From Candidatus Methanorbis basalitermitum (GTDB lineage: Archaea; Halobacteriota; Methanomicrobia; Methanomicrobiales; Methanocorpusculaceae): a DNA stretch of 48,638 nt. Shown here piece after piece: positions 1 to 48,638 of this stretch; within the stretch, counting starts at the first letter, position 1, and every line of letters starts with the position of its first letter. The stretch covers positions 1 through 48,638 of the forward strand of contig JAITSY010000013.1 in NCBI GenBank assembly GCA_031287415.1, read 5' to 3'. Below the pieces are notes generated by a model. It was not told the origin of the DNA. It searched no databases and saw nothing but the letters and a program-made list of their open reading frames with translations. A program made the translations under genes and the position numbers.

Positions 1-143
1 TTAGGATAACTCGATCTATGATATATCTTAGTTTGCACTCCGCAATGTGGACAGGTAATCCCATCGGGATAACAAATTTTGATGAAGCAGTCTATAGCAG
101 ATAGCTCAGTAGGAAACAACACCTCAAATTCATTGTATAACTG
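1..143 (-). pseudogene. IS1595-type transposase, N-terminal zinc-ribbon fragment (left copy)
   Basis: Read on the minus strand from 143 to the window edge, 47 codons are open and encode the start of an ISXO2/IS1595-type transposase. The pattern FPTELSAIDCFIKI is followed by a YPDG motif and the first half of a zinc ribbon, CPHCG. The copy at 48481-48630 has ATG where this one has CAG, so the start codon appears lost. The fragment leaves the window at base 1, so the length beyond is unknown. A family A repeat lies just upstream of it at 222-290. Known: IS1595 transposases begin with a zinc ribbon that binds DNA. Inferred: this copy is inactive. Confidence 0.7.
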
Positions 144-221
144 TCTACATTAATATTAGACGCAATCGAATACATATTATCTTATTAAAAGACATAATTT
201 CGTAATATATAAATGATTCGT

Positions 222-290
222 GATTCTCTATTGATATAGACTGTTATATTTCAGATTTGAAGAACAGTTCCCATTCAAACTGATAATTCC
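222..290 (-). repeat. Family A dispersed repeat, copy A1
   Basis: This minus-strand copy of an AT-rich element occurs five or six times in the window. Its first part reads ATTATCAGTTTGAATGGGAA and is followed by a TTCAAATCTGAAATATAACA-like block and by TCTATATCAATAGAGAA. Downstream (lower coordinates) it continues into a TATA-like stretch near 205-215 and then into the transposase fragment at 1-143. It therefore looks like the promoter-side end of that insertion sequence. Other copies are at 1401-1513, 15743-15853, 18159-18270, 29985-30096 and, weaker, 44280-44323. Confidence 0.75.
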
Positions 291-295
291 ATTCC

Positions 296-307
296 GAAAT
301 ATAATAA
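296..307 (+). promoter_or_regulatory. Candidate TATA box for purN
   Basis: An AT-rich stretch reading GAAATATAATAA lies about 29-40 bases before the purN ATG. That spacing suits an archaeal TATA element with a very short or absent 5' leader. The box sits immediately beside repeat A1. Confidence 0.4.
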
Positions 308-335
308 TCCATCTGCGCCCAATATATCTATCACC

Positions 336-950
336 ATGAAGCAGATTACCGTGCTTGCCTCAGGACGCGGCTCCAATTTTCAGGTGATACTGGATTGCCT
401 CGCACGCGGGGAAATTAACGGGAAGTGTGTCGCCCTTATCACCGACAATAAGGAGGCCTACGCGATTGAACGGGCGGCGGCCGCAGATGTTCCAGTGGTT
501 GTGATCAATTTCACGGATTATCCGACGAAAACAGCTTACGAGGTGGATCTGTTTGCAGCCATGAAAGAAACGAACGCAGATCTGTTTGTCTGCGCCGGTT
601 ACATGCGTCTCCTCGGATCCGAGATTATCCAGGCATTTGCCGGAAAGATACTGAATATTCACCCTGCGCTGCTTCCAGCATTTTCCGGCATGCACGGACA
701 GCAGCAGGCACTGGAATACGGTGTGAAGATTGCTGGATGTACGGTACATTTTGTGGATGAGGGACTCGACTCCGGACCGATTATTATCCAAAAAGCGGTG
801 CCAGTGTTTGATGATGATGATGAACAGGCACTTGATGAAAGAATTCTTGAGCAGGAGCATATTGCTTTTCCTGAGGCGGTTGCTTTGTTCTGCGACGATC
901 GGCTTTTTGTGTCCGGACGGCATGTGATACTTTTACCGGAAAAAAATTAA
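336..950 (+). CDS. purN: Phosphoribosylglycinamide formyltransferase PurN
   Basis: PurN transfers a formyl group from 10-formyl-tetrahydrofolate to GAR, the third step of de novo purine synthesis in the cytosol. The 204-residue protein has the usual family length. The N-terminal phosphate-binding loop GRGSN is at 10-14. The catalytic triad residues are N107 and H109 in NIHPALLP and D145 in DSGPI. The ATG at 336 is chosen because a TATA-like box lies at 296-307. The gene ends four bases before the RNase P Rpp21 gene, so the two are probably co-transcribed, although their functions differ. Use of formyl-folate rather than formyl-methanofuran chemistry is assumed from the family. Confidence 0.95.
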   Translation: MKQITVLASGRGSNFQVILDCLARGEINGKCVALITDNKEAYAIERAAAADVPVVVINFTDYPTKTAYEVDLFAAMKETNADLFVCAGYMRLLGSEIIQAFAGKILNIHPALLPAFSGMHGQQQALEYGVKIAGCTVHFVDEGLDSGPIIIQKAVPVFDDDDEQALDERILEQEHIAFPEAVALFCDDRLFVSGRHVILLPEKN

Positions 951-954
951 TTCT

Positions 955-1275
955 ATGGTGCAAAACAACAGCAGAAAGTCATCTTCCAGAAAGATTGTTC
1001 TTGAGCGGATAGAAATTCTGTTTGAACAGGCCTATTTGAACCGCTCTGATCAGGTACTCGCAAACCGCTATGTATCTCTTGCCCGTGAAATTGCGATGCG
1101 GCAGCGGCAGCGAATATCGCGGAGGTTCCGGCGATCATTCTGTCCGGTTTGCCGCACCTACATAATTCCCGGAAAAAACTCTAGAGTACGTGTTCAACAT
1201 GGAAAAGTTATCAGTACCTGCAAAGTTTGCGGAGCAATAGCCAGGTATCCGCTGTGCCAAACCAGACAAAGGTGA
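955..1275 (+). CDS. rnp4: RNase P protein component 4 (Rpp21/Rpr2 family)
   Basis: This is a protein subunit of archaeal RNase P, which removes 5' leaders from pre-tRNA. It works with Rpp29, whose gene is at 35988-36260. The 106-residue protein has a basic N-terminal helical half and a zinc ribbon with C63, C66, C89 and C92, as in the Rpr2/Rpp21 family. It starts 4 bases after purN and is probably expressed with it. In other methanogens this gene sits beside the CRM-domain gene and the rps19e cluster; here a 350-base gap with two repeats separates it from the CRM gene, and rps19e is 25 kb away. Confidence 0.9.
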   Translation: MVQNNSRKSSSRKIVLERIEILFEQAYLNRSDQVLANRYVSLAREIAMRQRQRISRRFRRSFCPVCRTYIIPGKNSRVRVQHGKVISTCKVCGAIARYPLCQTRQR

Positions 1276-1286
1276 TAGATGGCAAT

Positions 1287-1346
1287 TTCTGCAAATCCAA
1301 AGGTTTCGCAGCCAAGCCTGTCTGCTACAGGCAGGCGAGGTATCCC
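1287..1346 (-). repeat. Family B double-hairpin repeat, copy B1
   Basis: On the minus strand this stretch has two inverted repeats in tandem: CCTGCCTG with CAGACAGG, then CTGCGAAACC with GGATTTGCAG. Both are partly imperfect but match the other B copies at 2091, 6446, 6721, 19230, 22651 and 31296. It fills part of the gap between the Rpp21 and CRM genes. Confidence 0.65.
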
Positions 1347-1400
1347 ACGGTCATGCAACTTTTTCCTATGCAGGATTACAGGCCAGGAGCTTCTCCTTAC

Positions 1401-1513
1401 GGGATTATCTGTTTGAATGGGAACTGTTCTTCAAATCTGAAATATAACAGTCTATATCAATAGAGAACGACGAAATATTTAGAAATTACAACTGAAACCA
1501 GTAAATCCATCAT
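1401..1513 (+). repeat. Family A dispersed repeat, copy A2
   Basis: This plus-strand copy matches A1 and A5 closely from the TTTGAATGGGAACTGTTCTT block through CAGTCTATATCAATAGAGAA and on into GAAATTACAACTGAAACC. It follows copy B1 in the gap 1276-1625, which holds no gene. Confidence 0.8.
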
Positions 1514-1595
1514 CTTATTGTACCAGAAACATCTTCGGTTCACACCTCAGATGCTTTTCCAGTTTTCGAGGGGAATTCTTATCACCACAACTATC

Positions 1596-1606
1596 TAATA
1601 TATATG
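1596..1606 (+). promoter_or_regulatory. Candidate TATA box for the CRM-domain gene
   Basis: TAATATATATG lies about 20-30 bases before the GTG at 1626. That spacing suggests a leaderless transcript beginning at or next to the start codon. Confidence 0.4.
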
Positions 1607-1625
1607 ATATAGGGGAAATTTACTC

Positions 1626-1982
1626 GTGCCCGGACCATCCGATACAGAATCTTATGTTCAGATACTAAAACCTACCATTTGGGTTGGTAAAAACGGCTGC
1701 ACCGACGATCTTGTTGCGGAGGTGCACCGCCAGCTAGCTGCAAGAAAGGTTATTAAGATCAAATGGCTGCGAAGTTGCGACCTGGATGAAGCGGAGATTC
1801 TCGAACTTGCCAAGAAGACCTCGGCAAATGTTTTGGATTCACGCGGCAGAATGGTAGTGTTTGGTGCAAAAAACAGCGGTAAACTTCCTGCCGCAACCCC
1901 ATCAAAAGGGAAAAAATCGGTGAAGAAACCGTCTTCCCGGGCCAAGATCAGAGCAGGTTATCTGGAGAAAAACAGCCGCTGA
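1626..1982 (+). CDS. CRM-domain (YhbY/CRS1) RNA-binding protein
   Basis: A 118-residue protein whose first 80 residues form a CRM/YhbY domain, an IF3-C-like fold that binds rRNA and is linked to ribosome assembly. The signature parts are a GKNG loop near residue 22, the KVIKIKWL strand near 42-49 and LDSRGRMVVFGA near the domain end. A basic tail of about 35 residues (KGKKSVKKPSSRAK) should add RNA contacts. The GTG at 1626 is chosen because the domain begins soon after it and a TATA-like box lies at the right distance. Conserved neighbourhood with RNase P Rpp21 supports a role in ribosome or tRNA maturation; the exact target is unknown. Confidence 0.85.
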   Translation: MPGPSDTESYVQILKPTIWVGKNGCTDDLVAEVHRQLAARKVIKIKWLRSCDLDEAEILELAKKTSANVLDSRGRMVVFGAKNSGKLPAATPSKGKKSVKKPSSRAKIRAGYLEKNSR

Positions 1983-2429
1983 TGTAGTATTATCAATAAT
2001 TTCTGTTTCTATGTTCTTATTTGTTATTGGTGTTTCCCATTCATATGTTCCTGCATCAATTTTTGGGTGATGGAAAACGTCGTGAAACCGACAAGGCAGC
2101 GGAACCTCGACTGCCTGTGACAGGCAGGCTGATCTGCAAAGCTTTTGGCTTTGCAACTTCTCCATGATAGAGAGGCATGACAGTAAAAAGACCAGATCAT
2201 TCCCCACATGGTAGTGGAACCCAGCTAAAAATAGATGACGGGGCCAAACGCTATAGAGTGGGTGCAGGAACGGAGATGGTGTTAGGTACAGGTTCATTAT
2301 CCCCATACTTTGACCGTAAGGCGCTCTGATACGCTGGAAACATTCAAACTTGACTATTACAAGGAGAAAAATTTCCCTGTATTTATCAGGTGAGTTCTTT
2401 GGGGCAGAGACGGGGGGCCGGCGTAGATT
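1983..2429. other. Gene-free stretch with one family B repeat
   Basis: I see no credible coding region between the CRM gene and the decayed symporter. Repeat B2 occupies 2091-2160. The rest shows only short, unrecognisable reading frames and is probably decayed sequence. Confidence 0.5.
2091..2160 (+). repeat. Family B double-hairpin repeat, copy B2
   Basis: A preamble ACAAGGCAGCGGAACCTCG is followed by hairpin 1, CTGCCTG-TGA-CAGGCAG, and hairpin 2, TGCAAAGC-TTTTG-GCTTTGCA. Both stems are perfect here, which makes this one of the best-preserved copies. Confidence 0.75.
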
Positions 2430-3090
2430 TCATTGAGCACTACACCCGAGTTTTGTTGTCAGGAGGTTGACAGCAATCATGGCAATGATGGAGAGTGCCA
2501 GGGTGTAAATGGAGAAATACATCGGGAACTTTTCGACATGCTCATAGGCACCAAATCCGATTGGAGCAGTGAGACAAACCGTCATGCGGCAATTGCCCCT
2601 GCCACGGTAGCACACCGCCAATAGAGTCCGACTATGAGGAGGACAGCAAAGAAACAGAGCATGAGGCAGATGCCGAGCCATATGAGGAAGGCGAGCATCT
2701 GCGGGTGGTTGACCGCGAAGAGGAGAGATACAACGGCTGCGGTTAAACGCATACCTGGGGGCTGACGCGGACCACCGGCCATTCACTTGCATTTTGCCGG
2801 AGCATGGTTTTGAAGATGTTCCACGAGAACTCTGTCCCGACGGTGAGCATCAGCCGATCGGTGGTTGACATGACTGCCGATAATACATGACAGCGAAGGG
2901 ATCGATGGCGAAGATGCTGGGGGCTTTGCTGTCTGTATACATGAGGACGTAGCCAGGTACACTGGCGACAGCGGCTGCATCAAGTTTGCCATTTTCTGCC
3001 ATAGCGCGGACACCCATGCCGCAAAATTTAACGAGGAACATGATGGCAGCGTAGATGCTGCCATGCAACTTAGGTACAAAATTTCCATTA
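2430..3090 (-). pseudogene. Decayed sodium:solute symporter (SSF family), C-terminal part
   Basis: Minus-strand frames hold successive pieces of an SSF transporter. One piece (about 3070-2850) ends in a GYVLM-TDS segment like the internal ASB/TADS region. A second (2782-2582) has hydrophobic helices, then LIVGLYWRCATVAGAIAA, matching the family signature GLYWKRAT-GAIAG. A third, in another frame, is APIGFGAYEH, then a final helix ending AVNLLTTKLG. At least two frameshifts separate them and the N-terminal half is missing. Such symporters import amino acids, vitamins or sugars with sodium; the substrate cannot be told. Recognition rests on the signature and helix order, so family assignment is moderate. 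Confidence 0.5.
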
Positions 3091-3252
3091 GGAATCGTCA
3101 TCGTTCTTGCCATTGCAGGTATTTTAAGCACACCTCCGACGTGCGATATCCCTGTTCGGAAAGAGTTATCAGTCCTCAGATATCCTTTCCTGTACCGGCA
3201 GAAAGCCAAACCACAATCACTAAGAATAGACACAACATAAATAAAAAGGATC

Positions 3253-3813
3253 ATGGTAATTCCTGAGAAAGTATTTTTCACCAAAGGCTGCGGAGTTCAC
3301 AAGGACGAGCTGACCTCATTTGAAATGGCACTCCGAGATGCGAAAATTTCCCAGTACAACCTCGTAACCGTCTCATCCATTTTGCCACCGGGTGCAAATG
3401 TCATCAGTTGCGAGGAAGGACTCTCCTATCTATCTCCGGGTGAGATCGTCTACTGTGTCATGTCGCGGGCCCAAACAAATGAGCAAAATCGACAAGTGTC
3501 CGCCGCCGTCGGCCTTGCCATCCCCGAAAATCACGACAAACAGCACGGGTACCTCTCCGAGCATCATACCTACGGCATGACCCAACTTGAGTGTGGCGAT
3601 TACGCCGAGGATCTTGCGGCGACCATGCTTGCAACCACCTTGGGCATCCCCTTCAATCTGGATGCCGACTGGCAGGAACTCGAACAGGTGTTTCTAGCAA
3701 GCGGGAAAATCATCAAGACCAGCAATATCTGTGCCTCCGTCGTCTGCGGCCCCGAGAGACAGTGGACAACCGTGGTGGCTGCAGCAGTCCTCATCCTGCC
3801 AAAACACGGATAA
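3253..3813 (+). CDS. pdaD: Pyruvoyl-dependent arginine decarboxylase
   Basis: This enzyme decarboxylates arginine to agmatine, the entry to archaeal polyamine synthesis and to agmatidine on tRNA-Ile2. The 186-residue proenzyme has the self-cleavage site at S41-S42 in the sequence TVSSILPPG. Cleavage converts the second serine to the pyruvoyl cofactor and leaves a short beta and a longer alpha chain. Length is a little above the Methanocaldococcus homologue. The C-terminal RQWTTVVAAAVLI strand matches the family. ATG 3253 is preceded by AAAAGGATC, a good ribosome-binding site. It stands alone between a pseudogene and the convergent nrdJ. Confidence 0.93.
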   Translation: MVIPEKVFFTKGCGVHKDELTSFEMALRDAKISQYNLVTVSSILPPGANVISCEEGLSYLSPGEIVYCVMSRAQTNEQNRQVSAAVGLAIPENHDKQHGYLSEHHTYGMTQLECGDYAEDLAATMLATTLGIPFNLDADWQELEQVFLASGKIIKTSNICASVVCGPERQWTTVVAAAVLILPKHG

Positions 3814-4091
3814 AGCAACAGAGCAGGCAAAGCAATGCCATACAACCCTTACTGCGGCTCAGAGTTGAGTAGATAACATCATAAACTCAGAATCACTTGC
3901 CTCATTCGCACGCCGCCCGGCCTCCTTTGTGGACAGGCTGTGTGCTCACTGTTCCGTAGTATTGCAACGGTAAGTATCCTACTCTCATTGCCGACTGCGG
4001 GGCTGCCATGGCAAACGGAATTTCGGAGAAAGGATGCCTGGCCTTTTTGATCCTTGGGTTGCGGAGGAAAAATTACCCTCAAAGGGGTTGG

Positions 4092-6341
4092 TCAGCTACA
4101 ACCCGACCATCCACAGTGCTTGCAGATGCCCATGTTGCAGCCCTCGCCAAACTCCAGTGGTTCACCACACTCCGGACACGGGTTTCTCTTGTTGCGGAAC
4201 GAATTTTCGCAACGCAGATGCGGTTCCGCTGTGTAGCCTTTTGCACCTGGCGTCACCACCTGAACCGTCCAGCTGTCAAGTGTCGTAATCGCCTGATTCG
4301 TCGCTGCAAGCTCAATACACTTACCGACCACATCTGCGCAGGACATCCCCTCTGAGCTCTTGTTCCGCAACGCAGAGATGCAGCTCACCTTCGCAAATTG
4401 CTTCACAAACTTTTCATACGGCACACCATTCTGCAGACCAGTACTGATACTTCGACCAAGAGCATTGCTGCTTGCCTCGCATCCCGTACCAACCGTTCTG
4501 ATGAACACTTCCATCGGCTTACCGGCGTGTGTATTCACGGTGATATACAGACGGCAGCATCCCGACTGGGCAAGGAACGTCCGGCCATCCAGTTCCCGCG
4601 GCCGGGAGAACGACAGCGGCTGCACAACCTGGGACTCAGGCACTGCCTCTTCCATTATCATCTCCGTTTTCTCCAGGGCCAGCACCACATCCTCCCGCGA
4701 TCCTGTCCGGTACAGGGTCATGCCCTTAATTTTCTTCTCCCATGCCAGAAGAACAGCCTGCGCCACATCCTCCTTCGATGCAGAAAACGGCATATTGATC
4801 GTTTTCGAGATTGATGCATGCACATGCTTCTGGAACACCGCCTGCATCAGCACATGATCTTTCCACTGAATATCAAGAGCAGTCTTAAACACCGCACGGA
4901 ACGAATCCGGCAGCCAGAGAACATTCTGCACGGTACCGGTCTCGTGAACGTGCTGGATCACTTCGTCCCGCTTTGCTTCCGCTGCCTCTCCGGAGAGTCC
5001 CATCCAAGCAATCACGCGTCGAAGCTCTGTCTCGAAATACGGGTGCACCAGAATGAACGTTTTGTTCACAGTATTCCGGCGGGTATATACATAAGAAAAC
5101 ACCGGCTCAATACCCGATGAACATCCAGCAAGCAGCGAGATCGTACCTGTCGGGGCAATCGTCGTCAGGGAGGAATTCCGCATAATCCGTCCCTGCTTAT
5201 CCCACACCGATCCCTCATAAGCTGGGAACGCTCCCTTCTCCCTGCCCAACTGCTCTGATTCCTCCATTGCCACGTCATTGATGCGGGTCATAACCTCCTC
5301 GCAGAAGTTGCGGCCTGCCTCTGAATCATAGGGAAACCGAAGCATCAGCATCGCATCATGCACGCCCATCAGACCGAGACCAACTTTGCGGGTACGGTTC
5401 GTTGCCTCTTTAATCTCCTCAATAGGGAACACATTCTTCGTGATCACCGCATCAAGGAACCGGACCGCCATTCGCGTCGTTTTATCAAGAGCATCATAAT
5501 CAACGCCGTCCACACGGATGAACTTTGCCAAATTGATGCTCCCGAGAACACAGGACTCAAATGACAACAGAGGTTGCTCACCGCAGGGGTTCGTCGTATC
5601 GATAGGACCGAGTTGCGGTGTCGGGTTCGCCGCATTTATCGTGTCATAGAAGAGAATGCCGGGTTCGCCGTTATTCCAGACGCCGTCCACAATACCATCC
5701 CAGATCTCACGGACTGTGACGACATCACCTTCGGTCGTTTTCAGCCATTCGCGATCCAGATCACCTACAAAGACTGCTTGCATGAACGCATCATTCACCA
5801 TCACTGAGATGTTGAAATTTGAAAAATCTCCTTCTTTCGCCTTACTTTTAATGAACTTCAGAATATCCTTGTGCCAAACATTCAAAATACCCATGTTTGC
5901 ACCGCGTCTGCGTCCCCCCTGCTTAATCACATCCGTTGCCGCATTAAAGACTCCCATAAACGAGACTGGGCCGGACGCAACACCATCCGTCGAACGGACC
6001 GGTGACCCTTCGGGACGAAGATGAGAAAAATTGTAGCCGGTGCCACCACCGGACTGGTGAATAATTGCCCCCCAGCGGATTGCATCAAAGATCTCTGGCA
6101 GGGAGTCATTCACCGGCAGAGTAAAACAGGCAGACAGCTGCCCAAGCGGTGTTCCTGCATTCATCAGTGTTGGTGAGTTCGGTAAGAAAGCGAGGGTCAT
6201 CATCGCTTCAAAATATTCCTTGGTCTCTTCCGAAGTTTCGCCGAGGGCATTTGCCACGCGCCGGCACACATCCTCAACCGACTTTTCGCCTGCGCGGTAG
6301 TACCTTGCAGCAAGAATACTGTCAACAACTGAGTCTTCCAT
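4092..6341 (-). CDS. nrdJ: Adenosylcobalamin-dependent (class II) ribonucleoside-diphosphate reductase
   Basis: This class II reductase makes deoxyribonucleotides with a thiyl radical generated from adenosylcobalamin, without oxygen. In the 749-residue protein, C72 (GQLSAC) and C264 fit the redox cysteine pair. NPCGE at 251-255 holds the radical cysteine C253 and the catalytic N251 and E255. Glycine-rich HQSGGGTGYNF and KQGGRRRGANMGIL segments match class II enzymes. The tail carries a zinc-ribbon-like CPECG...CKHCGWSGC, thought to help re-reduction. An upstream extension in the same frame overlaps repeat B3; I chose ATG 6341 because AGGTTGAT precedes it by a few bases. The gene is monocistronic, and its B12 need contrasts with the decayed cbiZ at 9493-10108. 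Confidence 0.95.
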   Translation of the reverse strand: MEDSVVDSILAARYYRAGEKSVEDVCRRVANALGETSEETKEYFEAMMTLAFLPNSPTLMNAGTPLGQLSACFTLPVNDSLPEIFDAIRWGAIIHQSGGGTGYNFSHLRPEGSPVRSTDGVASGPVSFMGVFNAATDVIKQGGRRRGANMGILNVWHKDILKFIKSKAKEGDFSNFNISVMVNDAFMQAVFVGDLDREWLKTTEGDVVTVREIWDGIVDGVWNNGEPGILFYDTINAANPTPQLGPIDTTNPCGEQPLLSFESCVLGSINLAKFIRVDGVDYDALDKTTRMAVRFLDAVITKNVFPIEEIKEATNRTRKVGLGLMGVHDAMLMLRFPYDSEAGRNFCEEVMTRINDVAMEESEQLGREKGAFPAYEGSVWDKQGRIMRNSSLTTIAPTGTISLLAGCSSGIEPVFSYVYTRRNTVNKTFILVHPYFETELRRVIAWMGLSGEAAEAKRDEVIQHVHETGTVQNVLWLPDSFRAVFKTALDIQWKDHVLMQAVFQKHVHASISKTINMPFSASKEDVAQAVLLAWEKKIKGMTLYRTGSREDVVLALEKTEMIMEEAVPESQVVQPLSFSRPRELDGRTFLAQSGCCRLYITVNTHAGKPMEVFIRTVGTGCEASSNALGRSISTGLQNGVPYEKFVKQFAKVSCISALRNKSSEGMSCADVVGKCIELAATNQAITTLDSWTVQVVTPGAKGYTAEPHLRCENSFRNKRNPCPECGEPLEFGEGCNMGICKHCGWSGCS

Positions 6342-6445
6342 AATATCAACCTGATAATATTTGCACAATATGAATAGTAGCAAGGCAAGCGGAGCTGTAC
6401 GACTCGCGGAAACACGGCACGAATTGCAATTCGGGGCACGCGACT

Positions 6446-6490
6446 CCGCTGCATCGCTGGGCTGCAAAGCCTTTGGCTTCGCGGCAGATC
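6446..6490 (+). repeat. Family B repeat, copy B3 (partial)
   Basis: Only the second hairpin is well kept: GCTGCAAAGCC, a short loop, then GGCTTCGCGGC. It lies about 105 bases upstream of nrdJ and artificially extends that reading frame. Confidence 0.55.
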
Positions 6491-6720
6491 CATACAGCCG
6501 GATGCAGAGTATACCAACTAAATAGGATACAGCGATATTAACCCTTAACGTTTGGACCCAGGCAAATAAAACACAGTGAAAATTATGCTGTTATAGGGGA
6601 AAACACTGTTCGACACCCAATAGCCTAACAATAGTATACAAAGACTTTGAGATAGGGGTTCCCGAGGAAACACCTGCTATAGCGTATTTTATTTCCCTTC
6701 GCTGTCCGGACGGGGCAAAC

Positions 6721-6764
6721 TAGCAAGGCAACGGAACCTCGTTAGGGTTGCAAAGCCTTTGGAG
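6721..6764 (+). repeat. Family B repeat, copy B4 (degenerate)
   Basis: The preamble GCAAGGCAACGGAACCTCG is well preserved, but hairpin 1 is almost gone and hairpin 2 is reduced to TTGCAAAGCCTTTGGAG. Confidence 0.5.
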
Positions 6765-6870
6765 TATTTGTGCCTTGAAAGAAATTCAAGTATTTTTCCC
6801 AAGGGACGTCCCCGCTTACCTTGAAGAGGAAAAGTCCTGAAAAAACAGGTAAAAAGATCGCGGAAGAAAC

Positions 6871-7467
6871 TCAAGGACTCATCATCCTGCTCAGAGCATC
6901 AGATACCATCCGACGCCAATGATCAGGGCCAAATCGATAGGTTTCACGCGCAAGGAGAACATCACTTCCGGGATTTTCAGCAACCGAAGCGTCAATTCGA
7001 TCCAGGGTTGAGCGCGCCGCATCCTGTACCCACAGACCGCGCGTCTCCTGACTCACCACAAGAATCGATTCTGCGCGCACGGAAGTGAAAACTGTTCCCT
7101 CAGATGTCGTGTACACGTTCGGTTTTCCGACAACGGCCACGAATACCGGATTTTCCGGATCAATTTTTGCCAGCTGGTGCATCGCTTCCGGTTGATACGA
7201 TCCAGCCGTCACAAAGAACAGACCAGTCGGATCCGACACTCTTGCCCGGTACAGAATATTCTGGTCCCCAACCTTATCCTTCTGCGTAATCGTCCCCACC
7301 AGCAGCACCCGGTTGCATCTCTCGCCAGTAGGTAGAAGAACATACATCGGACTTGTTTCATCCCCGACATCCTTGAACATCTTCGTAACCTCGCGGAGCT
7401 CGGCCGCAAACACGCGTTTTGCCGGTTCACGCTCGTAAGACAGATAGTGTGCCCCTGCATCACTCAT
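6871..7467 (-). CDS. RPA-associated OB-fold protein
   Basis: This 198-residue protein belongs to the COG3390 group, encoded next to single-stranded DNA-binding RPA in euryarchaea. Its ATG overlaps the end of the RPA gene by four bases (7464-7467), so the two are translationally coupled and probably act in one complex. An OB-fold-like core runs from about residue 45 to 140 (CNRVLLVGTITQKDKV, then YRARVSDPTGLFFVTAGSY). A helical C-terminal segment follows. Known: such partners bind RPA during replication and repair. The exact biochemical role of this family member is not evident from the sequence. Confidence 0.85.
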   Translation of the reverse strand: MSDAGAHYLSYEREPAKRVFAAELREVTKMFKDVGDETSPMYVLLPTGERCNRVLLVGTITQKDKVGDQNILYRARVSDPTGLFFVTAGSYQPEAMHQLAKIDPENPVFVAVVGKPNVYTTSEGTVFTSVRAESILVVSQETRGLWVQDAARSTLDRIDASVAENPGSDVLLARETYRFGPDHWRRMVSDALSRMMSP

Positions 7468-9062
7468 TGCCCGTCACCTCCCGTAGAAATGCCCGCACGA
7501 TTCATGAGCTCCGCATTTATCGATGGATCCAGAGGAATAAACTCCGCAGATTTCACCAAAATCCGGCCATCAAACTCATTGCCGAAACATCGCACATAGC
7601 GGCCGCACAATTTTTCCGCGAACTGCATCTGAATCACATCGAGACCAAGAGAATCCTCTAGGGAGGTCTCAATCGCTATATTCATCGTCATCCCTGAAAG
7701 CGCCTCCGTAACCTCGCGGCCCATCAGGACGTTGCACGCCTTGTGACCGTCGTCCACAACCGCCTTAATTCGCAGATCATAATGGAAATTATTCTGAACC
7801 TCATGGATAGGACAGAAGTTCTGGCGGGACAGCACGCGGTTGCATCCCTCAACCGGACACCGTTTCACCAAACCGGACCCTCCAAAAATCTGCACAATCG
7901 CACCCACATATTCATCCATCGCAGTTCCAACCGCAATATCAGCCTCCCATTCATCCGCTTCATACACTGCATTGTTCAGAACAAGCGACAGACGGCCGTT
8001 GTACTCGTCCACCTTTGCATTTTTGATCAGATACACCTGACCCGAAACAAGCTTCTCGGTCTTACCGTCTTTCCACAGAACAAACTTGATACGACCGGTC
8101 TCATCACCGACGAGACCGGTCTGCAACATACGATCGCTCCGTGTCTCCCACTCCTCAACAAACTTCACCCGAACCGATGCATAACCTGCCGAAAGACCAC
8201 GAACGGTTGTTACAGGAAGCTCCTCTTTCGGGGCAGGCATCACCATCCGCAGGGGAATGTTCGTGTCCTCATCCTCCATCCATATGCCCGAGTTCAGCAC
8301 CAGAGACAGACGGCCACCAAACGTATCAACACTTGCATAGAATATATTATAGACTGAACCAAGCTTCAGCTTTTCGTGCCCCTCATCTTTCCACAGAACA
8401 AACTTCATCTTCCCTGATGCATCCGCAACAAGACCGGTCTGCAGCATGCGATCACTCCGTGTTTCCCACTCCTCAACAAACTTCACCTGAACCGATGCCG
8501 CAACACCGGGTACCAGATCACGCAGAAGAACCGACGACGCGGGCATCAGACTCCTATCATCGGCAAGCGGGACAACCCGGGAACCGGAGTGGATCTTCAG
8601 ACTCAGACTCTCGCGGAACGAATCAACAACTGCCGACTCAATCCGGTACCAGTGCTCAAGTTCCAGAAGGGGAATTGCACCAGTCCTGGCAAACACCACA
8701 AACCGCACCGCACCCGAGCTGTCTGCAAAAATACCGGTCTGCGAGATCGACGGAGAGCTCGGCGACTGCAGCGACACAACCTTCACCTCGACCATCACCC
8801 ATTCACCCGGCTGAATGTCAGCAAGAGAATAGACGCCGCCTTCCAAAACTGATGCCGCAACAGGCGGATCATCATCGGGAGTGTCATACAGCTGCCGCTG
8901 ATCAGACAGAACTTTCCGTTCAGCCTCATACGCCACTACACCGAACTCATTGATGTAGCTTGCAAGTTTATCCATAATACTCTGCTTATCCGGAGAAATT
9001 CCTTTGGATTCTAATTTTTGGGAGATTCTGTCGGTAATCTGTTGGATCTGATCTTGGTCCAT
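7464..9062 (-). CDS. rpa: Replication factor A, large subunit with three OB folds and a zinc finger
   Basis: The archaeal RPA coats single-stranded DNA in replication, recombination and repair. The 532-residue protein has OB folds at about 80-165, 185-262 and 290-368. A CCCH zinc motif follows at C402, C407, C417 and H420, then a final OB-like domain. OB2 and OB3 share a 20-residue identical block, starting VKFVEEWETRSDRM, at 194 and 299; the DNA is also nearly identical there, so the domain was duplicated or homogenised. An upstream TTG at 9074 exists, but ATG 9062 has GGAGATC just before it and is preferred. The gene is followed by, and overlaps, its RPA-associated partner. Confidence 0.93.
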   Translation of the reverse strand: MDQDQIQQITDRISQKLESKGISPDKQSIMDKLASYINEFGVVAYEAERKVLSDQRQLYDTPDDDPPVAASVLEGGVYSLADIQPGEWVMVEVKVVSLQSPSSPSISQTGIFADSSGAVRFVVFARTGAIPLLELEHWYRIESAVVDSFRESLSLKIHSGSRVVPLADDRSLMPASSVLLRDLVPGVAASVQVKFVEEWETRSDRMLQTGLVADASGKMKFVLWKDEGHEKLKLGSVYNIFYASVDTFGGRLSLVLNSGIWMEDEDTNIPLRMVMPAPKEELPVTTVRGLSAGYASVRVKFVEEWETRSDRMLQTGLVGDETGRIKFVLWKDGKTEKLVSGQVYLIKNAKVDEYNGRLSLVLNNAVYEADEWEADIAVGTAMDEYVGAIVQIFGGSGLVKRCPVEGCNRVLSRQNFCPIHEVQNNFHYDLRIKAVVDDGHKACNVLMGREVTEALSGMTMNIAIETSLEDSLGLDVIQMQFAEKLCGRYVRCFGNEFDGRILVKSAEFIPLDPSINAELMNRAGISTGGDGQ

Positions 9063-9178
9063 AATGATCTCCAACAGTACGTTGGCTTCTCAGACATATT
9101 AATCCCAAACCATACACCGTGAAAGTGCTGCTACTTGGTTCGGAAGCATCAAGTAGTCAAATAGCCAATATAATATAT

Positions 9179-9364
9179 ATGGTAATTACTCTCGATTCAA
9201 GCATCGCTGATCTGCTCCGTGAAAAGCCGGAGAGTGCCACGATCCTTCAGAACTTTGGTATGGGATGCCTTGGCTGTGCAATCGCAAACAACGAATCCAT
9301 TCGCGAGGCAGCAATGGTTCACGGAATCCCCTTAGAAGAGCTTGCAAAGAAGCTCGGCATCTAA
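9179..9364 (+). CDS. DUF1858 domain protein
   Basis: A 61-residue protein consisting of one DUF1858 domain, a small helical unit found alone or fused to ScdA/hybrid-cluster-type proteins. It has the pattern DSSIADLLREKPESA, then FGMGCLGC with C30 and C33. The cysteine pair suggests redox or metal binding, as inferred for the family; no reaction is known. A longer frame begins at 9119, but the domain starts exactly at ATG 9179, which follows a very AT-rich stretch. It diverges from the RPA gene and stands alone. Confidence 0.85.
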   Translation: MVITLDSSIADLLREKPESATILQNFGMGCLGCAIANNESIREAAMVHGIPLEELAKKLGI

Positions 9365-9492
9365 AAATAGTATTTTTCACCCAGCTTTTTGCAAGGATCT
9401 TCAATTCCACAATGCCTGCCACGGGATTTTGCAACAGATTGGCAACAATCTCAGGAATGTGCACAAGCAGGTAGTCCATGCAGCTCCACATC

Positions 9493-10108
9493 TCACCGTG
9501 TGGTATTTCGATCATCGTACCAAGAGAGAAGTCCATGCAGTGAAGAAAGAAGATAGGTATCGAACCAGACCAAAACCTCGGTCGGCGCTTGGCAGACAGC
9601 TTTGACAATCCGTTCTCCTATATTGGTAAGAACACTGGCAAACATCTCGGGAGCAGATTGTAATTTTTCCGCTGCAACCACCACTGCATCCGTCGGTGAC
9701 ACACCCGGGGAAGTTTTCGATCCAGCAGGACCTGCATTTTTGTCTCTGTCATGGTAAATCATGGCACCAAGAAGCGCCGTGTCGAAAAACGGGCGGCCCG
9801 GGGTGACAATAATGTTGATTGTACGATTGTTGTCCGAAACACCCGCTGTTACGAACACCGAGATGTAGTCGTGACGCGCCATGCAGAGATTTGGGGTGAG
9901 AATCGCTGTTGGCAGACTGAACCACTGCTGCAAAAATCCCTGTTCGGTTGCGACGCGATCAATCCAAGCAGAGACATCGCCGGAAAACCCGGAGAGCGGT
10001 GATATTTAAGATCGTCTTAACGTCAGCAATACCGACATCAATCCCGCTGTTTGCCACACGAAAGCTGCCGCGAACAATCAGGACACCGTCTCTCAGATAA
10101 CGCCGCAT
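9493..10108 (-). pseudogene. cbiZ: Adenosylcobinamide amidohydrolase CbiZ, broken
   Basis: CbiZ hydrolyses adenosylcobinamide in archaeal corrinoid salvage. The start MRRYLRDGVLIVRGSF at 10108 and the following VGIADVKTILNIT segment match methanogen CbiZ. Near 9999-10005 a one-base shift moves the frame, and GFSGDVSAWIDRV continues in the other. Further on, DYISVFVTAGVSD and RTINIIV, LLGAMIY and PTDAVVVAAE match the catalytic half, although the typical ATEAK segment has become unrecognisable. The frameshift and the altered core indicate a non-functional gene. Confidence 0.7.
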
Positions 10109-10175
10109 GGGAACGTTTGTCAGACTACTTTGAGGTACGAGTAGAGAGAGAAAGAAGTACTCAACAACTGCCTTT

Positions 10176-10503
10176 TCAACCGGACTCGCCTGTTCGGTTT
10201 TCTTGCCAAGGATTTTTTCCGAGGAGCCCTTTCTTCGGTCCCTTAGCAGGTGCCGGAGCAGGCTCGATTGTGATGATCATTACACTGCAGTATCCGCAGG
10301 GAATTTCACTGACCAGAACAAATCCGCATTTGGTCAAAAAGTTCATTGCAGTAGGATTAAGGCCGGGTATCCGGTTACAAACGATAGCAACAAACCCAAG
10401 TTCATGAGTAGTCTTCTACGAATACTCGCACATTTCCCTGCCGACTCCAAGGTTGCGGTAGGAGAACTTCACCGCATAGGTTACCTCCGTCAAATAAGCA
10501 TTT
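10176..10503 (-). pseudogene. GNAT-family N-acetyltransferase fragment
   Basis: The minus strand reads AYLTEVTYAVKFSYRNLGVG, then REMCEYS, an in-frame TAG at 10416-10418, then THELGFVAIVCNRI and AMNFLTKCGFVLV. This order matches the acetyl-CoA-binding loop and C-terminal half of GNAT enzymes (R-x-x-G-V-G, then LGF and KCGF). The N-terminal half is missing and replaced by the methyltransferase scrap. The frame then runs into a proline/lysine-rich tail. The substrate is unknown. Confidence 0.5.
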
Positions 10504-10508
10504 GACAG

Positions 10509-11105
10509 CTATTCATAGAATGGATTGCCATTGATATACAAAAATGTGCGGAGTTCCTCCGGCATTGTCTTCATTCGATGCCGAGTATTCAAGACATCGA
10601 ACAGCTGTAGCAGCCGCGCGTTAATGTCTTTCGACTCTTTGAGGTAATCGGTAAACTGGCTGGGATCAAAAATGCCCGTATCCTCGGCAAAAAGGCAGAA
10701 CATCAGCCGGGTAATGTACATTTCGAGTTCGTGCCCCATGTATCCCGCTTCCTCCAAAATGTCATGGAGCTCTCCCATGCATTTCGCCGCATCTATATCG
10801 ACGGCGAGAGATGGCTATGCATTGCGGCCTTGGAAGAATTGCAGATACTGTAAGTTCGCTTCTAAATCATCCAACTTAGAATCTGCGATAAAATTGAAGC
10901 CATTATCATATATTCTGAACGTTGCAAAATCATAGGTGCTATTCCATTTCGGTCTGATTTCGTCAGGCAGTTTGTAGTAGTACTCTTTCACCTGCCCAAG
11001 TGCATTTCAGTTGTTCGTTCGTATATCGAGCTTACCTCAGCTGTTGTGTTCGATAAGAACAAGGACGGGTATAAAAAAGTCGATTTTTCAGTATTCTATC
11101 TTGAA
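10509..11105 (-). pseudogene. N-terminal remnant of a type IIG/IIL-like DNA methyltransferase
   Basis: Minus-strand sequence carries GQVKEYYYKLPDEIRPKW, ATFRIYDNGFNF, LEANLQYLQFFQGRNA, a TAG stop at 10815-10817, then MYITRLMFCLFAEDTGIF and TFLYINGNPFYE. The FCLFAEDTGIF and YINGNPF motifs with their spacing match the N-terminal region of large single-chain restriction-modification methyltransferases (YeeA/MmeI type). The catalytic NPPY domain is absent, so the gene is truncated as well as interrupted. A likely nuclease-domain beginning (IPVLVLIEHNS) is visible near 11070 in a shifted frame. It is a relic of a lost restriction or phage-defence system. Confidence 0.6.
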
Positions 11106-11503
11106 ATGATAGACTGAATCCAATGATTTCGTTAAGTTTCGCAAAAAATGTGTTTGAACGGTTTTTCTACATCATCATTCCAATGGTCGCGAATAAACAC
11201 AGCTACATCCATGCAGGTACTTTACGTTACCAGCAATAAGATAACCACCCGTTGTTCCTGATAATTCCGAATTTTTTTCAAGAGGGTGGTAAAATCAGTA
11301 ATTTAGTTCATTTAAGATGGCTGTAACCGATGCAGTTGCACCGATTACCCGCGGGCAAAACATCATCCCACAACAAACAGTGTTGCCCTCACACAATCTG
11401 TCGGCCAACATCGAACACTTCTGAGAATACCAGCCTGTTTACAGTGAACGGTGGCAGCCTTACGCTGCAAAACGGCGGGAGGCTGAACGGAGGTATGAAG
11501 GCA
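11106..11503. other. Gene-free stretch with a short adhesin-like scrap
   Basis: No intact gene is seen. At about 11414-11494 the plus strand encodes ENTSLFTVNGGSLTLQNG, which resembles one turn of the right-handed beta-helix repeats of archaeal surface adhesins. It is probably a relic. AT-rich, unrecognised sequence precedes it. Confidence 0.35.
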
Positions 11504-12931
11504 TCAGAATTCTCCTTCCTGCTCGAAGCTTCTACCGAACCGGATGGAAAGTTCTGCTTTGTAGAGTTCTTTCCCGAGATATGCAGCGTGATAGAGCAGT
11601 GAAACGCCGTTCTCGGCAAGTATTGCGGCAAAGACATCATGCCAGTTTGTGCCGCGGACGCCATGGCCGCCTCTGACGGCAACAATGCTGCCGTCTTCAA
11701 TGCCGATGCGGAAGTTTCCACAAGGGTCATAGGCATCAAGATCGTCCGAAGTAACCGGGGCATCGCATATGTCCGTGTACGTCAGCGGAGGCTCACGGCG
11801 GCGGCGTTTTTCTTTCAGGATCAGAACGTCAACGCCGACATCCTTTGGATACGGTCTGCCGCGGGAAAGCGCCGTCATCTCAACGGCACGCCGCATCTCA
11901 GACGTTGTTCCGTGTGTTTTGTCAGAGTGTTCAGAAACGAGCACCGCGGCAGCTCCGCACTCGGCGGATACGGCGGCCAGGAGAGCACATATTCCTGGAC
12001 TGTCTGCATCGACCATCTCGACGACGTTGACACAGCCGAGAACCTTGGGACAGCCGTACTCCAGCAGGTAATCGGCAAGTGATGCGATCATTCCGGAGAG
12101 TGGCGGCTGCAGCAGAGGATCGGCGAGTGTCTTTAGCAGCCCCGCGGCCTTTGCGGCAGCAACCGTGTCCGCAAGGGAGGCCTCGCGGGAAATCAGAACC
12201 ACTGCTGCGTCAGCAGCCTGGATTTTATCTGCAAGCAGCGAGATGGTTTTTGTGGTCAACGAGAAGATCAGATCGCAACGGAACAGAGCAGCTTCGATCA
12301 GATCTGGATCAAGGGTGTCAACCGACAACGGAATATCCAAATCCGCAACCTCAGCAAAGCAGCGGCGGACATTCTCCGGGGTTGCATCAAAACCGAAACC
12401 GAGATCTACGACATCGGCACCGCCCACCACGGCAGCAAAAACTGCATCTCGCAGGGAGGGGTGCCGGTGTGCGTCCATGATCTCATGGATGACTTTGATG
12501 CGTGATGAACCGCCAAATTTCACACCGCGGACGGTGAATGCGGCATCGGCCTCATTTTCCATCTTGGCCAGGCGAGATGCAGCCTGCCGCCGACGTTCAC
12601 TAGCAAGAACCTCATCCGCCGGAACAGATGAAGATAGGGCACCCGCAAGGATCAGCGGCACGCATAGCCGCATGTCCGTCGCATGGCGAGTACCTCTCCG
12701 AATCGGAACACCGCAGGACTGCTCAATTTCGGCAAATGATGCGGTACACATTCCCGAGACCACCACAAGACTGTATCCTCCAGAAACGAGAAGACGCTGC
12801 AGCATTCCCGGCGAAAGGAAGGATGCAATCTCTCCCATCGGTACAATTTCATAGGTAAACGCATCGACGCCCGCGAGTGCAGAATGCAGTGCCGTCTCGC
12901 TCCGGTGACCTGTAGGAAAGAGGACATGCAC
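11504..12931 (-). CDS. Dihydropteroate synthase-related protein (TIGR00284 group)
   Basis: A 475-residue protein of a methanogen family that joins a specific N-terminal domain to a pteroate-synthase-like TIM barrel. The barrel begins near residue 160 with IMDAHRHPSLRDAVFAA, then GADVVDLGFGFDATPENVRR, the strand in which DHPS binds pterin phosphate. PLSVDTLDPDLIEAAL follows. A C-terminal domain from about residue 385 is family-specific. It has been linked by homology to tetrahydromethanopterin synthesis, but the reaction is not proven. The start is GTG at 12931, where the MHVLFPTGHRSE beginning matches relatives. It diverges from the PHP gene. Confidence 0.85.
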   Translation of the reverse strand: MHVLFPTGHRSETALHSALAGVDAFTYEIVPMGEIASFLSPGMLQRLLVSGGYSLVVVSGMCTASFAEIEQSCGVPIRRGTRHATDMRLCVPLILAGALSSSVPADEVLASERRRQAASRLAKMENEADAAFTVRGVKFGGSSRIKVIHEIMDAHRHPSLRDAVFAAVVGGADVVDLGFGFDATPENVRRCFAEVADLDIPLSVDTLDPDLIEAALFRCDLIFSLTTKTISLLADKIQAADAAVVLISREASLADTVAAAKAAGLLKTLADPLLQPPLSGMIASLADYLLEYGCPKVLGCVNVVEMVDADSPGICALLAAVSAECGAAAVLVSEHSDKTHGTTSEMRRAVEMTALSRGRPYPKDVGVDVLILKEKRRRREPPLTYTDICDAPVTSDDLDAYDPCGNFRIGIEDGSIVAVRGGHGVRGTNWHDVFAAILAENGVSLLYHAAYLGKELYKAELSIRFGRSFEQEGEF

Positions 12932-13234
12932 AATATTCTTCTATTATTATATCTGTCGTATTAAAACAGTTGAGTTGTACAGACGGCGCAGCCAGAAGCA
13001 TGCCTGCGAAATTTTTGAAGAGTTGCATGGAAGCGGAACGACTGCGCAACGCTGCAAGCGGAACGCTTGTAACATCCACATAACACACCAATTTCCAGAA
13101 CAAACAAAATTTTCGGGGAACAGTCTGCATCAAATTATGCTGTCTGCAACCAGTATATCAGGGAAAACATTTCTGATAGAAAGACAAAGGCAGGAATGTT
13201 AATCCGTAATGAGAGAGAATCCCCTTAGTACTCA
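12932..13234. other. Intergenic region between divergent genes
   Basis: I see no gene or recognised repeat here. It must hold the promoters of both the pteroate-synthase-like gene (leftward) and the PHP gene (rightward). AT-rich candidates lie near 12940-12965 and 13190-13205. Confidence 0.4.
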
Positions 13235-13954
13235 ATGGTTCTTTTTAAATGTGATCTGCACGTCCATACGAACGCGTCGCGAGACGGCGAGAGCTCGGTC
13301 GAAGAGGTGCTTACAGCAGCGGCTGCAGCAGGCCTTGATGCCGTTGCCATCACCGATCATGACACTACGGAAGGAGCGATTGCAGCACTTGCCTGCGAAA
13401 ATCCGGGTGTCTTGATCATTCCTGGAATCGAGGTCTCGACAAAACAGGGCCATCTACTGATCCTTGGAACAACACGGGTTTTTGTACCCCGCCAAGATGT
13501 GATTGAAACGATTGCTGAGGCAAAGTTACTTGGGGCTGTGACAATCGTTCCCCATCCCTTTCATCAGTGGCGGCATGGAGTCGGTCTCCGCTGCAGGGAG
13601 GCGCTGTTGGCAGCGGATGCGATCGAGGCGCTCAACAGCCGCTACATCATTGGTACGGCAAATCAGAAGGCCGCAAAGGTGGCGAGGAAGTACTGCCGTC
13701 CCGCAACCGCGGGATCGGATGCCCACAACTGCAGGTTTGTCGGGTTCGGTATCACCGAGATCGAGGCCGACGATCGGTCAGCTGAGGCAATTCTTGCAGC
13801 CATCCGTGCGGGACACGTTGCCTGCCACTGCAAAAAGACGCCGCTTCGGACCTACACCCACCAGTCGTGGAACAGTGCGATCCGCAGGATGCGGCGGCGC
13901 GTGCCACAGCTCCACCACCGACCACGGCGGAGAATCATTCGCCGGAAAAAATGA
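13235..13954 (+). CDS. PHP-domain metal-dependent phosphoesterase
   Basis: A 239-residue protein with a nearly complete PHP domain, a trinuclear-metal phosphoesterase fold. Metal-ligand candidates are H9 and H11 (DLHVHTNASRD), D41-H42-D43 (TDHDTT), E66 (PGIEVST), H107 in PHPFH and D162 with H164 (GSDAH). The last 30 residues are unusually basic (RRMRRRVPQLHHRPRRR) and unlike the domain. Its stop overlaps the truA start by four bases (ATGA), so it is coupled with tRNA pseudouridine synthase. The substrate is unknown; related proteins cleave nucleotide or nucleic-acid phosphoesters. Confidence 0.85.
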   Translation: MVLFKCDLHVHTNASRDGESSVEEVLTAAAAAGLDAVAITDHDTTEGAIAALACENPGVLIIPGIEVSTKQGHLLILGTTRVFVPRQDVIETIAEAKLLGAVTIVPHPFHQWRHGVGLRCREALLAADAIEALNSRYIIGTANQKAAKVARKYCRPATAGSDAHNCRFVGFGITEIEADDRSAEAILAAIRAGHVACHCKKTPLRTYTHQSWNSAIRRMRRRVPQLHHRPRRRIIRRKK

Positions 13955-14799
13955 GGCTCGCTTTTGCCGTGGGGTATAAAGGAGACAACTTTGCTGGCTC
14001 CCAGTTTCAACCGAATAAACGGACAGTGGAGGGGGAATTTGTTGCAGCGGGTATCGGACTTGGCCTGTTTGCCGACGCAAGAGAGGCTCAGTGCCGCATC
14101 GCAGGAAGGACCGACAAGGGAGTTTCCGCCCGCCGTCAGATTGTGTCCATTACAACTCGTCATCCCCGTAAGGCGATCGATGCCCTGAACTTCTGGCTGC
14201 CAGACGACTTATGGTGCCTTGATACGGCGGAGGTTTCCGATGATTTTTATCCGCGCTATGCGGTGGTGTCCCGGACGTACCGATATTATTTTCCCTATCC
14301 GGCAGACATTGCGGCGATGAATGAGGCGGCACAACGGTTTGTCGGACAGCATGATTTCACGCGGTTTGCAAGAATGGAGGAGGGCCGCGATCCGAACCGG
14401 ACGGTGGCAGGGGCTGGGGTGTTTGCAGGACCTGACGGCTGTCCTGTGTTTGAGGTTTCTGCAAAGAGTTTTCTCTGGCATATGGTTCGGGGAATGGCAG
14501 GCTTCCTTGCTTTAGTTGGTGAAGGAGTGGCAGAACCTTCAGCTACCAAAGAACTTCTGCAAAAACCCGGTTACCGCGTACATCCTGCCCCTGCAGAGGC
14601 GCTTATCTTCTGGGATGCGGAGTGTGATCTTGCATTTCATCCCATGCGACGGGCAAAGGAGACAATGCGAATGCTTGGTCAAACATCGGCTGCAGCACGG
14701 GCAGAAATGCATGTTGCAGAGGCGCTGCTGGATGAGCCGTCGGAGGAAGTATGGCGGCGGTGGCTGGTACGGGCGTATCCTTGGTATCAGAGACGGTGA
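13951..14799 (+). CDS. truA: tRNA pseudouridine synthase A
   Basis: TruA isomerises uridines at positions 38-40 in the tRNA anticodon stem-loop. The 282-residue protein starts MRLAFAVGYKGDNFAG, the usual N-terminal strand. The catalytic aspartate is D55 in AGRTDKGVSA. The later RTYRYYF and VSAKSFLWHMVRGM segments are the RNA-binding core motifs. A longer upstream frame is only overlap with the PHP gene; ATG 13951 gives the correct N-terminus and creates a four-base overlap with that gene. Confidence 0.95.
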   Translation: MRLAFAVGYKGDNFAGSQFQPNKRTVEGEFVAAGIGLGLFADAREAQCRIAGRTDKGVSARRQIVSITTRHPRKAIDALNFWLPDDLWCLDTAEVSDDFYPRYAVVSRTYRYYFPYPADIAAMNEAAQRFVGQHDFTRFARMEEGRDPNRTVAGAGVFAGPDGCPVFEVSAKSFLWHMVRGMAGFLALVGEGVAEPSATKELLQKPGYRVHPAPAEALIFWDAECDLAFHPMRRAKETMRMLGQTSAAARAEMHVAEALLDEPSEEVWRRWLVRAYPWYQRR

Positions 14800-14906
14800 A
14801 ATCAGATAGAGTGATTTTGACAGGGAACGTAACGCATAATACATCCATTTTAAATAAACTCTTTCCAGAATAGCCAGAATGCTCGCCGAACGGTCACCAC
14901 TTTATT

Positions 14907-15617
14907 CTATCGATAGTCGGAAGCTTGAACCCGCTCAGGCCGGAGCGCCCCGTCATCCCCGACATAAACAACGGTCTCACTGCTGTTTTTCAAAAAATTC
15001 CGCAGCCTCCGGTCATGATCGCGGCGGACGAACCGTATGCCTGCAGCTGAGAACATCTCCAGCAGTGCTTCATGGAATAGGATCTCCTGCTCAAGGTAGG
15101 CGGTCTCATAGGCGATGACATCTGCCGCAACTGCTTCCGCCTCTGCTGCTGGAATGATTGTATTGTACTCACCGTGCTCGTCAAGGCCGCCGATCTGACG
15201 CCAGTTCACCCGTCCCTGCAGATCCGGTTCGCGATGGAGCATGTAGGGGTAAATCCGGCAGATAGCAAACCTCTGATCATATATGGTACAACAGCGTGCT
15301 TCGTTGAGAAACACACAGTCACCGTTTGGCTTTGTCCGGAGACAGTAGCCGGAGACGTAGAAGCTCCCGTCAGGATCAGAGTAGGGAAAGCCAGGTGCGG
15401 GCATCAGCATCTCCGGCGCAAATTCCCGGAGACGGCGGGTATCTTCTGTGAGCAGATATACGTGGCCGTTGAAGACCCTGGTACAGCAACGGCCGCAGCA
15501 GGTACAGGAAAAACCGACATGCATGATAACCTCCGCAAGTTTTTCTGCAGGATAATCTCGGAGAAAATCGAGTTCAGCACGATACTCGGCAAGTGCGACA
15601 TCGGGACATGCAGCCAT
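14907..15617 (-). CDS. YkgJ-family cysteine cluster protein
   Basis: A 236-residue protein of the zinc/iron-chelating cysteine-cluster family (UPF0153). The signature CTCCGRCC is at residues 38-45, followed by C92 and the further cysteine runs NGDCVFLNEARCC and FAICRIYP. The arrangement suggests that a metal or iron-sulfur centre is bound. No enzymatic role is established. ATG 15617 gives a short helical N-terminus before the cluster. The gene faces truA convergently, and a family A repeat lies upstream. Confidence 0.85.
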   Translation of the reverse strand: MAACPDVALAEYRAELDFLRDYPAEKLAEVIMHVGFSCTCCGRCCTRVFNGHVYLLTEDTRRLREFAPEMLMPAPGFPYSDPDGSFYVSGYCLRTKPNGDCVFLNEARCCTIYDQRFAICRIYPYMLHREPDLQGRVNWRQIGGLDEHGEYNTIIPAAEAEAVAADVIAYETAYLEQEILFHEALLEMFSAAGIRFVRRDHDRRLRNFLKNSSETVVYVGDDGALRPERVQASDYR

Positions 15618-15742
15618 AGCTGACGATATGTTTGGACGCCGTGAGATATAAAAATAACAGCCTCTTTATTTCGGTGTGCCGAGATAGCCGACAGGCAAAC
15701 TGCAGAATAATCTGCGGCTATTCAGATGATATAATAAGTTAA

Positions 15743-15853
15743 CGGAACCATCTGTTTGAATGGGAGCTGTTCTTCAAATCTGAGATATAACAGTCTATAT
15801 CAATAGAAAATGACAAAACAGTTATAGATTATGATTAGAACTAAAAAATCCAT
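15743..15853 (+). repeat. Family A dispersed repeat, copy A3
   Basis: This copy lies in the 320-base gap between two minus-strand genes. It matches from TCTGTTTGAATGGGAGCTGT through CAGTCTATATCAATAGAAAA into an ACTAAAAAATCCATTGTTCT tail. No gene is seen in the rest of the gap. Confidence 0.8.
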
Positions 15854-15939
15854 TGTTCTATTAGCCCCCACGGCAAATCCATAATGAAGGGCGGCGAAAC
15901 AGAATAGATCTTTGTATCGAACGGCATAATGCCGAAAGA

Positions 15940-17199
15940 TTATTTGATTTCATGCACAACCATGCCGGACAGAAGCTTCGGCTCAAACCAGGTAGACTTC
16001 GGCGGCATAATCATCGCATTGTCCGCAACATCGATGACACCCAGGGCAGTCATCGGCTGCATAATGAACGCCACCGAGTATTCACCTGAATCCACTGCCT
16101 TCATCACGTCAGCAAGCGGGACGCTGCCGCCAACAAAGGAGACGCGGGGATCACCGCGAGGATCGGCGATGCCAAGCATATCATCAAGCACCGATTCCTG
16201 CAAAACCGAAACATCCAGCCGAGTAATGGCGTCCGCGTACGGATCAACAGGACAGGTCAGCTCATACCACCGACCCCCCAGATACAGGTGGATAATATGA
16301 ACCAAACCGTCAACTGCAGCCGCAGGAGGGACCACGTTTTTGCTGATGTCCACCCTCTTGATCGGCGTCACGGTAAAGCGGAGGGAAAGAGCGCCGAGAA
16401 ACTGATCGGCATGCATCCCGGCAAGGTCGCGGACCAGCCGGTGGTAACCGTAGATTTTCACCTTGTCGTGGGCAAACAGAACGCTCATGAACCGCTCGGC
16501 ATTCGGCGTGCAACTGCCTCCGGCCTTCCGACGTTCGCATACGTTAACCGAGGACTTGGCCCGATGATGGCCGTCGGCGATGTAGAGGCTCGGAATTCCC
16601 GCAAACATTGTCTCAAGTTTTGCAATCTCTGCCAGATCGGCCACGCGGTAGATCTGATGCAGGTTGCCACCTGCACTGCGGTACTCGCCAAACGGCTGCA
16701 TCGCATCTGCAAGGGCCGAGATACAGGCATGAACCGTCCCGGGATCTTTGTAGAGCAGGAACACCTGTCCAGTGTGGGCCGAAACGGCATTGATGTGGCG
16801 GGTCCGGTCCTCCTCCTTATCGTAGCGGGTCAGCTCATGCCTCTTGATGGTGCCGTCCTCATACTCAGCGACACTCACGCAGGAGACGAGGCCGGTGAAG
16901 ATATCCCCGCCGAACACAATGCGGTAGATGTAAAAGGCCGGATGATCGTCAGAGACAAGAAGGCCGTCCTGCTTCATCTTTGCAAACATCTCACGGGCAC
17001 GCTCATAAATGCGGTCATCGTGCGAATCGATGTCCAGAAGCTCTGCATCGGATCGGATAACGCGAAGGAATGTCTTGTCGTTTTTGGCAATCTCAAGCGC
17101 CGCTTCGTCGGTACTGATGACATCGTACGGAACAGACGGGACAACGGGAAATGCCGCGTCTGATGGGTGGAGACCGGCGAACGGATAGATAGTGACCAT
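15940..17199 (-). CDS. DUF1015 family protein
   Basis: A 419-residue member of the DUF1015/COG4198 family, widespread in anaerobes and of unknown biochemistry. Characteristic parts are the start YPFAGLHP, PYDVIST near residue 25, YDKEEDRTRHINA near 125 and IADGHHRAKSSVN near 208. The DGHHR motif resembles a metal or phosphate-binding centre. ATG 17199 follows AGGAG and shares an AT-rich control region with divergent rimI. In bacteria the family is often encoded beside serine-synthesis genes. That link is only suggestive, but the window's own serA is broken. Confidence 0.88.
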   Translation of the reverse strand: MVTIYPFAGLHPSDAAFPVVPSVPYDVISTDEAALEIAKNDKTFLRVIRSDAELLDIDSHDDRIYERAREMFAKMKQDGLLVSDDHPAFYIYRIVFGGDIFTGLVSCVSVAEYEDGTIKRHELTRYDKEEDRTRHINAVSAHTGQVFLLYKDPGTVHACISALADAMQPFGEYRSAGGNLHQIYRVADLAEIAKLETMFAGIPSLYIADGHHRAKSSVNVCERRKAGGSCTPNAERFMSVLFAHDKVKIYGYHRLVRDLAGMHADQFLGALSLRFTVTPIKRVDISKNVVPPAAAVDGLVHIIHLYLGGRWYELTCPVDPYADAITRLDVSVLQESVLDDMLGIADPRGDPRVSFVGGSVPLADVMKAVDSGEYSVAFIMQPMTALGVIDVADNAMIMPPKSTWFEPKLLSGMVVHEIK

Positions 17200-17221
17200 T
17201 ATATGAGACTCCTATTAACTC

Positions 17222-17231
17222 GTATAATATA
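17222..17231. promoter_or_regulatory. Shared AT-rich promoter element between DUF1015 and rimI
   Basis: GTATAATATA lies 25-35 bases before the rimI ATG, giving a nearly leaderless rimI transcript. Read on the other strand it could be the TATA box of the DUF1015 gene, with a short leader. Confidence 0.45.
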
Positions 17232-17256
17232 GTTCGGCGACAATATTAAAATAATA

Positions 17257-17739
17257 ATGGCAGTGGTAAGCGGTGTCGGTGGGGCGGTTGCCGGCTGTAC
17301 TATTCGCAAGGCAACAATCGATGATATCCCCAGCATCTATCGAATTGAAGTGATGTGCTTTTCCAACCCCTGGGACTACAAAGGAATGATCGAGATGATG
17401 AGGATATTTCTGACTTCATTCTATGTAGCCGAGGCAGAAGGGAGGATCGTCGGATTTTCTGCAGGAGCAATTGAGGAGACGGGTGAGGAGAAGTACGGCC
17501 ATGTCTGCAATATTGCGGTAGTTCCCGAACAACGGGGATTTGGAATCGGGCGGTTTCTTCTACAAAAACTTGAGCGGGACTTTTTTTTTGCGGGCTGTTG
17601 CGCCTGCACCCTGGAGGTCCGGGTCAGCAACACGGCAGCACACGGGTTTTATGAGAAGATCGGCTACGGAGATGTGATTGCGTTCGGCGGGTACTATGAG
17701 GACGGCGAAGATGCGGTCGTGATGATGCGATGGTTCTGA
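17257..17739 (+). CDS. rimI: RimI-type protein N-terminal acetyltransferase
   Basis: A GNAT enzyme of 160 residues, the archaeal RimI/Ard1-like acetyltransferase that modifies protein N-termini. The acetyl-CoA loop QRGFGIG is at 92-98 after the strand HVCNIAVVP. The C-terminal VSNTAAHGFYEKIGY segment is typical. Substrate loop residues in FSNPWDYKGM match RimI. The first 14 residues are extra; the domain proper begins at TIRKATIDD, but no better start codon is visible between. It is followed 42 bases later by the cupin gene, which has its own promoter. Confidence 0.9.
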   Translation: MAVVSGVGGAVAGCTIRKATIDDIPSIYRIEVMCFSNPWDYKGMIEMMRIFLTSFYVAEAEGRIVGFSAGAIEETGEEKYGHVCNIAVVPEQRGFGIGRFLLQKLERDFFFAGCCACTLEVRVSNTAAHGFYEKIGYGDVIAFGGYYEDGEDAVVMMRWF

Positions 17740-17753
17740 CACAAAACAAAGGA

Positions 17754-17763
17754 TTATCTATAT
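17754..17763 (+). promoter_or_regulatory. Candidate TATA box for the cupin gene
   Basis: TTATCTATAT lies 19-28 bases before the ATG at 17782, which fits a leaderless transcript. Confidence 0.4.
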
Positions 17764-17781
17764 CAGTATCAAAACTCCAGT

Positions 17782-18114
17782 ATGAATTGTGATCCAAAAT
17801 CCCTGATCGGCAGACCGATCGATATCGACTCGCTTACAGAGTATCAGTCTGGATCCGTTGTCTCGCGAATGGTTATCAACAAGAAGACAGGAACAGTGAC
17901 GGCGTTTGCGTTTGAGGCCGATGAAGGACTTTCAGAACACACGGCCCCTTACGATGCTCTGGCGATAGCGCTTGAGGGCGAGGCGGATATTCCAGTGGGT
18001 GGTGTGCCCCAGCATCTGAAACAGGGACAGATGATCATAATGCCGGCAAATGTCCCCCACGCAGTGTGCCCAACAACGCGGTTTAAAATGATGCTCGTGA
18101 TGATACACGAATAA
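17782..18114 (+). CDS. Small cupin-domain protein
   Basis: A single-domain cupin of 110 residues, a six-strand beta barrel that binds a metal or small ligand. The first motif region GLSEHTAPYDALAIALEGE supplies H53 and E65. The second, GQMIIMPANVPHAV, supplies H93. Such proteins act as ligand sensors, isomerases or dioxygenases; the substrate cannot be predicted. The gene stands alone with its own promoter, and a family A repeat begins 45 bases after its stop. Confidence 0.88.
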   Translation: MNCDPKSLIGRPIDIDSLTEYQSGSVVSRMVINKKTGTVTAFAFEADEGLSEHTAPYDALAIALEGEADIPVGGVPQHLKQGQMIIMPANVPHAVCPTTRFKMMLVMIHE

Positions 18115-18158
18115 GAACGAAACATCAAAAGCAAACTCACAACTTTCCAAAAAAGAAT

Positions 18159-18270
18159 CGGAATTATCAGTTTGAATGGGAAATAGTCTTCAAACCTGAA
18201 ATGTAACAATTTAGATCAATAGAGAACTGAGAAACAATTATATATCACCACTAAAACCACTAAGTCCGAT
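18159..18270 (+). repeat. Family A dispersed repeat, copy A4
   Basis: CGGAATTATCAGTTTGAATG opens the copy, which continues through TCTTCAAACCTGAAATGTAA, a divergent ATCAATAGAGAACTGAGAAA and a TATATATCACCACTAAAACC tail with an internal TATA-like run. It lies between the cupin gene and the phospholipase-like gene. Confidence 0.8.
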
Positions 18271-18298
18271 ATAATTTTCATAGTTTTTGTGATTAGAG

Positions 18299-18778
18299 TT
18301 AATCCCGGGAAATCCCATAATGAGAATATTTCTCAGTTGAATGATAGGGGGCGGCGGAGTCTGAAATGTAGTGCAGGATGCAGCCCATGTATTTTATCCG
18401 ATTTTCTTCTGTTGTTGCCTTCAACAGCTGATTATACCGTTCGGCAATTTTGTGCCAGCCCCACGGAGTGCGGTTCCCATAGGTTTCCAAAGAATCCGCA
18501 GGGAATATGTGACTAGCTATTTCATCAGGGACCGCCTTAGTATCCGGATAACCGGCATAGCCCATGATCCTGACCACAATATCTTCAGGGAAACTGGCGT
18601 GAATACAGGCTTCATATGCCAGGGCCTCATGCTGCCCATTGCCGTCTGAATAGATTCTTCTCCTTGGATAGATATGCATAGAACTCGGAATCATCATCGC
18701 TCGGGGGTTCCATGCCACTATCGGAACTACTGCAAAACAGCAACAGACGAATAACAAAACAATACTGACAAGCTGCAC
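18299..18778 (-). CDS. Secreted zinc-dependent phospholipase C-like protein, C-terminally truncated
   Basis: Read from GTG 18778 this gives 159 residues: an N-terminal hydrophobic segment (VSIVLLFVCCCFAVVPIVA) that fits a signal peptide or anchor, then a zinc phospholipase C/P1-nuclease-like domain. H136, D140 and H146 in LHYISDSAAPYH have the exact HxxxDxxxxxH spacing of the zinc site. GWHKIAERYN supplies another histidine. The last ligands (His/Glu after that motif) are missing, because the protein stops 16 residues later. The proposed start lies inside repeat C1, so the true beginning is uncertain. It may be a decaying gene. Confidence 0.45.
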   Translation of the reverse strand: MQLVSIVLLFVCCCFAVVPIVAWNPRAMMIPSSMHIYPRRRIYSDGNGQHEALAYEACIHASFPEDIVVRIMGYAGYPDTKAVPDEIASHIFPADSLETYGNRTPWGWHKIAERYNQLLKATTEENRIKYMGCILHYISDSAAPYHSTEKYSHYGISRD

Positions 18779-18860
18779 GCCTCTGATAGAGATTACGCTG
18801 AAACAGTCAGTGGCGTGCACGTGCATTGCAGGGCAGCGGATTCCATTGCCATGCAACTTA
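18771..18860 (+). repeat. Family C repeat, copy C1
   Basis: AGCTGCACGCCTCTGATAGA opens a short repeat also seen at 22800, 24534, 31078 and 47726. It includes the inverted repeat CCTCT-GAT-AGAG and ends GCAGGGCAGCGGATTCCATT, which resembles the preamble of family B. It overlaps the 5' part of the phospholipase-like frame. Confidence 0.65.
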
Positions 18861-19281
18861 CTAATGAGTTTAGTATTGGGGGTGATGGGGTAACGATACG
18901 TCATCTTAGCCTACCTTCATCGTACTGGCGATGCGAGTATCAGGCAGAAAAACAAACCAGTGTTAAAGTCGGGTGTGTCTTATCACGCATACGACTTGCC
19001 TTTCCAGCTCTTAATACTCCTCTCTATACCATCTATAGATATACATAGTTGCTTCCTCTTTGAGCTGGACGGCAATTAGTCAATCCCCTCCCTCATTGCC
19101 CACCTGTGTTTTTTGGTGGAGGAGATAGATCCCTTTTTCGCCGTCGTTTGGCGATACCGTGCACGTGATCATCTTCCCCGACGATGCGGTACTCGCTGGC
19201 GCGGCAGCCTTCTTCGGTACTCCTGCGAATCCCTGCAGCAGGCAGACTTAGCTGTAAAGCCAACGGCTTTGCAGAATTGTT
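18861..19281. other. Gene-poor stretch with a TrkA-C-like scrap and copy B5
   Basis: No intact gene is seen. At 19129-19218 (+) the frame IPFSPSFGDTVHVIIFPDDA, then AFFG, resembles the end of a TrkA C-terminal domain of a potassium channel subunit. The match is short and unproven. A family B repeat (B5) follows at 19230-19278, just downstream of the methyltransferase-like gene's stop. Confidence 0.3.
19230..19278 (+). repeat. Family B repeat, copy B5
   Basis: The second hairpin CTGTAAAGCC-AAC-GGCTTTGCAG is kept, with a T-G wobble pair where other copies have C-G. Hairpin 1 is partial (CTGCAGCAGGCAG). It is placed just downstream of the methyltransferase-like gene's stop, where it could act as a terminator. 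Confidence 0.6.
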
Positions 19282-20121
19282 TCAGCCGAAACAAATCCAG
19301 CGATCATAGATAGGATCACGTTCGTTTTCCCATATTTCAAGATCACGGTCCACGCCTGCAGCCCACTCTTTTACCCAGTGAGCTTCTTCCTCGGTTGCGA
19401 CGGTGATGAGCGTCTCAGCGGTGATACCCGCAAGTTCCTCAACGATCGGTCGCCAGCGCTCCTGCGTGTAGACGTACATCTGACCAAACATGATCCCCAT
19501 TCCGCGATCGGCATCCGGCACATAGGCTGATGCGACAGTCCCGTCGATGCAGATGGTTCTTTCAGGAACGAGGCGACCCGAAAAAATACCGAGAGCAAGC
19601 AGTGCAGGATCGTTGTCGTAGGCAATCGATGTTCCGCCCATTTCACGGATAAGCATCGATCCGACGCCGGATCCTGCACAGGCATCAAGGCACAAACCGG
19701 GCGCGGACGTCCCCCAGATCTCATGCAAAAGATCGCGGACTTTTTCGATCCGGTCAGGAGAGAGATCTTCGCGAGCGGGTGCGATCTCCTCGCAGAAAAT
19801 TTCAGAGAAGTATGCCCGCAGCGCATCATCAATCTCCGCACGCGGTTCCTGATAGATGTCACCGTCCGCCGCCGAAAAGAATGCAAATTCCTGCTCTGTT
19901 GGGCTACGGAAGCTCCACGCGGTTCCGACCCACGTGTTACCCACGTTGACCGCAAAAAGGGCGGGATTTTCCTCTTCATCGATCAGCATCCGGACACCAC
20001 CGGAAGCAGGCTCGATCCTGCAGATCAAAACACCCGGCTCGCCGTTGTTCACAAGCGATGCATAGTCCGGCTCAAAAAACCGGAAAGCCTCCAGCTCCAG
20101 CATAGAGAGAATCGTTTTCAT
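19282..20121 (-). CDS. SAM-dependent methyltransferase-like protein
   Basis: A 279-residue archaeal protein with a Rossmann-type methyltransferase segment in its second half. The SAM-binding motif I is LDACAGSGVGSMLIREMGG near residue 144-162, and YDNDPALLALGIF follows as motif II. The first 90 residues form a separate domain of unknown kind. Its ATG overlaps the stop of the bactofilin-like gene by four bases (20118-20121), so the two are coupled. Neither target nor reaction can be inferred. The motif is clear, but catalytic activity is unproven because the later NPPY-type motif is absent. Confidence 0.75.
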   Translation of the reverse strand: MKTILSMLELEAFRFFEPDYASLVNNGEPGVLICRIEPASGGVRMLIDEEENPALFAVNVGNTWVGTAWSFRSPTEQEFAFFSAADGDIYQEPRAEIDDALRAYFSEIFCEEIAPAREDLSPDRIEKVRDLLHEIWGTSAPGLCLDACAGSGVGSMLIREMGGTSIAYDNDPALLALGIFSGRLVPERTICIDGTVASAYVPDADRGMGIMFGQMYVYTQERWRPIVEELAGITAETLITVATEEEAHWVKEWAAGVDRDLEIWENERDPIYDRWICFG

Positions 20122-21116
20122 GATTTTTTCTCCCTGGACCGTCCAATGGTAAGCCCGCCGGTAGAGCGGATAATGCCGCTCACCATAGCATCTTCATGCA
20201 GCCAGATCCTACTGCCGGCAACGTCCCCAAGGATGTCTGCCCCACGTTCGATTCTGATGTTCTGACCGATAACATCGCCGTGAACCGCGGTCCGTTCGCC
20301 GATATTTACCCGGCTGCCCGCATGGATACCGCCAAACAGCGTCACATCATTTTTCAAGACGAGGGTTTTTGCCTTGATGTTTCCGTGCAGGCGGCTATTC
20401 GCGCCGATCTCCATCGGCGCTGCGACAGAGATGTAACGAAGATCCATCGTTGTTTTGGGTGGGAGAACAAGCGGCTCGGAGTTTGCTTCGGATATGATGG
20501 CACTGACGGTCTTTTCCACCTCATCTTCGTTACCGAGATGGAGCATGGTCATGACGTAGAGGAAAAGATAGAGAATGACCGGCATCGGGTTTCTAATGCA
20601 GATGTCGCCCCATGCCCTGACCTCTTTGTCGATGGTAACTTTGTCACCGATATCAAGATTGCCGCAGACGGTGAGCTTGCCGTGCACCTTGACGCCTTCG
20701 CCAAAATAGGCATCGCCGTTGCAAATGACAGCCCCATTGATCTCACAGAAATTGTCGATTCTGAGATCACCTTCGGCAACGACATCGCCAGTGAGTTTGC
20801 AGAATTCGCAGACAACGATGTCATTGCCATAGAGACCATAGTTGATGTCGCAGTGATCGCCCACGAGGATGTCATTCTTAGTTTTGAGAATGCACTCCTG
20901 CAGCTCGGTTTTGTCTGGCAGAATGCATTTCTTAAAAAGCTCCGCAGCTGCTATGGCAGCAACGACACACTCTTCGCCTCGGGATGGCTCCTGCTCCTGG
21001 GGAAGAGGAACCGGGGCGGAGGGCTCTCCATCGATGAGAAGTTCCTCCCCTGCATGGATCAAAACATCATCATGGATGGGGTCAGCGATGATTACCCGTT
21101 TCTTTTCTTCTGCCAT
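20118..21116 (-). CDS. Bactofilin-like polymer-forming/beta-helix protein
   Basis: A 332-residue protein made of two stretches of short imperfect repeats typical of bactofilins and hexapeptide beta-helices. The first runs from about 82 to 175 (DHCDINYG, GDVVAEGDLRIDNFCEING, GKLTVCGNLDIGDKVTI). The second runs from about 225 to 325 (GANSRLHGNIKAKTLVL, GERTAVHGDVIGQNIRIERG). Between them is a hydrophobic segment (PVILYLFLYVMTMLHLG, 179-195) and a linker. An acidic 45-residue N-terminus precedes. ATG 21116 follows GGTGGAGA. Bactofilins form membrane-associated filaments in bacteria; a cytoskeletal role here is inference. It lies between apgM (31 bases upstream) and the methyltransferase-like gene. 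Confidence 0.75.
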   Translation of the reverse strand: MAEEKKRVIIADPIHDDVLIHAGEELLIDGEPSAPVPLPQEQEPSRGEECVVAAIAAAELFKKCILPDKTELQECILKTKNDILVGDHCDINYGLYGNDIVVCEFCKLTGDVVAEGDLRIDNFCEINGAVICNGDAYFGEGVKVHGKLTVCGNLDIGDKVTIDKEVRAWGDICIRNPMPVILYLFLYVMTMLHLGNEDEVEKTVSAIISEANSEPLVLPPKTTMDLRYISVAAPMEIGANSRLHGNIKAKTLVLKNDVTLFGGIHAGSRVNIGERTAVHGDVIGQNIRIERGADILGDVAGSRIWLHEDAMVSGIIRSTGGLTIGRSREKKS

Positions 21117-21147
21117 TCTCCACCCTTCTGTGTATCTGTAATAATCG

Positions 21148-22371
21148 TTATGCGCCGTACTTATGGGTTTTGTCGATGAGGTCCAAAAGAACCGGCATAA
21201 GATCTCCACCCCGGATCCGGCAGAGAGCACCTGACGCGCAAGATATCTCATCGTAGGCGGAAACGTTGTCGATTCGGGCCCCATCGCCACGGATGATGAG
21301 AGGGACCGGATCTGCACTGTGTTCTTTGAGGGTACACGGTGTTGAGTGATCGCCGCAGACAGCGATCATCAGCCCCGGCATCTCCATGAAGGGCCTGAGG
21401 TCTTTGTCAATCATTTCCAGAAATTTTTTTTTCTCAAGCGCCTTGCCGTCATGGCCGTACTCATCGGCACTCTTGATATTGAAGAGGACGAAGTCCTGCG
21501 TCTGAAACTCGCTGATGACAAGGGCAATCTGCTCAGCAAACGACGTGTCCTGCCGAATCGGGACGTGACGGAGTCCGACTGAGCTGCCGATGCCTGCAAC
21601 GAGGGCGGTTGCAGCGACAACACTGCCGGATAGTTCGTATTTTTTTTCGAAGGATTCATAGACGCCCATGGCTCCAGCACCACGGACGAGGACAGCGTTT
21701 GCCGGATTCAGTCCTGCAGCCTTGCGTGCAAGATTGACCGGGTGATTCTCCAGAATCTCCGCCGCCTGACGGCAAAACTCGTTGCAGACCTCGGCGGTGA
21801 ATTTTGCCTCGGGCGTGTTTTCTCCTTCGGGATGAACGGTTCTTGGCGGAATACCGGTTGTGTTCGGATCATTGCTGGAAACTGCGGCGGAAAGGCCCTT
21901 GCCTTTGAAAGCGAGGGCAGCACGATGATCAGTTCCCGGTTCAAACCCGATAGTGATGCCATACCGGCTGAGATCAACACCGCCGCGAATGGCTGCGGAT
22001 ATCTCAGTGGTGTCGGAAATTCTTCCTGCACGCCGGTCGATGACGTTGCCCGCGGCATCGAGAGTGGCATAGTTGGCTCGAAACCCGATCATCCCAGGCT
22101 CCATTTTGATGCCGCAGCCTACTGCCTCAAGGGGACCGCGGCCAGTATAGCACTGCTGCGGGGGGTAGCCAAGCAGGCTTAAGTGGGAGGTGTCAGAACC
22201 TGCCCGGATGCCGGGAGCGATCGGATCCATGATGCCGCAGACGCCGGTACGGGCAAGTTCGTCGAGATTGGGTATCTGCGCTGCCTGCAGCGGGGTTTTG
22301 CCACCGAGACATGCACACGGACGATCCCCTAGGCCATCAATTACAAGAAGAAGAATTTTGGATGCTGTCAT
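21148..22371 (-). CDS. apgM: 2,3-bisphosphoglycerate-independent phosphoglycerate mutase, archaeal type
   Basis: ApgM interconverts 3- and 2-phosphoglycerate in glycolysis and gluconeogenesis. It belongs to the alkaline-phosphatase superfamily. The 407-residue protein starts ILLLVIDGLGDRP, with the first metal aspartate. The nucleophile serine is in GSDTSHLSLLGYPP. Metal-site motifs NIKSADEYGHDGK and AVCGDHSTPC occur in the last third. It is first in a three-gene minus-strand operon with the bactofilin-like and methyltransferase-like genes. A link between the central metabolic enzyme and its two partners is not obvious. Confidence 0.95.
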   Translation of the reverse strand: MTASKILLLVIDGLGDRPCACLGGKTPLQAAQIPNLDELARTGVCGIMDPIAPGIRAGSDTSHLSLLGYPPQQCYTGRGPLEAVGCGIKMEPGMIGFRANYATLDAAGNVIDRRAGRISDTTEISAAIRGGVDLSRYGITIGFEPGTDHRAALAFKGKGLSAAVSSNDPNTTGIPPRTVHPEGENTPEAKFTAEVCNEFCRQAAEILENHPVNLARKAAGLNPANAVLVRGAGAMGVYESFEKKYELSGSVVAATALVAGIGSSVGLRHVPIRQDTSFAEQIALVISEFQTQDFVLFNIKSADEYGHDGKALEKKKFLEMIDKDLRPFMEMPGLMIAVCGDHSTPCTLKEHSADPVPLIIRGDGARIDNVSAYDEISCASGALCRIRGGDLMPVLLDLIDKTHKYGA

Positions 22372-22424
22372 TACCTGAACAGTTGGACGGATAAGACTAA
22401 GTGCATTTTGCTGCAGTAAAACAG

Positions 22425-22499
22425 TAGCGAGGAATGGATTTGAACCATTGGTCTACGGGTTATGAGCCCGTCGGGATCTCCTGACTACCCCACCTCGCT
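22425..22499 (-). tRNA. Initiator tRNA-Met (CAT)
   Basis: A 75-base cloverleaf on the minus strand: acceptor AGCGAGG with CCTCGCT, D-arm, anticodon stem-loop ACGGGCTCATAACCCGT, and T-arm with GGTTCAAATCC. The three consecutive G-C pairs of the anticodon stem and the A1-T72 pair at the top of the acceptor mark an initiator tRNA. The discriminator base is A and CCA is not encoded. There is no intron. The AT-rich motif at 22533-22541 may be its box A. Confidence 0.93.
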
Positions 22500-22650
22500 T
22501 CTTATGACTGAGATAATTTATACGGGTCTGGAACTTAAATAGATTTCTATTTCTGAGTGGCATACGCTCATTAAGTTGGTTTTCCCATATTATTGATATG
22601 GAAGATGGTAAGCTGGAACACTGGGGAAGATGATTCGAACAACCCGCAAC

Positions 22651-22730
22651 AAACCAACAAGACAGCGATGCCTCGTCTGCACGCTGCAGGCAGGCTGAGC
22701 TGCAAAGCCAAAGGCTTCGCAGCAGATGCT
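22651..22730 (+). repeat. Family B repeat, copy B6
   Basis: The preamble CCAACAAGACAGCGATGCCT is followed by a weakened hairpin 1 around CTGCAGGCAGGC and by hairpin 2, GCTGCAAAGCC-AAA-GGCTTCGCAGC, with a single A-C mismatch. Confidence 0.7.
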
Positions 22731-22799
22731 TTCGTTTGGAGGGCGGCAGATTTGCATCTGACAAAGTTGCCTGGCAATGAAACCTGCTACCCTGCATGC

Positions 22800-22835
22800 A
22801 CAGCACACCTCTACCAGAGGCGCGTGCAACAGTAC
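22800..22835 (-). repeat. Family C repeat, copy C5 (short)
   Basis: On the minus strand this reads GTTGCACGCGCCTCTGGTAG then AGGTGTGC, keeping the CCTCTxxxAGAGG core of the family. Confidence 0.45.
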
Positions 22836-22928
22836 AATTTCGGCCAGATGGAGCCCATGGAGAACCCCGGGACTGCGGACCCCCAGGGGAAATGTTCTGC
22901 GAGGAACTGAATCGGGTACTCCAGTTCG

Positions 22929-23096
22929 ATGACGCTGTTTGAATCATTTCATTCGACGCTTCGGGAGATGCTGCTGTCAGGACTTGGTTGGGACAGGCTC
23001 AGGCAGACGCAGGGAAAATAGTTGAAGGCTGCCGCAAAGCGGGAACTCGGAGACCAGGCACAGTCGCGCAGAGCTTTACAAACGCAAATTGTGTAT
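22929..23096 (+). pseudogene. Possible N-terminal remnant of an Lhr-like DEAD/DEAH helicase
   Basis: From ATG 22929 the frame reads LFESFHSTLREMLLSGLGWD, then RLRQTQGK and a TAG. This resembles the Q-motif opening of Lhr-like helicases (F-x-LHP-LRE-x-L-GW-x-LR-x-Q). The same frame continues after the stop with an alanine/arginine-rich stretch. The Walker A motif that should follow is absent. The match is short, so this is a weak call. Confidence 0.3.
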
Positions 23097-23123
23097 TGAA
23101 ATTGAACAAAACAAGGAGATGAA

Positions 23124-23402
23124 ATGAAGAAAATTATTTCGGGCATCATAGCAATTATGCAGATTATCCCATGCTATGTGGGATGCGTAGTAGCACTTCA
23201 GAATAGCAACGCGTACACGTATGCTTATTCTGTCAACGTGGAGAGATATCTGGTTCAGAAGTACTTGCACAGCGGAGAAGGTACACAAATCATAACGGTT
23301 GAAAATACCGTGCATCACTTTCCTAAAGCGGAAGGTTCGGTAATAAAATCGTATGCGCGCGATAGCCATCAGCCTAATGGCACAACAAATGCCACAATAT
23401 AG
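23124..23402 (+). CDS. Small protein with N-terminal hydrophobic segment, unknown
   Basis: A 92-residue frame whose ATG is preceded by AAGGAGATGAA, a strong ribosome-binding site. This argues that it is or was translated. Residues 3-25 (KIISGIIAIMQIIPCYVGCVV) form a signal-peptide or membrane segment. The rest is polar, without a recognised domain. It lies in an eroded stretch, and the reading could be the first part of a longer secreted protein that has been cut. Confidence 0.4.
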   Translation: MKKIISGIIAIMQIIPCYVGCVVALQNSNAYTYAYSVNVERYLVQKYLHSGEGTQIITVENTVHHFPKAEGSVIKSYARDSHQPNGTTNATI

Positions 23403-23898
23403 GAACCGTGTGGCAGCCAAGGAACTAGGCCAGATAACATTTCCCCCTCCATCCGGTAGTGTGGCCAATGGAAAAGTAAGAGGATATGCCATTCCAGTGG
23501 TGGTAGAGCTGTTCGGTTTGATCCGACGATTGACGACAGGACTTGATCACCGGTCCCAAAAAGTCCGACGGGACCTGCATTTGTTTGTGGTTGAGGTGCT
23601 GAAACTGGCCGCCAAGAAGCACAGGCATTCCCACATAGATCAGGGCGAATCCGATATTTTTCAGTGTAACGGTCAAAAGTCCTTCGTCACCCCCGGAGAA
23701 GACGACGGTATCTAAAGCTATATTTATCTACAATGAGCGACCGGCGGCTGCGGCACTTACTACGCGGAAAAACATCAAGAGTATGTATACGAGTAGCCAG
23801 AGGGTCACCATCTGAGCTTTTGCCCTCAGGTGAGGTAGTCATTCGTATTCTATCTATACGAAGGTATCAGCAATCGGTTCTTTTCATTGCGTGTAAAA
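23403..23898. other. Gene-poor stretch with a membrane-protein-like scrap
   Basis: The only suggestive item is a minus-strand piece near 23610-23720 (LLTVTLKNIGFALIYVGMPV, then LLGG) that looks like a single hydrophobic helix. The rest of its frame is unlike any known family. An AT-rich block at 23845-23865 could be a promoter. No gene is called. Confidence 0.3.
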
Positions 23899-24384
23899 TT
23901 ACAATCTCTTTGCTATAGAGGCAATGGCAGTAAAGACCGCATCCATCTCCGGTTTCATGATCGCGACGGGTACGTCTACGAGCCGTTCGATGAGAGAGGC
24001 AAGAATCGGGGCACAAATGATGCCTGTGGCTCCGTCATGCCGTGCCCGGACTGCTGCGAGAATGCAATCGTCAAGCGAGTTGGCTGTGTAGCCTTTGATG
24101 CGGTACTCACTGCCGCCGATGTCAACTTTTGTACCTTCAATTTCATCGAGAAGAAATTTCGCTGCAATGAGAGCGATGAATCTTTCACGATGCGGTGAGA
24201 AGGCGTTTACTATTTTTTTGACGGTGGAAAGCCGTGGGTCGCGTTCACTAGAGGATATTTTATAGAGGGTGACCACGGGGATTCCTGTTGCCTCGGAGAG
24301 CTGCCGTACAGTCATGCCACGTCTGTCGAGTTCTTCGGATAGTGCAGTTTTGAAGTCTGTTTCAAATATTCGCTGTTCAAACAT
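23899..24384 (-). CDS. HTH (XRE-type) transcriptional regulator with PrpR-like C-terminal domain
   Basis: A 161-residue regulator. Residues 14-62 form a Cro/CI-type helix-turn-helix (ALSEELDRRGMTVRQLSEAT, then PVVTLYKISS). The second half, ILAAVRARHDGATGIICAPI to VDVPVAIMKPEMDAVFTAI, resembles the PrpR N-terminal type sensor fold, which binds small ligands. A longer upstream frame runs into repeat C2 and a membrane scrap; ATG 24384 is where similarity to regulators begins. No neighbouring target operon is evident. Confidence 0.8.
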   Translation of the reverse strand: MFEQRIFETDFKTALSEELDRRGMTVRQLSEATGIPVVTLYKISSSERDPRLSTVKKIVNAFSPHRERFIALIAAKFLLDEIEGTKVDIGGSEYRIKGYTANSLDDCILAAVRARHDGATGIICAPILASLIERLVDVPVAIMKPEMDAVFTAIASIAKRL

Positions 24385-24533
24385 GATGGTGTTAATTGTA
24401 TACGGATTAGGATATATAGTGTATGTGGGGTTGCTTTTCCTGGGGCAGCTTCTGGGTTTTGCGTACCTGCTGCATCCTGGACGCGGCCACGGTTCTGAGC
24501 ATCTATGAGAGTGACGGGGGGCAGCGTGGTGAT

Positions 24534-24592
24534 GCTGCACACGCCTCTGATAGAGATTACGCCGCAGGGCAACGGGTTCCGTTGCCATAATG
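24534..24592 (+). repeat. Family C repeat, copy C2
   Basis: It reads GCTGCACACGCCTCTGATAG, AGATTACGCCGCAGGGCAAC and GGGTTCCGTTGCC. It sits where the membrane-protein fragment at 24580-24770 loses its continuation. Confidence 0.65.
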
Positions 24593-24770
24593 GCGCTGAC
24601 TGCAGCCGCGACGTTTGCATTTTTTATCAGGCGGAATATACCAACCCAGAAGATTGCCTCTTCAAAGATCGGGGCTGCAATAATCTCCAAAAATGTTGCC
24701 ATGACCGGTGCTGCCCCTGTCGCGGCAACCCTCCCCGGAAAAATATCTCCTGCCTTTTTAGCGGGAGGGA
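24580..24770 (-). pseudogene. CPBP-type membrane metalloprotease fragment
   Basis: The minus strand encodes MATFLEIIAAPIFEEAIFWV, then GIFRLIKNANVAAAVSAI. This matches the EExxxR core region of CPBP/CAAX-protease-like proteins (AAPIFEELLFRG-FRL-AAxxSA), with tryptophan in place of the usual arginine. The preceding part, KKAGDIFPG, fits neither well. The frame then runs into repeat C2 and loses similarity. FtsY, which often follows prefoldin alpha in methanogens, is not found here. Assignment is tentative. Confidence 0.35.
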
Positions 24771-24786
24771 AGAAATGAGAAGAAGA

Positions 24787-25236
24787 TCAGCGGGTCTGCT
24801 GCTGTACAGAAGCATACAGCTCCTGCATGCGCTGCTCGACTGCTGACATCTGACTCTGCAGTTTTCCAAGCGACTCGGAGAGCCGTTTGCCGGATGCATC
24901 CATTTCGGTGATTCGGTCGCGCATGAAGGAGATTGCCTCGTCGGGTGACTTCTCAACCATTACACCTGCGCCAATCCCGACAAGCATCTTCTTTGTGTCC
25001 GATACAGTTGCACGGACCGACACGCCCCCACCAAGGTTTAAGAGAGTGGAAACTGGGCCATCCGCCGCAACAAGCGCCTCAAGCGCCTCAATGGATGCGA
25101 GAGATCCAGTACGCGTCGTCTCGATGAACCGCAGCTGCTGGGACAGAAGATCAAACTGCCGGGAATACTCTGCGGCATAGGAACGGAGGGCCTGTACCTC
25201 CTGCTCCAGACTTGCCTGAGTTGCATTACTCGCCAT
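24787..25236 (-). CDS. pfdA: Prefoldin alpha subunit
   Basis: Prefoldin is a hexameric ATP-independent chaperone (two alpha, four beta) that passes unfolded proteins to the thermosome. The 149-residue protein has an N-terminal coiled coil (about 5-50), the two beta hairpins of the alpha type (TLLNLGGGVSVRATVSDTKK and LVGIGAGVMVEK, 67-96) and a C-terminal coiled coil (100-145). The gene overlaps the end of the eL18 gene by 11 bases. It closes the minus-strand translation cluster that begins with rps19e. Confidence 0.93.
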   Translation of the reverse strand: MASNATQASLEQEVQALRSYAAEYSRQFDLLSQQLRFIETTRTGSLASIEALEALVAADGPVSTLLNLGGGVSVRATVSDTKKMLVGIGAGVMVEKSPDEAISFMRDRITEMDASGKRLSESLGKLQSQMSAVEQRMQELYASVQQQTR

Positions 25237-25411
25237 CGATTACCTTTACCGAAGCAACGGTAACATATCTACGCTCAAGTCGGTGCTTGCTGCCAATTGT
25301 CGCAAGAGTGAACTCTCCTGCAAGACGCTCATTTGGTGCATCGACTGTTTTTGTGTAGGGCTTCATCTGTCCATCATTTTTGAACGTGCCCTTAACCTCG
25401 AATTTCGGCAT
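25226..25411 (-). CDS. rpl18a: Ribosomal protein eL18 (L18a/LX)
   Basis: The archaeal LX protein is one repeat of eukaryotic L18a and binds the large subunit. It has 61 residues starting MPKFEVKGTFK, with the usual HRLERRYVTVASVKVI end. It starts 11 bases after aIF6 and overlaps prefoldin alpha by 11 bases, so all three are read from one transcript. Confidence 0.93.
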   Translation of the reverse strand: MPKFEVKGTFKNDGQMKPYTKTVDAPNERLAGEFTLATIGSKHRLERRYVTVASVKVIDGE

Positions 25412-25422
25412 AATTTTTCACC

Positions 25423-26091
25423 TCACAGAAATCCAAATACATCTTCAATTCTCCCGAGTTCAAAACCCGTGGTAGCATTTCCTGCCAGATAACCCTTGCT
25501 GTTTACGAGCAACCCAGTGCCAATTAGACCAGAACCCATATTCACTGATCCCGTACCGATGGGGATGTTAGCTGTCGGGAGACTGTTTTCGAGGCGCTCC
25601 AACTCTGACGGTGCACTCCCGGCAGGCAGAAGTACCCCTGCATTCGTGCAGGCGCCTGCCATACCAACAGTTCCGACACCGCCAAATGACATCGGGATAG
25701 TCTCGACTTTCAGGAACTCTCCAACCATGCTGCGCATCTCAAACGACATGTCCGGATGCACTACTGCAAAAGTATCATTGGTAAGAATTACATTCCCTGC
25801 CGCATTCATCTCTTCACCAAGGAATAGGACATCGCCGTACTCCTGCAGAAGTTCAAGTTCTGAATCATGAATAAGACCGGAAACAACAAATCCCCGCGAA
25901 TTACCAGTAAGAAGGAGGCCGATAACGGAAGACCCCTGGATGAAGGCAGGAATGATCTCGACAGAGAGGGCTTCCGCTATCTTTGCTCCGAACTCCGCTG
26001 GAGAGTCGATCGGAACAAAGGCAATATCTTCAAAAACACTAGCAAAAACGCCGATGTTTGGGTCGCCATTCAGTGACAGGGTGGGGTCCAT
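25423..26091 (-). CDS. eif6: Translation initiation factor aIF6
   Basis: aIF6 binds the large ribosomal subunit near uL14 and keeps it from joining the small subunit prematurely. It has 222 residues, the normal length, and folds as a five-bladed propeller. Visible repeats include GNPNIGV-like starts and the blades ending VLLPAGSAPSE and GNVILTNDTFAVVHP. It is directly adjacent to rpl31e (no spacer) and 11 bases before the eL18 gene, a conserved euryarchaeal arrangement. Confidence 0.95.
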   Translation of the reverse strand: MDPTLSLNGDPNIGVFASVFEDIAFVPIDSPAEFGAKIAEALSVEIIPAFIQGSSVIGLLLTGNSRGFVVSGLIHDSELELLQEYGDVLFLGEEMNAAGNVILTNDTFAVVHPDMSFEMRSMVGEFLKVETIPMSFGGVGTVGMAGACTNAGVLLPAGSAPSELERLENSLPTANIPIGTGSVNMGSGLIGTGLLVNSKGYLAGNATTGFELGRIEDVFGFL

Positions 26092-26355
26092 TTATTCCTC
26101 AGCAAGTTCAGCCTGGACTTGTCCATCTTCGAACTTCATTGCACGAACACGAATGCGTCTTGGCGGTTTCTGGGATCCGCGTGCCCAAACTGCTTCGTTA
26201 ATGCTCTTATCAAGCTTAACGTCATCACTTTTCATGTGATGCTCAAGGTAGCTGCGGATGTCTTTGATTGCGGCGTTTGCACGCTTGTAGCACGGAGCGC
26301 GTTTGACATCACGGAGCGGAATTACATACACTTGTTCCTTTTGGGCTTCTGCCAT
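26092..26355 (-). CDS. rpl31e: Ribosomal protein eL31
   Basis: A large-subunit protein near the exit tunnel. It has 87 residues from ATG 26355 ([20 protein letters not shown]). An upstream ATG would overlap rpl39e and add 15 unrelated residues; AAGGTG precedes the chosen start by 7 bases. The [13 protein letters not shown] segment is typical. It follows rpl39e by 5 bases. Confidence 0.93.
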
Positions 26356-26360
26356 TTTTC

Positions 26361-26513
26361 TTACACCTTCAGAGTGCTGCGTCTCCAGTTGCGTCTGCAC
26401 GGATGAGACACAACCTTTCGCTTGGTTTTGATCATGACCCAGGCCGGAACACGGCGGTTCTGTTGGGTTGCCTTTGCAAGACGAATCTTACGGCTTTTGG
26501 TAAGTTTGCTCAT
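26361..26513 (-). CDS. rpl39e: Ribosomal protein eL39
   Basis: A 50-residue, very basic protein lining the peptide exit tunnel: [20 protein letters not shown], then [14 protein letters not shown] and [11 protein letters not shown]. It matches the universal archaeal/eukaryotic eL39 length. The start overlaps the end of the PP-loop ATPase gene by 26 bases in another frame, so translation is probably coupled. The stop is 5 bases before rpl31e. Confidence 0.95.
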
Positions 26514-27108
26514 AGTTAATCGCCAGTTTTTTTCGAATTATCAGAGACTGTTTGTGGTTTTTCGGAAAAAGCGGCACAAAGTCAATCCCCCGTCGAACCA
26601 TTTCTGCTCTGATTTCACTTTCGAAATCCCCGTTTGGAAGCGATCCCGTTTCACCACAGGCGATGTCAAAGGATCGTTCGCATAATCGGAGGACCTCTTT
26701 CTTTCCAATACCAAGCAGAGGTCGCATGTAGCTGACCCCATACATCATCTCAAAGCTCTGCACCTCAGACTGTGTCCGCATCGGAACCCGATCATCTCGG
26801 CGGGCTCCATCGGCGACAACCTCATATTCCTGTGCAAGAGCATAGAGAGACCGCCGATGGATTTCATTGATGGCATTCGCAGGATGTCCGTCAGTAACAA
26901 TCCTGCTGATGACATCATCAAGGAAACCTGGTGCAAAGGCCTGTTTTTTCCAAGGGAAACCGGCTGCCTTTGCCGCCGCCTCAATGAACGGAAGGGTACG
27001 GGTTGGATCGAACACAAATGTTATCAGCTCCACCTCGTAGTCCCGAGACAGGAGGACTGCGGCAAGCGTACTGTCCTTGCCGCCGCTGTAGAGCACCCCT
27101 GCCTTCAT
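26488..27108 (-). CDS. PP-loop ATPase of the translation cluster (N-type, DUF7411-like)
   Basis: A 206-residue protein with the ATP-pyrophosphatase loop SGGKDS at 8-13, as in tRNA-modifying and amide-forming PP-loop enzymes. Other core motifs are [10 protein letters not shown] near 98 and [13 protein letters not shown] near 129. Such enzymes adenylate a nucleobase or carboxylate. Its fixed position between PDCD5-like and eL39 genes in methanogens suggests a role in RNA modification, but the substrate is unknown. It overlaps the PDCD5-like gene by 4 bases and rpl39e by 26. Confidence 0.85.
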
Positions 27109-27437
27109 CCAACCCTGCGGATATTGAAGTCCTTTTTCTGCGGCACAATCTGCGAGAGCAGCTGTTTGAGTTGTGCATCGGTAATTTTCTGACGCAAGCG
27201 TCCCGACCGGGCAAGAGTGACAATCTGCTGCTCAACAGCTGCGGCAAACTCCGGCTTCGTAAGTTTGATGGTGTTCAGCCGCTCACGGGCATCTGGCTCC
27301 ATTGCCTGAATCAGAACAGACTGAATCTGTGCCTGCATTGCCTGCTGGCGCTGGGCCTGTTCCTGTTCCGCTATCTGTTGCTGCTGGAGCTGCATCATGC
27401 GCTGTCGGCGGAGTTCTGCAATTTCATCGTCTCCCAT
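27105..27437 (-). CDS. PDCD5-like DNA-binding protein
   Basis: A 110-residue homologue of eukaryotic PDCD5 and Methanothermobacter MTH1615. An N-terminal helix rich in glutamine (QLQQQQIAEQEQAQRQQ, 16-32) precedes the triple-helix core (residues 35-105) with ARERLNTIKLTKPE. The function in archaea is not settled; double-stranded DNA binding has been described for the family. ATGA overlap with the PP-loop gene shows coupling, and rps19e ends 39 bases upstream. Confidence 0.92.
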   Translation of the reverse strand: MGDDEIAELRRQRMMQLQQQQIAEQEQAQRQQAMQAQIQSVLIQAMEPDARERLNTIKLTKPEFAAAVEQQIVTLARSGRLRQKITDAQLKQLLSQIVPQKKDFNIRRVG

Positions 27438-27476
27438 TTCAGGTCACCATTGTGTTTTGTCGGATGTCCTTATCCT

Positions 27477-27926
27477 TTAGTACTTTGCAAGGCCGGGTAG
27501 TTCCACGACTATACCCTCCATTAAGGAATGGGCAATATTATCAAGGAATTTACGTCCTTTAGCAGATACTCTGCGGCCACCGGTGATCTTCTCGACGTAG
27601 CCGACTGCCTCAAGCTGTTGCATTACCTTACGTGCAATACTACCGCTTCCCTTTCGGAAGTGAGATGGCTTGGATCCGCGATTCTGAATACCACCATAGA
27701 CAGAGCGCATGCGCTCGACTCCGAGCGGACCGTCAACATAGATACGACGCAACACTGCTGCGGAGCGGATGTACCACCAGTCTGGATTTTCCGGCGGCAT
27801 TTGCTTGTGTACTCCCGTTTTCACGTACTCGGACCACTCAGGCGCCGCAATCTCGGACTCGTTTTTGAGTTCCTCAGCAACCTTTGTGATGAGTGCCCCG
27901 GCTGGGATGTCAAATACTGTAGTCAT
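27477..27926 (-). CDS. rps19e: Ribosomal protein eS19
   Basis: A small-subunit head protein needed for 40S-type maturation. It has 149 residues from ATG 27926 ([20 protein letters not shown]). A longer frame adds 22 residues not found in relatives. [15 protein letters not shown] and [20 protein letters not shown] are family hallmarks. It heads the minus-strand translation cluster. An AT-rich TTATTTATT at 28031-28043 is a candidate TATA box, giving a leader of about 85 bases. Confidence 0.95.
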
Positions 27927-28146
27927 AGACTTTTCCTCACTGTAAGCCCATGCCTTTCGGCACGATTTGGTTGCATGAGACAATCTCGGCAACGCATGAC
28001 ATTAACAGTCTGTATCAATTGACGCTCTGACAATAAATAAGTTCGTTAAATGGGGGTGGCGTACTTTTTTCCCTGCGCAATCCCTGCAAGCAGCCTATGA
28101 TCTGTGAAAGTAAGGTTAATTAAGTGCAGCCGGCAATAATATTTAG

Positions 28147-28326
28147 ATGGATGAGATAGGTCGTGCAATCTTCCAAGCAGGTATAGTTCTTTTCATTGTC
28201 GGAGTCATTTTGCTGTGGTACTTTCTGCCAAGTGTTATTCTGGTACTGCTTGGAGGTATTGGCATTGTTTTTGCCCTCGCCGGTGTTGCCATGAGTGTAC
28301 TTGGATACTTTCTGATCAAAGAATAA
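28147..28326 (+). CDS. Small two-helix membrane protein
   Basis: A 59-residue protein. After MDEIGRAIFQA two hydrophobic helices follow (GIVLFIVGVILLWYFLPSVI and LLGGIGIVFALAGVAMSVLG), ending FLIKE. There is no recognised family. Eleven bases separate its stop from the DNA glycosylase start, so the two are likely co-transcribed, and the spacing supports it as a real gene. A membrane protein coupled to a repair enzyme may be only chance. Confidence 0.65.
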   Translation: MDEIGRAIFQAGIVLFIVGVILLWYFLPSVILVLLGGIGIVFALAGVAMSVLGYFLIKE

Positions 28327-28337
28327 TCCTCTTATTT

Positions 28338-29189
28338 ATGCAAGCATATTCTCTCGGTGATCTTTGGTTCAATCTTGATCTTAGTGTCTCCTGCGGCCAG
28401 ACCTTTCGCTGGAGAAAATACGATAGGACATGGTATGCCCCGTCGCCCTACGGAGATGTGGCGGTCTGGAAAGTCCGGCAAACGGGGGGGACAGTCAATT
28501 ACGAGGGAATGAGCGAGGAAGATCTTGTCCGCTATTTTTCGCTGGATCATAACCTTGAAACAATTCTCAAAAGTATCGACTGCGATCCGCTGATTCATGA
28601 TGCAGTGGAACGATGCAGGGGTCTGCGGATTATACGGCAGGATCCATGGGAATGCCTCATATCCTATATCTGTTCCAGCTGTGCAAACATTCCTAGTATC
28701 CAAATACGGATCGAAAAACTTGCAGAAAAGTACGGTACACGTATCATGTGCGACGGAAAAACATTTTACTCATTTCCCAGGCCGAAGGCAATTGCAGCAG
28801 CCGAGGTCTACGAGCTCCGATCCTGCAACGTCGGCTACCGCGACACCTACATCTACGGGGCAGCGGAGATGGCAGCAGCTGATCCCAATTGGCCGGAAAA
28901 AATCAGAGCAATGCCATATGCGGCAGCACAAAGGAAACTCTGCAAACTCAATGGGGTCGGACCAAAGATTGCAGACTGTGTACTCCTGTTTGCTTTTGAA
29001 AAGCTTGAATCTGTGCCTGTTGATGTGTGGATAGAGAGGATTTTACGGACAAAGTACGTGGGCAGGGAGAAAAAGCTGGCCTCTGCAATGGCGGGAGCCT
29101 ACGCGCGGGAACACTTTGGCATCTACGCAGGATATGCCCAGGCATATTTGTTTGCCTCTCGTGAGATCATCAGCCGAAAAGGGGCGTGA
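28338..29189 (+). CDS. 8-oxoguanine DNA glycosylase, OGG1-type
   Basis: A bifunctional glycosylase/lyase that removes 8-oxoguanine. The 283-residue protein has the N-terminal OGG domain (CGQTFRWRK near 19-27). The helix-hairpin-helix LNGVGPKIADC carries the catalytic lysine K210, and the loop VPVDVW carries D229. The YICSSCANIPSIQIRIEKL helix is characteristic of OGG1. ATG 28338 is chosen because the OGG domain begins there; a longer frame overlaps the small membrane protein. It is of interest in a strict anaerobe as oxygen-damage repair. Confidence 0.93.
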   Translation: MQAYSLGDLWFNLDLSVSCGQTFRWRKYDRTWYAPSPYGDVAVWKVRQTGGTVNYEGMSEEDLVRYFSLDHNLETILKSIDCDPLIHDAVERCRGLRIIRQDPWECLISYICSSCANIPSIQIRIEKLAEKYGTRIMCDGKTFYSFPRPKAIAAAEVYELRSCNVGYRDTYIYGAAEMAAADPNWPEKIRAMPYAAAQRKLCKLNGVGPKIADCVLLFAFEKLESVPVDVWIERILRTKYVGREKKLASAMAGAYAREHFGIYAGYAQAYLFASREIISRKGA

Positions 29190-29463
29190 ACCAACGTAGT
29201 TTCGTTCCATATAACCGGGAGAGTACCTGCCGATGACCAACTAGGACCAACAAGGCAGGCGAGACTACAAAGGAATGGCAGCAGCTGAAGTTGTCCGTTG
29301 CGTCTGCGATCGAATCCAGGACTTTTCCGCGTGCCTCGAGGGTGGGAAATGCAACAACATGTAACAAATCGGTAGCCCTGGGTGCCTATTTTTTGCATAT
29401 GCAAATAGCAATCTACTGACTATCCATATACATATACCCATCCATCGGAAAACTTGTAACCTA

Positions 29464-29665
29464 ATGGCAGACAGCACCCGGATTCATCCAGCTGATCAGA
29501 TAAATGTCCGGCTCAGTTCCAAATTCACTCAGAAGTTCAACGCGTACATGGAGGGGCATGGGGAAAACAAAGGTCCAGTTTATTCGGGATGCTTTAGAAT
29601 ACAGGATGTCCATTGACGAAAACGGGGAGATACCCCAAAAAGAGTGGACTTATCGGTTTTTGTGA
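29464..29665 (+). pseudogene. Ribbon-helix-helix DNA-binding protein with a frameshift
   Basis: The frame begins MADSTRIHPADQINVRLSSK, a ribbon strand, then FTQKFNAYMEGHG. After GGGGAAAA near 29560-29570 the reading must shift by one base to give KTKVQFIRDALEYRMSIDEN and a stop at 29663-29665. Together they make a complete 66-residue CopG/Arc-type regulator; the 202-base span confirms one extra base. The shift sits in adjacent G and A runs, so it is either a real mutation, a sequencing error, or slippage. Confidence 0.65.
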
Positions 29666-29677
29666 TAATATATATAC

Positions 29678-29735
29678 CGGAATGATACCATAACTAACTA
29701 AGATGTATGTCTTAGTTAGTTATGGTATCATTTCG
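29678..29735. repeat. 58-bp palindromic element, copy P1
   Basis: The left arm CGGAATGATACCATAACTAA, then CTAAGA (29678-29703), pairs with the right arm 29710-29735 around a 6-base loop TGTATG. One mismatch is found in 26 pairs. The second copy at 48382-48439 has perfect arms and differs by two bases. It starts 12 bases after the broken RHH gene, where it may terminate transcription, but its exact repetition suggests a mobile or site-specific element. Confidence 0.9.
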
Positions 29736-29984
29736 AAAATAAATATACTTAAACCAGTTTACCATTTTTAGATGGCACTAAAGCCATCTCCGTTTTGCAG
29801 TTGATTACATGAAAATTAATATTAGATTTCCATTTAACTTAAGCCTTGCCGATAACCCATTCAAACCATGGATACAAACCCCATACCCCTTTTTTCAAGT
29901 ATATTGCAAGAAAAAGTAAATTTACCTAAAAGACATATCTAAGCACTTTGCGGTATAATTCCGAAACAAAATCCATTTACCAAC
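29736..29984. other. AT-rich gene-free stretch
   Basis: It holds no coding region or recognised repeat. Together with A5 it forms the 470-base space before the Tfx gene. Confidence 0.4.
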
Positions 29985-30096
29985 CGGAATTATCAGTTTG
30001 AATGGGACAGTTCTTCAAATCTGAAATATAACAATCTATGTCAATAGAGAACGACGAAACAAATATAAATTACAACCAAAACCGACAAGTCCGTTA
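29985..30096 (+). repeat. Family A dispersed repeat, copy A5
   Basis: This is one of the best-kept copies: CGGAATTATCAGTTTGAATG, TTCTTCAAATCTGAAATATA, CAATCTATGTCAATAGAGAA, then CGACGAAACAAATATAAATT. It ends about 40 bases before the Tfx gene, so its TATA-like tail could be part of that promoter. Confidence 0.85.
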
Positions 30097-30136
30097 CCAA
30101 ATAGGTTTATAGTTAAACAGACGCATAAACATACAC

Positions 30137-30541
30137 ATGAAAGATACTCTCCTTACCAATCGCCAGAAGGAAGTTATCAGATACCGCAAGCAGGGAATGA
30201 CCCAGCAACAAATCGCCGATCACCTCGGGACATCAAAAGCAAACATCTGTACGATCGTAAAATCTGCAACACGAAACATCCAGCGTGCCAAGGAAACTCT
30301 TGAATATCTCTACACCCTTGATTCTGCTAACCTCTGTGTACTTGCTGCCGGCACAGACCTCCTGGAAACGCCTCATCTAATCTATCAGGCGGCAGCCACG
30401 CTGGATATAAAAATCCGTTATGACAGCATATCCTTAATCAACCGCCTCAGCACCTACATGCCGGAAAAAATCAAAGGACGGCACATTAAAGAAGACATTC
30501 ACGTATATCTCAACACTGACGGCGATCTTTCCTTCGGCTAA
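30137..30541 (+). CDS. Tfx-family DNA-binding regulator
   Basis: A 134-residue archaeal regulator of the Tfx family, named after the Methanothermobacter protein binding near the molybdenum formylmethanofuran dehydrogenase operon. The N-terminal HTH (LTNRQKEVIRYRKQGMTQQQ, IADHLGTSKANICTIVKSA, 5-45) is followed by a coiled linker and a C-terminal Tfx domain. A target in molybdate or methanofuran metabolism is possible but no such gene is in the window. Repeat A5 lies directly upstream. Confidence 0.9.
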   Translation: MKDTLLTNRQKEVIRYRKQGMTQQQIADHLGTSKANICTIVKSATRNIQRAKETLEYLYTLDSANLCVLAAGTDLLETPHLIYQAAATLDIKIRYDSISLINRLSTYMPEKIKGRHIKEDIHVYLNTDGDLSFG

Positions 30542-31077
30542 TCCTGCACTTCAACCAGTTATCCCTCCAATCTCCCGCTACCTTTATCATCTCTATCTTC
30601 CAATAATAATAAAGCCCCATAGGCTGATATCAGCACAGCTGCTGTGTATCGTGAATATCCAATTGGTTTGAAAACATACAAATTCGGTCATTCGCGCCCT
30701 CCTGCGGGAAATGGTAACCTCGCAGAGTTGCCTGCAGCAGGCTGCTGTTGTTTTCATTATCGTATTTACTCCTTTGTCAGGTAAACCCTGCAAAGGATGA
30801 TAGACCTCAATAGGTCTGATGAAACGCGCCGGGCGAACGTCTGCATGACGAGCCCATTCTTTGCGAAGTTGCGACCCCAAAAAAACGGGGATGCAGGGCA
30901 GCGAGCCCTTGTTTCTAATCAAAGAGCGCATGAACTGTCAGGATCTCTTACGTGAGACTTGGAAGCAGCAGGGCGTACGCGGGATCGCGCGCATGCTGAA
31001 TTGCGGCTTTGCCTGCTCTGCAACGCGCATGATAATTGCGTTGCTTTGGCATAAGCCATTGAAAAGAGTTAGCAAGA

Positions 31078-31130
31078 GTTGCACGCCTCTAATAGAGGTT
31101 ACACCGGCATAGTCGGCGGCGTGCAGCGAG
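31078..31130 (+). repeat. Family C repeat, copy C3
   Basis: GTTGCACGCCTCTAATAGAG opens this copy, then GTTACACCGGCATAGTCGGC. The inverted repeat CCTCT-AAT-AGAGG is perfect here. It lies in the leader of the ribosomal operon. Confidence 0.65.
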
Positions 31131-31295
31131 ACAAGCATCACGCTGTCGTTTCCCCAAGGGATTAATTACTGCCAGTCTTTCAGTCTTTCAGGCTCTCTTA
31201 ACATTCCCAGAGAGAGAAGACCGACCCAAGAATGTACGTCCCATGGTCGAAGGCGAACCATATCGCAGGCCGATGGTGAAAGAACGGTTGCTCAA

Positions 31296-31368
31296 TACCA
31301 GCAATGCAACGGAACCCCACCTGCCTGTTGCAGGCAGGCAGGGCTGCAAAATCATTGATTTTGCAGCA
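31296..31368 (+). repeat. Family B repeat, copy B7
   Basis: The best hairpin pair in the window. Stem 1 is CCTGCCTG-TTG-CAGGCAGG (31320-31338). Stem 2 is GCTGCAAAATC with GATTTTGCAGC (31343-31367). In other copies stem 2 is GCTGCAAAGCC with GGCTTTGCAGC, so both sides changed together. Confidence 0.8.
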
Positions 31369-31390
31369 ATTGACAACCGCAGCAGAAATC

Positions 31391-31413
31391 TCACGTTCCA
31401 GCAGGGAACGTGA
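31391..31413. promoter_or_regulatory. Hairpin in the rpl3 leader
   Basis: TCACGTTCC and GGAACGTGA form perfect 9-base arms around AGCAG, ending about 31 bases before the rpl3 ATG. It could be an operator or an RNA structure controlling the ribosomal operon. A ribosome-binding site GGATTGAT lies between it and the start. Confidence 0.45.
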
Positions 31414-31444
31414 AGACACAAGTACGAAAGGATTGATTTAACAC

Positions 31445-32446
31445 ATGAGATCTGTGAGACCGCGTGCAGGCTCACTCGCATACTATCCTCGCAAGAGGGC
31501 CAAGAGTATTATACCAAAGTACCAGTCCTGGCCACAGTATAACGGGCAGCCCACGCTTCAGGGCTTTGCAGGCTACAAGGCCGGCATGACCCACGTCATC
31601 ATGATTGATGATCACAAAAACAGCCCGACAGAGGGTAGGGACATTATGGTTCCCGTGACCGTAATCGAGATTCCAGCAATGAGGGTTGCCGCAATTCGGG
31701 TCTATGTCAAAGACACCTACGGCAAGCACCCACTTACCGAAGTCTGGGCAGAGGACACTGTCGCACTTTCCAGCAGAATCACCAAAACAAAGATAAACAA
31801 TGCTGCAGCCGCAACCGGGAAGATCAACGCCGCAATGGCAGACGTCGTTGAGATCATGGTTCTGATGTACACCCAGCCGGAAATTATTACCGGTATTCCG
31901 AAAAAGGTACCGGACTTAATGGAGATTCGTGTTGCCGGCGGCAACGCACAGGAGCGCTTTAACTATGCTCTCTTCCTTCTTGGCACCAGCATTAACATGA
32001 ACACCATCCTCTCCGAAGGCCAGTTTGCAGACATCACCGGCATTACCAAAGGAAAGGGATTCTGCGGCGCAGTCAAGAGATTCGGCATCACCCTCAGAAA
32101 AAGAAAGCACGCAAGATCCAAGAAGACTCGCCACATTGGCACTCTTGGTCCGTGGACCCCACATCACGTCCGGTGGCAGGTGCCGATGCCAGGTCAAGTG
32201 GGATTCCAGCAGCGTACGGAATTCAACAAGAGAATCATTAAAATTGGTGACAACCCAGACGAAATTAACCCGGCGGGAGGCTTCCTCCACTACGGTCTTG
32301 TTCGAAACAGTTATGTCCTGATTAAGGGTTCCATCCCAGGCCCGGCAAAACGCCTTGTCCGTCTCCGTCCCGCAACTCGCATGGGCGAACAGACCATCCA
32401 GACACCGGTTGTCGAATTTGTGAGTCTCCAGAGCAAGCAGGGGTGA
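31445..32446 (+). CDS. rpl3: Ribosomal protein uL3
   Basis: A large-subunit assembly initiator with an extension reaching the peptidyl transferase centre. It has 333 residues, the archaeal length (bacterial L3 is about 210). The core motif [14 protein letters not shown] and the loop [20 protein letters not shown] near 240 are well kept. It opens the S10-type operon and is preceded by GGATTGAT. Confidence 0.96.
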
Positions 32447-32454
32447 TCTGGCCG

Positions 32455-33201
32455 ATGAAAGCAAACGTAAAAGCAATTAACGGTTCTGTTCTCCATGAAA
32501 TCGAGCTTCCGGCAGTCTTCACTGAAGAGTACCGCCCGGACCTTATCAAGAGAGCTGTCCTCGCCTACCAGAGTGAACAATACCAGCCGTACGGTGCAAG
32601 CCCATATGCAGGTATGAGAACTTCTGCAGAAGGCTGGGGTTCCAAACGCGGCGAATCCAAGATCCCGCGTATCAAGAATGGATCCCGCGGCGCAAAAGTT
32701 CCGCAGACCAAGGGCGGTCACCCGGCACACGCACCGAAAGTTGAGAAAATCCTTGTTGAAAAGATCAACAAAAAAGAGAAGGTAAAAGCAATTCGCTCTG
32801 CAATTGCAGCAACCATGAACACCGGACTCGTTGCTGCCCGCGGCCACAAGTTCGACGGTGACGCAGCAATTGTTGTTGAGAACGCCTTTGAATCACTTGA
32901 AAAAACTGCAGAGGTCAGAAAGGCACTGATCGCTCTTGGACTCGGAGCAGACCTTGAGCGTGCAAAGAACTCCCGTGCAATCCGTGCTGGCCGCGGAAAG
33001 ACACGAGGGCGCAAGTACAAACAGGCAAAATCCGTCTTGATCGTCACCGCAGCCCGGGGATTTCTCGCAGGTGCAAACCTTGCAGGTGTCGATGTAATGC
33101 AGGTCACATCTCTGAACGCAAATGTCCTGGCACCCGGAACACACGCAGGCAGACTTACAGTCTGGACTGAGGCAGCTGTCAGGAAGCTCGGGGAGGCATA
33201 A
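32455..33201 (+). CDS. rpl4: Ribosomal protein uL4
   Basis: Binds 23S rRNA near the exit tunnel; in many organisms it also autoregulates its operon. It has 248 residues from ATG 32455; a GTG at 32443 would add four residues, but GGGGTGATC lies at the right distance from the ATG. The extended tunnel loop with YGASPYAGMRTSAEGWGSKR and GSRGAKVPQTKGG is visible. The gene begins 8 bases after rpl3. Confidence 0.95.
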   Translation: MKANVKAINGSVLHEIELPAVFTEEYRPDLIKRAVLAYQSEQYQPYGASPYAGMRTSAEGWGSKRGESKIPRIKNGSRGAKVPQTKGGHPAHAPKVEKILVEKINKKEKVKAIRSAIAATMNTGLVAARGHKFDGDAAIVVENAFESLEKTAEVRKALIALGLGADLERAKNSRAIRAGRGKTRGRKYKQAKSVLIVTAARGFLAGANLAGVDVMQVTSLNANVLAPGTHAGRLTVWTEAAVRKLGEA

Positions 33202-33204
33202 ACA

Positions 33205-33453
33205 ATGGCACTCGCACACCCACTCGTAACAGAAAAAGCCATGGTTCTTCTGGAAAATACCAACCAGATTTCCTTCATTGTGAGAAAGGATGCAACCAAG
33301 GCATCCATCAAGGCAGCACTGGAGATGGATTTCGAAAAGGAGGTCGCATCCATCAACACTATGATGACCACCAAAGGGACCAAGAAGGCAATCATTACCT
33401 TCAAAGAGAAAAACGCTGCTGAAGAGATTCTCTCTCAGCTGGGAATTGTATAA
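33205..33453 (+). CDS. rpl23: Ribosomal protein uL23
   Basis: An exit-tunnel rim protein and docking site for the signal recognition particle. It has 82 residues (HPLVTEKAMVLLENTNQISF start, then KGTKKAIITFKEKNAAEEI). It is short, without the bacterial loop, as expected for archaea. Three bases separate it from rpl4. Confidence 0.95.
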   Translation: MALAHPLVTEKAMVLLENTNQISFIVRKDATKASIKAALEMDFEKEVASINTMMTTKGTKKAIITFKEKNAAEEILSQLGIV

Positions 33454-33464
33454 GGTGAAGCAGC

Positions 33465-34175
33465 ATGGGACACAGAATCAGTACACAGGCACGGGGAAAG
33501 GGAGGACCAACCTACCGCGCCCCATCACATCTGTATAAGGCAGAGCTGAAGCATTTCGGCTCCGCAACCCAGACTGTCACTGCAACCGTCGTTGACATTG
33601 AGCACGATCCGGCACGCCACACCCCAATTGCAGTGGTAAAGATCAACGGCAGGAAGGAGTACGTACTCATCACAGAAGGCATTGGTGTTGGCCATAAAAT
33701 TGCATGGGGACCAGAAGCACATATCCAAAACGGCAACACCCTCCCACTTGCAGCAATTCCAACCGGTATGGCAGTCTGCAACATTGAGGCACGCCCCGGA
33801 GACGGCGGCAAATTCGTCCGTGCAAGTGGGGTACAGGCAATAGTCATCGGTAAATCCGAGGGCAAGGTCGGTGTTCGCATGCCGTCGGGCAAGCCGAAAT
33901 GGTTCCACGAACACTGTCTTGCAACCATTGGTCTGGTAGCCGGTGGGGGACGCGGCGACAAGCCTATCCTGAAAGCAGGAAAACAGTATCACAAGATGAA
34001 GACCTCGGCAACCCGTTGGCCGCGTGTCCGCGGCGTCGCTATGAACGTTATCGACCACCCATTTGGTGGCGGTGGACACCAGCATCCAGGTAAGCCCAAA
34101 ACTGTTGCACGCGGAACTCCGGCAGGCAGGAAAATCGGACATGTCGCGGCGCGCAGAACAGGATACCGGAGGTGA
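33465..34175 (+). CDS. rpl2: Ribosomal protein uL2
   Basis: An essential large-subunit protein for subunit joining and peptidyl transfer. It has 236 residues, starting MGHRISTQARGKGGPTYRAP. The conserved C-terminal VIDHPFGGGGHQHPG holds the functionally important histidines near the peptidyl transferase region. It lies 11 bases after rpl23. Confidence 0.96.
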   Translation: MGHRISTQARGKGGPTYRAPSHLYKAELKHFGSATQTVTATVVDIEHDPARHTPIAVVKINGRKEYVLITEGIGVGHKIAWGPEAHIQNGNTLPLAAIPTGMAVCNIEARPGDGGKFVRASGVQAIVIGKSEGKVGVRMPSGKPKWFHEHCLATIGLVAGGGRGDKPILKAGKQYHKMKTSATRWPRVRGVAMNVIDHPFGGGGHQHPGKPKTVARGTPAGRKIGHVAARRTGYRR

Positions 34176-34181
34176 ACGCAA

Positions 34182-34592
34182 ATGGCAAAGAAAACTACTA
34201 AGAGAATGCCAAAACGACGGGAGGAATATACCTACCACGGCTACACCGTTGAGCAGCTCAAATCCATGTCCATGGAAGAGCTACTTCCAATTATGCCGTC
34301 TAGCGCCCGCCGTAAGATCCTTCGCGGATTTACCCGTGATGAAGAGAATGTCCGCGCGAAGATCGCAGCAGGCGACAGTGTCAGAACCCACGTCCGCTCA
34401 ATGATCATCCTTCCGGAAATGATCGGCAAACATGTCGCCATCTACTCGGGCAAAGAGTTCATCAATATTGAAATTCCAGTAGAAGGCGTGTTCCACTACT
34501 TTGGTGAGTTCGCTCTTACGCGCAAAAAAGTCAGCCACGGCAGCGCCGGTATTGGTGCAACCCGATCGAGTAAGTATGTCCCGTTGAAGTGA
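34182..34592 (+). CDS. rps19: Ribosomal protein uS19
   Basis: A small-subunit head protein contacting the A-site side and uL5. It has 136 residues, the archaeal type with a longer N-terminus (RMPKRREEYTYHGYTVEQLK) than bacterial S19. The C-terminal core includes MIGKHVAIYSGKEFINIEIP. It begins 6 bases after rpl2. Confidence 0.95.
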   Translation: MAKKTTKRMPKRREEYTYHGYTVEQLKSMSMEELLPIMPSSARRKILRGFTRDEENVRAKIAAGDSVRTHVRSMIILPEMIGKHVAIYSGKEFINIEIPVEGVFHYFGEFALTRKKVSHGSAGIGATRSSKYVPLK

Positions 34593-34597
34593 TTGCC

Positions 34598-35071
34598 ATG
34601 GCAAGAACAGAATACAGTAACAAACTTACCGGCGACAGTATCGCTCGTGCAAGGGCGAATGAGCTTGGATGCTCTCCGAAGCACGCAGTAGAGATAGCCA
34701 ACCTCGTTCGCAGCATGATGGCAGGTGACGCAATTGCATATCTTGAACAGGTCATTGCTCTCAAGCGTGCAGTGCCGTTCCATCGCTATGCAAGAAACGT
34801 TGCGCACCAACGAAGCTTAAACGGAAAAACTTTTGGTACCGCATCCGGACGCTATCCAGTCAAGGCTGCCGCAGAGTACATCCGTTTAATCCGCTCCGCA
34901 CAGAAAAATGCCGAGTACGCAGGTCTTGCTCCGGAAAAAATGGCCATTATCCATGCTGCAGCAACCAGAGGCCGATGCACGAAGGCAATCTTCCCCCGCG
35001 CAATGGGCAGAGCGACACCAAAGCACAGAGATACCGTAAACATTGAGCTAATCCTCCGCGAGGTGCAGTAA
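34598..35071 (+). CDS. rpl22: Ribosomal protein uL22
   Basis: An exit-tunnel constriction protein. It has 157 residues from ATG 34598. A GTG at 34589 would add three residues and overlap rps19, so ATG is chosen. The C-terminal tunnel hairpin and the archaeal KTFGTASGRYPVKAAAEYI block are clear. Five bases separate it from rps19. Confidence 0.94.
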   Translation: MARTEYSNKLTGDSIARARANELGCSPKHAVEIANLVRSMMAGDAIAYLEQVIALKRAVPFHRYARNVAHQRSLNGKTFGTASGRYPVKAAAEYIRLIRSAQKNAEYAGLAPEKMAIIHAAATRGRCTKAIFPRAMGRATPKHRDTVNIELILREVQ

Positions 35072-35073
35072 CT

Positions 35074-35775
35074 ATGACGATCGAAAAGAAGTTCGTTGCG
35101 GACGGAGTCCGCAAAGTCCGCGTTGAGCAGTACCTCAACAAAGAGCTGAAGCGTGCCGGGTACGGTGGGATGGATATTGTTCGCACCCCGATCGGCACTC
35201 AGATCACGATCTTTGCAGAAAAACCGGGTATTGTTATCGGTAAGGGTGGCAGGCTCGTTCGCCAGATCACCACCGACCTGACCTCCATTTACGGTATCGA
35301 CTCTCCACAGGTTGAAGTTCAGCAGGTGGCGAACCCAAGTCTAAACGCACAAATCATGGCAGAACGCCTTGCAAACGCACTGGAGCGCGGATGGTACTTC
35401 CGCAAGGCAGGCTCCTCCGTTATCCGCCGTGTTATGGACGCAGGTGCACTGGGATGCGAAGTAATCATCGCGGGCAAGCTGACTGGCGCCCGCGCACGAG
35501 TGCAGAAGTTCGTTGAAGGATACATCAAGCACTCTGGGGAACCGGCTTCGTCCCTTGTTGAGGGCGGATATGCAACGGCTATCAAGAAGCTTGGTATCAT
35601 TGGTGTCCAAGTCAAGATCGTTCCGCCAGGAGCCATCCTGCCGGACCATTTCGAGATCCGCCCGGACGCAGCCCCCACTCCTGCACACGTTGCGAAGGCT
35701 GATGTGTTTGAAACACTCGACGCAAAAAATGTCAGAGATCCAGAAACCGAGCCTGAATTCAGTGAGGAGCCATAA
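35074..35775 (+). CDS. rps3: Ribosomal protein uS3
   Basis: A small-subunit protein at the mRNA entry channel. It has 233 residues with a type II KH domain, whose GKGG loop is at 56-59 (PGIVIGKGGRLVRQI). The S3 C-terminal domain runs from about 90 to 190. An acidic tail (DPETEPEFSEEP) is archaeal-like. It begins 2 bases after rpl22. Confidence 0.95.
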   Translation: MTIEKKFVADGVRKVRVEQYLNKELKRAGYGGMDIVRTPIGTQITIFAEKPGIVIGKGGRLVRQITTDLTSIYGIDSPQVEVQQVANPSLNAQIMAERLANALERGWYFRKAGSSVIRRVMDAGALGCEVIIAGKLTGARARVQKFVEGYIKHSGEPASSLVEGGYATAIKKLGIIGVQVKIVPPGAILPDHFEIRPDAAPTPAHVAKADVFETLDAKNVRDPETEPEFSEEP

Positions 35776-35777
35776 TC

Positions 35778-35978
35778 ATGGCTATCTTCAGAGCAAAAGA
35801 AGTTGCCCAGTTTTCCGAGACCGAACTTGTGGAAAACGAACAGAAACTCAAGAATGAGTTAATTCAACAGTATGGAAAAGTCAGTGCCGGTGGGGCACCG
35901 GAAAACCCCGGAAAGATCCGGGAGATTCGCAGAACTATCGCACGTATTAAAACGGAACAAACCAAACGCCGGGCATAA
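35778..35978 (+). CDS. rpl29: Ribosomal protein uL29
   Basis: A two-helix exit-site protein of 66 residues (FRAKEVAQFSETELVENEQK, then NPGKIREIRRTIARIKTE). It starts 2 bases after rps3. The initiation factor gene often found between it and the Rpp29 gene is absent; only 9 bases intervene. Confidence 0.94.
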   Translation: MAIFRAKEVAQFSETELVENEQKLKNELIQQYGKVSAGGAPENPGKIREIRRTIARIKTEQTKRRA

Positions 35979-35987
35979 GAATCGTCG

Positions 35988-36260
35988 ATGATCACACCAC
36001 AATCGATTCTTCATCACGAACTGATTGGATTATATGCAGTTGTGGTGTGGTCTCGCAACAAAACACAGGAGGGAATGTGGGGGATTATCATCGATGAAAC
36101 CAAAAATACTCTTTCCCTCCGGACAGAGAATGGGATTAAGTGCTTGGAGAAACAACACATATTACTCCGGGTAACCCTCCCGGATAGTGTTGATGTTGTA
36201 ATAGACTGCTCTTGCTTGTCTGTTGCTCCAGCGCGGCGCGTTACGATGCGCGTAAGATGA
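35988..36260 (+). CDS. rnp1: RNase P protein component 1 (Rpp29/Pop4)
   Basis: The Rpp29 subunit of archaeal RNase P binds the specificity domain of the RNA together with Rpp21 (955-1275). It has 90 residues with the Sm-like barrel: ELIGLYAVVVWSRNKTQEGM, then GIIIDETKNTLSLRTENGIK. Its place inside the S10/spc operon between rpl29 and rps17 is conserved in euryarchaea. Confidence 0.92.
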   Translation: MITPQSILHHELIGLYAVVVWSRNKTQEGMWGIIIDETKNTLSLRTENGIKCLEKQHILLRVTLPDSVDVVIDCSCLSVAPARRVTMRVR

Positions 36261-36272
36261 GGGTTAGAAAAT

Positions 36273-36599
36273 ATGGCAAAAAATATCGGTTTAAATGTCG
36301 CAGCCCCAGAAAAGGACTGTGACGACGTAAACTGCCCATTCCACGGCAGCTTACCGGTGCGCGGCCAGGTGATTACCGGTAAGGTCGTGAGTGAGCGCAT
36401 GCAGGGGACCGTTGTCGTCGAACGGAATTACCTTCATTTTGTCAAGAAATATGACAGATACGAAAAGCGTAGTTCCAAAATTCACGCACACATGGCCCCG
36501 TGCCTCGATGCCAGAATTGGCGACGCGGTGAAAATTGCAGAGTGCAGACCATTGAACAAAACAACCTCCTATGCTGTTGTTGAGGTGACACGGGCATGA
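36273..36599 (+). CDS. rps17: Ribosomal protein uS17
   Basis: A primary small-subunit rRNA-binding OB-fold protein. It has 108 residues with an archaeal N-terminal extension ([20 protein letters not shown]), then the core [20 protein letters not shown]. Its stop overlaps the rpl14 start by 4 bases. Confidence 0.95.
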
Positions 36600-36994
36600 A
36601 AGGTTTAACGTCCAAGATCCCGCGCGCACTTCAGACAGGCACCAGGATGGTTTGTGCAGACAACACGGGCGCCCGCGTTGTACAAATTGTTTCCGTTTTC
36701 GGTTACCATGGTGTCAAGAACCGGCAGCCGAAGATGGGTATCGGCGACCTTGCGACAGTTTCCGTCAAGAAAGGAACACCGGACATGAAGAGAAAGCTGG
36801 TAAAAGCAGTTGTTGTCCGTCAGAAGAAAGAATTCCGCCGTCCAAGCGGTCTGCGTGTTTCTTTCGAAGAGAATGCAATGATCCTCTTAAACGATAACGG
36901 CGACCCCCGCGGTACCGATATCAAGGGCCCGGTTGCACGTGAAGTTGCCGAACGGTTCCCAAAGGTCGGATCGATGGCAACGATCATTATCTAA
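36596..36994 (+). CDS. rpl14: Ribosomal protein uL14
   Basis: A large-subunit protein at the interface and the binding partner of aIF6. It has 132 residues. The signature [20 protein letters not shown] and the later [20 protein letters not shown] are present. ATGA overlap with rps17 shows coupling. Confidence 0.96.
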
Positions 36995-37004
36995 GGTGAA
37001 AAAC

Positions 37005-37373
37005 GTGGCACGTATTGCAAGCATTCAACCGAGAAAACAGAGAAGGTTCCGGTACAACGCATCTATCCATGTTCGCGGTGCGTTCTTACACGCAACTCTC
37101 GCTGCTGATCTCCGTAAGACATATGGCAAGCGCAGTTTCCGTGTTATCACCGGCGACACCGTAAAAGTGCTCCGCGGTGAGTTCACAGGTACCGAAGCTG
37201 CGGTAGACAAAGTTGACATGAAGAACCTGAAAATTCAGGTCCATGGTGTAGTAGTGAAGAGGACAAACGGCGAGGATGTTCCAAGACCACTTGATCCATC
37301 CAAAGTGATGATCACCAAACTGAATCTGAAAGACACCAAACGCGTTGCACGCCTTGAGGTGAAGGCAGAATGA
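37005..37373 (+). CDS. rpl24: Ribosomal protein uL24
   Basis: An assembly-initiating KOW protein. It has 122 residues from a GTG at 37005, preceded by AAGGTGA. A longer frame overlaps rpl14 by reading its C-terminus in another frame and is rejected. The KOW motif is ITGDTVKVLRGEFTGTEAAV. Its stop overlaps rps4e by 4 bases. Confidence 0.94.
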   Translation: MARIASIQPRKQRRFRYNASIHVRGAFLHATLAADLRKTYGKRSFRVITGDTVKVLRGEFTGTEAAVDKVDMKNLKIQVHGVVVKRTNGEDVPRPLDPSKVMITKLNLKDTKRVARLEVKAE

Positions 37374-38089
37374 CTCGTACAAAGCGTATGACAGCACCGG
37401 ACGCGTGGCAGATAGCCCGCAAGGCAAGCAAGTATGTTATCAGCCCTGCATGCGGCCCGCACGATGCCTCTGCCTTGCCAATTGGTATCTGGATTCGCGA
37501 TCACATGAACCTCGCCAGGAACACCAAAGAAGTCAAGAAGATTCTTCATGACCGTAATGTTGTCCTGAATGGCAAAGTTGTGACCGATGAACATATCGGT
37601 ATTGGCGTGTTTGACATCGTCAGTTTCCCAAAGATTGACAAACATTACCTGATTCTTGTTGATGCAAAAAGACGCCACATCGGGCGTGAGATCCTTGCAG
37701 AGGCATCAAAAATCCAGCTGGTGAAGATTGCAAACAAGACCACGCTTGCTGGAGGCAAGACGCAAATCAATCTTACGAGTGGTGCAAATTTCATCGGTGA
37801 CAACACCTACAAAGGTAAAGATTCCCTTGTTATTGGTCTTTCTGATGATGACCGCAATGTTGTCCAGCAGCATTTTCCATTCGCGGTTGGCAACACAGCA
37901 GTCATCATCGGAGGTCAACATACGATGAAGACCGGAAAAATCGTTGAAATACTAATCCAGCAGTCATCTCTTCCAAATCGGGTGATTCTTGAGGATGCAG
38001 CCGGTGAAAAGTTTGAAAGTGTCGAGGACTACGTTTATATGATCGGTACCTCCGAGTCTTTCCTTTCCGCCTGGGGTGTTGATGCATGA
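37370..38089 (+). CDS. rps4e: Ribosomal protein eS4
   Basis: A small-subunit protein with S4-type RNA-binding and KOW domains, 239 residues. The S4 part spans about 43-105 (IWIRDHMNLARNTKEVKKIL). The KOW part is near 175 (PFAVGNTAVIIGGQHTMKTG). Stops and starts overlap by 4 bases with both neighbours (uL24, uL5), marking a tightly coupled block. Confidence 0.95.
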   Translation: MTRTKRMTAPDAWQIARKASKYVISPACGPHDASALPIGIWIRDHMNLARNTKEVKKILHDRNVVLNGKVVTDEHIGIGVFDIVSFPKIDKHYLILVDAKRRHIGREILAEASKIQLVKIANKTTLAGGKTQINLTSGANFIGDNTYKGKDSLVIGLSDDDRNVVQQHFPFAVGNTAVIIGGQHTMKTGKIVEILIQQSSLPNRVILEDAAGEKFESVEDYVYMIGTSESFLSAWGVDA

Positions 38090-38601
38090 GTGACATGCAA
38101 AAGCCCTACGTTGCGAAGGTCGTTGTCCACATGGGTGTCGGCGAGGCAGGCGAGCGGCTTGTCAACGCGGAAAATATCCTGACAGACCTTACGGCAGGTT
38201 CCAAGCCAATCCGTTCCTATGCCAAGAATACACTTCCGGCTTTTGGTGTTCGCCGTGGTCAACCGATCGGCTGCAAGGTTACTCTTCGCGGTGAGAAAGC
38301 AATGACGTTCCTTGTAACGGCACTAAAGAGGTATGCAGTGGAGAATGTTTTACACGCACGCCAGTTTGATGCAACCGGTAACTTTGGTTTCGGTATTGAG
38401 GAGCACACGGACTTTCCGGGTCAGTCCTACGACCCGAAAATAGGTATCTACGGGATGGATATCATCGCCGTTATCGAGAAAAAAGGCACGAGAACGGCAC
38501 GCAGAAAGATCCAACAGAAGAGACTCAACACCAAACTGCAGGTTGCCCGTGAGGAGTCCATGGCATTTGTGACCGAGACATTCAGCATTGAGGTGGAGTA
38601 A
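38086..38601 (+). CDS. rpl5: Ribosomal protein uL5
   Basis: The 5S rRNA-binding protein of the central protuberance. It has 171 residues (KVVVHMGVGEAGERLVNAEN; GIYGMDIIAVIEKKGTRTAR). It overlaps rps4e by four bases. Confidence 0.95.
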   Translation: MSDMQKPYVAKVVVHMGVGEAGERLVNAENILTDLTAGSKPIRSYAKNTLPAFGVRRGQPIGCKVTLRGEKAMTFLVTALKRYAVENVLHARQFDATGNFGFGIEEHTDFPGQSYDPKIGIYGMDIIAVIEKKGTRTARRKIQQKRLNTKLQVAREESMAFVTETFSIEVE

Positions 38602-38604
38602 AAT

Positions 38605-38775
38605 ATGGCAGCAAAAGACAACGGCAAAGTCCGGCAGAAAAAGTATGGCCGTGGTGCAAACCAATGTCAGCTTTGCGGACGTAAGCAGGGACTTGTGCGC
38701 AGATACAACATTTACTTCTGCCGTCAGTGCTTCCGCGAATGGGCACCCACGATGGGCTTTAAGAAGATGAACTAA
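38605..38775 (+). CDS. rps14: Ribosomal protein uS14, zinc type
   Basis: A small-subunit head protein of 56 residues with a four-cysteine zinc site: C21 and C24 (CQLCG), C39 and C42 (CRQC). Ending MGFKKMN is typical of archaeal S14. It begins 3 bases after rpl5. Confidence 0.96.
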
Positions 38776-38789
38776 GAGGTGAACGGAGA

Positions 38790-39182
38790 ATGACAAAACA
38801 GAATCCGATTGCAGACGCAATGAGCGCTATCAAGAATGCTGGCGACACCGGCAAGCTTGCAGTGACCGTTGAGCCGGCAAGCCGCCTCTTTGGTGACATG
38901 CTTAACGTCATGCAGGAATACGGATATATTAATAATTTCGAGAGAGTTGAGGATGACAGAGGGGATCAGTATGAAATTTCTCTTACCGGCAGCATCAACA
39001 AGTGCGGCGTTATTACCCCCCGCTTCTCGGTGAAAGTTGAGGAACTCGAGTCATGGGAACCAAGATACCTTCCGGGAAAGGGTTTTGGAATTATTATTCT
39101 GACCACTTCCAAAGGCGTCATGTCCCACGAACAGGCACGTAAGCTTGGCGTTGGGGGCGAGCTGTTAGGATACGTCTTCTAA
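38790..39182 (+). CDS. rps8: Ribosomal protein uS8
   Basis: A primary central-domain 16S rRNA-binding protein of 130 residues (NPIADAMSAIKNAGDTGKLA; the last third has RYLPGKGFGIIILTTSKGVM). It is preceded by AGAGGTGA, 14 bases after rps14. Confidence 0.95.
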   Translation: MTKQNPIADAMSAIKNAGDTGKLAVTVEPASRLFGDMLNVMQEYGYINNFERVEDDRGDQYEISLTGSINKCGVITPRFSVKVEELESWEPRYLPGKGFGIIILTTSKGVMSHEQARKLGVGGELLGYVF

Positions 39183-39198
39183 GGGAGAGGAAATAAGT

Positions 39199-39723
39199 AT
39201 GCAAGAAATAGTTTTCCACATTCCAGAAGGGGTAACTGTCACCAAGGAAGGTGATCTCGTAATGGTAAAGGGTTCCAGGGGTTCCCTTGCACGTATTATG
39301 TACCATCCGGCAATCGATATTGCTGTGGAGGATGGTTCAGTGAAGCTCACCACCGAGTCTATGAGACGCCGTGTGTATGCATTGCTTGGCACGTACAATG
39401 CCCACCTTCAGGTGATGGCAAAGGGTGTTACCGAGGGGTACGAGTACCACATGAAAGTTGTCTATAATCACTTCCCGATTCAGGTGAAGATTGCAGGCGA
39501 CCGCATTGAGATCGCCAACTTTCTTGGAGAAAAACAGGCACGCTATGCAAAAATTGTCGTGGGCGTGAAGGTAAAGGTCCAGGGTGACGAGCTGATCCTA
39601 AACGGCATTGATCGGGAAAAGATCGGAACCACCGCGGCAAACGTCGAGCAGGCCTGTAAAGTCCGCAATCGCGATCCGCGTGTGTTCCAGGACGGGATCT
39701 ACATCACCAACAGAGGTGCCTAA
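39199..39723 (+). CDS. rpl6: Ribosomal protein uL6
   Basis: A protein near the sarcin-ricin and GTPase centre, 174 residues with two homologous domains (about 1-80 and 85-170). The KLTTESMRRRVYALLGTYNA region begins the interdomain part. It begins 16 bases after rps8 behind AGGGAGAGG. Confidence 0.95.
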   Translation: MQEIVFHIPEGVTVTKEGDLVMVKGSRGSLARIMYHPAIDIAVEDGSVKLTTESMRRRVYALLGTYNAHLQVMAKGVTEGYEYHMKVVYNHFPIQVKIAGDRIEIANFLGEKQARYAKIVVGVKVKVQGDELILNGIDREKIGTTAANVEQACKVRNRDPRVFQDGIYITNRGA

Positions 39724-39724
39724 C

Positions 39725-40147
39725 ATGGCGAGTGAAATAAAGAAACAGATTCGTGCACGTGCTGCAAAAAAGGCAAGATTCTCCCGCCAGTGCCTCTGTA
39801 CAAAGGTTAAGCTGGCTGACACCTGGCGCAGACCTCGCGGCCTGCACAGCAAGCAGCGCAAGGATTTCCGCGCAAAGGGTGCACACCCGGAGGCAGGATT
39901 TGGAGCACCGGTGGCAATCCGCGGATTTCATCCGAGCGGCTACCGCGAGGTTTTGGTGTTCAGACCGGCTGATCTTGAAGAGATCGACGCAGGTACCACT
40001 GCTGCCCGCATCGGTGCATCCGTTGGGGGTCAGAAACGTGCAGCCATTCAGATGAAAGCAGCAGTCCTTGGTATCAAGATCCTGAACCCGAAAGAGACAA
40101 TGGCAGTTGTTGAAGTATCTGGAGATGGGGGGGAGAGGATCCAATGA
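39725..40147 (+). CDS. rpl32e: Ribosomal protein eL32
   Basis: An archaeal/eukaryotic large-subunit protein, 140 residues from ATG 39725, one base after the rpl6 stop. The core TWRRPRGLHSKQRKDFRAKG is diagnostic. An upstream frame extension overlapping rpl6 is rejected. It overlaps rpl19e by 4 bases. Confidence 0.94.
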   Translation: MASEIKKQIRARAAKKARFSRQCLCTKVKLADTWRRPRGLHSKQRKDFRAKGAHPEAGFGAPVAIRGFHPSGYREVLVFRPADLEEIDAGTTAARIGASVGGQKRAAIQMKAAVLGIKILNPKETMAVVEVSGDGGERIQ

Positions 40148-40596
40148 GCGATCTTGTTTCCCAACGCCGTCTTGCAGCGGCTGTTCTCGGATGCGGAATG
40201 AACCGCGTCTGGATCAGTCCAGAAAAGCTTTCCGAGGTGCAGAATGCAATGTCTCGAGAAGATATCCGCAATCTGATCGATGAGGGTGCAATCTCTTTCC
40301 ATCAGAAGAAAGGAATCTCCCGCGGGCGTGCACGGGCACGCATTGCTAAGCGCGCATACGGGCACTGCAAAGGACCGGGACGCCGCGGCGGTGCAAAGAA
40401 CGCACGCACCCCGTCAAAGATCCAATGGATCAAGAAGATCCGTGCACAGCGTAAAGAGCTTCGTGTACAGCGTGAGGCAGGTTCCATTATGAGCTCTGAA
40501 TACCGCAGACTCTATCGCCGTGCGGCAGGCGGTCAGTTCCGTAACGTTGCTCACCTGAAAGCCCAGATTGCGATCGTTGCTTCTCGGAGGGACTAA
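40144..40596 (+). CDS. rpl19e: Ribosomal protein eL19
   Basis: A highly basic large-subunit protein of 150 residues that forms an intersubunit bridge. Typical segments are GCGMNRVWISPEKLSEVQNA and KRAYGHCKGPGRRGGAKNAR. It is coupled to rpl32e by an ATGA overlap. Confidence 0.96.
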   Translation: MSDLVSQRRLAAAVLGCGMNRVWISPEKLSEVQNAMSREDIRNLIDEGAISFHQKKGISRGRARARIAKRAYGHCKGPGRRGGAKNARTPSKIQWIKKIRAQRKELRVQREAGSIMSSEYRRLYRRAAGGQFRNVAHLKAQIAIVASRRD

Positions 40597-40599
40597 ATA

Positions 40600-41124
40600 A
40601 TGGCAACGAATGGAAGATACTTTGTTCAGTTCCGCAGACGTCGTGAAGGTAAAACGGATTATTACCAGCGCCAGCGGCTGATAGTCTCTGGCAGAAACCG
40701 TATGGTTATCCGCAAGACGAATCGTCACATCATCATTCAGCTTGTTGCTGCCCAGATAGACGGCGACTACACCCTCATCCACGTAAACAGCAGAGAGCTG
40801 GTTAACTATGGATACAAGGGCTATCCCGGAAACACCCCTGCGGCATACCTAACCGGTATGCTATTTGCCGTCCGCGCCCAGAAGGCCGGCTATTTGGAAG
40901 CAATTTCAGATATCGGCCTGCAGGTTGCATCCACGGGTGCGCGTGTGTTCGCTGCAGTGAAAGGCGCGGTTGACGCAGGGTTTGGCGTCCCGGTCGGCGA
41001 GAGCATTCTCCCGGACGAAGCTCGCTGCAACGGTGCTCACATTGCAGAATACGACAACCGCTATGCAGATCTTGTCTCTTGGGTCGAGGCTGCAAAAGAC
41101 GCAATCATGAAGGAGCTGGAGTAA
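40600..41124 (+). CDS. rpl18: Ribosomal protein uL18
   Basis: A 5S rRNA-binding protein of the central protuberance. It has 174 residues, the longer archaeal form ([40 protein letters not shown]). It begins 3 bases after rpl19e. Confidence 0.95.
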
Positions 41125-41126
41125 CA

Positions 41127-41744
41127 ATGGCTTACGAACAGGAAGAGTGGTTCCCGATCACCGGTCTTGGCAGGAAGGTCATGGCCGGGGATTTTGCAAG
41201 CTTTGATGAGATTCTTGCGAGTGGATACCCAATTAAGGAAGCAGGTATTGTTGATACCATGCTCCCCAATCTTGTTGACGAAGTCCTCTGCATTGATATG
41301 ATGCAGCGTATGACTGACTCCGGCCGCCGTATCAAATTCAGAGCGGTCGTTGTTGTCGGCAACAAAGATGGTTATCTCGGTTTCGGTCAGGGCAGAGATG
41401 TTCAGGTGGGAACTGCGATCAAGAAGGCTATCGTGAACGCAAAGCTCAGCATGATAAAGGTTCGCCGTGGATGCGGTTCCTGGGAGTGCGGCTGCGGTCA
41501 GAATCACTCAGTTCCGATGGAAGTTATCGGGAAAGCCGGATCTGTTGCGGTCACCCTCAAGCCCGCTCCGAAGGGAATCGGTTTGGTGACAGGTGATGTC
41601 GGTAAGAAAGTACTGGCGCTTGCAGGTATCCGCGATGTGTGGGTTAACACCAGCGGAAACACCAGAACGACCCTGAACTTTGCCAAAGCTACCTACAATG
41701 CACTTCGCGAAACGAATCTTGTTCGTATCGGAGGTCGAAAATAA
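41127..41744 (+). CDS. rps5: Ribosomal protein uS5
   Basis: A small-subunit fidelity protein with a double-stranded-RNA-like N-domain, 205 residues from ATG 41127 ([20 protein letters not shown]). A longer frame overlaps rpl18 and is rejected. The [19 protein letters not shown] motif is archaeal. Its last base is the first base of rpl30. Confidence 0.95.
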
Positions 41745-42205
41745 TGTATGCGGTAGTGCAGGTTCGCGGAGTGGTAAACACCCGCCGCGAGATCAAGGAG
41801 ACCTTAAAGATGCTCCGTCTCCACCATATCAACCACTGTGTTTTTGTTCCCGAGACCCCAGAATATCTTGGGATGATCCGGAAGGCTAAGGACTACATTG
41901 CATTTGGTGAAGTTGATGCGGCAACGCTCGAGACGATTCTTGCAACCCGGGGAAGACTAACCGGTAACAAACCGCTGACTGAGGAGTATGTGAAAGAGGC
42001 AACTTCTTTTGGAAGCACTGCTGAACTTGCAGCAGCTCTTGCAGCAGGCAGGATCCGAATGAAGGACGTTCCGGGGCTCAAGCCGGTGCTGCGTATGCAC
42101 CCACCGAGAAAAGGATACAAGACAACGAAGCGTACGTACAATCAGGGCGGTGCCTTGGGATACTATGGGAAGGAGATTAACGACCTTCTGATCAAAATGA
42201 GGTAA
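41744..42205 (+). CDS. rpl30: Ribosomal protein uL30
   Basis: A large-subunit protein of 153 residues, the long archaeal/eukaryotic L7-type rather than the 60-residue bacterial L30. It starts YAVVQVRGVVNTRREIKETL; the C-terminal extension has HPPRKGYKTTKRTYNQGGAL. The ATG overlaps the rps5 stop by one base. Confidence 0.95.
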   Translation: MYAVVQVRGVVNTRREIKETLKMLRLHHINHCVFVPETPEYLGMIRKAKDYIAFGEVDAATLETILATRGRLTGNKPLTEEYVKEATSFGSTAELAAALAAGRIRMKDVPGLKPVLRMHPPRKGYKTTKRTYNQGGALGYYGKEINDLLIKMR

Positions 42206-42209
42206 AAAC

Positions 42210-42632
42210 ATGCCAGTCAACAAACGTTCTAAGTTCCGGGGCACTCGTACCTGCGGCGGGGGAACCCACAAGAACCGCCGCGGTGCGGGTAACCGTGGGG
42301 GTCGCGGACAGGCAGGATGGCGTGACCACAATTTCACCAGGTTCTATCTGCTTGGAAAAACCGAGGGCAAACACGGATTTGTCTGCAAGACCTCCGTTAT
42401 CCATAACGTTCTCGATATCGGTGATATCGATCAGATGATTCCTGATCTTCTTGCCAACAGCATTGCTACACAAAACGGTGATGTTATTTTTCTTGATGCC
42501 GCACATATTGGCGTTGAGAAGGTTCTCGGCGGAGGGCGGGTGAGCCACAAGCTCGAAATTGCCGCAGAGAGCTTCTCCAAGCGTGCTGTCACGAAAGTTC
42601 AGGAACAAGGCGGTCGTACGCTGACACCCTAA
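42210..42632 (+). CDS. rpl15: Ribosomal protein uL15
   Basis: A late-assembling large-subunit protein of 140 residues. The basic glycine-rich N-terminus (KFRGTRTCGGGTHKNRRGAG, NRGGRGQAG) penetrates rRNA; the globular C-terminus follows. It begins 4 bases after rpl30. Confidence 0.95.
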   Translation: MPVNKRSKFRGTRTCGGGTHKNRRGAGNRGGRGQAGWRDHNFTRFYLLGKTEGKHGFVCKTSVIHNVLDIGDIDQMIPDLLANSIATQNGDVIFLDAAHIGVEKVLGGGRVSHKLEIAAESFSKRAVTKVQEQGGRTLTP

Positions 42633-42655
42633 AGGGAAATTTTGGTGTATCACTC

Positions 42656-44101
42656 ATGGGAGAACTACTGGATCGGATGGAGCCACTGCTGGCAAAAATG
42701 CCAGCGGTTCGGCCACCGGAAGGTCACATTCACTTCAAAAACAAACTGATGTGGACAGCTGCGGTGCTGCTGCTATATTTTATACTGACGAATATTCCTG
42801 TTTTTGGTTTGAGTCAAGACTCTTTGGATGTTTTCCAATATTACCGTGCGCTGCTTGCCGGTGCATCCGGAACGATTCTTCATCTCGGTATTGGACCGAT
42901 TGTGACCGCATCTATCGTGCTGCAGTTGCTTCGCGGTGCTGATCTGATTAAGATCAATACCTCCGATGAGCGCGGTCAGGTTATCTACATGGGTCTGCAG
43001 AAGCTGCTGATCTTTGTAATGATCATTCTTGAAGCCCTACCGAACGTGCTTGGTGGATGGATAAAGCCTGATCTTAACGTTGCTACAGCAATGTTTGGCG
43101 GCAATGCTTCAGCTGTGCTGCTCCTCATCTTCCTGCAGATCTGTTTAGGCGGTCTGCTGATTGTGTTCATGGATGAGGTTGTGTCGAAATGGGGTATTGG
43201 TTCTGGTGTCGGTCTCTTCATTGTCGCAGGAGTTGCCCAAGGTCTTGTGAACGGTTTCTTCAACTGGGAAACTACGACGGATCAGTTTGCGGTGGGTTTC
43301 TTCCCACGACTGGCTGAAGTTATCGGATCGGGGAATAATTTTATCGAATATTTCGGTCTTGACCTGCTCGCACTGACGGCGACCGTCGGATTGTTCTTCC
43401 TTATTGTGTATGTTGAAGCGACCCGTGTTGAAATTCCGCTTGCCCATGCAAATGTGCGCGGCGCCCGTGCCAGGTTCCCGGTGAAACTCGTCTATGCAAG
43501 TGTTCTGCCAATGATCTTGGTGCGTGTGCTACAGGCAAATGTTCAGATGATGGGCATGTTCCTCTCCAGTATAGGTATCAACGTGTTTGGAGAGTTCAGC
43601 GGATCCACACCAATGAATGGTCTGATATGGTATCTCGCACCGATCAACCGACCGCAGGACTGGATGTGGTGGCTCCCGCAGTTTACGGGTGCCGGCCATC
43701 AAGTATGGGAAATTGCTGTCCGCGTCGGTGTTGATGCCATCGTGATGATTGCAGGAGGTGCCCTGTTTGCAATATTTTGGGTGAAGACAGCAGGTCTTGA
43801 TTCGAAACATGTTGCCCGCCAGATTCAGAACTCCGGCATGCAGATTCCGGGTTATCGCCGCAGTCCTGCTGTGCTGGAACGATATCTTGACCGATATATC
43901 CCGCGTGTCACCGTCATTAGCGGTGTGTTCATCGGAGTGCTGAGTATTCTGGCAAACATGCTGGGTATCATCGGATTTGTCGGCGGGACAGGACTTTTGC
44001 TTACGATCTCCATCGTTTACCGTCTGTATGAGCAGGTTGCAAACGAGCAAATCATGGAAATGTACCCGTTTATGCGTGGCTTCTTCGGCAACAAAGAATA
44101 A
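42656..44101 (+). CDS. secY: Preprotein translocase subunit SecY
   Basis: The channel subunit of the Sec translocon in the cell membrane. It has 481 residues with ten predicted transmembrane helices from about residue 32 to 465. The plug region lies in the first loop after LLLYFILTNIPVFGLS, and TM2 begins near LHLGIGPIVTASIVLQLL. The cytosolic loops with YVEATRVEIPLAHANVRGAR and the conserved arginine segment RQIQNSGMQIPGYRRSP bind ribosomes. It is last in the operon, 23 bases after rpl15. The adk and other genes that often follow in euryarchaea are not here. Confidence 0.96.
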   Translation: MGELLDRMEPLLAKMPAVRPPEGHIHFKNKLMWTAAVLLLYFILTNIPVFGLSQDSLDVFQYYRALLAGASGTILHLGIGPIVTASIVLQLLRGADLIKINTSDERGQVIYMGLQKLLIFVMIILEALPNVLGGWIKPDLNVATAMFGGNASAVLLLIFLQICLGGLLIVFMDEVVSKWGIGSGVGLFIVAGVAQGLVNGFFNWETTTDQFAVGFFPRLAEVIGSGNNFIEYFGLDLLALTATVGLFFLIVYVEATRVEIPLAHANVRGARARFPVKLVYASVLPMILVRVLQANVQMMGMFLSSIGINVFGEFSGSTPMNGLIWYLAPINRPQDWMWWLPQFTGAGHQVWEIAVRVGVDAIVMIAGGALFAIFWVKTAGLDSKHVARQIQNSGMQIPGYRRSPAVLERYLDRYIPRVTVISGVFIGVLSILANMLGIIGFVGGTGLLLTISIVYRLYEQVANEQIMEMYPFMRGFFGNKE

Positions 44102-44374
44102 GCAACAAAACAGGTGCTGGCCTGCCTGAAGGCAATCTGGCTGGCTGCAACACCGCCTTTTTCGGGAATTTAGCCGCTAACTCTTTGACAGCGGCGCTTC
44201 ACTCCTTGCTGATTTGTATAACTGAATTCCAAACAATGGCATCCGATTTATTTACGTCAATCAGCGGATTTGTATCGAAAATTTCTGATTTGACGAACGG
44301 TTCCCATTCAGACTGATAATTCCGAAAGGAAAAGCTCTCACCGAGCGGATTGTAAAACAGCGAGACAAAGGGAG
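44102..44374. other. Intergenic region after secY with repeat remnants
   Basis: No gene is seen. CCTGCCTGAAGGCAATCTGG near 44121 is a possible degenerate family B piece, and copy A6 occupies 44280-44323. It separates two convergent operons, so a terminator is expected, but no clear T-run is present. Confidence 0.4.
44280..44323 (-). repeat. Family A dispersed repeat, copy A6 (partial)
   Basis: On the minus strand, CGGAATTATCAGTCTGAATG, GGAACCGTTCGTCAAATCAG and AAAT match the first half of the element; the TATATCAATAGAGAA half is lost. Confidence 0.6.
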
Positions 44375-45145
44375 CTAATCAGTCAAACGCCCGCACATCC
44401 GCTCATCGTAGATGCGGAGCGCCCTCAGCATATCCACGTACCGGAACTCCGGCCATGTCGGCATGCAGAAACAGACCGTTGCCTCGTTGCCGGTTGCCAT
44501 CCACGGCAGAAAGTTCGAGGTCCGGCGATCATTCGCTGTTCTGATAAGCAGATCCACCGGCAGCATTGTAACTTCCTGATACATATTTTCCGTCACCAAC
44601 TCCGGCGTGATTTGATCCGCGGCGATCAATCCTGACCGCACTCCTGCAACAATTTTTTTTGTCGTGGTCACGATCTCATTTCTTCCGCCGTAGGCAAGGG
44701 CAATGTGAACAAAATAGCGCGAATGATGTTTCGTTGCCTCTTCCACCTCTTCGATCTTTTTTTTCAGCTCCTCCTCCAGAAGAGATCGATCGCCTATCAC
44801 CGAGACGTTGATCTCATTTCTGTACACCCGCTCGTCGATAAGCAACGCCGAAAATTTCTCCACAAGCAGCCGGTGAAGCTCTTCCTTCTCTTCATCGGGG
44901 CGTCTGAAGTTCTCCGTCGAAAACGCGAAAAATGTCACATGGCGGATATCAAGTTCCCCCATCCAATCAAGCACCCGCTCTGTTGTATCGGCACCAAGCC
45001 GGTGACCGTATCCTGTATCCTTTCCACGGGCCCAGGCATATCTCCTGTTACCATCCTGAATAATTGCCACGTGGTTCGGGATATGGGTCAGGTTTTTTCT
45101 GAGTCGTTTCGCGTACAGCGCCTCTGCCACCAACCAGATACTCAC
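44375..45145 (-). CDS. uppS: cis-Prenyltransferase (UppS family)
   Basis: Makes long-chain Z-polyprenyl diphosphates, the lipid carriers for archaeal glycosylation, from isopentenyl diphosphate. It has 256 residues. The catalytic aspartate is D31 in IIQDGNRRYAWARG; HVTFFAFSTENFRRP and VDLLIRTANDRRTSNFLPW are later conserved blocks. In the last block ANDRRTSNF replaces the usual SGExRLSNF, a modest change. The start is GTG 45145, overlapping the radical SAM gene by 4 bases. It is third in the lysS/radical SAM/uppS operon. Confidence 0.93.
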   Translation of the reverse strand: MSIWLVAEALYAKRLRKNLTHIPNHVAIIQDGNRRYAWARGKDTGYGHRLGADTTERVLDWMGELDIRHVTFFAFSTENFRRPDEEKEELHRLLVEKFSALLIDERVYRNEINVSVIGDRSLLEEELKKKIEEVEEATKHHSRYFVHIALAYGGRNEIVTTTKKIVAGVRSGLIAADQITPELVTENMYQEVTMLPVDLLIRTANDRRTSNFLPWMATGNEATVCFCMPTWPEFRYVDMLRALRIYDERMCGRLTD

Positions 45146-46152
45146 AGTGGGATCACCTCAACAATCATCCCGCCATTCGGATACCGCTCGATGATCTTTC
45201 TCTCACCACCGAACTTGCAGGGAACTTTCCACATCTGCTGCCAGTCAAACTCGATCGTCCCGTCCAACATCACCTCATAGCAGCTGCCAGCCTTCAGGCA
45301 GGACAGGATCATATCCAGATCGCTGCCAAGAGCCATTGAACCGTACATCACCGTCCCGTCGTCGGTAATCATATCAAACGGGCGGGCAGAGTTTCGTGCA
45401 GTCCGCTTCAGCCGTTCGCGGAGCTGCACAGAATCCTTGAACGTCGAGGTGCAGTAATGAACCTTTGGATGGCCGTTGATCTCGCAAGCCCATTTCGTAG
45501 ATCCTTTGATTGCATTGCAGAGCGGATTCACCAGTTCCAGTTTCCGCTCCCGCATCGCCTCTGCACACGAGTCGCCCCACTCCAACTGATTGATATTCAA
45601 AAAGTCCAGACTGTCCAAAAGCGGGAAAAAGTATCGCAGTCCCGGAAGAGATGGCACCTCGATGCCAATGGAAAATCCCATCCGTTTTGCATTTGCGATC
45701 GCCTCGGGAAATCTCGACTCCAGAATACAGTTCCACTCCTCATGAGGTGGGTGCATCCTCATTTCATCGACACAGGGGCGGAGCGCCGTCAGCTCCTCAA
45801 CGGTTGGGGCATGGCTGGTATAAAGATGGATGTGATGATCTTTCCCGAAGTGATCCTTCAGGTAACTGCAGAATTCCACCACCCGTTCTATCTCAAGCAA
45901 AGGCTCGCCGCCGGTGACGCCAGTTCCACGGGCGTCCATGATCTCTGCCCAGGGGATGGCCTCACTGGGAGTCGTGATCTTTTGATCATTTGCGAAGATA
46001 ACGTCCCTATTTTTTCGCTCCCTGGAGAGCGGACAGTACCAGCAGTCGCGGTCGCACCGCCCGGTGATAAAGAGCACAAGTTTCGCTCCCTGATAACAGT
46101 ATCTGCATCCCTCACTGAGATTTTTGGGGAGTACGTCTTTTAATTTTGCCAT
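45142..46152 (-). CDS. Radical SAM protein (COG2108 family)
   Basis: A 336-residue radical S-adenosylmethionine enzyme. The cluster cysteines are C33, C37 and C40 in GRCDRDCWYCPLS. C16 and C19 (GCRYCYQG) form a second possible metal pair. The GTGVTGGEPLLEI strand supplies the SAM-binding GGEP motif. The family is found in methanogens and related archaea, and its substrate is unknown; pyruvate-formate-lyase-activating-like chemistry has been suggested by homology only. It is 2 bases from lysS and overlaps uppS by 4, so it may act in tRNA or lipid metabolism, but this is weak evidence. Confidence 0.88.
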   Translation of the reverse strand: MAKLKDVLPKNLSEGCRYCYQGAKLVLFITGRCDRDCWYCPLSRERKNRDVIFANDQKITTPSEAIPWAEIMDARGTGVTGGEPLLEIERVVEFCSYLKDHFGKDHHIHLYTSHAPTVEELTALRPCVDEMRMHPPHEEWNCILESRFPEAIANAKRMGFSIGIEVPSLPGLRYFFPLLDSLDFLNINQLEWGDSCAEAMRERKLELVNPLCNAIKGSTKWACEINGHPKVHYCTSTFKDSVQLRERLKRTARNSARPFDMITDDGTVMYGSMALGSDLDMILSCLKAGSCYEVMLDGTIEFDWQQMWKVPCKFGGERKIIERYPNGGMIVEVIPL

Positions 46153-46154
46153 TG

Positions 46155-47660
46155 TTACGCAGTCATCTCATTCAACCTGGCGAGCGTTGCCTCACGACCG
46201 ATAGCTTCGAGAAACCAGCCGAGACGCGGACCGCAATCAGCGCCAAGAAAAGCACGGTAGAGCGCGGAAAACAGCTCTTTTCCGGTGATGCCGGCAGAGG
46301 TTGCGGCGGCATAGACCGCGTTGTGCAGAGTATCCGCTTTCCAGTCTCCTACAGAGACTGCGGCGGCATATGCTGCAGCCGCCTCCTTGACATTTGCAGG
46401 CTCAGCAGCCGCAATCTCCGGAAGTATCAGCTGAATTGCGAACTTCGCATCGTCTGGGGCATAGCGATCGAGCCACATCTTCGCCCGGTTCACCTGATCC
46501 ATCACGGCATATTTGTCCACAATCTCATAGCCACTGCGTTTGAGGATGTCAAAGATGCCGTTGCCGGTCTGAGCTATCTGCACAACCGTGACCATGTGGC
46601 GAAACGGAATGGTGGTCTGCGGGGATGTGATCCTCGAAAGCTCGTACTCGCGTGACTCGCCCGATGCTGCCGCCCTATCATACTCGTCGATTAAGCGAAG
46701 CAGGCCCATTCCAGGATCAAAGACGATGGTCTTGTCCGGCTTTATTTTTGCGATCATGTAACGGAGAACCTCCGGGGGCACGATGTCAAGCATATCCCGG
46801 ATCGTGAGGACGACGCCTTTTGAGGAGTGCATCTCGCCGCGACCCTTAAGGCTTATCCATTCGTAAGTTACCGGAACCGGGGCTTCATAACCGTAGATCT
46901 TTTCTGTGATGTATTTGCCGGTGTCATAAGATCCACCCGGTGATGCATGGTCTTTGCCGAATGGTTCGATAGTGACACTGTACACAGACCACCGCATCGG
47001 CCAGTCCACACGCCAGACGAGCTTGCCTTCGCCTTTCGCGTAGTTGGAAACTCCCTCGTGACTGCAGGAGCATTTGTAAATGACGGTGTGCTTCTCTGAG
47101 TCATGAGAGAGGATGGCTGCCCGGGAGATGATGCCGCATTTCTCACAAATCGGATAGTACGGCGTCCATCCATCTTCGAGTTTGCGACCGGAGATTTTTT
47201 CCAGGATCTCCTTTATCTCTTCCGCACGGTCAAGAGCGGTCCTGATCTGTTCGGTAAATCTGCCAGAGCGGTAGGCTTCGCTGGTCCGCAGAATGCGAGG
47301 ATGGATGTCGAGCTCCGCGATTGCGGAAAGGAAGGGGTCAAGGAAGTGTTCAGCGTAGCTCTTGTGCCTGCCGCAAGGACAGGGGATGTCAGAGATCGGC
47401 CAGCCGATGTATTTCTGATATGAATCGGAGAGGAAGGGGTAGACTTTGCGGAGGGGATCGAAATCGTCTGCCACGTAGAGAAGCTCTGCATCAACGCCAC
47501 GGCTCCTGAGGGCTTTATAGATCATATCGCCGGTCATGACTTCACGCATATTTCCCAGATGAATTGGTCCTGACGGGGTGATTCCTGTAGCAATGAGCTG
47601 ATGTTTGTCAGCCGGAACGCGGGAGACTTTGGCGTCGATCCAGTGAATTTTTTCGTTCAC
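46155..47660 (-). CDS. lysS: Lysyl-tRNA synthetase, class I
   Basis: The class I LysRS used by many archaea charges tRNA-Lys; it is unrelated to the usual class II enzyme. It has 501 residues. The HIGH-like motif is HLGN at 34-37 (PSGPIHLGNMRE). The KMSKS-like motif is MHSSKG in GRGEMHSSKGVVLT. A zinc knuckle with CEKCG and later CSCSHEG lies near 170-205. It heads the minus-strand operon. Repeat C4 lies upstream at 47726-47771. Confidence 0.96.
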   Translation of the reverse strand: MNEKIHWIDAKVSRVPADKHQLIATGITPSGPIHLGNMREVMTGDMIYKALRSRGVDAELLYVADDFDPLRKVYPFLSDSYQKYIGWPISDIPCPCGRHKSYAEHFLDPFLSAIAELDIHPRILRTSEAYRSGRFTEQIRTALDRAEEIKEILEKISGRKLEDGWTPYYPICEKCGIISRAAILSHDSEKHTVIYKCSCSHEGVSNYAKGEGKLVWRVDWPMRWSVYSVTIEPFGKDHASPGGSYDTGKYITEKIYGYEAPVPVTYEWISLKGRGEMHSSKGVVLTIRDMLDIVPPEVLRYMIAKIKPDKTIVFDPGMGLLRLIDEYDRAAASGESREYELSRITSPQTTIPFRHMVTVVQIAQTGNGIFDILKRSGYEIVDKYAVMDQVNRAKMWLDRYAPDDAKFAIQLILPEIAAAEPANVKEAAAAYAAAVSVGDWKADTLHNAVYAAATSAGITGKELFSALYRAFLGADCGPRLGWFLEAIGREATLARLNEMTA

Positions 47661-47725
47661 GCTCTTTTTACTCCTGTAAATATATCTTTAGTATATGCTT
47701 TCAGCTGAGATATATCTCTTTATTT

Positions 47726-47771
47726 GCTGCACGCCTCTGGTAGAAGTGTGCAACGTTGCAGGGCAGCGGGA
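47726..47771 (+). repeat. Family C repeat, copy C4
   Basis: GCTGCACGCCTCTGGTAGAA, then GTGTGCAACGTTGCAGGGCA, ending GCGGG. It lies between lysS and the serA pseudogene, in the lysS promoter region. Confidence 0.6.
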
Positions 47772-47822
47772 CAAACATCTCGCCAGATGCGCAGTCATTC
47801 AACTACTATATAACAATTACAA

Positions 47823-48381
47823 CTAAACGAACTTTGCCGAGATGATACCGTCGTTTTCTCCGACATCTTTCATGATATCTGCCGGAACGACATCATCCAC
47901 AGCAAGAATCCTCAGGGACTCAGAGCCGCCATCCACCTTTCCGACCTGCATGTTAGAGATGTTGATGTTGTGTCTGCCAAGCAGGACACAGACCGGACCG
48001 ACAATGCCCAGACGATTGATATGAGATCTGCAACGAATCACATTGTCCTTCGGCACAGGGTCCATTGAATAGCCGTTAATTGACGTGATGCTGGGGGCAG
48101 CCCCGAGTAATGATGTCGGCCAACGGTCTGTGTATTCTTCGCCGTCAAAAAGGTCAGTACAACCTGTGAATTGTAATCTCCAGCATCCACAGACATCTTT
48201 TCAACAATCGTCATGCCGCACTGTTGTGCGATGAATTCCGCGTTCACCATGTTTGCCGGCTCAATGCTGCGGGCGGTGATCTGGATTCCGGATCGCATGA
48301 TCAGGGCATCGTACTAGCCGACGATCTTGACAAGTTCACCCGCGAACAGGTCGGCCATTTCATCAACGTCACAAAATTTTT
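47823..48381 (-). pseudogene. serA: D-3-phosphoglycerate dehydrogenase SerA with internal deletion
   Basis: SerA starts serine synthesis from 3-phosphoglycerate. The minus strand first gives FCDVDEMADLFAGELVKIVG, a TAG stop, then YDALIMRSGIQITARSIE, which is the N-terminal substrate domain. It continues directly with PANMVNAEFIAQQCG and VVEK-like ASB-domain sequence, skipping the whole NAD-binding and catalytic part (about 300 residues). After a frameshift near 48110 the ACT domain follows (GPVCVLLGRHNINISNMQVG) to a normal stop. The extreme N-terminus is cut at palindrome P2. The gene cannot be functional. Confidence 0.75.
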
Positions 48382-48439
48382 CGGAATGATACCATAACTA
48401 ACTAAGATGTATATCTTAGTTAGTTATGGTATCATTCCG
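48382..48439. repeat. 58-bp palindromic element, copy P2
   Basis: Perfect 26-base arms starting CGGAATGATACCATAACTAA surround the loop TGTATA. It is identical to P1 (29678-29735) except for two bases. It directly abuts the truncated N-terminal end of the serA pseudogene and lies 41 bases from the transposase fragment. Confidence 0.9.
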
Positions 48440-48480
48440 TACCGAAATATGGTGATACAGCCCATAAATGCCTCTTTTTA

Positions 48481-48630
48481 TCAGTGCCCATACGGATTCT
48501 TTTTCCGGTAGATCAGTTGTCGGCCACCACAATGCGGACAGATGACACCATCAGGGTATCTAATTTTAATGAAGTACTCTATAGCAGATAGTTCCGATGG
48601 GAACAACTCCTCAAATTCTTTGTATAACAT
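48481..48630 (-). pseudogene. IS1595-type transposase, N-terminal zinc-ribbon fragment (right copy)
   Basis: From ATG 48630 this gives MLYKEFEELFPSELSAIEYF, then IKIRYPDGVICPHCGG and RKKNPYGH before a TGA, 49 residues in all. It corresponds to the same region as the fragment at 1-143 but keeps the start codon. The second half of the zinc ribbon and the DDE catalytic domain are missing, so it cannot transpose. Its promoter side lies beyond the window edge. Confidence 0.75.
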
Positions 48631-48638
48631 TCTCCATT

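Follow-up and report, generated by a model that had tools for sequence, protein, structure and literature searches.

Six palindromes in an archaeal draft genome are probably double left ends derived from an insertion sequence of the IS1595 family

Two nearly identical 58-bp palindromes in the DNA analysed here belong to a set of six that are likely to be double left ends of an insertion sequence (IS) of the IS1595 family, each apparently serving as the terminus of a larger unit. They are IS-derived palindromic remnants of a known general kind, unusual in their build, in which the left end is present twice, and in their apparent use as the terminus of composites. The window, by which we mean the whole analysed stretch of 48,638 nucleotides, is one contig (C9) of a 1.16-Mb draft genome that is 74% complete and consists of 33 contigs. 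The genome contains mcrA, which points to a methanogen or a close relative.

Re-reading of the sequence bore out the positions given for the two palindromes in a first-pass annotation, 29678 to 29735 for P1 and 48382 to 48439 for P2, neither of which has a strand. Both had been described as perfect. This is true of P2, which has 27-bp arms that are 100% complementary around a 4-nt centre (TGTATA when the adjoining bases are included), but P1, with the centre TGTATG, has one arm mismatch (CGGAATG versus CGAAATG; 96%). As had been noted, only 2 of the 58 positions distinguish the two, with A/G in the centre and C/T at the outer edge. A chance origin is excluded: 100 dinucleotide shuffles of the window yielded no match to even one arm with up to three mismatches. 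The palindrome is predicted to form a very stable hairpin (−27.9 kcal/mol with DNA parameters).

The first-pass annotation knew of two copies, but a genome-wide search gave 23 arm matches, made up of six complete palindromes, ten single arms that run on into a longer common sequence, and one related end on contig C24. Besides P1 (C9:29678) and P2 (C9:48382), the palindromes start at C14:5880, C27:83990, C32:201 and C32:21637. With up to three mismatches allowed, the palindrome pattern was found in none of 24 other genomes of the genus, and the transposase domain PF12762 was absent from the same 24 genomes; an exact pattern scan of genome_contigs and viral_contigs also gave no copies. The palindromes are thus multicopy and lineage specific.

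The open reading frames linked to the left ends encode, by Pfam assignment, an IS1595-family transposase. The copy on C27 matches both the zinc ribbon (Zn_ribbon_IS1595, PF12760, 3.6e-10) and the ISXO2-like DDE domain (DDE_Tnp_IS1595, PF12762, 1.4e-25), and the genome has 15 matches to PF12762. Every transposase copy that we inspected was either broken or truncated at the edge of its contig. When proteins were searched across the class, the only transposases from other genomes were distant ones, at about 27 to 58% identity and often with partial coverage of the query, and a protein scan of genome_contigs, which used back-translated and probably poor patterns, matched no transposase relative. 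Apart from the palindromes there are ten left (L) ends, reading CGGAATGATACCATAACTAACTAAGATGTATATCTTAGGTTAACCTACTTTC, and 14 right (R) ends, which lie upstream of the transposase start and read CGGAATGATACCTTTACAAACGAAGAATTATATTC. In one element, at C17:33681-36501, an N6/N4 DNA methyltransferase gene with a possible SNase-like C-terminal domain sits as a passenger between the left end and the transposase.

Each arm of the palindrome corresponds to the left end's outer ~27 bp, CGGAATGATACCATAACTAACTAAGA. All copies have the tip GGAATG preceded by C or T, the one exception being the P1 arm that reads GAAATG. Wherever L and R differ, 12 of 12 palindrome arms are of the L type, reading ATAACTAACT or ATTACTAACT, as against TTTACAAACG or TTAACAAACG at R ends. 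Because all arms are L type, the palindrome is an L end fused to an inverted L end; had an IS simply lost its interior, L plus R would have resulted, and this origin was rejected for the same reason. The arms meet at a self-complementary core (CTAAGATGTATATCTTAG) that is found just inside every left end as CTAAGA-TGTATA-TCTTAG, and a 7-bp hairpin is predicted in the L end exactly where the arms join. The centres differ among the six copies. One palindrome has an A-to-T variant in both of its arms, as in the L end on C17, implying either that it arose from an L end with this variant or that the arms correct each other. A short IS copy at C11:55127-55509 looks as if its tips had been exchanged at the core, since its left end keeps the core sequence TGTATATCTTAGGTTAACC and its outer tip comes from another family (GGAATTATGCC).

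Searches for a target site duplication (TSD) of 8 bp directly outside the terminal GG found none; the signal lies one base outside the GG/CC and is 8 bp long. Exact 8-mer matches between L and R flanks numbered five, among which two L ends match one R flank, compared with 0.17 under the null (p 0.0002). Examples are TTTCAGAT (C7/C13) and ATTGATTT (C30/C14), and an element on C5 with both ends in one contig has the same layout (AAGAAATA). The duplications are A/T-rich, as in the IS1595 family, and 8-bp TSDs were also seen at some relatives in other genera.

None of the six palindromes is itself bracketed by an exact TSD. Palindrome flanks do pair exactly with R-end flanks, three times against 0.09 under the null (p 0.0008); the paired flanks lie on different contigs, and it is from the match that we infer linkage. 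The palindrome at C32:201 pairs with the R flank at C22:22204, at the end of C22, through AAAATAAT, and that at C32:21637 pairs with the R flank at C20:100 through TAATTATT, where each flank is one half of a D1 repeat (described below). The third pair, P1 with the R flank at C11:55484 (AAAATAAA), is only suggestive because C11 also contains a further end of that copy. In addition, a D1 repeat and a palindrome on C27 are together flanked by ATTCCTTT and ATTCATTT, which agree at 7 of 8 positions. Since three palindrome flanks match R-end flanks, the palindrome appears to act as an L terminus, probably of larger units. A TSD-like match (7/8) between the left flank of P1 and that of the left end on C5 was set aside because D1 repeats are frequent look-alike insertion targets.

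At P2 the palindrome ends a deleted IS that is present at two sites. P2 abuts a fragment (X, 48440 to 48638, minus strand) of an internally deleted transposase, assigned by Pfam to the parent family, in which an N-terminal part is joined to a C-terminal fragment. The junction of X and palindrome (X-P) is identical at a second site, C32:1-256, and it is around this second copy that the C32:201 and C22:22204 flanks pair; the two X-P copies have diverged by ~1%. Read from X, the centre is TATACA in C9 (48382-48439) and TGTATA in C32 (201-256), a flip suggesting that arm exchange happens. A rare variant, also found on C11, occurs in the R end at C14:16005 and in that at C22:22204, which fits the two X-P copies. 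The second occurrence of X-P, with its TSD, bears only indirectly on whether the parent transposase might mobilize the palindrome in trans.

On its other side, P2 adjoins serA, as had been reported. The gene (47816 to 48377, minus strand) is a pseudogene that lacks its first ~17 codons at P2 and, relative to its relatives, ~1 kb from its middle. Relatives have an intact serA beside ppsA, the one neighbourhood in which the synteny comparison was informative, and here the ppsA side is the end of C14, next to the R end at C14:16005. Judged by synteny across the contig gap, the X-P unit probably sits between the serA and ppsA sides, with the loss of ~95 bp including the serA start. The serA copy of the palindrome lacks a TSD, and ~95 bp are deleted from between the two flanks. 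At P1, the frameshift reported in the adjoining regulator (29450 to 29662, to the left of P1) was confirmed, and a D1-type tip (GGACTTATCGG...GATAAT, 29646 to 29669, plus strand) lies directly left of P1 and overlaps the 3′ end of the regulator. Thus the earlier statement that the two sites have no similarity outside the palindromes is correct for the direct flanks but overlooks transposon debris beside both, the D1 tip at P1 and the X fragment at P2. The serA pseudogene, the frameshifted regulator, the burst of IS copies and the broken transposases suggest a degrading genome, possibly that of a host-restricted organism.

How might a double left end arise and spread? The first joint probably formed when a cleaved left end primed fold-back (snap-back) synthesis, or else through inverted recombination of two left ends at the core. 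With authentic transposon tips on both sides, the palindrome would then provide a left terminus for any DNA enclosed by it and an R end, as the 8-bp TSDs paired across contigs suggest for X-P and for the R...P unit on C32. Template switching or recombination mediated by the palindrome could keep the arms identical and flip the centre, given the one flipped copy and the one mirrored variant. No host function is apparent, and the effect would be gene disruption and rearrangement. A more far-reaching idea, which we offer tentatively, is that the self-symmetric double left end is a portable terminus: DNA up to any right end or compatible tip would become mobile (X-P at P2, R...P on C32, D1-P on C27), flipping and self-correction would keep the arms identical, and a single IS end could in this way seed a growing composite set that reshapes a degrading genome.

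One version of the double-left-end origin treats the palindromes as rearrangement scars. Two ISs would have recombined through their inverted left-end cores, such that each palindrome joins two former sites and retains one TSD half from each. The unmatched flanks of the palindromes themselves and the three exact matches to R-end flanks elsewhere are what a scar would leave, and comparison with relatives showed low synteny around P1 and around C32, where gene order is not conserved. Against scars, each palindrome with an R partner had one on a single side. Moreover, the mirrored ATTAC variant would require two variant left ends, of which only one full example was found, and no reciprocal inner-inner product turned up, though repeats of that kind would break this assembly. 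We regard such scars as possible, with the balance tilting somewhat against them.

An ordinary miniature element (MITE) would be a 58- to 60-bp non-autonomous unit that arose once, moves as a whole and is mobilized in trans by the IS1595 transposase. Several properties agree with this: the palindromes are noncoding, multicopy and identical at their tips to the IS, with terminal inverted repeats that match it, and four of the six copies have no X fragment beside them and occupy unrelated sites. At C14:5880, AATTTCA is present on both sides, a near match with spacing that is off by one to three bases. Against a MITE, all six lack an exact 8-bp TSD in a genome whose IS copies keep exact TSDs; on general grounds, a two-ended synaptic complex may also need more room than tips 56 bp apart allow. 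We therefore consider this explanation unlikely. The suggestion in the first-pass annotation that came nearest, minimal mobile palindromes, holds for the build from transposon ends, the multicopy and lineage-specific occurrence and the apparent role as terminus of mobile units, whereas movement of a palindrome alone would call for a TSD that none of the six has in exact form. Its alternative, a recombination site, is plausible in the loose sense that flanks look exchanged and the X-P centre is flipped, with nothing seen that points to a site-specific recombinase. Its third suggestion, a protein-binding site, is right only in so far as transposon ends in general bind transposase, as these may do.

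Chimeric joins at the self-complementary core, made during assembly or whole-genome amplification, are improbable. Inverted chimeras are a known amplification artifact, and this incomplete draft does break at these IS copies and repeats. Artifacts would not explain six copies that differ in their centres and include a mirrored variant, exact TSDs that tie palindrome flanks to R ends, an X-P junction that recurs with ~1% divergence, or the palindrome-like joint that a second tip family also has. Least probable of all is a transcription terminator or regulatory hairpin, which the stable predicted fold and the position of P1 3′ of a gene might suggest but which we excluded, in keeping with the earlier view that the conservation goes far beyond an ordinary terminator, because neither P1 nor P2 is followed by a T run on either strand and the arms match the IS end letter for letter; one copy, besides, abuts serA codons and a transposase, and the 24 relatives have no copies.

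Like other members of the IS1595 family (ISXO2-like; IS1016 group and others), the parent element has a zinc ribbon and DDE_Tnp_IS1595 domain, terminal inverted repeats starting with GG, an A/T-rich 8-bp TSD and, in one copy, a DNA methyltransferase as passenger; A/T-rich 8-bp repeats have been described for ISApl4 of this family (PMC12561309). It differs in the single base (C or T) between TSD and GG, and the palindromes differ in having no transposase and two left ends in place of left and right. They resemble prokaryotic IS-derived MITEs (reviewed in PMC10969869) in being short, multicopy and noncoding with tips that match an IS of the same genome, but they are not L-plus-R internal-deletion derivatives, have almost no interior and, as single copies, lack exact TSDs. 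REP/REPIN sequences and their RAYT transposases (PMC3116915, PMC3733652) likewise tie short palindromic repeats to a transposase family; here the parent transposase is of the DDE type, copies are far fewer, and the foot of the palindrome carries neither a GTAG nor a CGTC tag in any copy. The broader principle of IS-derived nonautonomous palindromes is already known.

Nearly precise excision of Tn10 leaves a ~50-bp inverted-repeat scar of transposon tips, formed via short inverted sequences near the ends, in which both ends of one element remain at their own site with its TSD. The palindromes are likewise short inverted repeats of transposon tips, but with the same end twice and with unmatched flanks. 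What they add is a case in an archaeon of IS ends fused head to head as the apparent terminus of new mobile units, and a readable trace of IS bursts that inactivate genes such as serA and rearrange the genome. They also call for caution, in that perfect palindromes that look regulatory can be transposon-end debris.

Other repeats were noted in the same genome. D1 is a second repeat family of ~118 bp with the tips GGAATTATCAG and GGACTTATCGG; it probably represents a MITE belonging to a sister subfamily of ISs, and the IS1595 element often inserts into it. In the window it occurs at 1401-1519, 15744-15862, 18160-18278 and 29986-30103, and also at 248-290 and 44281-44323. The second tip family, with GGAATTATCAGTTTGAA arms, has palindrome-like joints at C13:21976-22024 (49 bp) and C15:23223-23268 (46 bp), and a subterminal hairpin is predicted at its end as well. 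A short intergenic repeat at 47722-47801, with about 20 partial matches in the genome, and further abundant short intergenic repeats at 2085-2155, 22651-22721 and 31295-31365 are unrelated to the palindrome.
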